From: an uncultured Poribacteria bacterium
GTDB lineage: Bacteria > Poribacteria > WGA-4E > WGA-3G
DNA length: 64,000 bases
Reading direction: 5' to 3'
Assembly: GCA_951812525.1 (NCBI GenBank)
Contig: OX638316.1
Location: 1,252,506 to 1,316,505, forward strand
The notes below the pieces were generated by a model. That model worked only from the letters and a program-made list of their open reading frames with translations. It was not told the origin of the DNA and searched no databases. Shown piece by piece: positions 1-64,000 of the stretch (position 1 is its first letter; each line of letters opens with the position of its first letter). The position numbers and the translations under genes are program-made.

Positions 1-33
1 CCTCGCCTGTCACCTCTCAACAATAACCCCTAA

Positions 34-1752
34 CTACTTCAACAACTCCATCTGCTGCCCACCAAAATGCCGATTCGACTTCTGACTCGGACGAATCCGC
101 CACTCCATCGGCAACCGAACAAACGTGTTAATAATCTCTGGATTCTCAAAATACGCATCATCAATCTGCCAGAACTGCAGACGCGGATAATTTCGCCCGT
201 TATGCTCAAAACTCCCCATATTCTCCGCCTGTTGCCGCATACCCGCGCTGATACGCGCAATCGTGATAAAAATCCCAATCTCCGCGTTGTTCTCATTCAT
301 AACCTGACAAAAAGCGCGCACCTGCGTAATCGACGGTCTACCGGTCTTAACCTCCGCAAGAATCCGGGTATCTGTCTCTTTCATCTGCTGAGCATTCCAC
401 AACGTTACATGTCCGACACCATCATGCCCACCGTCGCCGACATCCCGCGTCGGCTTCAATCCAAGCCGTGTCACTGCCCAATTCGAGAAGTCATGATATT
501 TGCGTTTGTCCCCATCCTTCAAAAGCCTGCGGACCTCCTGCATGTTCGTCGGGTAGCCCTCAATCTGGTAATCCACTGACGGCTTTAACCCGTGCCGATC
601 CATCAACCGCTGACGCATCGGATCCAGTGCCAGAATAGTTAAATCAATACCAACCCAATTCCTTTTCAGAGTATGCGCCGCATCAATAGTCGTACCACAC
701 CCACAGAACGGATCCAACACAATGTCCCCTTCATTGCTGGAGGCTTCGATCAGGCGTTCATATAGCGCGAGCGGTTTCTGCGTAGGATAGCCGAGACGTT
801 CCTTAGACTTGCTTGTAAGAGGATTTATGTCTGTAATAACATCATGAACTCTTCTCCCCCTTGAGGTAGATAAATACCGTTTAAAGCTTGGAACGTTACC
901 CCTTGGAGGCCAGTAAATTAATCCATTTGCGTCCAATGCATCAAGCTTCTCGTGAACCGAGAGAGACTCATAATTTTCAGGGGGCTCAACGCCGTTGGGC
1001 CACGCCTCTCTGCGTGGTGCCCGCCAGTGGTTCCCCACTACATTCGGATCCACACCACGCCATGGTTTTCCGGATTCGCCTCGCCTAACTCCCGACGCGT
1101 TCAGATTGTCAACTCGGTAGATCCCTTTTTCGTCCTGATGACGGTAAGCCCTCTTTACGTACTCTGGATCGTGTGCTGTATAGATGGGATTCCACACGGT
1201 TTGTTTACTCTTGCTATAGAATAGAATTGTGTCGTGCACCCTACCATATTGCTTACCGTCGTTATGTGCACTGGTGCGTTGCCAGATAATCTCATTCCTA
1301 AAATTCTCCACTCCAAAGACAGCATCCATCACACCCTTGAGATAATGACTCGCAGTCGGGTCACAGTGCAGATAAATACTCCCCTTTTGGGTCAGCACTC
1401 GGTGCATCTCAGCAAGTCGAGGTCCCATAAAAGCAAGATAAGCGCGCATCGCCCCACTATTACCCGATACAGCGCGACGGAGAATTAAATCATATCCCTT
1501 CAGACATTCATCAAGAGCCTTGTAGGTATCGCTGGCATAGGCGTAGTGTTCGATGTCAGAGCGAGCATCCTGCGCAGCAGTATCCCATGTCCACGTATCC
1601 GTAAACGCCTTCTTCTGCGCAAGCGAATCCCCAATGAACGAATTATAATCGCGTCCACTATTGAACGGCGGATCCGTACAAATCAGATCCACCCGCCCAT
1701 CATCCATCTCCCGCAATATCTCAAGGTTATCACCAAAATAAAGCTTGTTCAT
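34..1752 (-). CDS. DNA methyltransferase fused to an Mrr-like nuclease domain
   Basis: Predicted beta-class site-specific DNA methyltransferase with a C-terminal restriction-endonuclease-like domain. Motif IV (DPPF, residues about 27-30) comes before the SAM-binding motif I (DPFCGCGTT, about 347-355), the beta-class order seen in many N6-adenine/N4-cytosine enzymes. After about residue 420 a second domain carries GDGGHDG (about 439-445) and EVK (about 467-469), a PD-(D/E)XK arrangement resembling Mrr-type nucleases. I chose the ATG giving MNKLYFGDN; an in-frame TTG 39 bases upstream (1791) would only add a poorly conserved stretch. Neither start has a clear Shine-Dalgarno. This methyltransferase-nuclease fusion is known from other environmental bacteria, but whether one chain both methylates and cuts is not shown by sequence. 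No separate restriction subunit lies beside it within the window. Confidence 0.88.
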   Translation of the reverse strand: MNKLYFGDNLEILREMDDGRVDLICTDPPFNSGRDYNSFIGDSLAQKKAFTDTWTWDTAAQDARSDIEHYAYASDTYKALDECLKGYDLILRRAVSGNSGAMRAYLAFMGPRLAEMHRVLTQKGSIYLHCDPTASHYLKGVMDAVFGVENFRNEIIWQRTSAHNDGKQYGRVHDTILFYSKSKQTVWNPIYTAHDPEYVKRAYRHQDEKGIYRVDNLNASGVRRGESGKPWRGVDPNVVGNHWRAPRREAWPNGVEPPENYESLSVHEKLDALDANGLIYWPPRGNVPSFKRYLSTSRGRRVHDVITDINPLTSKSKERLGYPTQKPLALYERLIEASSNEGDIVLDPFCGCGTTIDAAHTLKRNWVGIDLTILALDPMRQRLMDRHGLKPSVDYQIEGYPTNMQEVRRLLKDGDKRKYHDFSNWAVTRLGLKPTRDVGDGGHDGVGHVTLWNAQQMKETDTRILAEVKTGRPSITQVRAFCQVMNENNAEIGIFITIARISAGMRQQAENMGSFEHNGRNYPRLQFWQIDDAYFENPEIINTFVRLPMEWRIRPSQKSNRHFGGQQMELLK

Positions 1753-2041
1753 GGTTCTCATACGTTCTATGAAGGCTAATATATTTCCCAATAATCGCGC
1801 TTCTCGCGCTTAGCGCGTAGGTTAGGTTGAACGGGATATGAAAAATCACTTCCATTCACCACAAAAATCTTCAAATTCCCATGCCACTTGAAATCCCCGA
1901 AACCCAAGTGAAACCCAACATTCTATCTATCAACTGATGTTATATAATCAACGTAGCACACGGCGCACGCAAAGTCAAGTGAAAAGCCAATATTCAGGAC
2001 ATTTTACCCATATTCCGGAACTACACAACAGGCAATCTCCT

Positions 2042-2119
2042 CACTCCAGAGGAGTGTCATGTCTATAGAAATCAAGCAATAAACACACCCGCACTCCAGA
2101 GGAGTGCTATGTATCTGAC
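2042..2119. repeat. Two copies of a short palindromic repeat
   Basis: The 15-base palindrome CACTCCAGAGGAGTG occurs at 2042-2056 and again at 2092-2106, exactly 50 bases apart. Each is followed by a related tail (about TATGTCTATAGA). This is a small REP-like element, not a CRISPR: there are only two copies and the unit is itself a hairpin. Confidence 0.75.
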
Positions 2120-2272
2120 GTCACATGTGTATCCCACCTCTCAACCCCATCAAGACGACATCCAGATAGAGACTCGAACAATCCCTTAAAGACCAGCCAT
2201 CAATCCTGCAAATCCTAAAATCTTGTAAATCCTGATTCAGACAAAAAAACATCCAACAACATAATACGCTGG

Positions 2273-2290
2273 CGAGGTTTCCCAACCTCG
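2273..2290. repeat. Small palindrome, GAGGTTTCCCAACCTC type
   Basis: CGAGGTT and AACCTCG flank a TCCC loop. The same layout (G-rich arm, TTTCC, complementary arm) recurs at 25055-25077 and 35734-35749 with different arm sequences, suggesting one element family in which the arms co-vary. Confidence 0.65.
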
Positions 2291-2365
2291 TCTCTGGAAA
2301 ATAAATTTGCATCTTTAAACGAAAATATATTACCGTATATAATGTAACCTCAACTTAAATAGTAG

Positions 2366-2392
2366 GTTGGGTTGAACGAAGTGAAACCCAAC
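2366..2392. repeat. Hairpin repeat GTTGGGTT/AACCCAAC
   Basis: An inverted repeat with arms GTTGGGTT and AACCCAAC and a short loop, ending 14 bases before the start of the DUF1573 gene. Similar GTAGGTTGGGTTGAACG-type elements are scattered in many bacterial genomes. A related partial unit is at about 1818-1834. Confidence 0.7.
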
Positions 2393-2406
2393 ACTTTATC
2401 CAAACC

Positions 2407-3396
2407 ATGTCCAAACGCACAATCATCACAACCATCATCATCCCAACACTGCTGATCTCTGGGCTTATTATCTTCCTTATCAACAACCTACAAGAACCGT
2501 CCGCCCAACTCATCCTCGCACAACAACAGATCCACTTCGGAACTCTCCCAGAGTGGGAAGGACCCGTAACACGATCCGTGATAGCACGAAACATCGGAAG
2601 AAACACCCTCCACATTCAAAGCATACACACCGGATGTAGTTACGCCGAAATCACAGGACCAGATGCAATTCCGCCAGACGCAGAAGGGATTTTCCACATA
2701 ACCATCAACCCAGAAATTCTACCCGCTGACGAGACCTCGGCAACCGCCACCATCTTCACAGACAATTCCACGAACCCAAGCGTCTCCTTGACAATTATCG
2801 CCACCGCCAAACGCTTTGCGACCCTTACCCCTGACACTTGCGAGTTTGGGGATATCACACCCGAAACGACCCACCAAAAAACGCTCACACTCACTGTAAA
2901 CGCACCACTCAACACATCCGATATCCGTCTCTTGCCACTAAGCCATCCGAGACTGACATGGGAAATGACACCAGACTCCTCGCTTATCACCATCCAACTC
3001 GGTCCACTGAAAGATAGAGGAAACTTCTCATCACTGCTCACCGTGGCATTTCCAAACGAACGAACGCTGATCCTCCCCATCACCGCCAAAGTCGTCGCAC
3101 CGGTAGTAGCCCAACCAGAAACCCTCCGCTACGAAATAGCAGTGCCAGGGACACAGCCTTCATTGGAATTCACACTTTTTGGGGCAACACCTTTTAAAGT
3201 GCTAAAGGTCACAACCCCCGATGTTTTGACAGTTGTCAATGTGGACAACACCGACGAATCCCCCCGAAAAAGACTAAAAGTCGTGTGGAACGTCCCAAAC
3301 GCACCCAACATCTTACGAGAAGAAATTCAAGTACTGACAACAGCAGATCCCCGCCCCATCCACATTCCTGTCTACGGATTCATCCAAAACAGATAG
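2407..3396 (+). CDS. DUF1573-like exported protein with Ig-type repeats
   Basis: A 329-residue protein with one N-terminal membrane segment or uncleaved signal (about 5-26), followed by three beta-rich repeats of about 90-100 residues. The first has the DUF1573 hallmarks: a HFGTLPEWEG strand start and a conserved Cys in HTGCSYAEI (Cys77). The second starts CEFGDITPE (about 143). Such domains are usually extracytoplasmic and may act in adhesion or envelope structure; no enzyme residues are visible. There is no good Shine-Dalgarno before the ATG, and a strong palindrome sits 14 bases upstream. Strand and spacing leave it as a single-gene unit ending in a hairpin at 3451. Confidence 0.75.
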   Translation: MSKRTIITTIIIPTLLISGLIIFLINNLQEPSAQLILAQQQIHFGTLPEWEGPVTRSVIARNIGRNTLHIQSIHTGCSYAEITGPDAIPPDAEGIFHITINPEILPADETSATATIFTDNSTNPSVSLTIIATAKRFATLTPDTCEFGDITPETTHQKTLTLTVNAPLNTSDIRLLPLSHPRLTWEMTPDSSLITIQLGPLKDRGNFSSLLTVAFPNERTLILPITAKVVAPVVAQPETLRYEIAVPGTQPSLEFTLFGATPFKVLKVTTPDVLTVVNVDNTDESPRKRLKVVWNVPNAPNILREEIQVLTTADPRPIHIPVYGFIQNR

Positions 3397-3450
3397 GAGC
3401 GAGATCTCCTAACTCCGATACCAAACATGCTCGTTCGTAGTAGGGTGGGC

Positions 3451-3472
3451 TTTGATCTAGGAATAGATCAAA
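3451..3472. other. Perfect 9-bp hairpin with GGAA loop
   Basis: TTTGATCTA and TAGATCAAA flank a GGAA tetraloop 54 bases after the DUF1573 stop. There is no T-run, so it is not a classical intrinsic terminator. It may instead stabilise the 3' end of the mRNA. Confidence 0.55.
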
Positions 3473-3575
3473 CTCCTCTGACATTTTGCCCGTTCGGGAA
3501 TCCTGAAAATCTGAAAATCTGAAAATCCTGATTCTGACAACCAATCGCCAACCGCCAATAACGATAAAATAACAT

Positions 3576-3605
3576 TTGACAGAACCCCATAAATTATAGT
3601 ATCAT
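3576..3605 (+). promoter_or_regulatory. Sigma-70-type promoter before the membrane protein/secA unit
   Basis: TTGACA at 3576-3581 and TATCAT at 3600-3605 with 18-base spacing, about 40 bases upstream of the ATG at 3645. Confidence 0.5.
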
Positions 3606-3644
3606 TATATACAAGAATGAGCAGAAAAGCAGAAGAACGCCTTC

Positions 3645-4754
3645 ATGGACAAATGCTATTTCGATTTCAGGGATATCTTCCAAGTTATCCGCTACGGATT
3701 CAGTGGGCGCAAAATCTCCGTCCATTTCATCGGACTCGTACTCGCGTATCTAATTTATGAAATCTTGGTATATCTCAGTCTCTTCACTGTGGGAGGTACC
3801 GCCGCGCAGGACTTCTGGAACAAGCATGCACTCCTACCCGTACCGCCCTTCGGTGACGCAGAACTCGCACAAATAACTGAAATCGCAATGTGGGTAGGAA
3901 TAATAAGTTTCGCCTGCATCTTTTTTTTGGCAAGCACTGTAGCTTCCAAGATAACCATTGAACAACTACGTGGAGACTTCTTCTTTTCGGTCGGAGACGC
4001 CCTAACTTTCCTCAAAGCACACTGGAAATCCGTTTTAGGAGCGTTTATCGGCTTACTTCTCATCCAGATATTTCTCGCGCTAATACCTCTCAGCATCGCT
4101 GGGCTTGGAAAGCTGCCGATAGTTGGCAAATCCCTACTTATGCTCACTTCCTTGTTCATGCCGATCAGCTTTTTCCTCGGCGTGCTGATAGTGCTAATAA
4201 CGGTGGTCTTTAGTGTAAGCCTACTCTTTGTGCCAGCCGTGGTCGCTGCAACGGGTGCCGATGCGTTTGAAACAATCTACCAGCAATTTGCCATCGTTTG
4301 GAACAAACCGTGGCATACAGTGTGTTATGAAGCACTGCTGTTTCTTATCAAACTCATCTTTGTCCCCATCTGGGCGTGTTTTTGTCTCTACGGTTTTTCG
4401 ATCGTACTGCTCCCCATACGCTTCTTGCACGCCGAGGAGATGAAGTCTTTCATGAGCCACGCAAATGGGTGGCTCAGTGGTGCTATCGAAAAGTTAGCGG
4501 CACTTCCCTACACCAACATTTTCGGTGTCTTCGACATCGGTAGTAGCGCACAAGAAACCGCCGCTTTCACCACAACGGTGACGGCAATTTTTCTCACAAT
4601 CACAATACTTATGGGCACAGGACTGGTTGTTGCACATCTGTTTTCAATCGCTTCTGCCGGAAACACAGTGATTTATACAGTTCTACGCAAGAAGATAGAC
4701 GGACAGAATTTGTTAGTACCACTCGACGCAGAACCGACAGAGACATCGAATTAA
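3645..4754 (+). CDS. Polytopic membrane protein, function unknown
   Basis: A 369-residue protein with about six or seven hydrophobic segments (roughly residues 23-47, 82-103, 130-153, 165-205, 235-265 and 305-340) joined by short loops. I do not recognise a family motif. The layout of several helices with a central amphipathic stretch resembles generic bacterial membrane proteins of the glycerophosphoryl-type or DUF4013 kind, but this is not firm. It lies 28 bases upstream of secA on the same strand and probably shares its transcript, so a role near the Sec translocon is conceivable but unproven. Confidence 0.7.
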   Translation: MDKCYFDFRDIFQVIRYGFSGRKISVHFIGLVLAYLIYEILVYLSLFTVGGTAAQDFWNKHALLPVPPFGDAELAQITEIAMWVGIISFACIFFLASTVASKITIEQLRGDFFFSVGDALTFLKAHWKSVLGAFIGLLLIQIFLALIPLSIAGLGKLPIVGKSLLMLTSLFMPISFFLGVLIVLITVVFSVSLLFVPAVVAATGADAFETIYQQFAIVWNKPWHTVCYEALLFLIKLIFVPIWACFCLYGFSIVLLPIRFLHAEEMKSFMSHANGWLSGAIEKLAALPYTNIFGVFDIGSSAQETAAFTTTVTAIFLTITILMGTGLVVAHLFSIASAGNTVIYTVLRKKIDGQNLLVPLDAEPTETSN

Positions 4755-4782
4755 TGTCCTGGAGGACTAAAGGATAGCGATT

Positions 4783-7575
4783 ATGTTCCAAAAAATGATA
4801 ACCAAAGTCTTTGGTAGTAAAGAAGACCGGGATGTCAAAAAGTTTCGCGACATCGTTGATGCCGTCAACCAGCGCGAATCGGAAACCAAAAAACTGACCG
4901 ACGCACAACTACAATCCAAAACACCAGAGTTCCGCCAACGGTTAGATGCTGGTGAATCGCTCGATGAACTTTTACCAGACGCATTCGCTATCGTCCGAGA
5001 AGCCTCAATTCGGACACTGAAACAGCGACACTACGATGTCCAAATCATGGGCGGCGTTGCACTCCATCAAGGCAATATCGCCGAGATGCGGACAGGAGAA
5101 GGTAAAACACTCACCTCAACTCTTGCCGTCTATCTGAATGCTCTGGCTGGAAAAGGCGTACATCTCGCAACGGTCAACGATTATCTCGCACAACGCGATG
5201 CCGAATGGATGGGGAAGATTTATAACTTCCTAGGTCTCTCCGTCGGACTAACGCTCAGCCAGGTGCCACACGAGCAGAAAAGGCTCGGATACAAAGCAGA
5301 CATTACTTACGGTGTTCATAGCGAATTCGGATTCGATTACCTATGGGACAACAAGGCACTCTCATTCGATATGAAGGTGCAACGCGGACACACCTACGCT
5401 ATCCTTGATGAAGTTGATAGCATCCTCGTCGACGAAGCACGTACGCCACTCATTATTTCAGAACCCTCCGGTAAACCCGCTGACCTCTACAAGCAAATCA
5501 ACAACGTCGTCGTCCAACTCCGTAAAGATGAACACTTCCAAATCGATCAGCAGGGGAAATCGCGCGGCAGCGTAACCCTTACCGACGAAGGCGTTGAAGA
5601 AGTCGAACGCCGGCTCGGAGTCGGCAACCTCTATGAACACACCAATATCGCTATGGTGCACCATGTCAATCAGGCACTCACCGCGCACCATCTCTATAAA
5701 AGCGATGTCGATTATCTCGTCGAAAACGGGGAGGTACTCCTCGTCGATGAATTCACCGGACGGAAACAGGTCGGTAGACGCCTAAGTGAAGGGCTTCACC
5801 AAGCAATTGAGGCGAAAGAACGCGTCAGAATCCTGCAGGAAAACCAAACCGGTGCCAAGATTACCTACCAAAACTACTTTCGCATGTACGATAAACTCGC
5901 CGGTATGACGGGTACCGCCGCCACAGAGGCAAATGAGTTCGCACACATCTACGGATTAGAGGTCTCTGTCATCCCGACAAACGAACCCATGATTCGCGCC
6001 GACAATTCCGACCAAATCTACAAAACCGAAGAAGCAAAATACAAAGCCGTCCTACAAGATATCATCGAACAGCATGAAAAAGGGCGTCCAGTACTCGTCG
6101 GCACAATTTCGATTGAAAATTCCGAGAAACTGAGCAAAATGCTCAGAGCCAAACATCGGAACATCCGACATCAGGTTTTGAACGCCAAAGAGCACACACA
6201 CGAAGCGGACATCATCGCACAAGCAGGTGTCCCGGGTGCCGTGACAATCGCCACCAATATGGCAGGTAGAGGTGTAGACATTCTCCTCGGCGGCAATCCT
6301 GAAGGCTTAGCGACTGAAATGCTTCGCAAACAGAAAGCCAAGGTAGACGCACTTTCCCCAGAATCTGAAGAATACCAGACAGCCCTCGCCCAAGCAGAAG
6401 CGATTTGTAACGAAAACCGAGAAAAAGTGTTAGCCGCCGGTGGACTCCATATTGTCGGCACAGAACGCCATGAGTCACGTCGTATCGACAACCAGCTCCG
6501 TGGACGTGCTGGCAGACAGGGCGATCCCGGATCATCGCGATTCTATCTCTCCCTTGAAGATGAATTGATGCGGAAATTCGGATCTGAACGTTTGCAAGGG
6601 TTAATGACACGCGTCGGTATGGATGAAGATGTCCCACTCGAGCACCCTTGGGTCACCAAGTCCATTGAGAAAGCACAAACTCGTGTTGAGCAGATGCACT
6701 TTGAAATCCGTAAAAATCTTCTTAAATTCGATGATGTCATGGATTCACAACGCGATACCATCTATACCTTACGCGACACCGTTCTGGCTGCCGGCACAGA
6801 TTCGGTAGAACTGCCAGAAGACGGGAGTTCATTGGATGACGGAGGTCTCGCAGCACTTGCCGAAATTGATCCCAACACGCGCGGAAACCTCAAGAGTACA
6901 ATATGGGGCATGATCGAAAGAGTCGTGGCAGACGCAATCGACGACAACGCATCAGAAAATGGCGATAACCTTGAGAACCCTGATAGATTTGAGCAATGGC
7001 TAACCAATACTTTCCCAATTATACCGACATGGAAAACGCCTTTAGCGCAAGCAAGCCTGGAGGAAGCGCAAGAGCAGGCATTGGAAGCGTTACGTGCGGT
7101 GTATGAAGAACGTGAAACCGAAATGGGACCAGAGATGATGCGTGTCCTCGAACGCTTACTCCTGCTCGATAGAATCGACGATCACTGGAAAGACCACCTC
7201 TATAACATCGACTACATCGAGGAGGGCATCCGATTCGGCGCAGGCTACGGCGGGAAGGATCCGATAGTTGTCTTTAAAAATGAGGCACTCGCTGTTTTCG
7301 AGAGTATGTATCAGCACATTGAGGAAGAGGTTAGCGAATTCATCTTCAAATCTCGCGTCAATACCGAAGCACCGCGGCGGGCACCGAGTCGACGATCAAG
7401 CAGTCCACGTAAACCGCAACCGAGGCGGCGGGCACAAGGCAGTCCTGCAGCTGCAGCCAGCGATGATGCCGAATTCGCTTCACGACGGGCAATGGGGAAC
7501 ATGCCAAAGGTTGGTAGAAACGCACCCTGTCCCTGTGGAAGTGGAAAGAAATACAAGCGGTGTCACGGCAGCTAA
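4783..7575 (+). CDS. secA: Preprotein translocase ATPase SecA
   Basis: The motor that pushes unfolded preproteins through SecYEG. At 930 residues it is of normal length. The Walker A MRTGEGKT is at about 102-109 and the [16 protein letters not shown] Walker B/linker follows. The preprotein cross-linking, helical scaffold and wing regions are complete, with the scaffold helix [11 protein letters not shown] near 795. A basic, low-complexity linker leads to the C-terminal SEC-C zinc motif [14 protein letters not shown] (Cys916, Cys918, Cys927, His928), which in other SecA proteins binds SecB or ribosomes. The start has a GGAGGA-like site about 20 bases upstream. A Trm112-like gene follows on the same strand. 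Confidence 0.98.
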
Positions 7576-7622
7576 TAACCCCTGCTCCACAGTATCCTTG
7601 CGCGTCAAATAAGGAGAACGCT

Positions 7623-7820
7623 TTGAATTCCGAAAACGCACACACGCTCTCTAAAACATTACTCAACATTCTGGCATGTCCAGCATGTAAAGGTGAAATA
7701 CAATATATTGAGGAACAGCAAAAACTGGCATGTCTCGGTGAGTGCAAGCGTCGCTACCCGATTCGAGACGGCATTCCGGTAATGCTGATTGATGAAGCGG
7801 AGTTGCCAGAGAAACAATAA
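7623..7820 (+). CDS. Trm112-like small zinc-ribbon protein
   Basis: A 65-residue protein of the Trm112/UPF0434 family, with CPACKG and a second half containing CLGECKRRYPIRDGIPVML, the typical ending of the family. In eukaryotes and archaea Trm112 activates several methyltransferases; in bacteria the partner is mostly unknown. The start is taken as TTG at 7623 because AAGGAG lies 6 bases upstream. The longer GTG frame from 7560 would overlap secA and add unconserved residues. The second cysteine pair is spaced wider (C-x3-C) than the usual C-x2-C, which may weaken zinc binding. Confidence 0.85.
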   Translation: MNSENAHTLSKTLLNILACPACKGEIQYIEEQQKLACLGECKRRYPIRDGIPVMLIDEAELPEKQ

Positions 7821-7871
7821 ACAATTCTTACATGAGGAATGAGGCGGTAGAAGAAAGTTGTACGCACGATA

Positions 7872-9092
7872 ATGAAAATTCTATTTTTAAGCCTCCGGTG
7901 TCCGTATCCACCGCACCGAGGTGACCGGATTCGGTCGTACCACTTTATTAAACAACTTTCGAAACAACACGCCATAACCCTCGTTTACTTTGCAGAGTCT
8001 GAGAGCGATATCGAATCAGCGAAACATTTGGAACCTTTTTGTGAGCGTGTAGAGTGGGTGCGTTTTCATCGTTCTTTCGCATTCATGAATACGGGGCTTC
8101 ACTGCTTATCAAGACGACCTCTTCAACTGCATTACTGGTACGCACCACAGATGCAACGGAAGGTTAACCAACTCCTTGCGGAAGAACATTTTGAACTTAT
8201 TCACGCCCAACTGTTTCGGATGGGACAATATGTGACAAACGCACACGGGCCCGTGAAAGTCTTGGATTTGTGTGATTCCTTGGCACTCAATCTCAGCCGA
8301 CGTGCAAATTTAGATGGTATTCCAAAACGTTTTCTGGTAAAATTGGAGGAAAAGCGCGTCCGTCGTTATGAGATCGATATTATGAAGGCTTTTGACTGCG
8401 GCACCGTCGTCGCACATTTCGACCGCGACTATCTGCTGAAACAGGACAATAGCCTTAACTTGTCGATCGTTCCGATGGGTGTAGATCTCGGGTATTTTCG
8501 ACCAGCTTCAAAAAACCACGCGCAATCCCCAGATTCGCTGAGGGCAGACTTCGCGCCGATACTGCTCTTTACAGGAACAATGAACTATTTTCCGAACGCC
8601 GACGCTGCAGTTTATTTCTCCAACGAAATTTTTCCGAGCGTTCGAGAACGGTATCCTAAAGCGCGCTTTTACATCGTAGGTAATCATCCATCAGATCAGG
8701 TGCGGCGGCTTGAGACACAGGACGGTGTAGTTGTTACCGGTTACGTCCCGGATGTCCGTCCCTATTTCAAAGAAGCGTCCGTTTTTGTCGCGCCTTTACG
8801 CGCCGGATCGGGGATACAAACCAAAAATTTGGAGGCAATGGCGATGGGCGTACCCGTCGTCACGACTTCTGTCGGCGCAATGGGCTTAGAAGCAGACATC
8901 GGTAAAGAATTGCTCGTTGCAGATACACCGCTCGTTTTCGCCGAACAGGTCATTTACTTGCTGGATAATAAACACTTGCGAGAAAACATTGCTCAAATTG
9001 CCAGGACCCGTGTCGAAACCGACTACAGCTGGGAGGCTATCGGAGAACGTTTAAAGCATGTCTACACTCAGGTTCAGCAAAAAAGACCATGA
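7872..9092 (+). CDS. Group 1 glycosyltransferase (TIGR03087-like)
   Basis: A 406-residue GT-B fold glycosyltransferase. The N-terminal half opens with LFLSLRCPYPPHRGDRIRSY, characteristic of the 'sugar transferase, PEP-CTERM/EpsH1 system associated' family. The C-terminal half has VPMGVDLGYFRP, a nucleotide-sugar site, and GIQTKNLEAMAMGVPVV near 317-333, the retaining GT4-type E-x7-E region. It probably adds a sugar to a lipid-linked intermediate in exopolysaccharide synthesis. It is the first gene of the block with a CapD-like dehydratase, an initiating sugar transferase and an exporter. No exosortase gene is seen in this window. Confidence 0.88.
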   Translation: MKILFLSLRCPYPPHRGDRIRSYHFIKQLSKQHAITLVYFAESESDIESAKHLEPFCERVEWVRFHRSFAFMNTGLHCLSRRPLQLHYWYAPQMQRKVNQLLAEEHFELIHAQLFRMGQYVTNAHGPVKVLDLCDSLALNLSRRANLDGIPKRFLVKLEEKRVRRYEIDIMKAFDCGTVVAHFDRDYLLKQDNSLNLSIVPMGVDLGYFRPASKNHAQSPDSLRADFAPILLFTGTMNYFPNADAAVYFSNEIFPSVRERYPKARFYIVGNHPSDQVRRLETQDGVVVTGYVPDVRPYFKEASVFVAPLRAGSGIQTKNLEAMAMGVPVVTTSVGAMGLEADIGKELLVADTPLVFAEQVIYLLDNKHLRENIAQIARTRVETDYSWEAIGERLKHVYTQVQQKRP

Positions 9093-9157
9093 AGTGGTTC
9101 TCGGTTCTCGGACAAGAACAGTGGTAGAACAAAAACATACACACTACGCAAACCTTT

Positions 9158-9189
9158 AACTGATAACTGACAACCGATAACTGACAACC
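9158..9189 (+). repeat. Imperfect tandem repeat, GATAACTGACAACC
   Basis: The unit GATAACTGACAACC occurs twice in tandem with a partial third (AACT) in the 112-base gap before the CapD-like gene. It looks like a simple-sequence expansion, with no clear regulatory role. Confidence 0.6.
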
Positions 9190-9204
9190 CATTCAGGAGG
9201 GATT

Positions 9205-11223
9205 ATGGATAAACCCAAAATAAAGTGGAGTTCTACAATTCTCATTGATGCAGTTCTCGTAAATCTCGCACTTCTATTTGCTTACCTGACCAGCAGGCAA
9301 TTCGGTTTTGACCTCTTAAAACAGCCCATACCGTTTTCCTCTCTATTGCCGAATGTAGACATAGCACCCTACCAGTATTTCCTCGGCATCGCTACCGTCG
9401 TTACTATAATCCGCATAGGTATGTTGTTAGGCTTTAATTTGTATAAACCGATGTGGCAACACGCCTCTGTGAAGGAATTCCGCACATTAGCCACCGCAAT
9501 CACACTCGCAACTGTAGGGCTCATCGGGGTTTCCATATTAATGAAAATCGCTTGGGTACTCTTCTTAATCGACGGACTCTATAACTTCGCGCTCATCGGA
9601 TTCACGAAGTTCTCTGCTCGAATCCTTCAAGAGGACCATTCCGTAACAGACACAAGTTCCCAATCGCACGCTGTCGCGAAAAACAAAACAGGTATGGCAG
9701 CACAACTCCCCCCTCGAAGACCGTCAACAAAGGTGCTTATTGTCGGAGCAGGTGAAACTGGCATCGGTGTGCTACGTGCCCTCAGAAACCATCCGCAGAA
9801 AGGCTACGTGCCAGTAGGGTTCATCGATGACGCACCACACAAGGTCGGTAGAAGCGTAGCAGGACTTGAAGTACTCGGCACGACCCGAGACCTCACCTAT
9901 ATCGCTCGTAAGCGTGAGATCGGCGAAGTTGTTATTGCTATTCCATCCGCACCGGGTGGTAAAATTCGAGATATTATTCGACAATGCGAATACCGAGGGT
10001 GCCAGTTCAAAATCGTTCCCAATATCCATGCAATCCTTGAAGGACGCGCAAGTGTCAACCAGATCCGCGAAGTACGATACGAAGACCTCCTGAACCGCTC
10101 CACTTCGCAAATGGACATCGCCGAAGTCTCCAAATACCTCTCCGGCAAACGGGTGATGGTAACAGGAGCAGGTGGATCAATCGGGTCTGAACTCTGCCGC
10201 CAAGTCGCGAAGCTGAATCCTGAACTCCTCATCCTCTTCGGACGCGGCGAAAATAGCCTCTACCATACAGACATTGAACTCCGGGAATCCGAACCAGAAC
10301 TCAACCGCGCCGTTATTATCGGGGATATTCGAGACAACGCTAAAGTTTCACAAATCACGCGCAAATACCGCCCACATATCATTTTCCACGCCGCCGCCCA
10401 TAAGCACGTCAAGTTCATGGAGAATCACCCTGACGAAGCCGTGAAAAATAACATCCTCGGCACCCAAAATCTAATTGACGCTGCAATCAAACACGAGGTC
10501 GAGGCGTTCATCCTCGTCTCATCCGATAAAGCCGTGAATCCGACGAGTGTGTACGGTGCCTCCAAACGCGTGACGGAAAAATTGATCCAATGTAAGGCAA
10601 AACAGAATGGCACCCGGTTCATCGCTGTCCGCTTCGGGAACGTTATCGGAAGCCGCGCCAGTGTACTTCCCAATTTCAAACGTCAGATTGCCAAAGGCGG
10701 TCCGGTCACCGTCACACACCGTGAGGCGACTCGCTATTTCATGACAATCCCGGAAGCCGTGCAGCTTCTAATCCAAGCAGGTGCCATGGGAAACGGTGGC
10801 GAGATTCTGATGTTAGATATGGGCGAACCTATTAAAATTCTAGACCTCGCTGAAGACCTCATCCGACTCTCTGGGCTTGAGGTCGATAGGGACATCAAAA
10901 TCGCATTCACAGGTTTAGAACCCGGTGAAAAACTGTACGAAGAGTTACTTACACCGCAAGAAGGCGTTACCGCAACAAAGCACCAACGCATTTTCGTTGC
11001 ACAACTGGAAGAGATTGAGGAAAGACAACTCCTCTCCCAGATTGAGGCACTCTCGCGACTCTCAGATACGTTAGATACAGAAGGTATCATCTCCACATTC
11101 CAAGAATTGGTTCCAACATATCAGCCGAACCGTGCGTTTCTTACAGAAAACGATACGGACAGCGCTTCTGAGATTATCCAGTTCCCAACGGAAACGAAAA
11201 CCGCCAGTGCAAATCGCCGTTAG
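9205..11223 (+). CDS. CapD/FlaA1-like nucleotide-sugar 4,6-dehydratase, membrane-anchored
   Basis: A 672-residue protein of the large PglF/CapD type: about four N-terminal membrane segments (to residue about 140), a first Rossmann domain (VLIVGAGETGIG, about 173-184), then the short-chain dehydratase domain (VTGAGGSIGSELC, about 315-327; SSDKAVNPTSVYGASKR with the Tyr-x3-Lys pair near 450). It likely converts UDP-GlcNAc to UDP-4-keto-6-deoxy-GlcNAc for surface glycan or glycoprotein sugars. Unlike PglF, where Met replaces the catalytic Tyr, Tyr is present here as in FlaA1. The start has an AGGAGG site 7 bases upstream. The sugar transferase follows 21 bases downstream, likely in the same operon. 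Confidence 0.93.
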   Translation: MDKPKIKWSSTILIDAVLVNLALLFAYLTSRQFGFDLLKQPIPFSSLLPNVDIAPYQYFLGIATVVTIIRIGMLLGFNLYKPMWQHASVKEFRTLATAITLATVGLIGVSILMKIAWVLFLIDGLYNFALIGFTKFSARILQEDHSVTDTSSQSHAVAKNKTGMAAQLPPRRPSTKVLIVGAGETGIGVLRALRNHPQKGYVPVGFIDDAPHKVGRSVAGLEVLGTTRDLTYIARKREIGEVVIAIPSAPGGKIRDIIRQCEYRGCQFKIVPNIHAILEGRASVNQIREVRYEDLLNRSTSQMDIAEVSKYLSGKRVMVTGAGGSIGSELCRQVAKLNPELLILFGRGENSLYHTDIELRESEPELNRAVIIGDIRDNAKVSQITRKYRPHIIFHAAAHKHVKFMENHPDEAVKNNILGTQNLIDAAIKHEVEAFILVSSDKAVNPTSVYGASKRVTEKLIQCKAKQNGTRFIAVRFGNVIGSRASVLPNFKRQIAKGGPVTVTHREATRYFMTIPEAVQLLIQAGAMGNGGEILMLDMGEPIKILDLAEDLIRLSGLEVDRDIKIAFTGLEPGEKLYEELLTPQEGVTATKHQRIFVAQLEEIEERQLLSQIEALSRLSDTLDTEGIISTFQELVPTYQPNRAFLTENDTDSASEIIQFPTETKTASANRR

Positions 11224-11244
11224 CCCTATCACAGGATAACTGCA

Positions 11245-11898
11245 ATGCCGCATACCAATAGCTTAACCGTAGGGTCCCAAGATGTAAAATCAAAGCACAT
11301 CTGGGTGAAACGCGCCTTCGATGTCCTCTTTTCACTTATTGGACTCCTGCTTTCGTCGCCGCTTTTCCTTCTTGGAGGTATCCTCGCAAAGTCACAGTCG
11401 AAAGGCCCCATGTTTTACCGAGCAAAACGGGTTGGCAAAGGCGGAATCCTTTTTGAGATGTACAAATTCAGGACGATGGTTGTTAATGCCGATAACATTG
11501 GCGGTAGTTTGACAACCTACAGGGATACACGCGTTACGCCCATCGGCAGGTTCCTCAGATGGACAAAACTGGATGAACTCCCCAATTTAATCAATGTTAT
11601 CAAAGGCGAGATGAGCCTTATTGGACCGCGACCAGAAGCACCTGTCTATGTCAAACACTACACGGAAACACAGCGACAGGTCTTACAAGTAAAACCTGGG
11701 ATGACCGGGCCATCGCAACTCGCTAACCGCAATGAAGAAGAAAAACTCAAAGGACAACCGGACGCTGAACACTATTACATAACAGAACTAATGCCGAAAA
11801 AACTCGACTTAGATCTCCACTATGTTGCGACACAGAGCATCGGCTCCGATATAGGGTGGTTATTAAAAACCCTCTGGGTACTCATAACCAGACAATAA
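11245..11898 (+). CDS. Initiating sugar-phosphate transferase (PglC/WbaP type)
   Basis: A 217-residue polyprenyl-phosphate sugar-1-phosphate transferase that starts glycan assembly on undecaprenyl phosphate at the inner membrane face. It shows the family signature: KRAFDVLFSLIGLLLSSP (re-entrant helix, about 16-33), YRAKRVGKGG, EMYKFRTM, TPIGRFLRWTKLDELPNL and IGPRPEAP. This is the short monotopic form (as in PglC), without the extra N-terminal helices of WbaP. It follows the CapD-like gene by 21 bases, so the product of the dehydratase pathway is a plausible substrate. Confidence 0.95.
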   Translation: MPHTNSLTVGSQDVKSKHIWVKRAFDVLFSLIGLLLSSPLFLLGGILAKSQSKGPMFYRAKRVGKGGILFEMYKFRTMVVNADNIGGSLTTYRDTRVTPIGRFLRWTKLDELPNLINVIKGEMSLIGPRPEAPVYVKHYTETQRQVLQVKPGMTGPSQLANRNEEEKLKGQPDAEHYYITELMPKKLDLDLHYVATQSIGSDIGWLLKTLWVLITRQ

Positions 11899-11953
11899 CC
11901 CTCATTTACGCAAAGGACAAAACCAATCTGATTATCAGTTGATTTTTGAAAAA

Positions 11954-12820
11954 ATGAAAAAAAGACGCGTTTTTATTATCCTCGGAATTATCGTCGCACT
12001 GTTCTTCTTAATGCTGATCTTACGCTCAATGGATGGTGGCACACCAATTGGACAGAAGGTCGCAGTGGTAGACATCACAGGAATTATCACAAAATCAGAT
12101 GAGACGATCAAACTAATTCATGCCTACCGCGATGATTCAAGTATCAAGGCAATTGTCCTGCGCATTGATTCACCCGGTGGCAGTGTCGCCCCAGTTCAAG
12201 AAATCTACAGTGAATTAGAAAAGATAGATAAACCGATAGTCGCTTCGATGGGTGGCACAGCAGCATCTGGTGGTTACTATGTCGCATGCGCCGCCGACAC
12301 AATCATGGCGAATCCGGGGACGTTGACCGGCAGCATCGGCGTTATCATGCAGTTCACGCGACTGAAAGGCTTATACGACAAAATTGGATTAGAACACCAA
12401 GTCATTAAAAGTGGCGAATTTAAAGACACAGGTTCACCTTTCCGTGAACTAACGGAAAAAGAACAGGCAGTTCTCCAAGCCACTGTCGACGATGTCTACA
12501 ATCAATTTGTGGATACAATTTTTGAAGCACGAAAAAGCCTTCTGAGCCGCTCCGAAATTCTTGAACTCGCAGACGGACGCATCTTTTCCGGACAGCAGGC
12601 ACTCGATTCAAAACTTTTGGATCAGCTCGGTAACCTCCCTGAAGCAATTGAAGTTGCAGGAAAACTGGCAAACATTGATGGCAAACCGAAAGTCGTGCGT
12701 AAGGAAAAAAAGGAATCCCTGCTTGAACAACTCACCGGAATTAAACAGCCCCCATCTTTAGATGAAATGTTCAGCCTTCCCGGAGTCACATTTCGCTATG
12801 AACTAAGTCTGAGCAACTAA
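11954..12820 (+). CDS. sppA: Signal peptide peptidase SppA (short form)
   Basis: A membrane-anchored serine protease of family S49 that clears cleaved signal peptides and other membrane peptides. At 288 residues it is the single-domain (36K, Bacillus-like) form. There is one N-terminal membrane segment (about 6-25). The nucleophile Ser is in GGTAASGGYYVA (Ser105) and the general base Lys in GEFKDTGSP (Lys157); the 52-residue separation is the same as in Bacillus SppA. I use the ATG giving MKKRRVFII; a TTG 15 bases earlier is in frame. It sits between polysaccharide genes and the Clp1-like kinase on the same strand. Confidence 0.92.
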   Translation: MKKRRVFIILGIIVALFFLMLILRSMDGGTPIGQKVAVVDITGIITKSDETIKLIHAYRDDSSIKAIVLRIDSPGGSVAPVQEIYSELEKIDKPIVASMGGTAASGGYYVACAADTIMANPGTLTGSIGVIMQFTRLKGLYDKIGLEHQVIKSGEFKDTGSPFRELTEKEQAVLQATVDDVYNQFVDTIFEARKSLLSRSEILELADGRIFSGQQALDSKLLDQLGNLPEAIEVAGKLANIDGKPKVVRKEKKESLLEQLTGIKQPPSLDEMFSLPGVTFRYELSLSN

Positions 12821-12866
12821 ATACTTCGGCTTCCCCATCAACACCACAGCTATTACGAGGAAAAAG

Positions 12867-13922
12867 ATGAGCAGCACGTATCAAGTCAATCACGATTGGC
12901 AAAAACTTGCGAATCGCATTGTCAAGCCGCAACAGATTGTACTTGTCATAGGCGCAACCGATGCTGGAAAATCAACTTTTTGCCGTTTTTTGGTGGACTC
13001 CGCACTCGCTCAAGGCTTGAAAACTGCTTTCGTGGATGCAGACGTCGGGCAATCCCAGATTGGACCCCCTACAACAATCGGAATGAAATCATTGACACCA
13101 GAGATGGCACCTCTCCAATTCGATGGCACCGCTGATCAACTCTACTTTGTTGGTGATTTATCACCACGTCCACGCTATCTTGAGACCCTAACAGGCGCAC
13201 GTTTGATGGTAGACAGTGCCCGTGAAACCACAGCCGATTTCATCGTCGTTGACACAACCGGTTACATTCACGATCCGCAGGCTGTCTCTCTCAAGCAACA
13301 CAAAATTGAACTTATTAGACCAAACCACTTGGTCGGTATTGGGCGTTCTACCGAATTGGAACAGATAACCACATGCTACAGTCAACAAGAGTGGATCAAT
13401 ATCCATTATCTCCTTCCGCACCGCAGCGTCCGATCCAAAAGTAGTAACGCCCGCAGCCGGCACCGAAAAGCCCGATTCGATGCTTACTTCTCTGAGAGTG
13501 GTGTGCAACAGATACCTTTTGAACAGATTCGCGGTGGACGAACCTCTTTTTTTATCGGACGCACCGCAAATGAGAAAGAACTTGAAATCCTTTCGCGACT
13601 CGCCGAAACGCAGGTTTATTATGCCGAGTGGGGACGTCGCACCTTATGTCTTATTGTATCAAAACCTCTCTCCAAAGCTACCATCACCCACATCAAAGAC
13701 TATTTAAGTTTGACACGCGTTACAGCAGAAGTTCGTGCTTACTTTGAACACCGTCTGGTTGGGCTAATCAGTAAGGCATCCGGCAACACTGAGGCTATCG
13801 GAGTAATCGAGGCTGTCGACTTCCAAAAGCGAGAATTCAGTATCCGTTGTAAAATCGACGCTGCTAAGCACGCTTGTGCTATTCAATTCGGTAATTACCA
13901 ATTGACACACGCCTTGCGTTAA
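12867..13922 (+). CDS. Clp1/Grc3-like P-loop polynucleotide kinase
   Basis: A 351-residue protein with the P-loop GATDAGKST (residues 29-37) followed by DADVGQSQIGPPTTIGM (about 57-73), the lid/Walker region typical of the Clp1/Grc3 family. These eukaryotic and archaeal kinases phosphorylate the 5'-OH end of RNA. The Walker B-like strand is IVVDTTGYI. The C-terminal 100 residues form a separate small domain. Bacterial members are sparse and their substrates unknown. The start has GAGG 8 bases upstream. The neighbours (sppA upstream, exporter downstream) give no functional hint, but the spacing (about 45-55 bases) is compatible with co-transcription. Confidence 0.82.
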   Translation: MSSTYQVNHDWQKLANRIVKPQQIVLVIGATDAGKSTFCRFLVDSALAQGLKTAFVDADVGQSQIGPPTTIGMKSLTPEMAPLQFDGTADQLYFVGDLSPRPRYLETLTGARLMVDSARETTADFIVVDTTGYIHDPQAVSLKQHKIELIRPNHLVGIGRSTELEQITTCYSQQEWINIHYLLPHRSVRSKSSNARSRHRKARFDAYFSESGVQQIPFEQIRGGRTSFFIGRTANEKELEILSRLAETQVYYAEWGRRTLCLIVSKPLSKATITHIKDYLSLTRVTAEVRAYFEHRLVGLISKASGNTEAIGVIEAVDFQKREFSIRCKIDAAKHACAIQFGNYQLTHALR

Positions 13923-13974
13923 AGCGTGGAGCTTGGCGCGAAGATCGATAAAATAACGCGTCCCCGAACTAAGT

Positions 13975-15882
13975 ATGGATAAAAAATCTTTCGCGAAAAA
14001 TCGGACATTCGCCCGATTTGTACGGTACCATACCCCCTACACTGGTGCGATTCTTTTAGCAATGGCTTGCGCCTTGGTAGTCGCTGTATGTGACTTAGGA
14101 GCTATCCAAATCTTCGCCGATACGCTTAACGGGCTTGCAGCTGTCGGTGGGAACCCATTTAACGAGGTTGTATCTGTTCGCTATTTTCAGCGCGAAGGCG
14201 TGTTCGCCTTTGAAGGTTTTGAAATATCGTTAGCAAATGCCAGCGATGCCCTCAAAGTTTTCCTCTGGTTGCTTGGCGGTGTGCTTACGCTCGTTTTCAT
14301 TAAAGGTTTTTTTGTTTACGGCAACGATTATGTGATGGCGCGCGTCGGACATAAACTCACTTTTCGGTTACGGAACGCACTCTATCAGCGAATCGTATCC
14401 GCGCCCTTAGGTGTCCTACGCGAAGAACGCTCAGGCGACCTCATGGCACGTATCACAGATGATGTCCGTGTGTGGCAGAACCTCGTCGCCGCGATGGCAA
14501 ATATCATACGCGCAATCGTCCTTGTTAGCGTCTTTGTCTCCGTGATGCTAATCACAAGCTTCAAACTCACCCTGTTTGTTTTGGTCGTCCTTCCAGTTCT
14601 CGCTTATCTCATCACATTCATCGGTTCACGAATCCGCAGTGCCAGCACAGAGATTCAACAACAGAGTGCGGGCATCTATTCGCAACTCAAAGAGACGCTT
14701 TTCGGCATCAAGATTATCAAAAGTTTCACCGCGGAACACGCAGAAGTCGAACGCTTCCGATCCATCACCCAGAGCCAATACCGATCAGCCATGCAGCGCG
14801 CTCGCTTCGCAGCACTCCTCCCACCGACAATTGAATGGTTGGGAGCACTCGGTGTCGCAACTGTTTTCGGACTCGGATGCTGGCAAGTTATTACCGGTAA
14901 ACTCTCCCACGGTTGGTTTATCAGTTACATCATGATGGTCAGCTGGATGTTCAAGCCAATCAAAACGATCGGCAACGTAAACAGCGCTTTACAGCAGTGC
15001 CTCGCCTCTGCGGAGCGGATTTTTTATCTCCTCGATTTCGGGCCGGAGACACGGGAAAATAATCGGACACACGTCCCGGCTACAACAAAAGCGGAGAACG
15101 GTATCGTCCTACAAAATGTCAGCGGCACTGTCACATTCCAGAATGTCTTCTTTTCTTATATGCAGTCTTCAACGGCAAACACAGAAAACCAAGAAACAAC
15201 ACCAAAATCTGTCATTAAAAATGTAACCTTTGAGGCGAAATCCGGAGAAGTTGTCGCGCTTGTTGGACCGAGTGGCAGTGGAAAAACAACGCTGCTCAAC
15301 CTGCTCTTACGGTTTTATGAGGTGAGTTCTGGAAGGATTTTGATTGATGATGTCCCAATTTCTGAAGTAAATTTAGCATCGTTGCGACAAAATATCGCAC
15401 TCGTTCCACAGGATACTTTCCTATTCGACGGCACCATTCTGGAAAATATCGCCTATGGCTGTCCGAGTGCCACTGACGAAGCGATTATCGCGGCAGCGAA
15501 ACGAGCAAACGCACACGATTTCATCATGAGAACTTCGGAAGGCTACGCTACCCAAACGGGAGAGGCAGGCATGAAACTCTCTGGCGGCGAACAACAACGC
15601 TTATCCATCGCACGGGCAATCCTGAAAGATGCGCCAATTCTCGTCTTAGACGAAGCAACTTCCTCGCTTGATACACAGTCCGAGGCACTCATTCAGGAAT
15701 CTTTAGCGAATTTAATGGAGGGCAGAACGAGTTTTATCATCGCACACCGGCTCTCAACCGTTGTCCGATCCGACAAAATTCTCGTTATAAAGGATGGTGA
15801 AATTCTGGAAGCCGGAACACATGAGACACTGTTGGTAAAGGGTGGATTGTATCAAAAACTCTGTGACATGCAGTTTCAGTAG
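13975..15882 (+). CDS. MsbA-like ABC exporter (fused permease-ATPase)
   Basis: A 635-residue half-transporter with an N-terminal six-helix permease domain (about 20-330) and a C-terminal ATPase. The Walker A is GPSGSGKTT (about 430-438), the Q-loop is VPQDTFLFDGT, the signature is LSGGEQQRLSIARAIL (about 538), the Walker B is ILVLDEATSSLD, and the switch His is in IIAHRLST. It likely works as a homodimer exporting a lipid, a lipid-linked glycan or a drug. Its place at the end of the polysaccharide block suggests flipping of a lipid-linked saccharide or lipid A-like molecule. A loop of about 30 extra residues before the ATPase (rich in Thr/Asn) is unusual. Confidence 0.93.
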   Translation: MDKKSFAKNRTFARFVRYHTPYTGAILLAMACALVVAVCDLGAIQIFADTLNGLAAVGGNPFNEVVSVRYFQREGVFAFEGFEISLANASDALKVFLWLLGGVLTLVFIKGFFVYGNDYVMARVGHKLTFRLRNALYQRIVSAPLGVLREERSGDLMARITDDVRVWQNLVAAMANIIRAIVLVSVFVSVMLITSFKLTLFVLVVLPVLAYLITFIGSRIRSASTEIQQQSAGIYSQLKETLFGIKIIKSFTAEHAEVERFRSITQSQYRSAMQRARFAALLPPTIEWLGALGVATVFGLGCWQVITGKLSHGWFISYIMMVSWMFKPIKTIGNVNSALQQCLASAERIFYLLDFGPETRENNRTHVPATTKAENGIVLQNVSGTVTFQNVFFSYMQSSTANTENQETTPKSVIKNVTFEAKSGEVVALVGPSGSGKTTLLNLLLRFYEVSSGRILIDDVPISEVNLASLRQNIALVPQDTFLFDGTILENIAYGCPSATDEAIIAAAKRANAHDFIMRTSEGYATQTGEAGMKLSGGEQQRLSIARAILKDAPILVLDEATSSLDTQSEALIQESLANLMEGRTSFIIAHRLSTVVRSDKILVIKDGEILEAGTHETLLVKGGLYQKLCDMQFQ

Positions 15883-16075
15883 GTTTGGCACAAACTCGAA
15901 AAAAAATAAAATTTAGGTAAACCAATTGCTTTTGCCAACGTCACATATATTAGAAAAACGCGGGTGATGCTATCAGGTTTCTCTTAGTTTCGATCTCCTA
16001 ACGCGAAACACTACCACGCAACCGCGCCCATAGACCTGCGCGGTGATAACAAAGGCAACAACAGGAATCTGCAAC

Positions 16076-16651
16076 CTAATTTCTGCCTTTTTTTGTGATA
16101 GCACCTTCGAGATCAGCCTCGCGATAGACAGCTTCGGAGAGATCCACCTCGTACAGGTAGGCATCTTTGAAATTGGCACCCAGTAAAACAATGCCTTTCA
16201 ATTTGATTTCACCGAAGATCGCTTCTCCGAGATTCGCGTTCTCAAAACTGGTGAGTGAACCGAACGGTGCGGGCACTTCGCATTGTGGACAGCCAAGGGT
16301 GGCACGGCGCAAGTCAGCGCGTCGGAAGTTTGTACCACAGAGTAGGCTTCCACTGAGGAATGCCCCCCGTAGATTAGCTTCCTCAAGATTGGCTTCCGTT
16401 AAATCAGCACCGACAAGATACGTCCGCTGCAAAGTTGCCCCGGAAAGGTTCGCACCCGTCAGGTTTGCATCGTTCAGATTCGCGTCCGATAAATCTGTGT
16501 TTCGTAGATCGGCACCGCTCAAGTCAGCGTCCGATAAATCAATACGCGCAAGCGATTGATTCGCTAAATCTAAATTCGCAAGATTTTCGCCAGAAAGAGA
16601 TTCACCGGCTTGGCATCTTTTAACTATTTCATTTTGTGTAAGTTGAGCCAT
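16076..16651 (-). CDS. Pentapeptide-repeat protein
   Basis: A 191-residue protein made mostly of A(D/N)Lxx repeats (from LDLANQSLARIDLSDADLSG on), which fold into a right-handed beta-helix. The first repeats are regular. The second half is interrupted by a segment with Cys-Pro (LGCPQCEVPAPFGS, about 120-133) that may form a loop or metal site. The start is ATG at 16651 because GGAGG lies 7 bases upstream; an upstream in-frame start is not supported. Pentapeptide proteins include DNA-gyrase mimics, but most have unknown roles and nothing here decides. It converges on the exporter gene and is divergent from the sigma factor gene. Confidence 0.85.
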   Translation of the reverse strand: MAQLTQNEIVKRCQAGESLSGENLANLDLANQSLARIDLSDADLSGADLRNTDLSDANLNDANLTGANLSGATLQRTYLVGADLTEANLEEANLRGAFLSGSLLCGTNFRRADLRRATLGCPQCEVPAPFGSLTSFENANLGEAIFGEIKLKGIVLLGANFKDAYLYEVDLSEAVYREADLEGAITKKGRN

Positions 16652-16854
16652 TAACTGCCTCCAATTGTTATAAGGCGTTTTAAGGTCTGCTTGCAAGCCA
16701 ATATTTTTATTAAGAAGATATACGAGCTGGTTATGCTTAATAGCATATCACATACATATTAAAAAGTTAAACCTTTTTTCATAATTTTTGATGCGCTAAC
16801 CACATATTAGAAAATACCTCCTTCGGGAGATTGAGACCACAGTGAGGTGGGGAC

Positions 16855-18486
16855 ATGAAAAACTATTACCCGGTATACCCGATCGAAGCAGAACCCTTTG
16901 AAGAAGAGGAAGAAAAGAACGAAAGCCAAGAATCACCAAGGGACGAAACTTTCGCCTACTTGCAAAAAATAGCGAAGACCCCTCTGCTTAATCCTAAACA
17001 AGAAACCGCCCTTTTTGAAAAATACCAAGAAGGGCTCCGGATGTTTAACCTTGTGCTAAACCAGTTCCCTGAATGGATACTCACACCACTCAACCTTACT
17101 GAGAACCTCACTGCCAACAGTAAACACAAATTTGAACCCGGACAATCAGAACACGGATTGATTATAGACCAGTTCCGCGCCGAAATTCAAGCACTCGGGG
17201 TTTTATTGGAAAAATTAGAAACGAAAGCGGATTTGCTAAAACAGATACGATGGAAAATCTTCGAGGGTAACTTACATCTCCTGAAAAAATATGTTGATAC
17301 AACATCGCCATCCGAATTGATACAGGCAGGAAGCCTTGGACTCCTAAAGGCTATTGATGATAGCAGCACAAAACGCCGCTCCGAATTCCGGGCGTACGCT
17401 CGTAAAATGATTCGGAACAGTATCAGCACCTCTAAGGAAGAAATGAGGGAATCACCAGAGCAAGATAAAACGGTACTGCCTGTGGAAGCATCTTTGGGAC
17501 GCGACCTCTGCTTTATGGACGCAATCCCGCTTGACGTGGAACAAGAGACACAGTTGTTCCAAGAATTGGACGTTATCTGCTGCGAGATAACAGCACTCTT
17601 AGAAACGCTGCCTGCCAATATGTCCCCAGAATGTGGCACTACCTGGAACCCACGCACGCTTCTGTTTATACTTGAGGATGTGCAAAGCGAAATTGGACGT
17701 GTCAAATGGTTGCTGAGCGAATTGGAAGCCGCTGATCAGGTCACACACGGTACTAAACTCAAAATCGTAGAAGCGAACCTCCGACTCGTAGCCAGTATCG
17801 CGAAACAGCACCACTTCAGCAAAACATCCTTAACCTTCCTCGACCTGATGCAGGAAGGAAGCCTTGGGCTGATGCGAGCGGTGGATAAGTTTGACCACAC
17901 ACTCCGCTTCCGATTCAGCACTTACGCGACTTGGTGGATCATGCAATCCATCAAACGCGCACTCGACCAGCAGGGACAAATGATTCGGGTGCCTTGTTAT
18001 ATCGGTGAAGCGCGGCGCGCCATTAAGCAAGCACAATCAGATCTAACGACCCAACTCGGACGTGAACCGACCACGAGAGAAATCGCTAACGCCGTCGAAC
18101 TTACAGAGAAAAAGGTCTTGGAAATCTTCAACGCCACCAAAGATCCCGTCCCGCTTGACGCACCGATTAATGAAGATTCTCCAGACGGATCTTTTTCTGA
18201 ATTGATTCCAGACCATTCCCAAATTACACCCGAAAATTACTTGCTTGACTACGCTAAAGTGGAGGTCATCACTGAAGTTCTCAATCGGAAATTAAACCCC
18301 CGCGAGACACAAGTGATTATCCTTCGATACGGTTTAATGGACGGCACAGAGTATACCCTCGCAGACATCGGAGATAAACTCCGAATTAGCAGGGAACGCG
18401 TCCGGCAAATAGAAGCTGAAGCGATTGGTAAACTCAAACGCCATGACTCCAAAGCCTTGCTACAACAGTTGCTTCAGGATTCTTAA
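16855..18486 (+). CDS. Sigma-70 factor with duplicated regions 1.2-2
   Basis: A 543-residue RpoD/SigA-type sigma factor. The standard part is residues about 217-543: region 1.2, a non-conserved linker, region 2 (QEGSLGLMRAVDKFD, FRFSTYATWWIMQSIKRAL), region 3, and region 4.2 (ISRERVRQIEAEAIGKLK). Residues about 31-192 form a second, degenerate copy of regions 1.2 to 2: NPKQETALFEKY matches DVEQETQLFQEL (about 46 and 227); KIFEGNLHL matches KIVEANLRL (134 and 303); GSLGLLKAID matches GSLGLMRAVD (159 and 335). The first copy lacks the aromatic TWW residues needed to melt the -10 element. An acidic N-terminal tail (EEEEE) precedes it. The start has GAGGTGG 7 bases upstream. Confidence 0.93.
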   Translation: MKNYYPVYPIEAEPFEEEEEKNESQESPRDETFAYLQKIAKTPLLNPKQETALFEKYQEGLRMFNLVLNQFPEWILTPLNLTENLTANSKHKFEPGQSEHGLIIDQFRAEIQALGVLLEKLETKADLLKQIRWKIFEGNLHLLKKYVDTTSPSELIQAGSLGLLKAIDDSSTKRRSEFRAYARKMIRNSISTSKEEMRESPEQDKTVLPVEASLGRDLCFMDAIPLDVEQETQLFQELDVICCEITALLETLPANMSPECGTTWNPRTLLFILEDVQSEIGRVKWLLSELEAADQVTHGTKLKIVEANLRLVASIAKQHHFSKTSLTFLDLMQEGSLGLMRAVDKFDHTLRFRFSTYATWWIMQSIKRALDQQGQMIRVPCYIGEARRAIKQAQSDLTTQLGREPTTREIANAVELTEKKVLEIFNATKDPVPLDAPINEDSPDGSFSELIPDHSQITPENYLLDYAKVEVITEVLNRKLNPRETQVIILRYGLMDGTEYTLADIGDKLRISRERVRQIEAEAIGKLKRHDSKALLQQLLQDS

Positions 18487-18507
18487 AAACAGAGAAGGAG
18501 TGTACTC

Positions 18508-19788
18508 GTGAAGATCGCCTACTTCGACTGCTTCTCAGGCATTAGCGGCGATATGACGCTCGGTGCTCTCGTTGATGCAGGTGTATCACCGGAAATACTC
18601 ACAACCGCATTGACGACGCTCAAACTCGATGCGGAGTTCAGCTTACACTTTGAAAAGGCTGTGAAACACGGCATCACCGGCACCCGAGCGATCGTAGAAG
18701 TGCACCCAGCACACACTGCACACGCTGGCACTCCTCACACACACGACCATAACCATGGGCAGCATCACGACCATGGACCAAGTCGCCACCTCTCCGATAT
18801 TTTCAAATTGCTTGACGACAGCGATTTAGATTCGGAGGTTCGGGACACCGCGAAACACGTCTTTGACAGACTCGCTGAAGCAGAGGCAAAAGTCCATAAC
18901 ACCACTAAAGCCCACGTTCACCTCCACGAAGTCAGCGGAATCGACTCGATTGTGGATATTGTCGGATCAGTTATCGGTCTAGCACATCTGGAAGTCGATG
19001 CAGTTTACGCATCTCCACTCTCCCTCGGCAGAGGTTTCGTTCGATGCGCACACGGTCTCATGCCAGTCCCTGTTCCCGGCACGATGGAACTCCTACAGGG
19101 CGTACCGATACAGCAAACCGATATTCCCAAAGAATTAGTCACCCCGACTGGTGCAGCCCTCATTACGACCCTATCACAGGAATTCGGTGTTATGCCGCAG
19201 ATGCGGTTGGACCGTGTCGGATACGGTGCTGGCACCCGTGACCTTGAACAACGTCCAAACCTCCTCAGGCTCTGCCTCGGTGAAATAACCTCCGATAGCG
19301 ATTCGCAAAAAACCCACCATCACGCCGAAACCGATAGTGTTGACATCATCGAGACCAATGTAGACGATATGTCACCCGAAATTACAGGTTATGTCACGAC
19401 CCAACTTTTTGCGAACGGTGCACTTGATGTCTTTCTTACACCCATCTTCATGAAGAAGGGTAGACCGGCGACGCAGATCACGGTACTCTGTCCGACTGAC
19501 CGCCGTGACAAACTCATCGAACTGCTCCTCACAGAAACCACGACCTTTGGGGTCAGACTCTCTTCTACCGACCGCGTCAAACTGCGGCGTGATTTTACGC
19601 AAGTCAAAACACAATGGGGAGCAATCCAAGCGAAATGCGGGTATCTCAACGGTGCCTTAATCAAAACCATCCCGGAATATGAGGATTGCAGGCGACTCGC
19701 CGAACAAAACAACGTCCCGCTTCAACAGGTTTACGCAGAAGCACTCAGTAATCTTCCTTCTGTTGCTGTAGATCGGTCTGAAATCTAA
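18508..19788 (+). CDS. larC: Nickel-pincer cofactor synthase LarC
   Basis: A 426-residue CTP-dependent nickel insertase that completes the nickel-pincer nucleotide cofactor of lactate racemase (LarA). It begins KIAYFDCFSGISGDMTLGAL, diagnostic of the family (DUF111), and continues with HLHEVSGIDSIVDIVGS and TPTGAALITTL. A His-rich stretch (about 72-92) probably holds nickel. The GTG start at 18508 has AAGGAG 8 bases upstream. In some species larC is split by a programmed frameshift; here it is one intact frame. larB and larE are not in the window, but a LarA-like enzyme is encoded at 26058-27311. It converges on recQ with only 14 bases between. Confidence 0.95.
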   Translation: MKIAYFDCFSGISGDMTLGALVDAGVSPEILTTALTTLKLDAEFSLHFEKAVKHGITGTRAIVEVHPAHTAHAGTPHTHDHNHGQHHDHGPSRHLSDIFKLLDDSDLDSEVRDTAKHVFDRLAEAEAKVHNTTKAHVHLHEVSGIDSIVDIVGSVIGLAHLEVDAVYASPLSLGRGFVRCAHGLMPVPVPGTMELLQGVPIQQTDIPKELVTPTGAALITTLSQEFGVMPQMRLDRVGYGAGTRDLEQRPNLLRLCLGEITSDSDSQKTHHHAETDSVDIIETNVDDMSPEITGYVTTQLFANGALDVFLTPIFMKKGRPATQITVLCPTDRRDKLIELLLTETTTFGVRLSSTDRVKLRRDFTQVKTQWGAIQAKCGYLNGALIKTIPEYEDCRRLAEQNNVPLQQVYAEALSNLPSVAVDRSEI

Positions 19789-19802
19789 AGTGCTCACAAC
19801 AA

Positions 19803-21626
19803 CTACACTTGACACACATCACAGGTACCACACCGGTAATCTTCCTCCATATTTTCACCAAAGTATCTCCGAATCACGCGGGTGCGACAGGTAGTATCTA
19901 ACGCATAAACGACCACCTGATCAATCTGGCTCTGTTTTCGACGGATATAGTCGCCTACTTCAATCTGCTCATCGGTTAGCGTGCTAAGAAGCTCGCTGTC
20001 CTGAAGCAGTTCAATAAGCAGTAAATCTTCTTGTCCCCAATACTGAATATAACCCCCGCTTTGTAATTCCGCAAGTTGTTCCATTACTTCCTTGGGATTT
20101 AGTCCAGACGCTTCAGACAATTCTACAACGGTTCTCGATTTACTCCGTCGAAGAAGATCAAATAGATGCCGTTGTTCGACATCTGTCGGTTCCATCTCCT
20201 CAATCCAACCACCTCGAAATCTAACAGAGAGTTGAGACGGGACGTTATACCACCGCTTCAAAAATCCCAATTTTTCGAGATAACTGAGACAGACGATGAT
20301 TTTTCCGTCTTTAGCACCACTCATCCATTGGAGTTCGTCATTAGCGATTGCGCGGTATCTACCGCTCCCTCTGAAATTCTCAATAATCTTTAAGAGCTTA
20401 AGCAAGGACGGTTTATCGGGTGCGCTCTCTTTGATAAACCACTCATGTAATCCTCGGTCATCGTGGCAGAAAAGCAGAACACAAAATGAATCTTCTTCAT
20501 CCCTACCTGCTCTACCGATCTCTTGGCAGTATTCTTCAAGCGTACCTGTAAGTGTCCAATGCACAATGTATCGGATATTTTGCTTATCAATTCCCATACC
20601 GAAGGCATTTGTAGCGACGACGATATCCAACCCGTTTCCGCTGTCGTCAAAAAAAGCCTCTTGTACGCGATTACGTTGGTGGGGTTCAAGACCAGCGTGA
20701 TAGAAATCCGCTCGAAACCCGCGTCTTTGAAGAAAGTCAGCGATTTCTTCGGTCTCTCGGCGGCGCCCAGCGTAGATAATCCCGTTTTTCGGGGAAGCGC
20801 GAAGGTCTCCGAGGCTTGCTGTGAGTGAGTCGGCATTCTGGTTGGTGAGGAATTTTTCGAGCTGTTGATACTTTTCATCTTCATCCTCACTCGATTGGAC
20901 ACACAACTTCAAATTAGGGCGACTGATCCCCTGTGTAAGGATATGAGGCGTAGGTATATTCAACACATTAAGAATATCTTCTTGGATCTCTGGTGGGGCT
21001 GTTGCTGTGAAAAGTGCGATGACGCGCGGCTGGAGAATATCAATAGTATCTCTCAGGGACAGATAGGCAGGACGAAAGTCGCGTCCCCATTGCGAGATAC
21101 AGTGCGCTTCATCAATCACAAACAGAGAGATAGGGAATGCATTGAGAATGTCTAAAAACCGTCGACTTCGGAGACGTTCAGGTGAGATATAGAGAAGTTT
21201 TATTTCGTTTCGCCTCAGCCGCGCCAATTCACTTTGGTATTCTTCCCATGTCAAGGCACTGTTTATGAGTGAAACTGCTTCGATTCCCTGGTCACGCAAT
21301 CCGTCAACCTGGTCCTTCATCAACGAGATAAGGGGTGAAACCACAACGGTTATACCGTCGAGCATCAGAGCAGGCAGTTGGTAACACAGGGACTTTCCAT
21401 GCCCTGTTGGAAACACAGCAAATACGTTCTCGCCATTCAAAATCGCTTCAATAATCTGGCGTTGTCCCTTTCGGAAATCCCCATAGCCGAAGTGAATTCC
21501 AAGTCCCTCCAGAACCCGATCTGTCGGAGGTTCAGAAGCCGTTGGAATAGCGTCTGTCGGTTCCGAAGTATCAGCCGAGTCCAGAATGGCATCTACCTTT
21601 TTAAGCAAATCCTGCAAATTTTGCAT
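19803..21626 (-). CDS. RecQ-type ATP-dependent DNA helicase, zinc motif at the C-terminus
   Basis: A 607-residue superfamily 2 helicase with GYGDFRKGQRQIIEAIL (motif 0), FPTGHGKSLCYQLPAL (motif I), VIDEAHCISQWGRDFR (motif II), FTATAPP (motif III) and QEIGRAGRDEE (motif VI). After a winged-helix-like region comes a C-x16-20-CGTCDVC zinc motif at the very end. In most RecQ proteins the zinc domain directly follows the helicase core and comes before the winged helix; here it is last and no HRDC domain follows. The start is ATG at 21626, which leaves 28 bases after the upstream glycosyltransferase. It probably acts in recombination or fork repair. Confidence 0.9.
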   Translation of the reverse strand: MQNLQDLLKKVDAILDSADTSEPTDAIPTASEPPTDRVLEGLGIHFGYGDFRKGQRQIIEAILNGENVFAVFPTGHGKSLCYQLPALMLDGITVVVSPLISLMKDQVDGLRDQGIEAVSLINSALTWEEYQSELARLRRNEIKLLYISPERLRSRRFLDILNAFPISLFVIDEAHCISQWGRDFRPAYLSLRDTIDILQPRVIALFTATAPPEIQEDILNVLNIPTPHILTQGISRPNLKLCVQSSEDEDEKYQQLEKFLTNQNADSLTASLGDLRASPKNGIIYAGRRRETEEIADFLQRRGFRADFYHAGLEPHQRNRVQEAFFDDSGNGLDIVVATNAFGMGIDKQNIRYIVHWTLTGTLEEYCQEIGRAGRDEEDSFCVLLFCHDDRGLHEWFIKESAPDKPSLLKLLKIIENFRGSGRYRAIANDELQWMSGAKDGKIIVCLSYLEKLGFLKRWYNVPSQLSVRFRGGWIEEMEPTDVEQRHLFDLLRRSKSRTVVELSEASGLNPKEVMEQLAELQSGGYIQYWGQEDLLLIELLQDSELLSTLTDEQIEVGDYIRRKQSQIDQVVVYALDTTCRTRVIRRYFGENMEEDYRCGTCDVCQV

Positions 21627-21654
21627 ATCTTTATTCAGGGGTATGTTGAGCCTT

Positions 21655-22467
21655 TTATGGAAGGAAGCGGAAACGGAAAATATGGAAGATAGCGGCAACA
21701 CCGTCCTTCCAACTAATTGTTTTTCCTTCGTGATAGTCTCTGCCGCGATAGGCAATAGGCACCTCAACGATTCTGCACTTCCGTTTGGCGAGTTTCGCCG
21801 TGATCTCAGGTTCAAAACCGAACCTATCCGAATTGAGCGAAATCTTCTTTAGAATCGATGTCCGAATCACCTTATAACAGGTTTCCATATCGGTGAGTTT
21901 TGTGCCGTTGACCATGTTTGCAAGGGTCGTGAGGAATTGATTCGCGAGATAACTCCGCAGTAAACCTTTTTGTCTACCCTCCATAAACCGCGAGCCGTAC
22001 ACGACATCGGCATCACCGTCCAGAATAGGTCGCAGCAACTTCGGATAATCCTGGGGATCATATTCCAAGTCTGCATCTTGGATGAGGGTAATTTCACCGG
22101 TGATATATTGGAAGCCGGTGCGGAGTGTTGCACCTTTGCCCTTATTTACTTCGTGATAGAAGACTCTCGCAGAGATTTCAGATGCATTTTTGGGAAAACT
22201 TTCAGGTGTTGGAATCTCGCTATGAGGAAGGGGATCTTCGTTTAAAGGCATCTCGGGTGCTGAGATGTATTTGCGGATCTCGTCCGAATCGTCTTGAACG
22301 GCTTCAATTTCCTTCAAAATCGCCCGTGTGCCATCCGTTGAAAAATCATCGACGAGAATCAATTCTTTTTTCATACCGACTTCAACATCGGCGACCTGTT
22401 GCAGTAGCTCTCTTAGGCTTGCAACTTCGTTGAAAATCGGAATCACAATGGATAGCGTAGGCTCCAT
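21655..22467 (-). CDS. GT2 family glycosyltransferase (polyprenyl-phosphate mannose synthase-like)
   Basis: A 270-residue GT-A enzyme: SIVIPIFNEVASLRELL, DDFSTDGT, GKGATLRTGF and QDADLEYDPQDYP (DxD metal site), then an AYRGRDYHEGK-type end. This closely follows the dolichyl/polyprenyl-phosphate mannose or glucose synthase pattern, which makes membrane-bound sugar donors. An insertion of about 30 residues (about 65-95, Pro/Glu-rich) separates the DDFSTDGT and GKGATLR motifs. There is no membrane segment, so it is the soluble DPM1-like class. The start was chosen at MEPTLSIVIP because everything before it is unlike the family. recQ follows 28 bases downstream. Confidence 0.92.
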   Translation of the reverse strand: MEPTLSIVIPIFNEVASLRELLQQVADVEVGMKKELILVDDFSTDGTRAILKEIEAVQDDSDEIRKYISAPEMPLNEDPLPHSEIPTPESFPKNASEISARVFYHEVNKGKGATLRTGFQYITGEITLIQDADLEYDPQDYPKLLRPILDGDADVVYGSRFMEGRQKGLLRSYLANQFLTTLANMVNGTKLTDMETCYKVIRTSILKKISLNSDRFGFEPEITAKLAKRKCRIVEVPIAYRGRDYHEGKTISWKDGVAAIFHIFRFRFLP

Positions 22468-22666
22468 ACGGATGCCCCCAATGTTTTTGTCCCACCGATT
22501 AGTGGAGACTTGATATAACGTGAGGCTGGATACTACCAATTCCCCTATCTAAATGATACCCAATTTCCTTTTAAAATGCAAGTTTAAAACATTGTCTTCC
22601 AGTTTTCACATTTTGGTAGGAAGTACTGGAGGAGGTTATTCGCGAACTGATCTTTATCCGTACATC

Positions 22667-24181
22667 CTATGCATACGATAACCGCTCAACCCTTCTCTCC
22701 AAAGACTCCATCGCATCAAGAATGCGACCCATGAGGTACGTTTTATCAGAAGCATAAGATGGATTATCCCACTGATTAACGCGTTCACTCGGATCGTTTT
22801 CCAAATCGTAGAGTTCGCCGTAAGCGTGTCCACAATACCATGTCAACTTCCGCGTATCTGTCACAACAGTTTTGAGTCGCAAACCTCTTGGATCATCCAC
22901 ACACTCAACCAACACAGAATCTCGAACGGATGCCGCTTCACCCGTAAGCATCGGCATCGCATCTACACCATCGGTATCTGACGGAATCGGCAAGCCAACT
23001 GCAGAGAGAACTGTCGGCACAATATCGACATGGCTGAACAATGCCTGTGTACGCTGCCCAGTTGGTATGGCTTGGGGGAATCGCATTAATGTCGGCACAC
23101 GGACAAGCTGCTCGTAATGGAATGGTCCCTTCATCCAGAGCCCGTGATCACCAAGGAGTTCGCCGTGATCGGTTGTGAAAATCACCAATGTGTTTTCTGT
23201 CAACCCATACGTATCTAAACACTCCAGAATACGTCCCATCTGCTGATCAATAATCTTCACCATACTGTGATAGTACGCCCTACCGAGTCGTGCATCATCT
23301 TCAGAGACTTTACGGTAATCGGCACCGCCGCCCTGTCCGGCGATAGCATACGTCCCACGAATATCTGATTTTTCGAGTTCGCCACAACGTGCTTCTAAGA
23401 AATGAGGCGGTTTGTCCGCTAACTCACCCTCAACAAAGTCAGGAAGCGGAACCTGTGCGGGATCAACGCGTCCTTCAAACTCAGTCGGGACGCAGTGTGG
23501 ATGATGCGGATCTTGGAAACCGACCGCTAACAGGAACGGTTGAGACGCATCCCGATTCGATAAAAAATCGATCGTCCGATCGGCAGTCCAGACACTATTG
23601 TGGTATTTCAGCGGTATATCCCAATCGTAAGCATCGCCGCCAAAGCCTCTTTCACTGAGACGTGTCGCTTTGCTGTAACTGTTGAACGACTCCTCAGAAA
23701 CCTGTGACCGAACCCACTCGCCGTAATGCCCCGCCACTCCGTAAGTCGCGTGTCCAAGTGCCAGTTCCACCGTTTCAAACCCATAGTAAGGACCTCGGAA
23801 ATCCGGATAGCGAGTCGTATCTTGGAACGTTTCGATAGATTGTGCAGCCAATGCCCCGAAGGGTTGGAAGTGTGCCTTACCGATATAGTGCGTACGATAC
23901 CCCACTTCGGCAAGTCGGTGTGATAGCATCGGCTCGTCCTCAGGGACATTCATACCAACGTTCCACGCACCGTGACGGCTCACATACCGTCCTGAAAAGA
24001 TTGAGGCACGGGAAGGCGTACATACCGGATTTGCGCAATATGCCCGTTCAAAACAGACCCCTTCAGATGCGAACCCATCCAGATGCGGTGTATCCGTGAA
24101 CGTCGATCCATAACAACTCAGGCTATCCGTCCGCTGCTGATCCGTCGTGACAATAAGTATATTCGGTTGTTGTGTGCTCAT
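22667..24181 (-). CDS. Sulfatase (formylglycine type)
   Basis: A 504-residue arylsulfatase-family hydrolase. The catalytic Cys54 in CTPSRASIFSGRY fits the C-x-P-S-R signature that formylglycine-generating enzyme (or anSME) converts to formylglycine. Metal ligands are in ILIVTTDQQR and FTTDHGELLGDHGLW. There is no signal peptide, so it likely acts in the cytoplasm on imported sulfated sugars, or on choline/phosphonate-type esters, since some members are phosphodiesterases. It is followed on the same strand by a TIM-barrel isomerase gene 28 bases beyond on the upstream side, consistent with a sulfated-carbohydrate pathway. No formylglycine-generating enzyme gene lies in the window. Confidence 0.93.
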   Translation of the reverse strand: MSTQQPNILIVTTDQQRTDSLSCYGSTFTDTPHLDGFASEGVCFERAYCANPVCTPSRASIFSGRYVSRHGAWNVGMNVPEDEPMLSHRLAEVGYRTHYIGKAHFQPFGALAAQSIETFQDTTRYPDFRGPYYGFETVELALGHATYGVAGHYGEWVRSQVSEESFNSYSKATRLSERGFGGDAYDWDIPLKYHNSVWTADRTIDFLSNRDASQPFLLAVGFQDPHHPHCVPTEFEGRVDPAQVPLPDFVEGELADKPPHFLEARCGELEKSDIRGTYAIAGQGGGADYRKVSEDDARLGRAYYHSMVKIIDQQMGRILECLDTYGLTENTLVIFTTDHGELLGDHGLWMKGPFHYEQLVRVPTLMRFPQAIPTGQRTQALFSHVDIVPTVLSAVGLPIPSDTDGVDAMPMLTGEAASVRDSVLVECVDDPRGLRLKTVVTDTRKLTWYCGHAYGELYDLENDPSERVNQWDNPSYASDKTYLMGRILDAMESLERRVERLSYA

Positions 24182-24209
24182 AATTTGCTCAAACTTAAAG
24201 GCGCGGGCT

Positions 24210-25031
24210 TTATCCGCAAAACGGTTTTAAATAGGTGTAGCTTTGTTCTGCTGCGTCTTCAGGCTCCATGATTTCACGGAACGCCTGATGCACCGTCACA
24301 TAGCCGTCGTAGCCGATTGCCTCCAGACCACGAAAAACTGATGGAAAATCAATACCGCCCTCGTCCTGTAAACGAATCGGATCATGTGGAACTTCGCCTT
24401 GAATCCACGTCAGAAGCCGTGTTTTGCCCTCCGGTCGGCGGATGTGGTTTTGGAGATAGACGTTCAAAAGATAAGGCGAAAACCGCTTGAGTGTCTCCAC
24501 GCCGTAATCCTGCGCACAGAGATCAAGGTTGGCAGGTTCATAGATAATCCCAAAATTCTTTCTACCGACGCGTTTCAACACATCAACAGATCCATCAACG
24601 GTTTCAAACAAGCTCTGTGTATGCGATTGATGCGCAAGACGAATACCTCGTTCAGCAGCTTCATCAGCGGCGCGTTGTGCCCACGGGATGTCGTCTTCAA
24701 CCTTCATCGCAATGCGGATGAGATCGGCACCAAGGAGTTCCGTTAGATCAAGATACGGGGTTATATCGCGGAGCCCGTCTGGTCCTTGGTCGTTATTGAG
24801 CGGTACAGGAAAATCACCAGTGATCATAGAAACCTTCAGGTTGAGCGATGCTGCCTGTTTACGAGCAGCAGTAATCTGCTCCAGAGGCGAATGGATACCG
24901 ACTTGTGAGGCACGCATACAGACCGCCTCATAGCCAAGCCCCGCTGCCAGTTTAGTGAGTTGTGCGAAGGTATGCGTGGCATCTGTTTTAGATGCGGTTT
25001 CTGCAACGCGCACGGAAAGTGAGAGTTTCAT
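24210..25031 (-). CDS. Sugar-phosphate isomerase/epimerase-like TIM barrel
   Basis: A 273-residue xylose-isomerase-like TIM barrel (AP endonuclease 2 superfamily). Visible elements are KLSLSVRVAE, RLAHQSHTQSLFET, FGIIYEPANLDLC, a probable metal site and GYDGYVTVHQAF. These enzymes isomerise or epimerise free or phosphorylated sugars, or dehydrate keto-inositols; the exact substrate cannot be read from sequence. It is directly upstream of the sulfatase gene (28 bases) and probably co-transcribed with it, so it may act on the desulfated sugar. Two further members of the superfamily are at 57602-58402 and 58413-59225. Confidence 0.85.
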   Translation of the reverse strand: MKLSLSVRVAETASKTDATHTFAQLTKLAAGLGYEAVCMRASQVGIHSPLEQITAARKQAASLNLKVSMITGDFPVPLNNDQGPDGLRDITPYLDLTELLGADLIRIAMKVEDDIPWAQRAADEAAERGIRLAHQSHTQSLFETVDGSVDVLKRVGRKNFGIIYEPANLDLCAQDYGVETLKRFSPYLLNVYLQNHIRRPEGKTRLLTWIQGEVPHDPIRLQDEGGIDFPSVFRGLEAIGYDGYVTVHQAFREIMEPEDAAEQSYTYLKPFCG

Positions 25032-25054
25032 CTTTTTAACTATGTACTCCTGGG

Positions 25055-25077
25055 CGGCGTTTCCGTTGTCAACGCCG
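25055..25077. repeat. Small palindrome CGGCGTT...AACGCCG
   Basis: An inverted repeat with 7-base arms and a TCCGTTGTC centre just upstream of the TIM-barrel gene. It shares the GTTTCC core layout with the elements at 2273-2290 and 35734-35749. Confidence 0.6.
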
Positions 25078-25175
25078 ATCTATATTTGTTATAACATCCT
25101 GCTTTAGGTTATGAAAAGTCTGTTAACAATCGGAATACTGCAAGGGCAACGGACGCAGCAGCTCAGATTTAATCG

Positions 25176-26027
25176 TTAAGAGATCAAAATATCGGCAATT
25201 GAAAGTGCCATCAGGACAAGGCTAATCATACCGTTCAGGGTAAAAAAAGCGAGGTTAACGCGGGACAGATCGGTCGGTTTGACGATAGCGTGTTCATAGA
25301 TAAAAATTAGTACAACAATCCCAACACCGATGTAGTAAAAGATCCCCAACTCCACAAGGAGCGGGATGCTGAGGAGGAGTAACACAGCGACAACATGCAA
25401 GGCAGATGACAACCATAATGACCATCGGATGCCGAGTTTCGCAGGAATGGAGCGCAGCCCATGCTCTCTGTCAAAGTTTACATCTTGACACGCATAGATG
25501 ATGTCAAACCCGGCTGTCCAGAGCAACACCACAAAGCAAAGGATAATCGGTGGCAACGCAAAGTTGCCCTGAATCGCAATCCAAGCACCGACAGGCGAAA
25601 TAGAGAGGGAAAGCCCTAACCAGAAGTGAGAGAGTACCGTGAAACGTTTGGTATAGGAATAGCCCATAACCACAGCAAGCGCGACCGGCGAGAGCGCAAA
25701 GGCGAGCGGATTCAGCCGCCACGCTGCCAAAACTAACAGTCCAGCGGAGATAATTGTGAAAACCCACACCGCGCTTTTTGTAATCAAGCCAGCAGGAATC
25801 GCACGCGCAGCCGTGCGTGGATTCATACTATCAATCTCGGCATCGGCAAGCCGATTGAACGCCATGGCGCAGCTGCGAGCCCCTACCATCGCTACGAGAA
25901 TCCAACCAAATTTCGCCAGCGACGGGAGTCCATCTGCAGCGATAAAAGCACTCATAACCGCAAACGGAAGCGCAAAAACAGTGTGTTCAAATTTAATCAT
26001 CTCCAAGATGATTTTGAGTTTTCGCAT
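25176..26027 (-). CDS. UbiA-family prenyltransferase (probable MqnP-like, menaquinone)
   Basis: A 283-residue integral membrane prenyltransferase with about eight hydrophobic helices. The first Asp-rich motif is NRLADAEIDSMNPRT (about 61-75) and the second is DIIYACQDVNFDREHGLRS, both binding prenyl diphosphate-Mg. The ARAIPAG loop is typical of the '4-hydroxybenzoate polyprenyltransferase' group that in many bacteria serves the futalosine (mqn) route to menaquinone rather than ubiquinone. ubiE/menG at 31487 would methylate the product. The preceding gene is a LarA-like enzyme 30 bases away. No mqn synthesis genes are in the window, so the MqnP call is family-based inference. Confidence 0.88.
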   Translation of the reverse strand: MRKLKIILEMIKFEHTVFALPFAVMSAFIAADGLPSLAKFGWILVAMVGARSCAMAFNRLADAEIDSMNPRTAARAIPAGLITKSAVWVFTIISAGLLVLAAWRLNPLAFALSPVALAVVMGYSYTKRFTVLSHFWLGLSLSISPVGAWIAIQGNFALPPIILCFVVLLWTAGFDIIYACQDVNFDREHGLRSIPAKLGIRWSLWLSSALHVVAVLLLLSIPLLVELGIFYYIGVGIVVLIFIYEHAIVKPTDLSRVNLAFFTLNGMISLVLMALSIADILIS

Positions 26028-26057
26028 CTGTCACTCTCGCCCAGCAAGACAGGCACC

Positions 26058-27311
26058 TTAAAACGGCAGTAGGTTTCCTGCCGCGTCAAATGCAAGCGGC
26101 TTCGTTTCACCGATGAGCTCCAACCTTGAATGCAGTTTCGCATCTTCAAGCAGTACGTCAGAGATCTCGAGTTCCGTCAATCTCAACGTGCTCTCAATCC
26201 GAATGACCCGTGCATCTTCGGGTTCGGTTAAGCCAATGGTGTCAAGTGCCACTTCAATTGCTTCACGGTCAGTGTCATAATAGAACGGGATTTTCGACTT
26301 CTGCGGTCCGAGTGCGGTGATGCCATTCATATAGGTCGAGTGCCGGTCAATCTTATTCACGAGTCGGGTGGTTGTGAAATCGGCAAGTCCGATGCCAGTA
26401 GCGTTGCCGTCGCTCTCCTCGGTGAGATCTCGGACGAATATACGGAGGATCGCCGGTTTTACGGGTTCTGGCTCAAAGTTCTGCATCATCCTACCGATGA
26501 CGTTCGTGTCCATGCCGGTGCCGCTGATATTCTTCCCCGTCCAATCAACGATGAGCAGATCCAGTTCATCAAACGGAAGGCGACCCATCAGCGATTTCGC
26601 TTCAATAAGCAGCTCCCGTTCCGTCTGAAGGAGTTGAGCAGCAGGCATAGCAACCGCTTTAGCGGTATCTTCATGTGCGTTCTCGATTAAACCTAAACCG
26701 AAAGCAATTTTTCCGGAGCCGAGGATGAAACCACCGACCGCCATAATGACGTGTTCAAAACCGTACTGAAAGAACGCCCGGTGATAGAGATTCGCACCGT
26801 GCTGTTTGCCGAGTCCGATAACCATCATCTTCATCAAGCCGCTCTCAATAGAGCCGTTGAAATCCGTGTGTGCCTTAATGCGATTGAGAGGAATAACATG
26901 ATCGGCTTCAGCGGCATACCGATCAAAGAAAACCGGCAAACCGTCCGCTGTCTTTCCGAGCTCTACCACGTCCATTGTCGCTTTCACCGGTGCACCAACA
27001 GTCGCCTCCGTGATACCATAATGCTCCAACACGCTCCGCTGTCCCTCTGATGTTGCGCCACCGTGGCTCCCCATTGCCGGAACTACAAAAGGATGCGCAC
27101 CAAGTGCTTTGAGATAATCAACAGTCGCCTTGACCGCCGTAGCGACATTGGCGACCCCGCGACTGCCAGCAGTAATAGCGACAGTCTCACCGGGCTTGAT
27201 AATAGCGGAGGCGTTAATCCGCTCTAACTCTGCATGAATCGCTGCGGGAAGGTCGGTGAGAACGGGAACCTCAAACCGCTGTTGAATTCGTGTCATGTTT
27301 GGAAGTGCCAT
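26058..27311 (-). CDS. LarA-like nickel-pincer-dependent isomerase
   Basis: A 417-residue member of the lactate racemase (LarA) superfamily. Equivalents of the LarA cofactor-binding residues are visible: a His in PAMGSHGGATSEGQ (for LarA TGTHR), and a Lys and His in GLMKMMVIGLGKQHGANLYH (for the Lys that bonds the nickel-pincer nucleotide and the following His). LarA homologues racemise or epimerise 2-hydroxy acids and sugar acids. This divergent group, with an N-terminal RFEVPVLTD region, has no proven substrate as far as I know. larC at 18508 suggests the cofactor is made. A palindrome lies 22 bases upstream of the start. The UbiA gene follows 30 bases downstream. Confidence 0.85.
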   Translation of the reverse strand: MALPNMTRIQQRFEVPVLTDLPAAIHAELERINASAIIKPGETVAITAGSRGVANVATAVKATVDYLKALGAHPFVVPAMGSHGGATSEGQRSVLEHYGITEATVGAPVKATMDVVELGKTADGLPVFFDRYAAEADHVIPLNRIKAHTDFNGSIESGLMKMMVIGLGKQHGANLYHRAFFQYGFEHVIMAVGGFILGSGKIAFGLGLIENAHEDTAKAVAMPAAQLLQTERELLIEAKSLMGRLPFDELDLLIVDWTGKNISGTGMDTNVIGRMMQNFEPEPVKPAILRIFVRDLTEESDGNATGIGLADFTTTRLVNKIDRHSTYMNGITALGPQKSKIPFYYDTDREAIEVALDTIGLTEPEDARVIRIESTLRLTELEISDVLLEDAKLHSRLELIGETKPLAFDAAGNLLPF

Positions 27312-27333
27312 GGGTTTCTGTCCTTTATACTTT

Positions 27334-27345
27334 CACCTATAGGTG
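27334..27345. promoter_or_regulatory. Palindrome CACCTATAGGTG, possible operator
   Basis: A perfect 12-base palindrome 22 bases upstream of the LarA-like gene start. Its size and position fit a repressor operator, but no regulator gene is adjacent. Confidence 0.35.
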
Positions 27346-27497
27346 GACTAAAAAATAACTACGCCTTGTCTAATCACAAACTTCGTCTTTATAGGCAATT
27401 CTATCAGAAACGAGATAAGGACGCAAGGAAAATATGGTAGTCAACACAGACATTCAGTTTTCCTGCAGACGCGATTCCCCAACCAACAAAACCGTAT

Positions 27498-28991
27498 TTA
27501 TGAGCTAATTCCCAGAATTTTCTTAATCTTACCCGGTTGTGCCCAATTGCATTTTCCCGCTCCATTGAGTTGTCCCAATAAAGCCGGGATCTTTGGGTTC
27601 TCAAGTGCTGTTTTAATTCGCTGTGCGTCACGTTCGGTCCAGCAAGGAATAAATGCTTGCATGGACTGATTAGCCTGCCACATTTGTCCCTCTACACTAC
27701 TAAGTACAATTGGATTGAACTCGTCCTTCCCATACGCCTCCCAAATTATTTTGAAAGGTGCAAATGAATAGGGACCAACACCGAGCAGTGCCCACCAACT
27801 TCCCCTCTTTAGGGCAGTCCGAAGAAGCGTTCCTTTTCGCGCTTGTAGTACCTGTTGGACGTTTTGAAGGTAATCTCTTAAGACAGGATACTGTTCAATC
27901 TGACACCATGTAAGTGGTTTTCCCGTCTGACCATGATAAGGCAGAAGGATCCACTTTTGGGGCAATCCTGTCTGTTGCCGCCACAATTCTTTTGTTGCAA
28001 GCGGGTATAAAAACTGTTCAGGGAGATGTGAAGGTTTCTGATCAAAGATAAAGACACTATTTGCCCCACAGGTATTCACACCCTGTCGAGGTACTTGCTC
28101 TGACGACAGCCTTACCTCAAGCGTTGTTCCCTCCTTCAATTCATCAAGATCCCGCACAACTCGCCACGGATCAGTGCGGTCTTTGAGAGGCAGTGCCTTA
28201 TGTTCTACCCATCTTTCCGCCGACTCTCTGAAATACGAGACAGGGAAATCCTGGCGTTTATCTCCCCGAAATCTCGCACAGCAGTATGATGTACCAACAC
28301 CATCAAAAACTTTGGTAGATGTCCATTCATAGACGGTATCCACAGCAAAATCGCGATAGGAAGCATCAGCGTTCCGTGAGTCCCTTGCAAGGTAATTCCT
28401 AAAACCATTATGCGCACCATCCCCAAAAAAGAGGGACGTAGGGATATAGAAATACCCCGTCCCATTCTTTTTCACCAGTCTTCCCAAAACAACCTTCAGT
28501 ACCAAGGCTGCTATATCAACGCGCGAGGAACCCAAGAGCATCTTCTGCCTATCTGGCACAAGTCCTTCTTGAAGAAAAAGCGGTTTCAGGCGTTCCTTGT
28601 AATCGGTGGGTAAAGCACTGAAGTTAGCCCACGGTGGATTTCCAACGAGAATGTCATATTTTCCCGCATGCCCTTCGGTAATAACATCTTGGCAAAAGAT
28701 TCGAGAAGTAGGGAAATCTACCTCAAATTCCTGTTTGACGTTTTCTCTAAACCGCTCAAGATGCGAGGGGACTATCTCAATGAGCGTTAGACGTGATAGG
28801 CGTTCACGGGTAATAGGAATACCGTTTCGTCTGGCAATATGGAGCATAGCGAGTGCAAATACCCCCTGTCCTGCAGTCGGATCGCAGATATGCGCACCAT
28901 TGACCCAGGCATCAAAGATATTCCACTTATTGATGAGCCACTCCGCCCATTTCACGGGCGTAAAAACTTGTCCAATATATTTTTTCTTCAT
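27498..28991 (-). CDS. N6-adenine-type DNA methyltransferase
   Basis: A 497-residue methyltransferase with motif I CDPTAGQGVFALAML (about 35-49) ahead of motif IV VGNPPWANFS (about 118-127), the gamma-class order. It opens with YIGQVFTPVKWAEW, as in many type II/IIG adenine methyltransferases. The C-terminal 250 residues have no nuclease motif I can recognise and may be the target-recognition domain (PYHGQTGKPLTW, SYCCARF). No restriction gene is adjacent, so it may be an orphan or part of an incomplete system. A second methyltransferase lies 377 bases upstream on the same strand. Base composition drops further in the flanks, suggesting transfer. Confidence 0.85.
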   Translation of the reverse strand: MKKKYIGQVFTPVKWAEWLINKWNIFDAWVNGAHICDPTAGQGVFALAMLHIARRNGIPITRERLSRLTLIEIVPSHLERFRENVKQEFEVDFPTSRIFCQDVITEGHAGKYDILVGNPPWANFSALPTDYKERLKPLFLQEGLVPDRQKMLLGSSRVDIAALVLKVVLGRLVKKNGTGYFYIPTSLFFGDGAHNGFRNYLARDSRNADASYRDFAVDTVYEWTSTKVFDGVGTSYCCARFRGDKRQDFPVSYFRESAERWVEHKALPLKDRTDPWRVVRDLDELKEGTTLEVRLSSEQVPRQGVNTCGANSVFIFDQKPSHLPEQFLYPLATKELWRQQTGLPQKWILLPYHGQTGKPLTWCQIEQYPVLRDYLQNVQQVLQARKGTLLRTALKRGSWWALLGVGPYSFAPFKIIWEAYGKDEFNPIVLSSVEGQMWQANQSMQAFIPCWTERDAQRIKTALENPKIPALLGQLNGAGKCNWAQPGKIKKILGISS

Positions 28992-29059
28992 TTGACTAAT
29001 ATGTTAGAATCTTTATCAAAGTGGTTTAAGTCACCACAAAGGGATTTAACCGCAAAAAA

Positions 29060-29148
29060 CACGGAATTACTATTCCGTGCTTCAAGGTTGTCCGCTACAC
29101 GTGAGATAGCAACATTCAACCGGTCCACACAATTTAACCGGTTCACAC
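29060..29148. repeat. Hairpin and direct repeat between the two methyltransferase genes
   Basis: A hairpin with arms CACGGAAT/ATTCCGTG (29060-29079) is followed by two direct repeats AACCGGTCCACAC (29118-29130) and AACCGGTTCACAC (29136-29148). The paired AACCGGT sites could bind a regulator of the methyltransferase genes, a known style of control in restriction-modification loci. Confidence 0.5.
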
Positions 29149-29188
29149 TAAGGAGTATAAAATGAAAAAGAATGAACCGGAAGTTTTA

Positions 29189-29392
29189 TCACGCTTGAAA
29201 AATATCACCCTCTTTGTGATAGTGCTTAATCCATCTATCCCAATCCGCAGAATCTATATTTAGAGTCATTCTGTATTCTATTTTTTTATTATCCGATACA
29301 ACTGTTCTAGTTCCATGTGCAACGGATGCATTAAGATCGTCCATTTCTGACATCATTTCTTCGTACGTTAAAACAAATTTGGTTCGTGACAT
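29189..29392 (-). CDS. Small protein of unknown function, coupled to methyltransferase
   Basis: A 67-residue acidic protein whose ATG lies inside the end of the upstream methyltransferase gene (25-base overlap), implying translational coupling. I do not recognise it. It is predicted to be soluble, with an N-terminal helical stretch (YEEMMSEMDDLNAS) and a C-terminal amphipathic part (SADWDRWIKHYHKEG). It could be a modulator of the methyltransferase or a remnant of a longer gene. The A+T-rich composition matches the neighbouring methyltransferase. Confidence 0.6.
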   Translation of the reverse strand: MSRTKFVLTYEEMMSEMDDLNASVAHGTRTVVSDNKKIEYRMTLNIDSADWDRWIKHYHKEGDIFQA

Positions 29393-30195
29393 TTTATATA
29401 TTGTTCCAAAAATTCAAATTTTGTTAGCCAGTATACACCACCATTTGCACAAGAATTTCCATCCCAATCAACTGCCTTGATTTTAGATATTAAATCTTCT
29501 ACTGGAATTTTTGACTTGAGGAAGTACCCTCTATTGTTTGGTGTCGGAGTTCTTGTAATTTTTGTTGGAGAAGCACCAAATACAAATATGTCAAAATCAT
29601 CTTTATTGGAGAATTTAAAATCATTAGCTTCTGTGTAGGCATCAGGATTAACTCTTAAATCTTTTCCTTCTGACTTATCAAAAATGAAAAAACTTGCAGG
29701 CACATGATATTCCTTCCCTTCTAATGTAAAACAATTGCTTCCCAATTCAGTGATGGAGACTATTCTCCAATTATATGGCAATATTTTTTGCCGTGTATGT
29801 TTTCTATAAACATCTGGTAAAATAAAAGCAATCGTTTGGACATTACTAAATGAGATAGCATGGGATATAAATTTTGAAGATAGTTTCTGATATTGACCAA
29901 ACGGAGGATTCCCTATAACCAATACACGCTTGTATACTTCACTAATATTGTAATTGAACCAGGCACCCTTGATAATCTCATCGTGTTGCGGATCAATATC
30001 AATTCCTATTTTAGTGTCATGTTCGACATTTTTATAGAAAGCACCATCCCCCGCAGACGGTTCTATCACGCAATCATATATGTAAGGTAATTTATTTACT
30101 TCACCTAAACACCTCTTGACCACTTCCTGTTTCGTGTAGAATTTATCCAGGATTCTACTACTGCCTTTATATTCTCTTCTCCAAACGTGAGCCAT
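29368..30195 (-). CDS. Small DNA (adenine) methyltransferase, A+T-rich
   Basis: A 275-residue SAM-dependent methyltransferase with motif I VIEPSAGDGAF (about 43-53), an acidic GIDIDPQHDEI motif II and the catalytic VIGNPPFG (about 92-99), the gamma-class order. RILDKFYTKQEVVKRCL at the start is typical of phage- and plasmid-borne methyltransferases. The gene is visibly richer in A+T than the rest of the window, a sign of recent transfer. A 67-residue gene overlaps its end. No cognate nuclease is seen within 3 kb, although the upstream junction (30196-30390) is also A+T-rich and empty. Confidence 0.8.
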   Translation of the reverse strand: MAHVWRREYKGSSRILDKFYTKQEVVKRCLGEVNKLPYIYDCVIEPSAGDGAFYKNVEHDTKIGIDIDPQHDEIIKGAWFNYNISEVYKRVLVIGNPPFGQYQKLSSKFISHAISFSNVQTIAFILPDVYRKHTRQKILPYNWRIVSITELGSNCFTLEGKEYHVPASFFIFDKSEGKDLRVNPDAYTEANDFKFSNKDDFDIFVFGASPTKITRTPTPNNRGYFLKSKIPVEDLISKIKAVDWDGNSCANGGVYWLTKFEFLEQYIKCHEPNLF

Positions 30196-30390
30196 TCTTG
30201 CACTCCTTTATAGCCCTCTTTGTCAAACTTGACTGATTCATCTACAAATTTCGTGAACGCATTTATAGCTCTGCAGTTATACTTATCTCTTCATTTACTT
30301 AACTGTATCATACCATCTTTATCTGAACTAAATCAACATTTTCCAAATAATTTTAACTTGATAATAGGCATGGAACACATTATAATTTAG

Positions 30391-30525
30391 AAAGGAAATA
30401 CCTTCGGCTGGACAGAAACAGCAAAACAACACGGTGGTGAGATCCCTCAGCCTCACTCATCTGAGCAACCTGCGAAGTTTCTCGAAAGTGAAACTGAACA
30501 GAAAGAAAATCGATTAAAAGCATAA
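30391..30525 (+). pseudogene. Gene remnant lacking a start
   Basis: An open frame of 44 codons, rich in Gln, Glu, Pro and His, ends at TAA 30523-30525, two bases before the deacetylase ATG. There is no in-frame start; the frame opens with TAG at 30388-30390, right where the A+T-rich island ends. The peptide (from GWTETAKQHGGEIPQPHS on) reads like the C-terminal tail of a normal-composition gene. It is probably the 3' end of a gene cut by arrival of the methyltransferase island. The 195 bases before it (30196-30390) hold no gene. Confidence 0.45.
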
Positions 30526-30527
30526 TC

Positions 30528-31460
30528 ATGACACAAAAAACAGGATTCGTCTATCATTCAGACTATCTTAACCACGACACCGGTCCGAACCACCCTGAAC
30601 GTCCCGATCGGCTGCGCGCGAGTTTAGCAGCACTCCAAGAAAGCAATGTCTGGGAGCAGTTGCACCCAATCGAACCGACGCCAGCAAGTACAGCACAGAT
30701 CTCCTACGCCCACGAACCCACTTATCCTGAATACATCAAACAACACTGCGACGCAGAGATTCCCCTCACCTACGACACCTCCGTTGTGAAAGCTTCCTAC
30801 GATATCGCGTTGCTCTCAACAGGCGGTGTGCTACGTGCAGCAGATGCCGTCGCAACCGGAGTCGTAAAAAACGCCTTTGCTATGGTACGTCCACCCGGAC
30901 ACCATGCAACACCAAATCGGAGTATGGGATTTTGTCTGTTCAACAACATCGCCATCACTGCTCGTTATCTGCAGCGAGAACATGGGGTCGGAAAAGTCGC
31001 AATTGTTGACTGGGATGTCCACCACGGCAACGGCACGCAAGATATTTTCTACGAAGACGAGTCTGTCTTCTTCTTCTCCATCCACCAATCGCCGCTCTAC
31101 CCCGGCACGGGTTCGACCTACGAACGCGGCAGCGGAAAAGCACGCGGCACAATACTAAACGTGCCGATGCCTGAGGGAAGTGGGGATAACGAATACACCG
31201 AGATCTTTACGGATATTCTCATCCCTGCCCTACAAGCGTTCTCACCAGAATTCACGCTAATCTCGGCAGGTTTTGACGCACACTATCTCGATCCGCTCGC
31301 CGGAATTGAGTTGACGGCGGCTGGATTTTCTACACTCACAGATCTGATACTTGCGTTTACCGAAGGACGTGTCGTCTCTGCGTTGGAAGGTGGTTATAGT
31401 TTAGAAGGGATATCCGAATCAGTCGTCGCGCACGTGGAACGATTAGCGAATGGCAGTTAG
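30528..31460 (+). CDS. Histone-deacetylase-superfamily amidohydrolase
   Basis: A 310-residue arginase-fold zinc deacetylase related to acetoin-utilisation protein AcuC, acetylpolyamine amidohydrolase and class II HDACs. Zinc and catalytic residues are in RPPGHHATPNRSMGFCLFNN, VDWDVHHGNGTQDIFYED and SAGFDAHYLDPLA. The N-terminal GPNHPERPDRL is typical. Possible substrates are acetylated lysine on proteins or acetylated polyamines; the sequence does not separate these. It stands alone on the plus strand, converging on ubiE. Its upstream region has been replaced by island sequence, so its original promoter may be lost. Confidence 0.93.
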   Translation: MTQKTGFVYHSDYLNHDTGPNHPERPDRLRASLAALQESNVWEQLHPIEPTPASTAQISYAHEPTYPEYIKQHCDAEIPLTYDTSVVKASYDIALLSTGGVLRAADAVATGVVKNAFAMVRPPGHHATPNRSMGFCLFNNIAITARYLQREHGVGKVAIVDWDVHHGNGTQDIFYEDESVFFFSIHQSPLYPGTGSTYERGSGKARGTILNVPMPEGSGDNEYTEIFTDILIPALQAFSPEFTLISAGFDAHYLDPLAGIELTAAGFSTLTDLILAFTEGRVVSALEGGYSLEGISESVVAHVERLANGS

Positions 31461-31486
31461 CGAATAGTGGTTGGAAAGCTTAGGAG

Positions 31487-32221
31487 CTATAGACGATCTC
31501 CAACAGCCAACTCAGCAGTCTCTCGCTTCTTTCCAACGTGGATCGCAACAATTCCGAATGTTTTCCGATAGAACTGCACATCTACCAGTCCACACTGTTC
31601 CATAATACCCTTCAAGGCATCGCAATTCGGGAACTTCATAACAGAACGCGGAAGATACCCGTACGCATCGTCCTCACTCCCAGAGATACGATTTCCGATG
31701 AAGGGTAGGATCTTCGTGAAATAGAAATAGTAGAGCCCTCGAAACAACGGATTCGCAGGCTGCGTAAATTCCAATATAACGATCCTACCACCCGGTGCAG
31801 CAACGCGCGTCATCTCGCGTATCCCCATCTCTAAATCCGAGACATTCCGAATCCCGAAACCGACAGAGACAACGTCAAAGGTATTATCTAAAAAAGGAAG
31901 AATGAGGGTATCCGCTGCCAAGAAGCTTGTGTCTATGCTCCGGTGCTTCCGCTCCACCTTTCGATCACCGATAACCAGCATCTCAAAGCAGAAATCTGAA
32001 GCGATAACGAACCCTTGTGCCGAAATTTTATCCGCATAAGCAAGGGCAAGTTCACCCGTACCGGTGCAGACATCCAACACTTTGCTCGTCGGTGCAACCT
32101 CACTCACTTTGACCGTCTCGCGACGCCAACTTCTGTCGCGTCTGAGACTTAACAGTGAGTTGAGAAAGTCGTAGTAACGCGCGATAGCTGAAAATAGGTT
32201 TTTTATTCGGTGTGCCTGCAT
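31487..32221 (-). CDS. ubiE: Demethylmenaquinone/2-polyprenyl methyltransferase
   Basis: A 244-residue class I methyltransferase of the UbiE/MenG family, the last step of menaquinone (or C-methylation in ubiquinone) synthesis. The start MQAHRIKNLFSAIARYYDFLN is the family N-terminus. The SAM motif is VLDVCTGTGELALAYA, with GFGIRNVSDLEMGI and FGIVAIHVGKK near the end. The ATG at 32221 is 17 bases after pheT with GAGG close by; the in-frame region further upstream is inside pheT and was rejected. Coupling to pheST places it under the T-box. A UbiA/MqnP-type prenyltransferase at 25176 would supply the substrate. Confidence 0.93.
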   Translation of the reverse strand: MQAHRIKNLFSAIARYYDFLNSLLSLRRDRSWRRETVKVSEVAPTSKVLDVCTGTGELALAYADKISAQGFVIASDFCFEMLVIGDRKVERKHRSIDTSFLAADTLILPFLDNTFDVVSVGFGIRNVSDLEMGIREMTRVAAPGGRIVILEFTQPANPLFRGLYYFYFTKILPFIGNRISGSEDDAYGYLPRSVMKFPNCDALKGIMEQCGLVDVQFYRKTFGIVAIHVGKKRETAELAVGDRL

Positions 32222-32237
32222 AACCTCGATCGCCCAA

Positions 32238-34634
32238 CTACATCCGCAATTCTGCCCCGAGTTCCTGATTGAGGCGTTTGACAACCTTATCGTGAAGGGC
32301 ATTCACAGCCTTGTCTGTCAAAGTCTCATTTGCCGAATGATAAACAATAGTGTATGCAAGACTCTTTTTGCCTTCAGGAACCTGTTCCCCCTCATAAACA
32401 TCAAACAGACGAACCGATTCTACCCATTCGCCGCCCGTTGTGTAGATGAGCTCTATCGGCATATTTGATAACACCATCTTATCTAAAACAATAGCGAGGT
32501 CGCGCTCAACCTTCGGGTAGATAGAAATCGGCTCAAAACTTTTGGCAAACACAGCCACATCCACTAACGCTTCAAGGTCAAACTCAAAGAGATACGCCTT
32601 ATACGGCAGATCATAATTTTCGAGCACCACTGGATGTGCTTCTCCGAAGGTACCGACCGGCTTCTCTCCTAACAACACCGCTGCATTCCGTCCAGGATGG
32701 AAGGTCGGTACGTCGGTTTTTTGCAGTGTGTATTCGGTAATACCACACGCCTCAAGCATTCCCTCCACGAGTCCCTTGATATCGAAGAAATCTGGGCTTC
32801 GATAGGGGTTACCATAGATCCCATCACCAATCTGTCCAGCGAGAATACCCGCAATCCGTTCCGGTTCCTTCTGATCACCATCTCGAACAAAAACGCCACC
32901 TATCTCAAAGAGCCCGATAGTGTTGATTTGGTGATTCCGGTTGTGTTGTGTGTTTTCGAGCAAACCCGGTATCAGCGTTGTACGGAGCAACGACATTTCT
33001 GGACTCAACGGATTTCGTAAAGGTACAGCATCTCGAAGCGGATTGTCCGACGCCAAACGAATCTTCCCAAAGCAGTTGGGATCACAAAAACTATAGTTCA
33101 CAGCTTCCATCATGCCGGCAGCCAAGAGAAAATGCTTTAGACATCTGCGCACCTCTACCTTGGGGTCCGATGCTGGAACAGGAATATCGCCTTTGGGCAA
33201 CGTCGTCGGAATATTATCGTAGCCGTAGACACGCGCAATCTCTTCGATGAGGTCAATCTCACGGGTAATGTCAGATCTGAACGTCGGTATGGTAACCTGA
33301 TAAGCGCTTCCAGACGCTTCCACATCAAAACCGAGCCGACTCAAAATTTGTTCCATCTCTGTCGCTTCAAGCTCAGTACCCAATACGAAATTGACCCGAT
33401 CCGGACGAAATTGAATCTCCCGCAGGGGTTCTTCCCCCGGATAGACATCAACAGTGCCTTTACAGACAGTTCCACCTGCCAATTCGGCGATAAGCTGCGC
33501 CGCCCGATCAAGCGCAGCGAGGACAGCTCCCGGATCGGCACCGCGTTCAAATCTGTACGAAGCTTCCGTGTTTATCCCTAATGCTTTCGCGGTAGCACGA
33601 ATACTCGAAGGATTAAAATACGCGCTTTCCAGCAATACATCACACGTCGTTTCTGTGATCTCCGAATCATATCCACCCATAATTCCAGCAAGTGCCACAG
33701 GCTTCTCGGCATCAGCAATGACAAGCGCGTCAGTGGTGAGTTCGCGATCAACCTCGTCAAGCGTTGTTAGCCGTTCATCGTCTGCTGCGCGCCGTACAAC
33801 GATGCGATTCTCCGACAGTTTGTGATAATCGAAAGCATGCAGCGGCTGTCCATATTCCATCAAGACGAAGTTAGTAACATCAACAATGTTGTTAACAACG
33901 CCGACCCCAACAGACTCAAGACGCTGCTGCAGCCATGCTGGAGATTCCGCCACTTTAACGCCCTGAATAACACGGGCAGCATAACGTGGACAGAGATCAG
34001 GCGCATCAATTGTTACAGAAGTTAGATCCCGAATATCGGTTTCGTTCTCCTCCAAATCGACACGAGGCAGCTTCAACGGATTTCCCGTCTCCGCACGGAT
34101 TTCGCGAGCGACACCAATAAGACTCAGACAATCCGGACGATTCGGTGTAACCTCAAGTTCAAACATGACATCGTCCAACCTAAGAGCTTCAGTAAGAGGC
34201 GTACCGACGGATATATCCGCGGATAATTCCATCAGACCTGCGGCATCCTCAGAGAGTCCTAACTCTTTTTCAGAGCAGAGCATTCCCTGTGAAATTTCGC
34301 CTCGCAGTTTCGCAGACTTGATTGTCAAACCGATAGGCAATGTTGCACCGATGGTTGCGACGGGTGCGAACATACCCTCTCGGACATTGGGAGCACCACA
34401 GACAATCTGGAGGAACTCCGCTTCGCCGACATCCACCTGACAGAGAACGAGTTTATCGGCGTTTGGGTGCCGTCCGACAACGTCTACCCTGCCAACGACT
34501 ATCCCGTCTAACCCGGTGCCGAGTTGTTTGATGGCTTCAACCTCAACACCCAACATTGTTAACCGCTCGGCGAGTTCGTTTGGAGAAAACTCAAAATCAA
34601 TGTAAGTTTTGAGCCAATTTAAGGTTACGTTCAT
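32238..34634 (-). CDS. pheT: Phenylalanyl-tRNA synthetase beta subunit
   Basis: The 798-residue beta subunit, full length. It has an EMAP/tRNA-binding domain (about 40-150, [19 protein letters not shown]), the B3/B4 editing region (about 210-370), the B5 domain, a catalytic-like domain, and a C-terminal FDX-ACB anticodon-recognition domain ([15 protein letters not shown], about 707-721). It pairs with pheS (59 bases upstream) to form the alpha2-beta2 enzyme that charges tRNA-Phe and hydrolyses mischarged Tyr-tRNA. ubiE follows after 16 bases. The operon is controlled by the T-box in front of pheS. Confidence 0.98.
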
Positions 34635-34693
34635 CTATTAAGTCCTTTTTTTATTTTTTTAACACCACTTCTCCACTCGATAGGCGAGGTTTT

Positions 34694-35710
34694 CTAAAAC
34701 TGACGCAAGAACCGGAGATCGTTCTCATAAAAGGTCCGAATATCAGGGATACGGAACAAGAGATTCGCGATTCGTTCCACGCCCATGCCGAACGCAAATC
34801 CTGTAACTTCATCGGGGTCGTAGTTCACCGCTTCAAACACCGCAGGATCCACAGCACCCGCACCAAGGATCTCAACCCATCCGGTGCCGCCACAACTCCT
34901 GCATCCCTTTCCTTGACAGACAGCACAGGAAATATCGACCTCAGCACTCGGTTCTGTAAAAGGAAAGAAATGTGGACGGAAACGCATCTGTGTCTGGTCG
35001 CCGAACATCTGCCGAGCGAAGGAAGTCAAAACGCCTTTTAGTTCACTAAAAGTTGCGTGTTTATCGACGAGAAGTCCCTCTACCTGATGGAACATCGGTG
35101 TGTGGGAAACATCGTAATCCACCCGATAGCATTTACCCGGCACTATAATACGGAGCGGAGGTTTCTGATTTTCCATGGCGCGGATCTGAACAGGCGATGT
35201 GTGGGTCCGTAGAAGATGCCCATCCGTTAGGTAAAAGGTATCGTGCAAGTCACGAGCCGGATGATCGGCAGGTGTATTCAGCGCATCAAAGTTGTAATAC
35301 TCTGTCTCCACATCCGGGCCTGTCACCACATCAAACCCCATCTGCCGAAAAATCACTTCAATGCGTTCTAATATCTGCATCACAGGATGCGCTTTTCCGT
35401 AAGCAGGCTTGCGTCCAGGGAGGGTGATATCAACAGATTCCGCGTCAAGCTGCTGTTCCTGCTGCTGGCGATGCAGTCTCTCTGTTACGCTGTCAAAGGC
35501 TTCTGTGAGCGCGGCTCTCACCTCATTGGCGAGTTTTCCGATCTCCGGACGCTCTTCTTTAGAGAGTTTACCCATGCCCTTCATGACATCTGTCAATTTT
35601 CCTCTGCGTCCAAAATACGTAATCCTAAGCGACTCAAGCGCGTCAAGTGTTTCAACCTCTTTTAAAGCCTGAAGAGCTTCTGTTTTGATTGCCTCTAATT
35701 CTGCTTTCAT
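34694..35710 (-). CDS. pheS: Phenylalanyl-tRNA synthetase alpha subunit
   Basis: The 338-residue alpha subunit of the class II synthetase. It has an N-terminal coiled coil for tRNA binding (residues 1-85), then class II motifs: HPVMQILERIEVIFRQMGF, HTSPVQIRAM, the PGKCYRVDYDVSHTPMFHQVEG region, and FAFGMGVERIANLLF (motif 3). A zinc-ribbon-like insert (CAVCQGKGCRSCGGTGW, about 262-278) is as in other bacteria. The start is MKAELEAIK with AGAGG five bases upstream. A palindrome and a T-box terminator precede it, so transcription depends on the T-box, and it is transcribed on from rplT. Confidence 0.98.
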   Translation of the reverse strand: MKAELEAIKTEALQALKEVETLDALESLRITYFGRRGKLTDVMKGMGKLSKEERPEIGKLANEVRAALTEAFDSVTERLHRQQQEQQLDAESVDITLPGRKPAYGKAHPVMQILERIEVIFRQMGFDVVTGPDVETEYYNFDALNTPADHPARDLHDTFYLTDGHLLRTHTSPVQIRAMENQKPPLRIIVPGKCYRVDYDVSHTPMFHQVEGLLVDKHATFSELKGVLTSFARQMFGDQTQMRFRPHFFPFTEPSAEVDISCAVCQGKGCRSCGGTGWVEILGAGAVDPAVFEAVNYDPDEVTGFAFGMGVERIANLLFRIPDIRTFYENDLRFLRQF

Positions 35711-35733
35711 ATTTACCTCTGCTCTTTGTAGGA

Positions 35734-35749
35734 GGGATTTCCAAATCCC
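35734..35749. repeat. Small palindrome GGGATTTCCAAATCCC
   Basis: A 16-base palindrome in the spacer between the T-box terminator and pheS. It has the same TTTCC core style as 2273-2290 and 25055-25077 and is likely a mobile REP-like unit that landed in the leader. Confidence 0.65.
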
Positions 35750-35769
35750 GACTGCTATCATCACAACCG

Positions 35770-35833
35770 AAAAAAACGCCCATCACTTCGCTCCATAAAG
35801 ATTAATTTCCTTATGGGGACGAAAGCAATAGGC
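35770..35833 (-). terminator. T-box terminator hairpin of pheS
   Basis: Read on the minus strand, GCCTATTGCTTTCG pairs with CGAAGTGATGGGC, continuing inward as CCATAAGG with CTTTATGG, followed by GTTTTTTT. This is a long stem with one bulge and a strong U-run, a classical intrinsic terminator. Its 5' arm contains CTTTCGTCCCC, which is also the 3' arm of the T-box antiterminator, so the two folds exclude each other. Confidence 0.88.
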
Positions 35834-36025
35834 ATCTACTTCCGCGGTACCACCCCGCTTGACAGATCAATAAAATCTGCCCGCTTCATTATTTTTTCAC
35901 CCCGTCCTAGTAACGGACGGGACCTTGGCTCCAGGATGAAATTCGGCAGTTGCTCTCAAAATCGCGCTTCCAGCCGATGACGCGATATCTCTGGTTGAGA
36001 GGTCTCAACAGCTTACATGTGTCCC
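35770..36025 (-). ncRNA. T-box riboswitch controlling pheST-ubiE (tRNA-Phe)
   Basis: The minus-strand leader between rplT and pheS has all T-box parts. Stem I base is GGGAC (36021-36025) pairing with GTCCC (35919-35923); its upper helix has ATCGCG/CGCGAT with a GGCTGGAAG apical segment. A TTC triplet (35938-35940) in GAATTTCATCC on the 3' side is a fitting phenylalanine specifier. Stem III is CCGTCC/GGACGG (35902-35920). The T-box sequence GGGTGGTACCGCG is at 35842-35854. The antiterminator forms as GGGG-[TGGTACC]-GCGGAAG with CTTTCGT-CCCC, exposing the TGGT bulge to the tRNA NCCA end. Uncharged tRNA-Phe should favour it over the terminator and switch on pheS, pheT and ubiE. Confidence 0.92.
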
Positions 36026-36081
36026 TTCACAGCCTTTGATGAACTGATTTTTAATGTGAAATGCACCGACAGTGCATTCAT

Positions 36082-36429
36082 CTATCCCTTTGCGAGGGTG
36101 GCAAGTTGTCCAAAACCGGCTTCATCGTTCACAGCGATGTCGGCGAGAACCTTTCGATCCAACTCAATTCCAGCCGTTTTAAGTCCGTGTATGAATCGAC
36201 TATAAGAAAGTCCGTGCAATCTGGCGGCGGCGTTAATTCTCGCAATCCAAAGTCGTCTAAAATCGCGTTTCCGTGCGCGCCGATGCGCGTAGGCATGATT
36301 CCACCCTTTCTCGACCGCCTCTACAGCGGTGCGCCTGAGGTTGTTTCTGCCGCCACGGTAACCTTTGGAATGCTTGAGAATGCGGTTACGCCGTTTGCGT
36401 CGCACATTCCCTGTTTTTACTCGTGCCAT
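36082..36429 (-). CDS. rplT: 50S ribosomal protein L20
   Basis: The 115-residue L20, needed early in 50S assembly, where it binds 23S rRNA. It starts [19 protein letters not shown] and contains the [21 protein letters not shown] and [17 protein letters not shown] regions, as in all bacterial L20. The basic N-terminal extension is intact. ATG at 36429 is used; an in-frame TTG three codons upstream would sit nearer to AGGAG but breaks the invariant N-terminus. It is third in infC-rpmI-rplT, the standard order, with the pheS T-box 57 bases downstream. Confidence 0.98.
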
Positions 36430-36531
36430 TTCAATCAAACTCCTATCGCGAACATCAATGTTAGTCAGTAACGATCGCGTCCACTATTCTGCCCCGGTGC
36501 GTATGGAAAATAAGGGTCCGAGCACCCACTT

Positions 36532-36726
36532 CTACTGATGAATTAGACGTTTCAAACGTTTCTCATTACTCGGATCGACTATAGTAGCTTGTCGCAACCT
36601 ACGCTTCTGTTTCGCTGACTTTGAGAGGAACAGGTGACCAGCGTAAGCGCGATTACGGCGAATTCTGCCTTTCCCGGTGAATTTGAAACGTTTCGCCGCG
36701 CCTTTATGCGTTTTAATTTTTGGCAT
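36532..36726 (-). CDS. rpmI: 50S ribosomal protein L35
   Basis: The 64-residue L35: MPKIKTHKGAAKRFKFTGKG, then a basic RRNRAYAGHLFLSKSAKQKRR stretch, the full family length. The start has AAGGA about 8 bases upstream. A 22-base repeat copy (36756-36782) lies in the 113-base gap to infC. Confidence 0.98.
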   Translation of the reverse strand: MPKIKTHKGAAKRFKFTGKGRIRRNRAYAGHLFLSKSAKQKRRLRQATIVDPSNEKRLKRLIHQ

Positions 36727-36755
36727 CAAAATATCCTTGAAAAGTATCGCGACCA

Positions 36756-36782
36756 CATGGAATGCCACACGCGCATTTCGCA
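36756..36782. repeat. Dispersed repeat GGAATGYCACACGCGCATT, copy 1
   Basis: GGAATGCCACACGCGCATTTCG at 36759-36780 differs by two bases from a copy at 57519-57540, which forms a 9-bp-arm hairpin. Here the arms are partly decayed (TGGAATG versus CATTTCG). Confidence 0.6.
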
Positions 36783-36839
36783 TTAATTCAAAGTCGCTTC
36801 TACAGTTGTTCTTTACACATGAGTGCAACGATTAAAACA

Positions 36840-37385
36840 TTACGAAGATTTCGGTGTGAGGGTCATCGACATAATACGTGTTTCCATCCGCGGTGGCTGT
36901 TCCACATCGGCAATTTCTTCAAGCTCATCTTTGAGCCGTGAAAGCAAATTTCTGCCAAGGTCGGTATGGAGCATCTCGCGCCCCCGGAACCGGACAGTCG
37001 CACGGACCTTCCAGCCATTCTTCAGGAAATCCTCAACATGTCGTTTCTTGAACTGGTAGTCGTGTTCCGCTGTATCCGGACGGAACTGCATCCCTTTTAA
37101 AACAACCTTCGACTGTTTCTTTCGAGCCTCGCGCGCCCGTTTGTTTTTCTCATACTGATACTTCCCGTAGTCTATAATCTTACAAACGGGAGGAGTCGCA
37201 TTCGCTGAAACTTCTACCAAATCCAATCCAACTTCTTCAGCAAGTTTCATTGCGTCACGTGGCGACATAACACCGACTTGCTTGTTCTCATGATCTATCA
37301 GTAGAATCTCTCGGGCTCGAATCTGATGGTTTGACCGACTCTGTCTCTCTGTCGTTCTCTGAGTACGTTTGCCTCTGTAGTGTAT
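36840..37385 (-). CDS. infC: Translation initiation factor IF-3
   Basis: IF-3 keeps ribosomal subunits apart and checks start codon and initiator tRNA. Both domains are present: the N-terminal part to about residue 80 (NKQVGVMSPRDAMKLAEE, VCKIIDYGKYQYEKNKR) and the C-terminal part (RPDTAEHDYQFKKRHVEDFLK, RFRGREM). I place the start at ATA (37383-37385), six bases after a GGGGGTG that can pair fully with anti-SD CACCUCC using one wobble. The protein then opens IHYRGKRTQ, matching the length and GKR-Q start of E. coli IF-3. TTG (37400) and GTG (37394) in frame are alternatives, but they lie before or inside the Shine-Dalgarno. Non-AUG starts in infC allow feedback control. Confidence 0.93.
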   Translation of the reverse strand: MHYRGKRTQRTTERQSRSNHQIRAREILLIDHENKQVGVMSPRDAMKLAEEVGLDLVEVSANATPPVCKIIDYGKYQYEKNKRAREARKKQSKVVLKGMQFRPDTAEHDYQFKKRHVEDFLKNGWKVRATVRFRGREMLHTDLGRNLLSRLKDELEEIADVEQPPRMETRIMSMTLTPKSS

Positions 37386-37558
37386 TTTCCACACCCCCAA
37401 GTAAAGGCGCTGCTACGCGCTGCTAAGAGCGACGAACTTATCCACCGCTCTACAGTATACGAGATAAACTCTATCTACAAAACGTTTTACATCTACTCGG
37501 ACATCGCGAAGCACGCAATAGGCGTGATTGCAAGCTTGACATCCGCATGAACTAGTTA

Positions 37559-37587
37559 ATTATACCATATCAGTAACATAAATGCAA
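37559..37587 (-). promoter_or_regulatory. Promoter of the infC operon
   Basis: On the minus strand, TTGCAT (37582-37587) and TATAAT (37559-37564) are separated by 17 bases, a near-consensus housekeeping promoter about 170 bases before infC. The long leader is typical of this operon. Confidence 0.65.
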
Positions 37588-37592
37588 GTTAA

Positions 37593-37949
37593 TTAGAAAA
37601 AACCGATCGTCCATAACGTCCGTAAAACAACCATGCCTCCTGCCAAACCACCGAAAACAATAATAAAACTAACACTAACTATGAGCGCGAGGCGAACGAT
37701 CCGCTCGCCAAGTTCCGGTCGCTCATTTATCCATGCCCGTGCCAGCCAGAAAGTCAAAACAACGCTTATCAGGCTTAAAAGGCACGCTCCCAGGACCGAT
37801 ACCAGCATTCCCGAAAAGTCCACCATCTGTATCGTTTCCGGAAGTGAGCCGTATTGGGAGTATTGCAGAATAACGCCGATCAAAACGCTTCCCAAAACTA
37901 TAATAAAACCGATGAAGACGATTAATGTTTTTTTAAATGCAGTTCCCAT
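37593..37949 (-). CDS. Small membrane protein, three segments
   Basis: A 118-residue protein with about three hydrophobic helices (7-29, 43-67, 85-112). I do not recognise a family. It has its own ATG (37949) and ends 6 bases before the infC promoter's -35 element. Codon pattern and composition match neighbouring genes, so I take it as real. It may be an accessory membrane component, but no function can be assigned. Confidence 0.6.
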   Translation of the reverse strand: MGTAFKKTLIVFIGFIIVLGSVLIGVILQYSQYGSLPETIQMVDFSGMLVSVLGACLLSLISVVLTFWLARAWINERPELGERIVRLALIVSVSFIIVFGGLAGGMVVLRTLWTIGFF

Positions 37950-38041
37950 TTCTTAATTCAAAATCTTTCCCAACCTACAAGTTGCTTTTTGGCAATTTTA
38001 GCACACCTCAAACACAACAGCAAACGAAAAACTGAAAGCAC

Positions 38042-38070
38042 TTGATTTATTTACTGAAAGATGATACATT
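38042..38070 (+). promoter_or_regulatory. Promoter of the 38112 gene
   Basis: TTGATT (38042-38047) and TACATT (38065-38070) with 17-base spacing, about 40 bases before the ATG at 38112. Confidence 0.45.
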
Positions 38071-38111
38071 AATTTCAAATTAGACTGATCCAAACGCTAA
38101 GGAGCTTTCTC

Positions 38112-38702
38112 ATGGCTGAAACATACACACCGGCAATCGCCGAAGTCATCGAAAAATTAGAAACAGGGAATCCACTCCCGACACTCGTCCCGCAGAACGC
38201 CTGGAACACTGAACTGACGGATGCTCTCGAATCCGCATCCCTTGACGAACTTTTTGAGGGGACATCGCTGAAAAACAGCACTTTTGGCGACGCCATCAAA
38301 AGTGGTTTACTCCTGTGGAACGATGCACTCGATGAATCCCATACAATCTCGCAGGGACTCATGAACCAAACAGGCAGCTACTGGCACGGTATCATGCACC
38401 GCCGCGAGCCAGACTACCCGAATTCCAAATACTGGTTCGGTAGAGTCGGGACACATCCGATTTTCCCAGCACTTCGTGAACGTGCTCTTGAACTTTTCAA
38501 GGAAATATCAAGCCCATCAGACGCACTCGCGAAGATTGGACAAACCATTGCATCACAGGAGAACTGGGATGCCTACCAACTTGTCGATTGGTGCGAAGCC
38601 GCCGAAGGTGATTCTGATTCGGATGTAACCCGTTTCTTGCAACAGGTACAAGTGGAAGAGATTAAGTTGCTGCTGGCGTATACCTATCAGAACGCCATTT
38701 AA
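38112..38702 (+). CDS. Conserved hypothetical protein (HGIMHRREPDYPNSKYW)
   Basis: A 196-residue soluble protein with a strong Shine-Dalgarno (AAGGAG, 8 bases upstream). The block YWHGIMHRREPDYPNSKYWFGRVGTHPIF (about 94-122) looks highly constrained and I believe it recurs in proteins of unknown function from Acidobacteria and Planctomycetes. It contains His, Arg, Glu and Asp residues that could form a metal or active site. There is no signal peptide. It is followed 40 bases on by a TlpA-type thioredoxin gene on the same strand, but a functional link is not evident. Confidence 0.72.
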   Translation: MAETYTPAIAEVIEKLETGNPLPTLVPQNAWNTELTDALESASLDELFEGTSLKNSTFGDAIKSGLLLWNDALDESHTISQGLMNQTGSYWHGIMHRREPDYPNSKYWFGRVGTHPIFPALRERALELFKEISSPSDALAKIGQTIASQENWDAYQLVDWCEAAEGDSDSDVTRFLQQVQVEEIKLLLAYTYQNAI

Positions 38703-38742
38703 CCAGTCTCGCGAGAAATTTGAGACTCAAGGAAAGTGCTTC

Positions 38743-39780
38743 ATGTTCTCCGAAAATAAAACAGATTCACAGCAGAGAAAAGATAGGAATTTCTGTGTTT
38801 ACTTCATTAGCGTTCTCATAAGCCTGGTGCTAATAGGTTTTTGCGCAAACTTCGTCGATGCAGCTTCGGTGAAAGTTGGTTACAAATACCAAGAAATCAA
38901 GACAATTGCCAAAAATCTCAAGCAGCGGAGTACACATGAGGATTTAGAGAAGTTGGTTGAGAAGTCAAGTGCATTTATTGAAGCACATCCAAAACACAAA
39001 CGCGTAGACGAAGTTTACTATCTTCTCGGCAGTACCTTAGTTCAACTTGAACAGGTCGAAGAAGGTATCAAAGTCTTTGAAGAACTCATCAAGGACTATC
39101 CGTCTGCTCGCTACGTTGAATGGTGTCTCTTAGAATTAGGACTGGCTTACGACAAGCTGAGTAAACACGACGCAGCAGATGCAGCGTACGAGAAATTAGC
39201 GAATCACTCGAAGTACAGTTCGCGATCTCAGGCGAAATTCGCCAAACTGCTGCTTGAACAGGATAGGACTGAACGAAAGGGGGAATTACCTAAACCACCT
39301 GGGGCGAGAATGAACTCTCGCGACTGGATAGGACACCCAGCACTCGACTTTCAGGTGACCGACCTAAAAGGTGAAGAACTCTCGTTGCAGCAGTATCGCG
39401 GACAGGTCGTACTGCTTGATTTCTGGGCAACGTGGTGTGGTCCCTGTATTGCAGAGATACCAAACCTTAAGAAGACTTATGAAAAGCACAAAGACCAGAA
39501 ATTTCAGGTCATCGGTATCAGCCTCGACAGGTCAATGGAACCGATCGAAAATTATATTAAAAAAAAGAATCTCGGATGGCTCCACTACTGGGACAAAAGC
39601 GGCATGGTTAGTAATATGTATAAGGTGCGAGGGATTCCGGCAACTTTTCTGATTGACGGTGAGGGTGTTATCCGCAAGACCAATCTTCGTGGTTCTGCCC
39701 TTAAGACCGCAGTTGCAAAACTGGTGAAGGAAAACCTTGCCAAACCAGCAGTGAAAAAAGAGAGTACAGGTTCTCAGTAA
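38743..39780 (+). CDS. TlpA-like thioredoxin with N-terminal TPR region
   Basis: A 345-residue membrane-anchored thiol-disulfide protein. One N-terminal signal or anchor segment (about 16-40) is followed by a helical TPR-like region (about 60-165, with EDLEKLVEKSSAFIEAHPKHKR and YYLLGSTLVQLEQVEEGIKVF). The thioredoxin domain (about 195-330) has the active site WATWCGPCIAEIP (about 228-240) and a cis-Pro in VRGIPATFLIDGEG. It probably works outside the cytoplasm, reducing disulfides, for example in cytochrome c maturation or envelope proteins. The TPR part likely docks a partner. An ABC ATPase gene follows 26 bases downstream. Confidence 0.9.
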   Translation: MFSENKTDSQQRKDRNFCVYFISVLISLVLIGFCANFVDAASVKVGYKYQEIKTIAKNLKQRSTHEDLEKLVEKSSAFIEAHPKHKRVDEVYYLLGSTLVQLEQVEEGIKVFEELIKDYPSARYVEWCLLELGLAYDKLSKHDAADAAYEKLANHSKYSSRSQAKFAKLLLEQDRTERKGELPKPPGARMNSRDWIGHPALDFQVTDLKGEELSLQQYRGQVVLLDFWATWCGPCIAEIPNLKKTYEKHKDQKFQVIGISLDRSMEPIENYIKKKNLGWLHYWDKSGMVSNMYKVRGIPATFLIDGEGVIRKTNLRGSALKTAVAKLVKENLAKPAVKKESTGSQ

Positions 39781-39806
39781 GAGAGATATTGGATTAAGGA
39801 GAGACA

Positions 39807-40901
39807 ATGGCGTATGTCACTTTGAAGGATGTTACCAAAATTTACGACGGTGATGTCCTCGCAGTTGAACAAGCAAATTTTGAGATCCCGGATGAATCGT
39901 TTACGGTGCTTGTCGGTCCGTCAGGATGTGGCAAATCAACAATCCTGCGGATGATTGCTGGATTGGAAGAGATAACGGGAGGCGATATCTACATTGATGA
40001 GGAACGCATCAACGACATTCCACCTAAAGACAGGGATATCGCTATGGTCTTCCAAAACTACGCCCTCTATCCTCACATGACGGTCTACAAAAATATGGCG
40101 TTCGGGCTGAAACTCCGCAAATATCCAAAAGCGGAAATCGAACAGCGCGTCAATGAGGCAGCAGAGATTCTAAGCATTTCACACCTCTTGAACCGCAAAC
40201 CGAAGCATCTTTCCGGTGGCGAACGCCAACGCGTTGCAGTCGGTAGGGCAATCGTTCGACACCCGAAGGTATTCCTGTTCGATGAACCCTTGAGCAACCT
40301 CGACGCGAAATTACGCGTGCAGATGCGGATGGAAATCAGCCGTCTCCATGACCGACTTGATGCCACCATGGTCTACGTCACACACGACCAAGTCGAAGCC
40401 ATGACAATGGGGGATCAGATAGTAGTACTTAACGAAGGAAAAATCCAACAGATTGCCGATCCCGGAACGCTGTATCACAAACCCGCAAACCAATTCGTCG
40501 GCGGTTTCATTGGCACGCCACCGATGAACTTCATAGAAACGCAGATCGTAAATAACAGTGGTACACCAGCACTCCGATTTGAAAACTTCAAAGTGGAAAT
40601 GAACGGACACCTACAGTCGGCACTGAACACACTTTCCGAGGATTCTGTGACTCTCGGTATTCGTCCGGAGGATATTCACGTTGGTGAAAACGGAAAAAAC
40701 AGCGTTGATACACAGGTCGAACTGGTTGAACCACTTGGAAACCATGCGCTCTTGTATCTACGGACAGAGACCAGCAATTTCGTTGCACAATCTGATCTCA
40801 TCGATCTACCACAACACAACGCGTCATTGACTGTCAACTTCAATATGGATAAAGCACATCTATTCCACCCAGAAACAGGCGAATCGTTAACAGCAACATA
40901 G
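39807..40901 (+). CDS. MalK/UgpC/MsmX-type ABC sugar-import ATPase
   Basis: A 364-residue ATPase with an N-terminal ATP-binding domain (Walker A GPSGCGKST about 37-45, signature LSGGERQRVAVGRAIV, Walker B VFLFDEPLSNLDAKLR) and a C-terminal TOBE/OB domain (about 240-360, LGIRPEDIHV). These subunits energise import of di- and oligosaccharides or glycerol-3-phosphate. No permease or binding protein genes are nearby, so it may be a shared ATPase serving several importers, as MsmX does. The start has AAGGAG seven bases upstream. It ends 4 bases from a convergent dehydrogenase gene. Confidence 0.95.
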   Translation: MAYVTLKDVTKIYDGDVLAVEQANFEIPDESFTVLVGPSGCGKSTILRMIAGLEEITGGDIYIDEERINDIPPKDRDIAMVFQNYALYPHMTVYKNMAFGLKLRKYPKAEIEQRVNEAAEILSISHLLNRKPKHLSGGERQRVAVGRAIVRHPKVFLFDEPLSNLDAKLRVQMRMEISRLHDRLDATMVYVTHDQVEAMTMGDQIVVLNEGKIQQIADPGTLYHKPANQFVGGFIGTPPMNFIETQIVNNSGTPALRFENFKVEMNGHLQSALNTLSEDSVTLGIRPEDIHVGENGKNSVDTQVELVEPLGNHALLYLRTETSNFVAQSDLIDLPQHNASLTVNFNMDKAHLFHPETGESLTAT

Positions 40902-40905
40902 CGGC

Positions 40906-41931
40906 CTACAAGAGTGCCTGAATTTGCGTCCATGTCTCCGCGTCTATCGGAATGCCTTCTTGCTCTCGTTTGCGTTGCTCTACCCAACCGCGCTCCCCTG
41001 GCATCCGAATTGCGTCGAATCCAGCAGCGCGCTTCGCCGATTTAAGATAGCCGATAAATCGCTCTATTTCGGTGCTGAATCCCGGAAATCCTCTAAAACT
41101 CGCAACGTTAATCACAAGGACAAACAGCCCGTTGCCAACGCGTGCATCTTCACTCTGGCTGCATCCAGCACCCGTGAGCGCACCCGATAGAATGTCAATA
41201 ATGACGCTCAGTCCGAACCCTTTGTGTGCCGAAATCGGCCCACCGAACGGCAATAAGGCAGCCGGTGGCACATCATAAAAATCGTCCGCATGCGTCGTTG
41301 GCTCACCTTCCGCATCAATGAGCCATCCGTGCGGAAGTGCTTCGTTCTGATGCTGCTTGACCCGAATCTTCCCGGACGCAACAACACTCGTAGACATATC
41401 CAATACAATAGGATCTTGTCCTTTGACCGGCACTGCACACGCGATCGGATTGGTAGAGAGTCGTCCTTCAACGCCGCCGTGCGGTGCAACACACGTTCCA
41501 CCGCCATGGTCATTCGCCATGAGCAACGCAATCATTTCCGCATCTGCTGCGAGGCACGCACACCCGCCTAATCTACCTACCTCATTGCACCGTGAGACAG
41601 CAACAGAACTGACATCCGTCTGCTTCGCTTTCTGAATCGCCAATTCAACGGCACGTGTCGCAATGACGGGACCGAATCCCCAATTCCCATCCAACACAGC
41701 GATTGATGCGGATTCATGCAGCGTTTCTATCGGAGCACCAGGCTGGATTAATCCGGCTTCCAATTCGCGTACATATTTGGAGAGATGGATAACGCCGTGG
41801 GAATCGTGTCCGACGCGATTCGCATCCACCATAGATCGGGTCACCACTTCCGCCTCGGCTACTGGAATATTCAATTTTTCAAAAACGGCAAGACAAATAG
41901 TAGTGAGTTCTTCTGCTGTAAAGTTCGGCAC
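40906..41931 (-). CDS. Malate/L-lactate dehydrogenase-family oxidoreductase
   Basis: A 341-residue enzyme of the Ldh_2 (YlbC/ComC/malate) family of NAD(P)-dependent 2-hydroxy acid dehydrogenases, unrelated to classical LDH. Key parts are ANRVGHDSHGVIHLSKY (catalytic His near 46), GRLSTNPIACAVP, DMSTSVVASGKIRV and HKGFGLSVIIDILSGALTGAG. Members oxidise malate, lactate, ureidoglycolate, 2,3-diketogulonate or similar acids; the substrate here is unknown. It is downstream of the epimerase gene by 24 bases and probably co-transcribed, fitting a sugar-acid pathway. Confidence 0.92.
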   Translation of the reverse strand: MPNFTAEELTTICLAVFEKLNIPVAEAEVVTRSMVDANRVGHDSHGVIHLSKYVRELEAGLIQPGAPIETLHESASIAVLDGNWGFGPVIATRAVELAIQKAKQTDVSSVAVSRCNEVGRLGGCACLAADAEMIALLMANDHGGGTCVAPHGGVEGRLSTNPIACAVPVKGQDPIVLDMSTSVVASGKIRVKQHQNEALPHGWLIDAEGEPTTHADDFYDVPPAALLPFGGPISAHKGFGLSVIIDILSGALTGAGCSQSEDARVGNGLFVLVINVASFRGFPGFSTEIERFIGYLKSAKRAAGFDAIRMPGERGWVEQRKREQEGIPIDAETWTQIQALL

Positions 41932-41955
41932 TGCGGAGGATCCTTGAAGGAGGGT

Positions 41956-42783
41956 TTACATATCTTTCGCCTGTTCTAACAATTCTGCCAACCGATCAGC
42001 AAAACGGATCTGGCTGTCGTCCTCTGGCGCATAGCCTATCACCTTCCGGGCATTGGCGATACTCCAGAATTTATGCGAATTGTCACTAATACCGTAGAAA
42101 ATCTGGAACGGAATCCCGTTTTCGTCCTCTATATTCTCTGTTTCAATACTCTTCACAAAAAGCTGGACTTGATCCCGGATACTTAAATACGCACCCAGTC
42201 CACGGTGCATCGCCTTCAAATCGTCTGCTGAAGAATTCGCCATATCTGTCTCTCGCGGTCCACCAATACGTAACTGCACATTCTGTAGTTTCTTACCCTC
42301 AACGTGCCCAGTGGCAAAGACAAAACCGAGATGTTCGTATGCCTCTTTTGCCCATCCGTAGAAGTTATCAGAGAGCGGACGCATCTCTGGGGTTACCACA
42401 TCCCACTTATCTGCCCAGATGAGTCTCTCGTAATAGTCAGCGGCATGGTTAGAGCTGCAGACAACAACGCGCCGGACCTCTGTTTCAAGAGAGGTTTGGT
42501 AAAGGTTGTATGCCATTTGAACGTTGGCAAGTTCGTTCTCAAAACTGCCACCTTTAAATGCACAGTGGACGACTGCGTCAACGCCTTCAAAATGGTGTCT
42601 GTATACGTCTCGGTCAGAATTGGTAAGTTCGGCAATCTGAACGCCTTCAACCTCTTCCCTTTGCCGGTTCGTGGTCTTCACGTCCAATAGTACGAGCTCA
42701 TAGCGTTCGCGAAATTCTGGAAGCATCCGCCCAGCGATATAGCCAGCACCTCCAGTGATAAGGACTTTTCTGCGGTTTTGCAT
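41956..42783 (-). CDS. NAD-dependent epimerase/dehydrogenase (extended SDR)
   Basis: A 275-residue extended short-chain dehydrogenase. The Rossmann motif ITGGAGYIAGRML is at about 9-21, and DAVVHCAF and YGWAKEAYEHL (Tyr-x3-Lys) follow. Length and pattern resemble uronate dehydrogenase and related sugar oxidoreductases rather than nucleotide-sugar epimerases. The start is MQNRRKVLI with AAGGAG eight bases upstream; an earlier in-frame start is not supported. It precedes the Ldh-family gene on the same strand. Confidence 0.88.
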   Translation of the reverse strand: MQNRRKVLITGGAGYIAGRMLPEFRERYELVLLDVKTTNRQREEVEGVQIAELTNSDRDVYRHHFEGVDAVVHCAFKGGSFENELANVQMAYNLYQTSLETEVRRVVVCSSNHAADYYERLIWADKWDVVTPEMRPLSDNFYGWAKEAYEHLGFVFATGHVEGKKLQNVQLRIGGPRETDMANSSADDLKAMHRGLGAYLSIRDQVQLFVKSIETENIEDENGIPFQIFYGISDNSHKFWSIANARKVIGYAPEDDSQIRFADRLAELLEQAKDM

Positions 42784-42858
42784 CAAGTATCTCCTTTCCC
42801 AAGATCCATTCCTGTAGGCGTAATCTATCAACCACGACACTTTCTTGTGAGCGCACGA

Positions 42859-44538
42859 TTACTCAATCGCTAATTTTTCTTTACAATGCCGCGCAAGCAT
42901 CTTCATCTCTGCGATGATCTGGGTCTCAGTCTGCACCAGACGGTTAAAGAAAGGCGGCACGGGTTGTCTGTTAAAAAGCCTGTCAAAGAAGCCTCGCTGA
43001 ACCTGGGCAGGCACCCCAAAGAGCGAATTTCCAACACGACCAGCCTCTACCCCCAAGTATTCAATTGAAAAATAGTGCGCAGTCCCTTCTTGAGCGATCT
43101 CACCCTCATGGATACTGCCGGTACCCCGCCTACCATAGTTCACGGTATAGACCCTGCCACTCATCCGGCTGAGAATAGTATAGCCACCCACGTCAATAGT
43201 CTCATTCCAACACTTTTCAAATCCATTCGTAGGAAGGCGTTCACGAAGCTCTTCAGCGGAACGGACGACGAACTTGTTTTGATGTGGCGTTTTGACGATA
43301 AGAAATTCCTCATCTTTCTCCTCTAAAGCGGGAGGACCTGTGAGCAGATCGACGGAATCCAAAGTCCAAACAATACCATCTCGGATGCCTTTTGCCATGT
43401 TATGATGTCTTTCGATAAATTCACCATTCAGTGAATGGAGGCGAAAAGCACCACTGCCGTTAAACGTCTCACGCAATTTTCGACGGTGCTCTATGACAGA
43501 AAACCGCCTTTTAGAAACCGGTATCTCAAGTCGAAGTGTATATCCAGTGTGTAACTCTGTTGTCAAGTTCAGCTGCGATTGACGCAGCTCAGCCAAGCGT
43601 GTCAAAGCAGTCTGGCTCTTGGATAGAACGCGTCCAATTAGGTACTTACGGCGCAGCCTTGGAATCTCCGTGGCAAGGCGTTCAAGTGTTGCGGCATCAA
43701 GCTGCTCCAACATAATTTTATGTTCCCATCGGGTGCCACGCTCATGTGCCAAAATTTGGAACTGCTGCGCATCACCAGCAGTTCGGATATAACCGAGTGC
43801 AGTCCACGGATCAAATGTTGCGCGGTAGTTACCACTGGCTTCAGTATCACCACTCGCCAAGACACAATCTCGTCGTTCATACCGAGAATAGAGTCCGAAT
43901 TGAAATTCAAAATCTTCGTAGGGTGCCAAAGCCTCACGTAAATCGCGAGCGAACTCGCTGCCGCGGGCAAATCGTTTGAAAATCTGCTCGGTACGCTTCG
44001 GATGGTTAAGTGCGTCAAGGAATGTTCCGATAGGAATTCCGCCCTCTTCCACGCCCTCACCTTCACTTTTTCCAAAAACCTTAGTCTTAGTTTTGAAGGG
44101 TGGATTCCGTAGCGAGACATCGCGCTGGGAAACCAACTGTACCCCCACGTCATCTGCCACATCTTTGAGTGCAGGGGCATCACCGAGAATCTCGGCGAGT
44201 TTGACGTCGTCAATCTTTTCTGTTAAGTCAATGCCACGTTTGAGTTCAGCAAAATGGATAATATCATCAAAACTATACCGGAGTGGTGCACTCGAAGAAA
44301 GGTTATCATAGTTAGAACGATGGAAACGGATGCGCGGCTTGATACGAAAGACTGGTGTGAGACCATAATCCTTCAACAACACATACAACGTGACGGTATA
44401 AGAGTCCTCATGGACCTTCTGTGCCAAGATTCCGTCCGGATTCGTGTCGCCTTCTGTGATCAACCACTCTTGGACAAGGCGGCTATCGTTGCCGAAAATC
44501 ATCATCCGATGTTCTTCCCTGTTATCATCTACTATCAT
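42859..44538 (-). CDS. 559-residue orphan, possible triphosphate-tunnel-like fold
   Basis: I cannot place this protein in a known family with confidence. It is soluble, with an acidic Gly/Glu-rich loop (about 155-168) and a Lys/Arg-rich beta-looking region. Strands such as DFEFQFG (209-215), HRRKLRETF (351-359), VWTLDSVDL (390-398) and YFSIEYLG (489-496) are weakly reminiscent of tunnel-fold triphosphatases (E-x-E-x-x-x-G; K/R-rich strand; D-L-T-x-V; paired-acid strand). That is inference, not a match. It is the last gene of a four-gene minus-strand operon (two CHAD genes, ROK kinase, this), 51 bases after the ROK gene. CHAD partners are often tunnel-fold CYTH proteins, which is what draws attention. 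Confidence 0.7.
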   Translation of the reverse strand: MIVDDNREEHRMMIFGNDSRLVQEWLITEGDTNPDGILAQKVHEDSYTVTLYVLLKDYGLTPVFRIKPRIRFHRSNYDNLSSSAPLRYSFDDIIHFAELKRGIDLTEKIDDVKLAEILGDAPALKDVADDVGVQLVSQRDVSLRNPPFKTKTKVFGKSEGEGVEEGGIPIGTFLDALNHPKRTEQIFKRFARGSEFARDLREALAPYEDFEFQFGLYSRYERRDCVLASGDTEASGNYRATFDPWTALGYIRTAGDAQQFQILAHERGTRWEHKIMLEQLDAATLERLATEIPRLRRKYLIGRVLSKSQTALTRLAELRQSQLNLTTELHTGYTLRLEIPVSKRRFSVIEHRRKLRETFNGSGAFRLHSLNGEFIERHHNMAKGIRDGIVWTLDSVDLLTGPPALEEKDEEFLIVKTPHQNKFVVRSAEELRERLPTNGFEKCWNETIDVGGYTILSRMSGRVYTVNYGRRGTGSIHEGEIAQEGTAHYFSIEYLGVEAGRVGNSLFGVPAQVQRGFFDRLFNRQPVPPFFNRLVQTETQIIAEMKMLARHCKEKLAIE

Positions 44539-44589
44539 AGATGCACCCTCCTCGGACTTATAAAACGATACCCTCGCGTCTCGGTTACC

Positions 44590-45564
44590 CTATCCCGCTC
44601 CGGATCGTTGTCGTGCCAGTGCTGCTGCACCAAGAATAGCGGAATTATCACCCAATTCCGCACGGACAATCTGCACGCCGTCCAATGTATTGGGTAGTGC
44701 ATATTTTTCCGCAGCAGCGCGAATACCATCTAAAAACGTATCGTCCAGTGCTTCAACAACGCCGCCACCCAATACAATCATCTCTGGATTCAAGAAATTC
44801 ACAATTGAACCAATACCAATACCAAGGTATTTTGTCACTTTTCTGAAAACTTTCAGTGTTAATTTATCGTTTAAGCGAACCGCCTTCGCCAAAACCCCAC
44901 TCCGAATAGCCCCAAGGTCACCGCCGGTGAGTTCAGAAAGAACACTCTTCTTCCCTTTTTTTAAAATGGCTCTTTGAAATTGCCTCGTCATCGCCGTACG
45001 GCTCGCGATTGCTTCCAAACACCCACGGGTCCCACAACCACACCGCGGTCCCCCCGCTTTAACAATAATATGCCCGATTTCGCCAGCCGTCTTACTCGCG
45101 CCGTGGAACAATTCACCATTCAGAATAATACCGCCACCAATGCCAGTACCTACAAAAATCCCAACAACATTCTGGATACCTCTCCCTGCACCAAACGCGT
45201 GTTCACCAAGCGTTCCAACGTTCACATCATTGTCAACGAAGGTTGGAAAACCTGTGCGTGCTTCCAGTTCTGTCTTCAGTGGAATATCTCTCCAGCCGAG
45301 ATTCGGTGCGAAAATCACAACGCCTGTTGCAGGGTCAAGGGGTCCAGGTGCGCCAATACCAATCGCCTGAATTGACTCGGCATCAACGCCTGATTCGTCA
45401 ATAGCTTGCTGGATACAGTTTGCGATCCGATCAATCACAGCGATCGCGCCTCTGCCTGCTTTGGTCGACACTTTAGCTGTCCCAAGGATATTACCCTCTG
45501 CATCAATAACAGCAGACAGGATCTTTGTGCCGCCCATATCTACACCGATAACATTCTTACCCAT
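44590..45564 (-). CDS. ROK-family sugar kinase (glucokinase-like)
   Basis: A 324-residue ROK kinase: GVDMGGTKILSAVID (ATP phosphate-1 loop), GIGAPGPLDPATG, NDVNVGTLGEH (catalytic Asp), GIFVGTGIGGGIILNG (ATP loop) and the zinc motif CGCGTRGCLEAIAS with the EIGH His just before it. It most likely phosphorylates glucose or N-acetyl sugars. The zinc motif is typical of ATP-dependent ROK glucokinases. Polyphosphate glucokinases also belong to this family, which matters because the gene follows two CHAD genes (47 bases away). No N-terminal helix-turn-helix is present, so it is not a repressor. Confidence 0.93.
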   Translation of the reverse strand: MGKNVIGVDMGGTKILSAVIDAEGNILGTAKVSTKAGRGAIAVIDRIANCIQQAIDESGVDAESIQAIGIGAPGPLDPATGVVIFAPNLGWRDIPLKTELEARTGFPTFVDNDVNVGTLGEHAFGAGRGIQNVVGIFVGTGIGGGIILNGELFHGASKTAGEIGHIIVKAGGPRCGCGTRGCLEAIASRTAMTRQFQRAILKKGKKSVLSELTGGDLGAIRSGVLAKAVRLNDKLTLKVFRKVTKYLGIGIGSIVNFLNPEMIVLGGGVVEALDDTFLDGIRAAAEKYALPNTLDGVQIVRAELGDNSAILGAAALARQRSGAG

Positions 45565-45611
45565 ATAAATCTCCTATATGCACGTTTGCCCGCGCAACGT
45601 CTTACAGTTGA

Positions 45612-46133
45612 TTACGATGCTAAAAACGATAACAATTTCTCTTTGAAACCTGTCGCCGACAGTTGCTCCCACTTTTTTAGAAACATTTTGTAATCTGCTT
45701 TGCGGGTCTCCTTCGCCTGAGCGATAAGCTTAGTAACACCCGGAAGCATAGCAACACGTTCTCTCTGATCTTCCGATTGAGACGTATAATCAGCTAAAAC
45801 CTCCAACACAACATCACCGTCGTGAATATCACCCAGTATCTCTTGCAAATCAATAACAACTGCAAGGAATTCAGCGAAACGTTTATCGGAAACTACCGCA
45901 GTCTTTTCAGAACGCTTTTTTGGCAATCGATAAGCGACACGAAAAATCTCCATCGTATACCGAAGCCGTTTAATCGCAATTCGCATGTTATGAAGTTCTT
46001 CGCGCCTCGCTGCATCCCAAACAAACGGCTCCCACGTATAAACCTCCTCAACCTTTTGTGGGAGAATAATACGTGCATTTTCACGGTAGCTGCACAGCGG
46101 CTTAACGCCAGTAATCTTATGCGCTTTTGCCAT
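45612..46133 (-). CDS. CHAD domain, C-terminal half as separate gene
   Basis: A 173-residue helical protein corresponding to the second four-helix bundle of a CHAD domain (polyphosphate-binding module). The hallmark LHNMRIAIKRLRYTME has His48, Arg51, Lys55, Arg56 and Arg58, and a C-terminal helix follows (LQEILGDIHDGDVVLE, about 113-128). It begins with an ATG 27 bases after the N-terminal-half gene and has its own AAGGGAG site, so it is not simply a frameshift product. Full CHAD proteins are about 270-300 residues; together the two halves make 328. The ROK kinase follows 47 bases on. Confidence 0.85.
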   Translation of the reverse strand: MAKAHKITGVKPLCSYRENARIILPQKVEEVYTWEPFVWDAARREELHNMRIAIKRLRYTMEIFRVAYRLPKKRSEKTAVVSDKRFAEFLAVVIDLQEILGDIHDGDVVLEVLADYTSQSEDQRERVAMLPGVTKLIAQAKETRKADYKMFLKKWEQLSATGFKEKLLSFLAS

Positions 46134-46160
46134 CTCTGCTCCCTTATATCGATGAGATCT

Positions 46161-46628
46161 TCACTTGCTAAAAAATTTCAAAAACTTCGTCTCAAAGTTT
46201 GTCTCTTCGAGTTTTGCGAAGAGTATCAGCATCGGTTTTCGGGCTTCTTCCCGTTCGCACTGTAGATGTTCAATGAGACCTCGGATGTCCGCCTGCTCCA
46301 CTTCAGATAAAGCACCTAACTCTCTCTGAAAACGGGCGATAAGAACATCTAAGTCTCGTACAGCTCCCATCGTTCGAGTTATCGCTTTTATCCTTTTGTA
46401 GTGTTTCTTGAATACCTTCTCTGGAAAGCAGTCAGTAAAGTTGTCCATCGCGGCACGCAGCCGGCGTGAAGTGACTCGCATCTGATGGACGAATTCAATA
46501 TCAATCCCGTCCTTTGCACCTTCTTTGTAAGACATCATTTGGCAAAAATAGCCCACGATAATCTGCCGAGCACAGGCTTCCAGTGTTTCGTCAGGCAATA
46601 CCTTTTGAATCTTCGGTTCTGTACCCAT
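46161..46628 (-). CDS. CHAD domain, N-terminal half as separate gene
   Basis: A 155-residue helical protein matching the first bundle of a CHAD domain. VHQMRVTSRRLRAAMD has His48, Arg51, Arg55, Arg56 and Arg58, the same residue numbers as in its partner gene. MGAVRDLDVLIARFQ (about 87-101) is the usual motif of the first half. Conserved basic residues of CHAD line a groove that binds inorganic polyphosphate. The stop (TGA) is followed by a new Shine-Dalgarno and the second-half gene. It is the first gene of the CHAD-CHAD-ROK-orphan operon. The product likely pairs with the second half to rebuild the full domain. Confidence 0.85.
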   Translation of the reverse strand: MGTEPKIQKVLPDETLEACARQIIVGYFCQMMSYKEGAKDGIDIEFVHQMRVTSRRLRAAMDNFTDCFPEKVFKKHYKRIKAITRTMGAVRDLDVLIARFQRELGALSEVEQADIRGLIEHLQCEREEARKPMLILFAKLEETNFETKFLKFFSK

Positions 46629-46786
46629 TGTCCAGTTCCAACATCGCTATAGAATGGTTATTGTTGTCAGTAGCAATGATTCTGTCGTTGTTTTCGGTTT
46701 CCGAAAAAAAATGTCAGGTTTAATCAGAAACCTATTCACCGACTGCTGAAAGTAAACATAGCGAACGTCCCGACTGCCGACAACCA

Positions 46787-46894
46787 TTAAAAAAGCAGAA
46801 TCTTTGCCAACAAAAAATAGGTGAAAATACCTGCAACATCAATCGCAGTCGTTCCGTCAATATCTTGTGTCGGTATGATTGTTTGGACCCGCAT
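46787..46894 (-). CDS. Possible 35-residue membrane peptide
   Basis: A short ORF just after aroC (12 bases beyond its stop): MRVQTIIPTQDIDGTTAID followed by a hydrophobic tail (about 19-35). A single membrane segment is plausible. There is no clear Shine-Dalgarno; translation could be coupled to aroC. The first half resembles a fragment of a larger exported protein, so it may be a remnant. Confidence 0.3.
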   Translation of the reverse strand: MRVQTIIPTQDIDGTTAIDVAGIFTYFLLAKILLF

Positions 46895-46906
46895 GTTACA
46901 TTCTCG

Positions 46907-47992
46907 TTAGGATTTGGAGCGATGACGGAGCAGATGATCTGTCAAAACAAGTGCCGCCATCGCCTCTACAATCGCAGGCGCACGCACTAACACACAAGGG
47001 TCGTGCCGACCACTTGCCTCCAATGTCACTTCGTTACCATGCATATCAACCGTCCGTTGAGGCTTACCAACCGTTGCTGTCGGTTTGAAAGCGACTTGGA
47101 ACACAATATCCTCGCCGTTTGAAATACCACCCTGCGTGCCACCGGAATTGTTCGTGCGGGTCCGAACTCGCTGCGTCTCACTACCCTCCTCAAGATAAAA
47201 AGGATCATTATGTTCGGAGCCTGTCATCGTGATACCACCAAAGCCAGAACCGATTTGGAAACCCATCGTCGCCGGGAGAGACATCATCCCTTTTGCCAGA
47301 TCTGCTTTGAGCTTGTCAAAGATCGGTTCACCAAGTCCAACAGGAACGTTGCGTGCCACCGACTCAATTATGCCACCCAAGGAGTCCCGGTCGCGACGTG
47401 CTTGATCAACGCGTTCCGCCATTTTTGGACTCACAATTGGATCCGGACAGCGCACCGGACTCGCTTCTATCTGCTCAAGCGTTACCGTGTCTGTATCTAC
47501 TTCAGCCGCCAGTGTATGGATCTGTTTGACATAAGCGAGTGTTTCAGTTCCAGTTTTCTCACGCAAAATCTGTTTTGCAATAGCCCCGGCTGCGACGCGC
47601 CCAATAGTTTCACGCGCACTCGCTCTACCACCACCCTGCCAATTCCTGATGCCGTACTTCTCCTGATATGTAAAATCGGCGTGTGAGGGTCGGTAGAGGT
47701 CTTTCAAATGTTCGTAGTCCGAAGGGCGTGCGTTCTTATTCCATACCAGCATGGAGATAGGCGATCCGAGCGTTTTGCCTTCAAAAACACCCGACAGTAT
47801 TTCAACAGCATCACCCTCCTGACGCGGGGTCGTGAGGTGACTCTGACCCGGTTTCCGGCGATTGAGTTCAAATTGTATCGCCGATACGTCTAAGTCAATC
47901 TGTGGCGGACATCCGTCAACCACAACGCCAACAGCACCGCCGTGTGATTCGCCCCAGGTAGTAATCCGAAAAAGGTGACCAAATGTATTCAT
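46907..47992 (-). CDS. aroC: Chorismate synthase
   Basis: A 361-residue enzyme for the last shikimate step, EPSP to chorismate, needing reduced FMN. The start is [18 protein letters not shown]; the two other signatures are ENWQ-like [23 protein letters not shown] and [16 protein letters not shown]. The catalytic His residues in WGESHG and in DMHGNEVTL are in place. Length is normal. It appears alone (no other aro genes), divergent from the M50 gene. Confidence 0.98.
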
Positions 47993-48052
47993 TTAGTTCG
48001 TTCCATGAATGAGTGCGCTTTGTAAGCACACACCGCGTTCTTAGATTTAGAA

Positions 48053-48082
48053 TTGTATATTTTAAACTTCTTGTGATATACT
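48053..48082 (+). promoter_or_regulatory. Promoter of the M50 peptidase gene
   Basis: TTGTAT (48053-48058) and TATACT (48077-48082) with 18-base spacing, 43 bases before the ATG at 48126. Confidence 0.45.
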
Positions 48083-48125
48083 ATAGCAGATTTCGCGGTA
48101 AAATACAAGCAATTTAAGAGGAACT

Positions 48126-48815
48126 ATGTCAACGCTTTTCAAACGTTATATTGCCCTGCTTCTGATTTTTATAGGCATTGGACTCTTATGGAACACGCTG
48201 TTTATCTATCCTATCAAAATCTTCGTCGTGTTCATGCATGAGGTGAGCCACGGGCTTGCTGCAATCGCAACCGGTGGTCGTATCGTTGAAATTCAGATTA
48301 ACCCGCAACAGGGCGGGCACGCACTCACACAAGGTGGATCTCGGTTTTGGACGCTGACCGCAGGCTACCTCGGCAGTCTTCTGTGGGGAGGGCTCATCCT
48401 ACTTCTGGCAGCGAGAACTCGATTTGATAAAGGAATTAGTATCCTTATTGGTCTCAGCATGGTGGCAATCTCCATCGCCTTTGGTGAAAGCACCTTCACC
48501 TACCTATTTGGCATCGGCTTCGGGGTCGCATTAATCGCCATCGGGTTTTATCTATCAGAGGCTATCAACGATTGGGTATTACGTGTCATCGGCGTGACAA
48601 GCTGCCTCTACGCGATTCTTGACATCAAGAGCGATGTCTTAGATAGATCCAACCTCCGGTCAGATGCACGAATGCTCTCGGAAGTAACAGGCATCCCAAC
48701 TGAAATCTGGGGAGGGTTGTGGATTCTTATCGCAATTGGACTCACTTTATGGTTCCTCTACCTTTCTGGTAAGACAACGAATACCTCTCCAAAACCGACA
48801 GAAGAAAACTTCTAA
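48126..48815 (+). CDS. M50B-like membrane metallopeptidase
   Basis: A 229-residue integral membrane protein with about six helices. The zinc motif HEVSH (residues about 38-42, in VFMHEVSHGLAAIATG) lies in the first helix-pair. Beyond it, GYLGSLLWGGLILL is the helix that follows in the peptidase M50B-like family (YwhC/PF13398 type). Site-2-protease relatives cleave within membranes, but members of this branch have no known substrate. The Shine-Dalgarno is AGAGGA. It seems to be a single-gene unit. Confidence 0.85.
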   Translation: MSTLFKRYIALLLIFIGIGLLWNTLFIYPIKIFVVFMHEVSHGLAAIATGGRIVEIQINPQQGGHALTQGGSRFWTLTAGYLGSLLWGGLILLLAARTRFDKGISILIGLSMVAISIAFGESTFTYLFGIGFGVALIAIGFYLSEAINDWVLRVIGVTSCLYAILDIKSDVLDRSNLRSDARMLSEVTGIPTEIWGGLWILIAIGLTLWFLYLSGKTTNTSPKPTEENF

Positions 48816-48863
48816 CAGCCCCATAAATTACCGGTGGAATGCCACCTATCAAGAAACACGCTA

Positions 48864-49085
48864 TTAACCAAACGGACTAAATTGTTCCGACGATATCCCG
48901 CTAAAGAAGATAAACCACACGCAGAGCCCTAACACAAAAAGCGGAACACAGATAAGCACGATGAGTATGAAGCACCCCCACATCCACGAACCCTTGGATT
49001 TGGCAACCGTTGCCAGACGCGCAAGCAACATCCCACCACATATCATAAGAACAACAACGATCCCAAATACTACCACCGTCACCAT
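48864..49085 (-). CDS. Small membrane protein, two segments
   Basis: A 73-residue protein with two hydrophobic helices (about 1-22 and 34-60) joined by a short basic loop (ARLATVAKSKGS), an alpha-hairpin shape. GGAGG is about 10-13 bases before the ATG. I do not recognise it; it resembles small helper or PLDc_N-like membrane peptides. It converges on the M50 gene. Confidence 0.5.
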   Translation of the reverse strand: MVTVVVFGIVVVLMICGGMLLARLATVAKSKGSWMWGCFILIVLICVPLFVLGLCVWFIFFSGISSEQFSPFG

Positions 49086-49176
49086 CTCTTGTCATCTCCT
49101 CCCAAATTTCTTTAATCCTAACTATAACTCGTATCAAGGGTATACCTCTGTATTGCCAAGCCAATAATCAAAAAAG

Positions 49177-51120
49177 ATGAAACACCCTTCAAAAAGCCCC
49201 ATCACGCTACGCGCAACGCTGATCGGCATCTTCCTGATCCCATTTAACAGTTATTGGGTTCTACATCTGAGTTATATCTGGGACTCCAACCGACCTACCA
49301 GTTTGGCACTGCTCTTTAATGTGTTATTTACGCTGCTTGTCCTTATCGGATTCAGCACAATCCTGCGTCGCTTGCGACCGAGTTTGGCGTTTACACAGAG
49401 CGAATTACTAACAATCTATGCAATGCTGTGCCAAGCCTCTGTTTTCGCCGGACGCGATATGCTACAAGTCTTGGTGCCATTGATGGGCAACGGTTTTTGG
49501 TACGCAACAACCGAAAACGAATGGGCACAACTCTTCCATCAACATCTTCCTGAATGGCTCGTCGTTGGAAAACCAGAGGTCCTGCGAGGTTTCTATGAAG
49601 GTGAATCCACATTCTATCTTCAGACACACATAGACGCATGGCTACTGCCGACACTGATCTGGGTCTGTTTCTGCCTCGTCATCGGCGTAACAATGCTCTG
49701 CCTCAACGTTCTGTTACGTAAACAGTGGCAAGAACACGAACGCCTCACCTATCCAATCGCACAACTCCCCTATGAAATCACACGAGCTGCTTCAAACGTT
49801 GGAAACCACCTGTCAACGGCATCTCATCTATTTTTCAATCGACGGATGATGGTTGTTGGGATAGGCATCGCCGCTGTACTGAACCTTGTCTATAGTTTAC
49901 ACCAAATCGATCCTGCTTTCCCCACAATTCCGCTCTATCGCGGATTCCGACTTGCAGAAAAGCCGTGGAGCGCAATGAATAATCCGGGTTTCCGCATCAG
50001 TTTCTTCCCGTTTGCAATCGGTGTAGGTTTTCTGATTCCACTTGATTTGGGGTTCTCCTGCTGGTTTTTCCATCTGTTTTGGCATTTTCAAAGGATTATC
50101 GGTGAGATGTTCGGTTGGCGAAGTGCGATCGGATTTCCGAGAGAGATGGCGCAAATCCGAGGCGTTTGGATTGCACTCTTTCTCTGGACACTGTGGATGG
50201 GACGCGCACACGTTAAGAGAGTCTTACGGACTATTTTTAGTCGGCACCCAGACACTACAAATGATGAAGGCGAAGCCATGCGCTATAGGACGGCAGGCAT
50301 CGGTGTGCTCGTTGGACTCATCTTGATTCTGGCGTTCTGTCTGAAGGCAGGGATGTCGCTCTGGTTTGCAACCCTATTCTTTGCACTCTATCTCGCGATG
50401 TCCATAACAATCACCCGCATCCGTGCCGAACTCGGTCCACCCGCACACGACCTCTATAATGCTGGTCCAGACCTGCTTTTGACTGACGCACTCGGCACAC
50501 GACGCATCGGCAGTCGTAATCTCTCAGTGATGTCGCTCTTTTTTTGGTTGAACCATCTCTCCTACCGCGCACATCCGATGCCGCACCAACTGGAGGGATT
50601 GAAACTCGCCCATCAAACCCGGTTCAACCCAACCCAACTGATATGGGTAATGGCAATTGCTATCTTCGTAGGCGCACTCTCCGCGGCGTGGGGACACCTC
50701 CATCTCTCCTATCAGGTAGGTTTAGAGCAAGCGCGTTCGTGGTACGCCCGTGCCGCATTCAACAGACTCGCAGGATGGCTCTATAACCCCACTGAAACAA
50801 GCATAAGCGGTTTACTCTACACTACTGGTGGATTCGGTTTCGCCGTCAGCCTCCTATTCTTACGCTGGCGGTTTATCCAGTGGCCCCTACACCCTGTCGG
50901 ATACGTCGTGTCAAGCTGGTGGACCTTCACCGGATTGTGGTTTCCGCTCCTAATCAGCTGGATAGTTAAACGGATACTGCTTTCGACAGGTGGGGTCCGC
51001 TTATATCGGCGTTCAATCCCGTTTTTCATCGGTTTGGTTATCGGCGATGTAATCGTTGCATCCATAATTAGCATTCTGGGGCTGATTTTCGATTTTCGCG
51101 TCGTCTATTTGAGTTGGTAA
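49177..51120 (+). CDS. DUF6785-family polytopic membrane protein
   Basis: A 647-residue protein with about 12 membrane helices. QSELLTIYAMLCQASVFAGRD (about 75-95), WQEHERLTYPIAQLPYEI and LGPPAHDLYNAGPDLL (about 415) are constrained loops that I associate with DUF6784/6785 proteins, a family common in Planctomycetes, Armatimonadetes and Poribacteria and distantly like oligopeptide (OPT) transporters. The substrate is unknown. No clear Shine-Dalgarno is seen before the ATG. It stands alone between the M50 and pyrD genes. Confidence 0.8.
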   Translation: MKHPSKSPITLRATLIGIFLIPFNSYWVLHLSYIWDSNRPTSLALLFNVLFTLLVLIGFSTILRRLRPSLAFTQSELLTIYAMLCQASVFAGRDMLQVLVPLMGNGFWYATTENEWAQLFHQHLPEWLVVGKPEVLRGFYEGESTFYLQTHIDAWLLPTLIWVCFCLVIGVTMLCLNVLLRKQWQEHERLTYPIAQLPYEITRAASNVGNHLSTASHLFFNRRMMVVGIGIAAVLNLVYSLHQIDPAFPTIPLYRGFRLAEKPWSAMNNPGFRISFFPFAIGVGFLIPLDLGFSCWFFHLFWHFQRIIGEMFGWRSAIGFPREMAQIRGVWIALFLWTLWMGRAHVKRVLRTIFSRHPDTTNDEGEAMRYRTAGIGVLVGLILILAFCLKAGMSLWFATLFFALYLAMSITITRIRAELGPPAHDLYNAGPDLLLTDALGTRRIGSRNLSVMSLFFWLNHLSYRAHPMPHQLEGLKLAHQTRFNPTQLIWVMAIAIFVGALSAAWGHLHLSYQVGLEQARSWYARAAFNRLAGWLYNPTETSISGLLYTTGGFGFAVSLLFLRWRFIQWPLHPVGYVVSSWWTFTGLWFPLLISWIVKRILLSTGGVRLYRRSIPFFIGLVIGDVIVASIISILGLIFDFRVVYLSW

Positions 51121-51170
51121 TGCCTTGCAAAAAATAAGTGACCCTTTTCTCGTCTAACCAGACAAAAAAC

Positions 51171-51199
51171 TTGACTTTTCTAATCGGGCTTGGTATTAT
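51171..51199 (+). promoter_or_regulatory. Promoter giving a probable leaderless pyrD mRNA
   Basis: TTGACT (51171-51176) and TATTAT (51194-51199) are separated by 17 bases. The pyrD ATG starts at 51206, only six bases after the -10 element, where transcription itself should begin. There is no Shine-Dalgarno. Confidence 0.65.
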
Positions 51200-51205
51200 A
51201 TTTTT

Positions 51206-52132
51206 ATGGAGAAAATAGAAACGTCACTCAGTGTAAACATCGGGGGAATCCAGATGCGAAACCCCGTCATGACAGCGTCCGGCACCTTCGGTTACGGCAG
51301 TGAATACGCCGATTTCGTAGACCTGAACCAACTCGGTGCGGTGGTTGTTAAAGGTGTCACCAGTGTGCCGTGGCCCGGTAATCCGATGCAACGCATCATG
51401 GAAACCCCATCCGGTATGCTCAACGCCATCGGACTCCAAAACGTCGGTGTAGACGGTTTTATCTCCGAGAAACTCCCCTACCTCCGTGATTTCGACGTAC
51501 CGGTGATTGTCAACGTCTGTGGCAAAACTGTCGAAGAATACCTAACAGTGATTGAGAAGCTAAACACTACGGGTGGTGTCGCTGGCGTAGAACTTAATAT
51601 TTCCTGTCCGAACTTAGACTGTGGCGGTATGAGTTTCGGCGTTGATGCAACACTGGCATATCAACTCGTTAAAGAAGTTCGTGAGATAACCCACTTACCC
51701 CTATTAGTGAAATTATCCCCAAACGTTACAGATATTACTGTGATCGCCCGCGCTGTTGAGGATGCGGGTGCGAATGCGCTCTCCGCCATCAATACTCTCC
51801 TGGGTATGGCAATCAACGCAGAAACACGGAAACCAGAACTCGCAAACGTGACAGGCGGACTCTCCGGTCCTGCGATAAAGCCAGTAGCACTACGACTGGT
51901 CTGGGAGGTCTACAAAAGCGTCTCTATTCCAATCGTCGGGATGGGGGGCATTATGACAGCAATAGATGCGATAGAATTTTTTATCGCTGGTGCGTCCGCT
52001 GTAGCAGTCGGGACAGCAAACTTCGTCAATCCACAAGCATCAATGGAAGTGGTGAAAGGCATCCACGACTATCTCAATAAGAAAAATATAAGATCGGTTA
52101 AAGAACTGGTTGGTAGTCTGAAAGTCGATTAG
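51206..52132 (+). CDS. pyrD: Dihydroorotate dehydrogenase, catalytic subunit (type 1B-like)
   Basis: A 308-residue FMN enzyme that oxidises dihydroorotate to orotate in pyrimidine synthesis. It shows VNIGGIQMRNPVMTASGTFGYG at the N-terminus, VELNISCPNLDCGGMSFG, LVKLSPNVTDI and VGMGGIMTAIDAIEF; the pattern is class 1B, whose partner PyrK passes electrons to NAD. pyrK is not in the window. The ATG lies where the transcript should start, so translation is probably leaderless. pyrB follows after 67 bases. Confidence 0.96.
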   Translation: MEKIETSLSVNIGGIQMRNPVMTASGTFGYGSEYADFVDLNQLGAVVVKGVTSVPWPGNPMQRIMETPSGMLNAIGLQNVGVDGFISEKLPYLRDFDVPVIVNVCGKTVEEYLTVIEKLNTTGGVAGVELNISCPNLDCGGMSFGVDATLAYQLVKEVREITHLPLLVKLSPNVTDITVIARAVEDAGANALSAINTLLGMAINAETRKPELANVTGGLSGPAIKPVALRLVWEVYKSVSIPIVGMGGIMTAIDAIEFFIAGASAVAVGTANFVNPQASMEVVKGIHDYLNKKNIRSVKELVGSLKVD

Positions 52133-52199
52133 TGTAAAGGTCAAATTCCTGAACACACAATATGGCACACTTACAATACGCGTTCAAAGGAACAGGATA

Positions 52200-53279
52200 A
52201 TGCGGCATCTGGTAACACTCGACGATTTGTCGAATTTTGAGATTGAACAGATTTTTCGACTTGCAGGTGGCATGCAGTCGCAACTGGAAACATGGGCAGG
52301 AATTTGTCGGAGCAAACTGCTCGCAACGCTTTTCTATGAACCGAGCACACGGACCCGACTCTCCTTTGAAAGCGCAATGGAACGTCTTAACGGTGGGACC
52401 CTCGGCTTCGCCGATCCAAGTGCAACTTCTGTCACTAAAGGTGAAACTCTCGCCGACACCGCACGTATGGTGACGAATTATGCCGACATTATCGTCGTGC
52501 GTCACAGTTGGGCAGGATCGGCACGCGTCATGGCACAGTACGCACATATCCCTGTCATCAATGGCGGTGACGGCAGCCACACGCACCCGACGCAGGCACT
52601 TGCGGATCTCTATACCATCATGCGGCGAAAATCGAAGGTCGAAGGGTTAACCGTCGGCATCTGCGGAGACCTGCAGTTTGGCAGAGCCGCTCATTCGTTC
52701 GCACTCGCTGTCGCACGGTTTGGTGGACAACTGATTCACATCGCACCAAACCCGTTACAGATGCCGCCGTGGGTGTTGGCACAATTGGAACAACGCCATG
52801 GACAGATACCAATTGAGGTCGAAAGCATCGCAGAGGTGATTGAAAAGTTGGATGTCATCTACGTCAATCGGCTTCAGGAGGAACGACTTCCATCAAATAT
52901 GGATGCCGCTGCCGTACGTGGCAGTTACCTGTTGAATGCAGAAGTCATGAAAAACGCGAAACCCGACGCGATGATTATGCACCCGCTTCCCCGCGTCAAC
53001 GAACTCGCTTATGAGTTGGACGACGACCCGCGTGCCGCCTACTTTGAGCAATCTGCAAACGCTGTACCGATCCGGATGGCACTGATCGCCAGTCTCATCG
53101 GACTGGAACAACTCATTCTAACACAACCTCCGAAACGAGACATCAGCACCTCAACATACACATGCACAAACGCAAACTGCGTCACTAATTACGAAACCTA
53201 CTTAACTCCCGAACGTGAAACTTTCAGTGGAGATGTCGAGTTACAGGCTTGTGCATATTGCGGAAACCTACTTCCATGA
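52200..53279 (+). CDS. pyrB: Aspartate carbamoyltransferase with a fused PyrI-type zinc ribbon
   Basis: The catalytic chain of ATCase, the first committed pyrimidine step. FYEPSTRTRLSFESAMERL (carbamoyl-phosphate site), GDGSHTHPTQALADLYT, DLQFGRAAHS and MHPLPRVNELA are all present. The protein is 359 residues, about 50 longer than usual. The tail has CTNANC (322-327) and CAYC (351-354), the same C-x4-C and C-x2-C spacing as the zinc domain of the regulatory subunit PyrI (CPNSNC, CKYC). The nucleotide-binding half of PyrI is absent. In E. coli the PyrI zinc domain is the contact point to the catalytic chain, so the fused ribbon may stabilise the trimer or the higher assembly. Confidence 0.96.
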   Translation: MRHLVTLDDLSNFEIEQIFRLAGGMQSQLETWAGICRSKLLATLFYEPSTRTRLSFESAMERLNGGTLGFADPSATSVTKGETLADTARMVTNYADIIVVRHSWAGSARVMAQYAHIPVINGGDGSHTHPTQALADLYTIMRRKSKVEGLTVGICGDLQFGRAAHSFALAVARFGGQLIHIAPNPLQMPPWVLAQLEQRHGQIPIEVESIAEVIEKLDVIYVNRLQEERLPSNMDAAAVRGSYLLNAEVMKNAKPDAMIMHPLPRVNELAYELDDDPRAAYFEQSANAVPIRMALIASLIGLEQLILTQPPKRDISTSTYTCTNANCVTNYETYLTPERETFSGDVELQACAYCGNLLP

Positions 53280-53295
53280 CATAGATAACGTGAGT

Positions 53296-53379
53296 CCGTT
53301 AAAGCACACTTTACGGCAAACCGTTAGTTTGCGATACTTAATCAAGTTCACTCCCGATGCCACAAACTAACAGTTTGTG
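53296..53379. repeat. Cluster of three hairpins between convergent genes
   Basis: Three inverted repeats follow pyrB: CCGTTAAAG/CTTTACGG (53296-53316), GCAAAC/GTTTGC (53316-53332) and CACAAACT/AGTTTGTG (53361-53379). The last two are related (CAAACNGTTAGTTTG style) and inverted with respect to each other. Placed between convergent genes, they could end transcription from both sides. Confidence 0.6.
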
Positions 53380-53409
53380 CTACAACACACTATATCAAAC
53401 TTACGTTAC

Positions 53410-54798
53410 CTATTTTATATTCGACAGCAACCCATCTTTTTCAATGACTGCGCGTCGTGCCATTCGCCAGAATGGACTGCCAGGACCGACGGACTGCCAT
53501 CCGCCCTGCATAAAGGTGAACACAACATAGTCCTTATCGTCGTCTGAAAGCCTGTCGGGGTGGATTTCACGGGTTGTCCAGTTGGTGTAGGTGAAAGGTT
53601 CACCGCTATCCCACTGCCATTCCCCCTCTTTTTCTACATCGGTAAGCCCAATCCAAAATGGCGGACCTCCGAAAATTACCTGAAGCCAATGTTGTTCTGC
53701 TTCATCGTTGATAGAGACGAGATGCGCGCCTTCCTCAACTGCCTTGCGCTGTGCATCGTCCCAATTTTCACACTGAATCCTTTTGTAAGCGTGACCATTT
53801 GTGGGATTAATAACCCATACGCTCTTCGCTGGTGGCGGCTCAACCGGTTCGCGAAATTCAATGTTACCGGGAGCTGGAATGTCATCAGCGGGTAGCGCAA
53901 CGGCAACAGGCTTACTTTCAAGTGTAAAGACAATCTCCTCAGGTTGCACACCATCCTTGAGTAAAAAGGGACCTACGCCCGCAGTAAGGTCTTTATATTC
54001 TACAGACACTGTGTAAAATCCCGGTTCATCCATATATTGGACAAAATAGCCATCGGCATCCGTAAAAAAATTTGTTCCTGTACTCCCACCATGATTCGGA
54101 CGGAACTCATGACGCTGGTCCATGTCGAGACGTCCTTGGGCATCAGCGAGCGGTGTACCATCTGGGTAAATAACTTTTCCACGAATTCGCAGCCGCTGCT
54201 TGACGGTGATTTTGACGTTTTCGATGGTTACACCGGGTTCGATTGCAAATGTCAGCCCCTCAGAAAAGTCGGGATCTCCTTCATTGAAAAAAGTAACCTT
54301 CCCGACTTGAATAGAGATGATCCTCCTATCTGGTCGACGCCAACTAAGCCGCATTAATTCGTGCGGAATTTCTTCCATTGGAGGGAATTCCTCCGAGTTA
54401 TACATGTTATCCAACATCTCAAGTTTATCCAACGGAATATTGGGACCTGCGCCCAATTGAACAAGTCCGGGTTGAATATTAGAAACGACGAAAGCCCCAT
54501 CTGAATCGGTCTGCACCTTAGACTCAGTACGAGGGTCCATGCTTTCAGGCGGTTCTTGAGAAGCATCTGAAAACCTATCCTCTGGTCCCAGCATATTGTC
54601 CTGAAGCCACATCGGTTGAACAGCAAATATGAAACCAGCAACGCCGTTTCCCTCTAAATCAACAACGCGACCGGATAACCCACCAAGTGCTTGTGCATCT
54701 TTTTCCACAGTTTCCTCTTCGGCTGATATGTCTGCTCCAACAAACAAAAAGATCAGCACGAATACCGTTAGTCCTTGTCTGGTATAGATACGGTTCAT
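53410..54798 (-). CDS. Exported protein with carboxypeptidase-regulatory-like and C-type-lectin-like domains
   Basis: A 462-residue secreted protein. It has a signal peptide (about 1-26), a first beta-sandwich domain (LSGRVVDLEGNGVAGF, about 40-50), a second (RIRGKVIYPDGTPLADAQGR, about 207-226), then a C-type-lectin-like fold (about 335-455): AYKRIQCENWDDAQ, GAHLVSINDEAEQHWL, FWIGLTDVEKEGEWQWDSG and FTYTNW. The WIGL and NW positions are canonical, but the usual disulfide cysteines and WND motif are missing. It may bind a glycan or protein at the cell surface. A paralogue lies 28 bases upstream on the same strand. Confidence 0.82.
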   Translation of the reverse strand: MNRIYTRQGLTVFVLIFLFVGADISAEEETVEKDAQALGGLSGRVVDLEGNGVAGFIFAVQPMWLQDNMLGPEDRFSDASQEPPESMDPRTESKVQTDSDGAFVVSNIQPGLVQLGAGPNIPLDKLEMLDNMYNSEEFPPMEEIPHELMRLSWRRPDRRIISIQVGKVTFFNEGDPDFSEGLTFAIEPGVTIENVKITVKQRLRIRGKVIYPDGTPLADAQGRLDMDQRHEFRPNHGGSTGTNFFTDADGYFVQYMDEPGFYTVSVEYKDLTAGVGPFLLKDGVQPEEIVFTLESKPVAVALPADDIPAPGNIEFREPVEPPPAKSVWVINPTNGHAYKRIQCENWDDAQRKAVEEGAHLVSINDEAEQHWLQVIFGGPPFWIGLTDVEKEGEWQWDSGEPFTYTNWTTREIHPDRLSDDDKDYVVFTFMQGGWQSVGPGSPFWRMARRAVIEKDGLLSNIK

Positions 54799-54826
54799 GT
54801 CAATACCTCCTCATGCCTTGATATGC

Positions 54827-56080
54827 TCAACGCTCTTCGCTGTCATCATCTAATTCAGGGAACCCAACGGTGAAATGCTCTTTTTCCAGAATAGCCCTCT
54901 CAGTCAGACGTGCAAGGGGTCCATCCTGACGCGTCTCCTGCCACTTCCCTGTCATTCCGATGAGGACAGTATAATTTTGGCTCGCATCACCACTTTGACC
55001 CGACCTGTTTCTATCAGCAGTCTCTTCCGATGGACTCCAGTTGGTATAGGTGACCGCTTCACCGTTATCCCAGTGTGGATTATCCGCTTTTGAAGCGTCA
55101 ACCAGTCCAATCCAAAAATTTTCTTCGCCAAAGACTTCAACGAGCCACGCCTGTTCTGCCGCATCGTTGATAGCAACAAGATGAGCACCTTGCGCAACAG
55201 CTTGGGTATGTGCTTCTTCACGGGTTTCGCAATAAACTCTTTTGTAGGCATGCCGATTTTCAGGATTGACTGCCCACATACCCTGGCGATCGCGGTTCCA
55301 AGCCGCTTCAAATGCCTCTCTGTCACGGACGTTAGCCACTATCGGTTCAGGTTCGGGAGGCGGTTCAACATCAAGGGTCAAGATGAGGTCATCATAACGC
55401 TGCCCATCTTCAATCAAAATCTCCTCGGATTCTGCGGACTGCCCTTGATATGCAACGGAAACAGTGCAATAAGCAGGCTCATTCAAGTAGCGTACAAAAT
55501 AGCCTTCGTCATCCAGATCCGTTGTGCCACCGCCTCCGCCACCACCAGTGCCATCTATATCGCGCCGCTCAACCCTGAGGTCAACTCGTGCATTGCGAAA
55601 CGGAGTGCCATCTGCAGAAACGATACGCCCGCGGATCCGCATGCGAGGACGAACAGTTATCTCTACATCTTTGACATCTGCCCCCGGTGCAATGCCAAAT
55701 GAGAGACCACCAGAGGGGTACTGATATGGATCAAGATGGAAAGTTATTCCCTCAATTTTTACCGAGCGAAGTTCATAGTCTGCAGCCTGTTCAGGAAGCA
55801 ACGTTAATTTAACGAAAGGGGAAGTAATGTCGCTAATCAAGAACTCTCCGACTTCATTCGTCTCGCCTTGTTGAGAAGGGAGAAATACGGGTTCATCTTG
55901 GTCCTGCGGTGTCGTGACTCTGAATGCGGGGAGTGCTAATCTGAGGTTAGCAACAGGTTTCTCTGCCTCATCGATAACCCGACCTGAAAATGTCATAGCA
56001 ACACTCTGGAGAGCCGTCGAAAATAAGAGTGTGATACTGACGACTAAAACTACAAGTGGTAAAACATAAAGGCGGTTCAT
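54827..56080 (-). CDS. Paralogous exported lectin-like protein
   Basis: A 417-residue paralogue of the adjacent protein with the same layout: signal peptide (about 1-30, VLPLVVLVVSITLLFSTALQ), one carboxypeptidase-regulatory-like domain (FSGRVIDEAEKPVANLRLAL), a second (RIRGRIVSADGTPFRNARVD), a glycine run (TGGGGGGGTTD), and a lectin-like fold (GAHLVAINDAAEQAWL, FWIGLVDASKADNPHWDNG, YTNWSPSEE). The start is MNRLYVLPL with AAAGGAAA 10 bases upstream. Tandem duplication is evident from the shared order and motifs. The two genes are 28 bases apart and likely co-transcribed. Confidence 0.82.
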   Translation of the reverse strand: MNRLYVLPLVVLVVSITLLFSTALQSVAMTFSGRVIDEAEKPVANLRLALPAFRVTTPQDQDEPVFLPSQQGETNEVGEFLISDITSPFVKLTLLPEQAADYELRSVKIEGITFHLDPYQYPSGGLSFGIAPGADVKDVEITVRPRMRIRGRIVSADGTPFRNARVDLRVERRDIDGTGGGGGGGTTDLDDEGYFVRYLNEPAYCTVSVAYQGQSAESEEILIEDGQRYDDLILTLDVEPPPEPEPIVANVRDREAFEAAWNRDRQGMWAVNPENRHAYKRVYCETREEAHTQAVAQGAHLVAINDAAEQAWLVEVFGEENFWIGLVDASKADNPHWDNGEAVTYTNWSPSEETADRNRSGQSGDASQNYTVLIGMTGKWQETRQDGPLARLTERAILEKEHFTVGFPELDDDSEER

Positions 56081-56286
56081 TGTAATGTTTCCTTTCGCGA
56101 ATTCAAGGGTTCGCGTTAATTCGGGTTGGAACAATACTCAACGATAACGGCACACTGGAAATACGGGTTACTACCCAACCAAGTGACAGAAGTAAGAGAA
56201 CACTTCATACTAATTTTATAAAGACGCAACTCTGGAATAGAAAGGGTGCATAAAACCGAATGTCCTAATATGCTCTATATTAATTC

Positions 56287-56315
56287 TTGAAAAAATTCGG
56301 GGAAAATGGTAACAT
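56287..56315 (+). promoter_or_regulatory. Promoter of the galactonate dehydratase gene
   Basis: TTGAAA (56287-56292) and TAACAT (56310-56315) with 17-base spacing, 79 bases before the ATG at 56395. Confidence 0.4.
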
Positions 56316-56394
56316 TGCGTCAACATGAACGAAACAATTCGTTTCAAGCGGCAGAATGCTGCTTGCAAGCCCATATTAAGTTTGAGGGATCTGA

Positions 56395-57498
56395 ATGAAG
56401 ATAACAAAACTGGAAACTTTTCTGGTGCAACCGCGCTGGCTCTTTCTTAAGATCCATACAGATGAGGGTTTAGTGGGGTTAGGTGAACCCATCTTAGAAG
56501 GACGTGCGAAAACATGTGCACAAGCTGTTGATGAACTTGCCCCTTACCTCATCGGTCAAGATCCAAGGCGTGTTGTACATCACTGGCAGGCAATGTATCG
56601 TCATGCATTCTACCGCGGTGGTCCTATTCTTACAAGCGCACTGAGCGGTGTAGAACAAGCACTCTGGGATCTCGCAGGAAAGTCACTCGGGGTTCCTGTC
56701 TATCAACTTTTCGGTGGACCGACGCGGGACCGTATCAGGCTATACAAAGGTGGTGGCGATCCAGATGGAATCAAAGAGTGGATCGACAAAGGGTTTACCG
56801 CTTTTAAAACGGGCGTTGCAGGTGGCAGACCGGCGCGTATCATCGAAAATAAAGCTTTTATTGATAGAGCCGTGGATCACTTCGCTGCGCTCCGCGAAGC
56901 CGCTGGTACGGAAGTTGACCTTGCAATTGATTTCCACGGTGCAGTCAGTCCACAGACTGCAAAGGTTTTAATCAAAGCATTAGAACCCTACCAACCGATG
57001 TTTGTAGAGGAACCGATTCAGTGCCAAAACGTGGACGCCCTCGCCGAAATTGCGCGTGGCACGCATCTCCCGATCGCAACCGGCGAACGAGTCTTCACGA
57101 AGTGGGGTTTCCGTGAGATTCTGGAGAAACAGGCGGCATCCATCCTGCAGCCCGATCTCTGTCACGCTGGAGGCATTAACGAAGTACGTATCATCGCAGG
57201 GATGGCGGAAGCTTATTACGGCGGTATCGCACCGCATAACCCCCTCGGTCCCATCTCTTTAGCGGCGTGCATCCAGTTAGATGCTTCCATACCGAACTTT
57301 CTGATGCAGGAGCATACAACCCTTGGCGAAGGCTACCTTAAGAATCCATTCGTCTTCAAAGACGGATTCGTTGAACTCCCAACCGGTCCCGGACTCGGTA
57401 TAGAACTCGATGAAGACGCACTCGAAGATAAAATCAATCACGACTGGGAAAATCCAGTGACCTACCACCCCGACGACGGCTCAGTTGTCGATTGGTAA
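56395..57498 (+). CDS. dgoD: Enolase-superfamily sugar-acid dehydratase (galactonate dehydratase-like)
   Basis: A 367-residue mandelate-racemase-type enzyme. The N-terminal capping region is KITKLETFLVQPRWLFLKIHT. Metal ligands and bases follow the DgoD order: IDFHGAVSPQTA (Asp, then His base), FVEEPIQ (Glu), ATGERVF (Glu), DLCHAGGINE and APHNPLGPISLAAC (His base). This is very close to D-galactonate dehydratase, which yields 2-keto-3-deoxygalactonate; related sugar-acid dehydratases remain possible. It opens a plus-strand block with two TIM-barrel isomerases and a GH172 protein. Confidence 0.9.
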   Translation: MKITKLETFLVQPRWLFLKIHTDEGLVGLGEPILEGRAKTCAQAVDELAPYLIGQDPRRVVHHWQAMYRHAFYRGGPILTSALSGVEQALWDLAGKSLGVPVYQLFGGPTRDRIRLYKGGGDPDGIKEWIDKGFTAFKTGVAGGRPARIIENKAFIDRAVDHFAALREAAGTEVDLAIDFHGAVSPQTAKVLIKALEPYQPMFVEEPIQCQNVDALAEIARGTHLPIATGERVFTKWGFREILEKQAASILQPDLCHAGGINEVRIIAGMAEAYYGGIAPHNPLGPISLAACIQLDASIPNFLMQEHTTLGEGYLKNPFVFKDGFVELPTGPGLGIELDEDALEDKINHDWENPVTYHPDDGSVVDW

Positions 57499-57515
57499 AA
57501 CAACAGGCATGCTCC

Positions 57516-57583
57516 CACGGAATGTCACACGCGCATTCCGTGTTGATTCCTGCCGTAAAGTAGTAGGCACGCTCCGACGTGCC
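57516..57583. repeat. Two palindromic repeats, including dispersed copy 2
   Basis: A hairpin with 9-bp arms CACGGAATG/CATTCCGTG (57516-57542) contains the 22-base sequence shared with 36759-36780. A second palindrome GGCACG/CGTGCC lies at 57566-57583. Both sit in the 103-base gap between the dehydratase and isomerase genes. Confidence 0.7.
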
Positions 57584-57601
57584 GCAACTTATGGAATACG
57601 T

Positions 57602-58402
57602 ATGAAATTTATAATGTTCACGAAACATCTGGAAGGTTTAGAAGTTCCAGATATCATCACCGCACTGCAATCGGTCGGCGTGAGCGGTGCGGATTTGTGT
57701 GTTCGTCCCGGCTATCCGGTGAACCCAGAAAACGCCACAGAAGCACTACCCGCCGCTGCAAAACAGTTCGCCGCTGCAGATTTATCTATCCCACTCGTCA
57801 CAACACCCGGCGACTTTCTCGACCCGACACAGGAAGAGACACGTCGTGTCTATGCCGCTGCCGGTGAAGCAGGTGTTGAAAATATCAAATTGGGATATTG
57901 GCACTGGCATGAAGAAGATGGCGGCTACTGGGCACAAGTCGATTTTATCCGAAAACAACTGCAAGGTTTCGCAAAACTCTCTGAGCAATACGGACCCCGG
58001 ACATGCATCCATAACCACTCTGGAACCTCCATGGGACTGAATTCATGCGCAGTGATGAACCTTGTAAAAGATTTCGATCCACAACACGTCGGCGTTTTTG
58101 CCGACACCGGGCATCTCTCAATCGTTGGGGAACCGATTAACATGGCACTCGATATCGTCAAATCGCATCTCGCTGTCATGGCATTCAAGGACCTGGCGCG
58201 TTCACCCGGCATGCGTGGTGGTTCAGTCGTCCGAATGGGAAAAGGCTTCGTCGACTGGGAAACAGCAGTGAATACATTACAGAATATCCACTTTTCAGGT
58301 CCCGTAAGCTTCCACAGCGAATATAGTGGGGAGACTGTGGACACTGTGATCGATCTCGCGCGTATAGATGTTCGTTTCATTAGAAATTTAATGGACAAAT
58401 AG
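57602..58402 (+). CDS. Sugar-phosphate isomerase/epimerase-like TIM barrel
   Basis: A 266-residue xylose-isomerase-like barrel. The start is MKFIMFTKHLEGLEV; any earlier in-frame start would lie in repeat sequence. Conserved points are VSGADLCVRPGYPV, FPENA-like NPENATEAL, CIHNHSGTSMGLN (metal or substrate His) and GVFADTGHLSIVGE (about 180-193). It is probably involved in hexose, inositol or keto-sugar interconversion. The next gene is a second member of the superfamily 10 bases downstream, indicating co-transcription. Confidence 0.85.
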   Translation: MKFIMFTKHLEGLEVPDIITALQSVGVSGADLCVRPGYPVNPENATEALPAAAKQFAAADLSIPLVTTPGDFLDPTQEETRRVYAAAGEAGVENIKLGYWHWHEEDGGYWAQVDFIRKQLQGFAKLSEQYGPRTCIHNHSGTSMGLNSCAVMNLVKDFDPQHVGVFADTGHLSIVGEPINMALDIVKSHLAVMAFKDLARSPGMRGGSVVRMGKGFVDWETAVNTLQNIHFSGPVSFHSEYSGETVDTVIDLARIDVRFIRNLMDK

Positions 58403-58412
58403 GAAAAAGGGA

Positions 58413-59225
58413 ATGACACAATTTCAGTTAGGCTTAAATACAAGCACAATCCGTCCTGCCGGGTTAATGGACAAGATCCGGATCGCTGCCGAAACCGGCT
58501 ATTCAGCGATCGAGTTATGGAATGACGACCTAACGGCTTACGAGGAGCAGGGCGGTTCGCTCTCGGATGTCAAAAAAGCACTTGATGACTACGGGCTTTC
58601 GGTGCCTACCGTCATCGCTTTGCACGGTTGGCTCAATACCAGAGGCACAGAACACGAAGAAGCAATTGAAGAGGCGAAACGGCGGATGGCACAAGCCGTT
58701 GCTGTCGGTTCAACTTATATAGTCTCAAGTCCACCGCGCGAGGTGGCAGACCTGCAGTTAGGTGGTAGGAATTACCGAGAACTCCTTGAACTCGGACGTG
58801 AATTCGGCGTTAAACCCGCCATGGAATTCCTCGGCTTCGTTGACGGTGTCAACCAAGTCAAGTATGCGTGGGAAGTAATGGAAGTGGCAGATCACCCTGA
58901 CAGCACGATCGTTCTTGATCCATTCCACATCTATCGTGGTGGCGGTGAAATAGAAGACATGAAAGGCATTCCCGGCGAGAAAATCGCAGTTTTTCACTTC
59001 AACGACGCACCCGCACAACCGGCGCGCGAAGTGCAAACGGACGCCGATCGGGTTTACCCGGGAGACGGTATTCTTGACCTCGGACAGATGGTTTCTATCG
59101 TGAACGATGCAGGATATACAGGTGTCATTTCGTTAGAGTTATTCAATCCAAACTACTGGGAGCAAGATCCCACAGAAGTCGCACGAACCGGATTGGAAAA
59201 GATGAAAGCCACTATTGGGATGTAA
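58413..59225 (+). CDS. Sugar-phosphate isomerase/epimerase-like TIM barrel
   Basis: A 270-residue barrel of the same superfamily but not closely similar to its neighbour. Features are LGLNTSTIRPAGLMDKIRIA, a metal-type Glu in MEFLGFVDGVNQV, DPFHIYRGGGEIEDM, VFHFNDAPAQPARE, and VISLELFNPNYWEQDP at the end, as in inosose dehydratase/hydroxypyruvate isomerase-like proteins. The active-site acids needed for metal binding appear intact. The role is likely in the same sugar pathway as the dehydratase upstream. Confidence 0.85.
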   Translation: MTQFQLGLNTSTIRPAGLMDKIRIAAETGYSAIELWNDDLTAYEEQGGSLSDVKKALDDYGLSVPTVIALHGWLNTRGTEHEEAIEEAKRRMAQAVAVGSTYIVSSPPREVADLQLGGRNYRELLELGREFGVKPAMEFLGFVDGVNQVKYAWEVMEVADHPDSTIVLDPFHIYRGGGEIEDMKGIPGEKIAVFHFNDAPAQPAREVQTDADRVYPGDGILDLGQMVSIVNDAGYTGVISLELFNPNYWEQDPTEVARTGLEKMKATIGM

Positions 59226-59282
59226 GACAGTCCGTTGTGCCTTGTTTTACCGTGCTTTAAAGCATTAAAACATCAAAACATG

Positions 59283-59357
59283 TTGATTCTCCACGCGTAT
59301 ATGGTATAATACTAACAAAGACTACTTGTATATATCCTCAACTTTTTAATCGAGGAT
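59283..59357 (+). promoter_or_regulatory. Promoter and leader hairpin before GH172 gene
   Basis: TTGATT (59283-59288) and TATAAT (59305-59310) with 16-base spacing. The leader contains an inverted repeat ATCCTC/GAGGAT (59334-59357) followed by TTTT, which might attenuate transcription, and a GGG-rich site just before the ATG at 59382. Confidence 0.5.
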
Positions 59358-59381
59358 TTTAATTAGTAAGGGAAAATTTTA

Positions 59382-60530
59382 ATGACTTATGTTGATGGAT
59401 TGTTGTCATCGTTGACGCGGGTCAGGAAGGCACGCTCGTTACGCGCATCCTCCTGGGATACGACAGGCAGAAATAACGACGCATGGGACATTGCTCCCGG
59501 TGAAACCCGCGTTATCGCAGACATTCGAGGGCCCGGTTGCATCAACCATATTTGGATGACACAGCCAAACGGCTATCGAAATGTACTAATCCAGATGTTC
59601 TGGGATGATGAGGAACACCCAAGCGTCCTTTGCCCCTTAGGCGACTTCTTTGGACTCGGAAATGAAATCGTTAATTCATACGATTCCATGTTGTTTTCCG
59701 CTTCTACAGACCGAAACAACGAGTTCAACACAGGCTGTGCACTCAACTCCTATTTGCAGATGCCTTTCAATCGCAGTGCCAGGATCGAACTTGTCAACGA
59801 AGGAGATACAAACCATCGTCAATACTTCTACATCGATTATGAGCAGTATCCCGAGCCGCACACTGATGATGTTGCTTATTTACATGCCCAATTCCATCGT
59901 GAAAATCCATGTGATGGATGGGGGCATGAAATTCGCGTGAATACACCAGAAGCCAATATCATCAACGCAGAACGACTCGCATGGGATACCAATTACCTTA
60001 TTCTCTCCGCCGAAGGCATAGGTCACTATATAGGTTGTAACCTCTCGGTTACCAACTTTCAAGGCACATGGTGGGGCGAAGGTGATGATATGATTTGGGT
60101 TGACGGCTACAAATGGCCTCCCGACTTGCACGGCACCGGTTCAGAAGATTACCTGAATCAAGCTTGGGGGATGCAAGAGAACGCGTTCGCACACAACGGA
60201 TCCTCTATCTACGAAAATAACACGGGCGGCTACCAGACCTCCTACGTCTATCACCTCGAAAACCCTGTTCGATTTGAGAAGGAAATCCGGGTTACGATAG
60301 AGCATGGACACGGCAACCACCTCAGCAATGAGACATCCTCTGTCGCATACTGGTACCAAATTGAGCCGCACGCACCCTTCGGTATTCTACCTGTCGCACA
60401 ACGCAAGCCAGTACTAAAGGATGAGGCTGGCGTATGGCAGATCAAACCTTCTGCACAAACACCTTCGGAAGAGATTGCGCTCAACGATGAGATGAAGCAG
60501 ATGAAACAGAAATGGAGCGAGAGAGAATAG
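59382..60530 (+). CDS. DUF2961/GH172-family protein
   Basis: A 382-residue protein with the double jelly-roll DUF2961 fold, now glycoside hydrolase family 172. Marks are RVIADIRGPGCINHIWMT, CPLGDFFGLGNEIVNSYDS, YIDYEQYPE, WWGEGDDMIWVDGYKWPPDLHGTGSEDY (about 227-254, acidic active site region) and GGYQTSYVYHLENPVRFEK. Family members act on fructans/difructose anhydrides or alpha-D-arabinofuranose polymers. There is no signal peptide, so it is probably cytoplasmic. Its stop codon directly abuts the next start (TAGATG), implying translational coupling. Confidence 0.9.
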   Translation: MTYVDGLLSSLTRVRKARSLRASSWDTTGRNNDAWDIAPGETRVIADIRGPGCINHIWMTQPNGYRNVLIQMFWDDEEHPSVLCPLGDFFGLGNEIVNSYDSMLFSASTDRNNEFNTGCALNSYLQMPFNRSARIELVNEGDTNHRQYFYIDYEQYPEPHTDDVAYLHAQFHRENPCDGWGHEIRVNTPEANIINAERLAWDTNYLILSAEGIGHYIGCNLSVTNFQGTWWGEGDDMIWVDGYKWPPDLHGTGSEDYLNQAWGMQENAFAHNGSSIYENNTGGYQTSYVYHLENPVRFEKEIRVTIEHGHGNHLSNETSSVAYWYQIEPHAPFGILPVAQRKPVLKDEAGVWQIKPSAQTPSEEIALNDEMKQMKQKWSERE

Positions 60531-63500
60531 ATGCTCACCGGTTTTCAACAATTTTTAGCCACCTGCATCGGAAAAACAGAGGAAGAGACCGATCAACCCG
60601 CTGATGCACAAGATGGCGACGAGCCTCAAACTGAATTAGAATTCACAACTGATGACGGTTCCTTAGATGACGCTGAAGCTACAGCATCGTCTACTACCAA
60701 AGAAAATGATGCCTCATCCGTTCCAGAGGAAGCACATCCGGAAGCGGATGCTCCGCCTGTCACCGAAGACGAGAGTGCCCAAATCCAGCCGGATAGTGAT
60801 CCTGCCCGTACAGATGAGAATACTGGAGCAGAAGAGAATAACACGCCCTCTGAATCAAGTACAGAGAACGCACCTGATGATGAAGTCATTGACTTCGCGC
60901 CCGCTGACAATTCGGATCCAGAAGACGATACAGAATCCCCGGTAGAAATTGTTCTGTTCACAGAGGAAACCGAGGACAACGCACAGACTACAGAAAGCAA
61001 AGTAGAAGGAACAGAAGAGGGCAACGATGCCAAAGCAGAACCAGAAACTCCTGAACCGCCAATACCGCTAAATCTTGGTATTGTTGAAGAGATTTACGAC
61101 TTTGTGGAGATGTTTGAACACAGTACTGTTTCTCGTGCAGAACAAGCATCTGCCAATAGCACAGATTCTTCAGGCGGTGTCCCAAAACCCGCAATCTTTG
61201 AACATCCTACATCAACAGAAGTCGCAAAAATTGACTACACTGTTTCGCTGCCCGATGTTGATAGCAATGATAAACTTTTCCTCCATTTTTCCATCGGTTT
61301 AAGGGATGGCATCGTATTTGACGATACCGACCGACAACCTGGAGGCGTAAAGTTCACTATCGAAATTTCTAATACAGACGAATCCGCTGCCCCAGAAAGA
61401 TGCTTTGAATCAGCTTCAACTGAATGCCGCTGGCAGGAAGAAGGCATCGACCTTACAAGTTACGCCGGTAAAGAGATTACGCTCTCATTTCTGACGGAAT
61501 GTAACGTCCAAGGCAATAGCAACTACGCTTGGGCATTGTGGGGCAAACCGCAGTTATACAAACTTAAAGAGAGGAAGCTTCGGAAAGCGAAAAGAGATGC
61601 TGAACCGCAACTTCGATGTGGTATCGCCATCGTACATTTTGACGATGAAAGGACGCAATTCTTGACGTTCAACCAGCCTGTTTCGACAGCAGTCTCGGCA
61701 CTAACGGACATCTGTATCGAAACACTGGGTATAGAAGAACGACCCGTCCAAATATCCATTTACGCTGCACAACCGAAACTGGAAATTGTGAGCGTAGGAC
61801 CGACAGCCGCAGTTGTCACAGCAGGTGAGGATTTCGAGGTTCAGTGCATCCTTCGGAACACTGGTAGCGCACCCTTAGGCAAAGCGGATACCGCCCGAAT
61901 CGCCATCAACGGTGTGAAGTTAAGACGTGGCAGACCCAGACAAACAATCAAAGAAATTGAACCAGGTGAAGAAAGCACTGTTTTCTGGGTAGCGCGTCGC
62001 CTTCCACATCCGACTACAGTCTCTTTCTCTGCTTCGCTTAAATGCCAAACCTCAGCGGGTGAAGAACGTCGAACGGCGCAAGGTAGCGTCTCGGTCCTCC
62101 CCGCACAACCCAAACCCTCGACCAAGGTAATAAAAGAGCTACACACCTATACCCAATATGGAAGCGTCGTGATGGGGAACAAACATCTTCGTATCGTTTT
62201 TGTTCGCAGCACCCAGACGACTACTTCCGGCCAAAACGCTGCTGAAGGTGGATTTGCATATTACATACTTTTTGTCGCAAAAGGCAGCAACTACCAGCGA
62301 GTGGCGACCAGTCCAGTACTCTCCGAGGTTACCTATCTCGATACAGCACAAAACCGTCAAACGTTTCAACTTGTTCCAACAAGATACCAACTTGCTGGGA
62401 ACGCCGACGCGTCTATCATTCGGTTAAGCGGCACGAACACGGACGCTGACGGTGTGAAATGGGACTATGAGATGCAGTGGACCCTCACCGAAGATGCGAA
62501 TCGGGTAAAAACGGAATACCAATTGCAAACCGATGGAGACAGAGCACTTCTCGCTTTCCGTGGTCCTACACTTTACGCCGGATGTGGGCGCAATCCAGAG
62601 AAGAAAACTGCAGCACTATTCCCTGGACTCGAATTCTTGGAGAACGACGAGCACTCTTCAAACACGCGTGACGCAGCTCCACCGCTTAACAACCGTTTGG
62701 TCCCGCACCCCTATAAGATTACGGTACCAGTCATGGCAGTAGAGATGCAGAAATCAGTAGTCGGGATCATCTGGAATCCGCTTGATACTTGGGATGGCGA
62801 AAACCAAATGCTCTCCGCGATGTTCGCTTCACCTAATTGGCATCAGCACCAGAAAAATCACGCCTTCGGACTGTTTCTACCGACAACACCAGAATGGGTT
62901 CAGGAAAACAAAACAGAGGCTTCCACCCCGTACCCATTGAAACCTTCGCGTCCCTTATCCATCAAAAGCGAAATTATCATTAACGGAAACGCCTCTATTT
63001 TAGATGCCGTAGCACACTGGACTGACGCTTACGGCACTCCTAAACCGCTTGAACCGCCCCGAAGTGATAAAGAAGAATTATTACTTTCACGGCACGGATT
63101 CATGCACACCACATGGGATGAACACACCCGAAAATCTCGTCATTGTGTGGATTGGGAAGCACACAACGAACCCGGCTTCGGAACGTTACTCTGGTACGAT
63201 TACCTCGCTACAAAAGATGAACAGGTGAAAGAACGGGTGTCGGAAATTGCTAAGAACACCATAGCCGAATCTGGTACGGAAGGGCTGGCTGCACGCGGCT
63301 CCTGTCACATTTTGAGATGGGAATTCCCTTTTTATACCGGTAATATAGACGCTGGATTAACCTATATGGAGGAAGAAGCACAGCAGCGTATCGCTACACA
63401 AGAATCCGATGGAAGTTGGCGGTGGCAACCATCAAGCACTAAAACTGCCTCTCTCGGAAAGGAAGGCGAAGCGGTACTCGGCACCTGCGCTGAATCAGCA

Positions 63501-64000
63501 CTCCTACTTCTCAAGCACGCGCGAATCACCGGCAACAAAACATCGCGAGACGCAGGTGTGAAAGCTCTTGAATTCATGAAGCAATTCTCGCTGCCACGCG
63601 GTGCACAAATGTGGGAATGCCCAATGTATCAACCGGATGTCCTCGCCGCCGCGCATGCAATCGGGGCTTACATTGAGGCTTACGAACTCACAAGAAAAAA
63701 AGAATACCTCAAGCGCGCAGCGTATTGGGCACAAACAGCACTGCCATTCCTCTACCACTGGCATCTTCCAGATCGACCCGGTATGCAATTCGCTTCAATA
63801 CCTGTTTTTGGTACGACTTTCTACACACACCCATGGTTCGGCGTTCCTGTTCAATGGAATGGATTAGTTCTCGCCTATTACCTACAACGTCTCAACCAAC
63901 ACACCAAGGACGAACGGTGGAACCAGATCGCTGAAGGCATTACCATCAGCGCGATGTACCAACAGTGGGAAGATGGTGAACTTAAAGGCACCTATCCGGA
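60531..64000 (+). CDS. Very large multi-domain protein, runs off window end
   Basis: An open frame of at least 1156 codons with no stop before base 64000. It starts immediately after the GH172 stop codon. Residues about 15-190 are acidic low complexity (Glu, Asp, Thr, Pro). Then comes a beta-sandwich region (about 235-330, NPCBM-like or F5/8-like), a CARDB-like domain (LEIVSVGPTAAVVTAG, then ILRNTGSAPLG; about 425-500), and an all-helical region near the end (about 900-1150: DYLATKDEQVKERV, GDLK-type turns, WECPMYQPDVLAAAHAIGAY), suggesting an alpha/alpha barrel as in glycan lyases or hydrolases. I find no signal peptide. The C-terminus is not visible. It probably works with the GH172 protein on a polysaccharide. 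Confidence 0.85.
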   Translation, partial: MLTGFQQFLATCIGKTEEETDQPADAQDGDEPQTELEFTTDDGSLDDAEATASSTTKENDASSVPEEAHPEADAPPVTEDESAQIQPDSDPARTDENTGAEENNTPSESSTENAPDDEVIDFAPADNSDPEDDTESPVEIVLFTEETEDNAQTTESKVEGTEEGNDAKAEPETPEPPIPLNLGIVEEIYDFVEMFEHSTVSRAEQASANSTDSSGGVPKPAIFEHPTSTEVAKIDYTVSLPDVDSNDKLFLHFSIGLRDGIVFDDTDRQPGGVKFTIEISNTDESAAPERCFESASTECRWQEEGIDLTSYAGKEITLSFLTECNVQGNSNYAWALWGKPQLYKLKERKLRKAKRDAEPQLRCGIAIVHFDDERTQFLTFNQPVSTAVSALTDICIETLGIEERPVQISIYAAQPKLEIVSVGPTAAVVTAGEDFEVQCILRNTGSAPLGKADTARIAINGVKLRRGRPRQTIKEIEPGEESTVFWVARRLPHPTTVSFSASLKCQTSAGEERRTAQGSVSVLPAQPKPSTKVIKELHTYTQYGSVVMGNKHLRIVFVRSTQTTTSGQNAAEGGFAYYILFVAKGSNYQRVATSPVLSEVTYLDTAQNRQTFQLVPTRYQLAGNADASIIRLSGTNTDADGVKWDYEMQWTLTEDANRVKTEYQLQTDGDRALLAFRGPTLYAGCGRNPEKKTAALFPGLEFLENDEHSSNTRDAAPPLNNRLVPHPYKITVPVMAVEMQKSVVGIIWNPLDTWDGENQMLSAMFASPNWHQHQKNHAFGLFLPTTPEWVQENKTEASTPYPLKPSRPLSIKSEIIINGNASILDAVAHWTDAYGTPKPLEPPRSDKEELLLSRHGFMHTTWDEHTRKSRHCVDWEAHNEPGFGTLLWYDYLATKDEQVKERVSEIAKNTIAESGTEGLAARGSCHILRWEFPFYTGNIDAGLTYMEEEAQQRIATQESDGSWRWQPSSTKTASLGKEGEAVLGTCAESALLLLKHARITGNKTSRDAGVKALEFMKQFSLPRGAQMWECPMYQPDVLAAAHAIGAYIEAYELTRKKEYLKRAAYWAQTALPFLYHWHLPDRPGMQFASIPVFGTTFYTHPWFGVPVQWNGLVLAYYLQRLNQHTKDERWNQIAEGITISAMYQQWEDGELKGTYP

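Follow-up and report, generated by a model that had tools for sequence, protein, structure and literature searches.

Genomic context of the leader

The window, i.e. the whole stretch of 64,000 nucleotides analysed here, is taken from a source genome consisting of one contig (5.06 Mb), the PheS of which is 82-97% identical to PheS from 28 Candidatus Poribacteria MAGs. The minus strand carries, in order, infC, rpmI, rplT, a leader, pheS, pheT and ubiE. All six encoded proteins score over NCBIfam cut-offs, with TIGR01032, TIGR00001 and TIGR00168 forming the set for rplT, rpmI and infC.

36840-37400, minus strand: infC, over the NCBIfam cut-off
36532-36726, minus strand: rpmI, over the NCBIfam cut-off
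36082-36432, minus strand: rplT (L20), directly upstream of the leader, over the cut-off
34694-35710, minus strand: pheS, phenylalanyl-tRNA synthetase alpha subunit (TIGR00468, 344.6 bits, cut-off 237)
32238-34634, minus strand: pheT, phenylalanyl-tRNA synthetase beta subunit (TIGR00472, 892.8 bits)
31487-32221, minus strand: ubiE/menG quinone methyltransferase (TIGR01934, 226.9 bits, cut-off 158; NF001244, 225.9 bits, cut-off 216)

The gap from pheT to ubiE is only 16 nt, and pheT then ubiE follow pheS in 25 of the 28 loci of the family to which the window belongs (f1). From this gap, the adjacency and the conserved order, we infer that ubiE may share the control of the synthetase genes. L014, L017 and L019 differ from other family members in having no pheT after pheS. 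A palindromic repeat, GTCGGGATTTGGAAATCCCTCCTACA, occupies 35727-35752, past the T-box terminator and ahead of the pheS ribosome-binding site; 111 copies are present in the genome (up to 3 mismatches), compared to none for the reversed control.

The leader (minus strand, ~35770-36039) was found to match the T-box model RF00230 over its full length (model positions 1-219) at 35812-36039 on the minus strand, with 75.1 bits and E = 1.6e-16 in an E-value search of the leader. This score is beneath the curated gathering score of 93, and Rfam at the gathering threshold yields no match anywhere in the window; the absence of stem II probably accounts for much of the low score. As stem I has its base at 36033-36032, the 5' limit is better set at ~36033-36039 than at 36025. 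Matches in the leader to the Rfam models mir-1, SNORD79, RAGATH-25 and SNORD60, all sub-threshold, were discarded as chance, the mir-1 match overlapping the terminator hairpin.

Anatomy of the T-box element

The elements that could be assigned, from stem I to the terminator, are as follows.

35928-36033, minus strand: stem I (RF00230 alignment; compensatory changes among 22 relatives in helices 1-5)
36033-36022 / 35937-35928, minus strand: base pairs and K-turn of stem I
35992-35988, minus strand: AG bulge of stem I, AGAGA; the specifier loop and middle helices are also present
35975-35968, minus strand: distal loop of stem I, GGCUGGAA
35940-35938, minus strand: specifier UUC (Phe) in the context GAA-U-UUC-A, read from the sequence
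35901-35921, minus strand: linker hairpin CCCGUCC-GUUACUA-GGACGGG at the site of stem II and IIA/B (linker comparison)
35886-35882 and 35860-35859, minus strand: flanks of stem III, the purine motif AAGCG and AA, respectively
35861-35881, minus strand: stem III (helix 6; paired in 100% of cells, with both-sides changes in 3 of its 7 pairs)
35815-35856, minus strand: antiterminator, GGGG/CCCC and GCGGAA/UUUCGU around the 7-nt bulge UGGUACC (helices 7 and 8 paired in 22 of 22 relatives)
35843-35855, minus strand: T-box sequence GGGUGGUACCGCG, invariant in the alignment of 22 stem-II-less leaders
35770-35836, minus strand: intrinsic terminator with seven Us at 35776-35770 (-30.3 kcal/mol, z -6.6)

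The UGGU of the bulge (35852-35849) is complementary to the 3' ACCA of tRNA-Phe. A tRNA-Phe(GAA) is encoded in the genome, and its discriminator A is complementary to the U of UGGU. The 5' strand of the terminator, UUUCGUCCCC, is drawn from the antiterminator, and the two structures thus exclude each other. The terminator is paired in 87.9% of cells in relatives, compared to at most 54% when slid. The window terminator contains bulges and was missed by a consensus terminator scanner; its folding and its conservation both speak for it. The element matches the published T-box description (PMC7583486) in its K-turn, AG bulge and distal loop, in a stem III preceded by AAGCG and followed by AA, in the bulge UGGUACC, and in the GCG/CGU start of helix A2 including the G-U pair.

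A preliminary description of this DNA had called the T-box complete. This holds for the full-length RF00230 match, the UUC specifier, stem I, stem III, the antiterminator and the terminator, and fails for stem II and the IIA/B pseudoknot, both of which are absent. The TTC specifier, the GGGUGGUACCGCG T-box and the mutually exclusive terminator with seven Us were all located at the locus as described. The element had also been placed inside the infC-rplT operon; it in fact sits after rplT, between rplT and pheS.

This is the operon position, rplT/pheST, held in Escherichia coli by the pheM attenuator (PMC5371410), which is under control of tRNA-Phe charging, as is predicted for the element here. 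A leader-peptide attenuator of the pheM kind would be read by the ribosome, whereas direct binding of tRNA by the RNA is predicted here. The leader contains no Phe-rich frame, the short frame beginning in the linker having 1 Phe in 17 codons, and the features that are conserved are T-box features; leader-peptide attenuation is thus highly improbable.

Loss of stem II in the clade of the window

The window and 34 other leaders (genera g1 and g4) were labelled stem-II-less, with neither a UGAA...AGUA S-turn nor a IIA/B pseudoknot found between stems I and III. Most of these relatives have a single-stranded linker of 9-17 nt (66% A) instead, and the nearest relative, L004, has only a 12-nt A-rich linker, without the hairpin seen in the window. 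An origin of this hairpin as an interspersed repeat was rejected, as it occurs in a single genome copy. Stem II and IIA/B are both kept in the sister genus g2 (L186, L195) and in other families, and the genomes with stem-II-less pheS leaders still have stem II in their ilvB T-boxes. Stem II itself is paired in 94% of cells in 10 full-length leaders (at most 44% when slid), with covariation in these 10 not significant compared to shuffles. In a PheS tree with stem II labels set by eye from the linkers (automatic labelling overlooked some full forms and gave others the wrong label), all stem-II-less leaders fall within one clade (support 98/88), with g2 as its sister. Hence, one loss is the simplest history, and the tree supports a single loss of stem II in the clade of the window.

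Covariation was determined for 22 leaders, all from the stem-II-less clade. In these, 97.6% of the cells of the proposed structure are paired, against 49% or less after sliding. Of its 43 pairs, 15 have changed on both sides; shuffles gave 5.1 (sd 1.7), and none of 500 was as high. Because all 22 leaders lie within the stem-II-less clade, these both-sides changes most simply postdate the loss, and the remaining structure looks to have been under selection within this clade.

Other related leaders have lost more. Between rplT and pheS, L019, L030, L223, L226, L228, L231 and L237 carry a terminator only, the tRNA-sensing part being deleted, and L224, L227 and L232 are partial. Several close relatives thus keep the terminator without the sensor, suggesting that regulation is dispensable in some lineages, and the stem-II-less form could itself be a step toward decay. 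A decaying element would, after the loss of stem II, bind tRNA-Phe too poorly and act as a constitutive or weak terminator separating rplT from pheS. The loss of stem II and IIA/B in the clade of the window is in keeping with this, as are the partial leaders and the first six of the terminator-only leaders named above. However, decay sits poorly with the 15 pairs in which both sides have changed, most simply after the loss, and with a specifier and T-box that are invariant throughout the stem-II-less clade, given that relaxed elements would drift. We therefore consider decay unlikely, and favour a functional T-box.

The apical loop of stem III carries a hairpin repeat, GTAGGAGCGACC...GGTCGCGA, in the pheS T-boxes L008, L011, L013, L014, L017, L018, L021 and L033, and a different, longer insert in L007 and L199. 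From these sequences, the loop would seem to tolerate inserts.

Distribution in Poribacteria and beyond

A T-box was detected in 79 of 85 genomes of the phylum (E <= 0.001) and in 55 of the 56 good-quality genomes, mostly as two per genome: one for pheS (UUC/Phe) and one for ilvB (GUC/Val). The 90 classified loci comprise 38 before pheS, 47 before ilvB and 5 without automatic assignment, among which L180 is a pheS leader separated from pheS by an inserted gene and L150 resembles ilvD (by eye). The inserted gene (L024 2426-3784 / L180) encodes 452 aa, lies between the pheS T-box and pheS, and may be under tRNA-Phe control. Nearly all fetched pheS-type T-boxes sit between rplT and pheS, and every readable specifier of the pheS leaders of the phylum has the form GAA-N-UUC. 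In family f4 genomes, pheS no longer adjoins rplT, and no T-box was found before pheS.

Of 49 ilvB-type specifiers, 48 are GUC (Val) and one is AUC, and tRNA-Val(GAC) is present. The second T-box of the window genome, L001 (G000:C1:3309847-3310141), precedes ilvB and scores 105.4 bits, i.e. over the Rfam cut-off. It belongs to the same genome and family as the pheS element, from which it differs in having a GUC (Val) specifier, a stem II and an F-box.

A spacer between rplT and pheS with an ordinary terminator might resemble a T-box by chance, as the score beneath the Rfam gathering threshold would allow. Such a resemblance is contradicted by the E-value and the covariation, and the same element with a matching specifier recurs at this position in different families of the phylum; the comparative data already refute chance. 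The preliminary description had proposed a Phe T-box outside the Firmicutes, with an Infernal search and conservation in related genomes as checks. The Infernal match is significant, though beneath the gathering score, the readable pheS leaders of the phylum all carry a UUC that matches tRNA-Phe, and the discriminator A of tRNA-Phe(GAA) faces UGGU; the proposal is upheld on each count.

T-box riboswitches are known mainly from Gram-positive bacteria. A 2008 survey reported them from five phyla (PMC2494555). When 50 genomes reached via more distant PheS matches were searched, T-boxes were found in only six MAGs/genomes, labelled Clostridia (2), Actinobacteria (2), Candidatus Oleimmundimicrobium (1) and Poribacterium (1). 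No paper joining T-box riboswitches and Poribacteria was found in the open-access literature that was searched; within that literature, Poribacteria is a phylum new for T-boxes.

Proposed mechanism

We propose that the element is a transcription-terminating tRNA-Phe T-box, acting as a switch inside the operon, with infC-rpmI-rplT before it and pheS-pheT-ubiE after it (probability roughly 87%). It is a real T-box with reduced architecture, and mechanistically it would be an ordinary one. What is established here is the anatomy of the element, its specifier, conservation and covariation, the tRNA match and the operon position; tRNA binding, its dependence on charging, read-through out of rplT and the control of ubiE belong to the predicted mechanism, which would proceed as follows.

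A promoter scan of the spacer between rplT and the leader revealed no sigma-70-like promoter. A promoter of its own for the T-box after rplT was hence rejected, and the polymerase probably comes from rplT. Arriving from there, it would transcribe stem I, the UUC specifier of which would pair with the GAA anticodon of tRNA-Phe, with the AG bulge and distal loop touching the tRNA elbow. With uncharged tRNA, the 3' ACCA would pair with the UGGU bulge and hold the antiterminator, allowing transcription of pheS-pheT-ubiE. With charged tRNA, the shared UUUCGUCCCC strand would instead join the terminator, and transcription would end after rplT. As stem II and IIA/B are absent, the element would, like glyQS, rely on stem I and the stem III/antiterminator domain, connected via the linker.

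In other T-boxes, stem II and IIA/B strongly increase tRNA affinity. Three points count against the proposed T-box switch: the score under the gathering value of 93, the disappearance of the affinity-raising stem II and IIA/B despite an A-U-rich codon, and the loss of the sensor in several close relatives.

Comparison with known T-boxes

The canonical class I T-box (B. subtilis tyrS type, RF00230) shares with the window element a long stem I with specifier loop, K-turn, AG bulge and distal loop, as well as stem III, the T-box antiterminator and a competing terminator. In contrast, the window element lacks the stem II S-turn and IIA/B pseudoknot that define class I, and its host belongs to the Poribacteria, not the Firmicutes. 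Natural stem II deletion variants are B. subtilis glyQS, termed "class II" (PMC10482949), and the non-glycine C. acetobutylicum alaS (PMC4695836). Like these, most poribacterial relatives have a single-stranded linker in place of stem II and IIA/B; the window linker differs in holding a short hairpin, and the specifier UUC, forming two A-U pairs, differs from the G-C-richer GGC or GCU. The long stem I and flexible linker of glyQS-like class II are present, with stem I distal elements kept and the linker A-rich in relatives, whereas class II as described in PMC10482949 is glycine-specific and the specifier here is UUC (Phe).

A sample of short Clostridial T-boxes, with downstream genes identified by eye from how each reading frame begins, contained leaders lacking both stem II and IIA/B before aspS (L137), thrS (L252) and also glyS, as well as leaders lacking only stem II before hisS or thrS (L247, L248, L253). 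These examples and alaS (PMC4695836) led us to reject uniqueness of stem-II-less non-glycine T-boxes, and the architecture thus has precedents. To these the Phe/UUC case adds a stem-II-less example that spans a clade and has an informative sister group. It is somewhat more probable than the opposite that the whole clade reads tRNA-Phe with a T-box lacking stem II and IIA/B, by means of a weak specifier, the A-U-rich UUC. A stem-II-less T-box with an A-U-rich UUC:GAA codon strains a published account of stem II dispensability.

Reduced T-boxes of this kind escape the Rfam gathering threshold. The predicted tRNA-sensing attenuator occupies the slot in the operon that a leader peptide fills in E. 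coli. The full T-box, the stem-II-less form and the terminator-only form, all within one phylum, constitute a natural experiment on which parts are needed. Furthermore, the finding adds an uncultured, sponge-associated phylum to the users of T-boxes, where their occurrence is phylum-wide and not sporadic.
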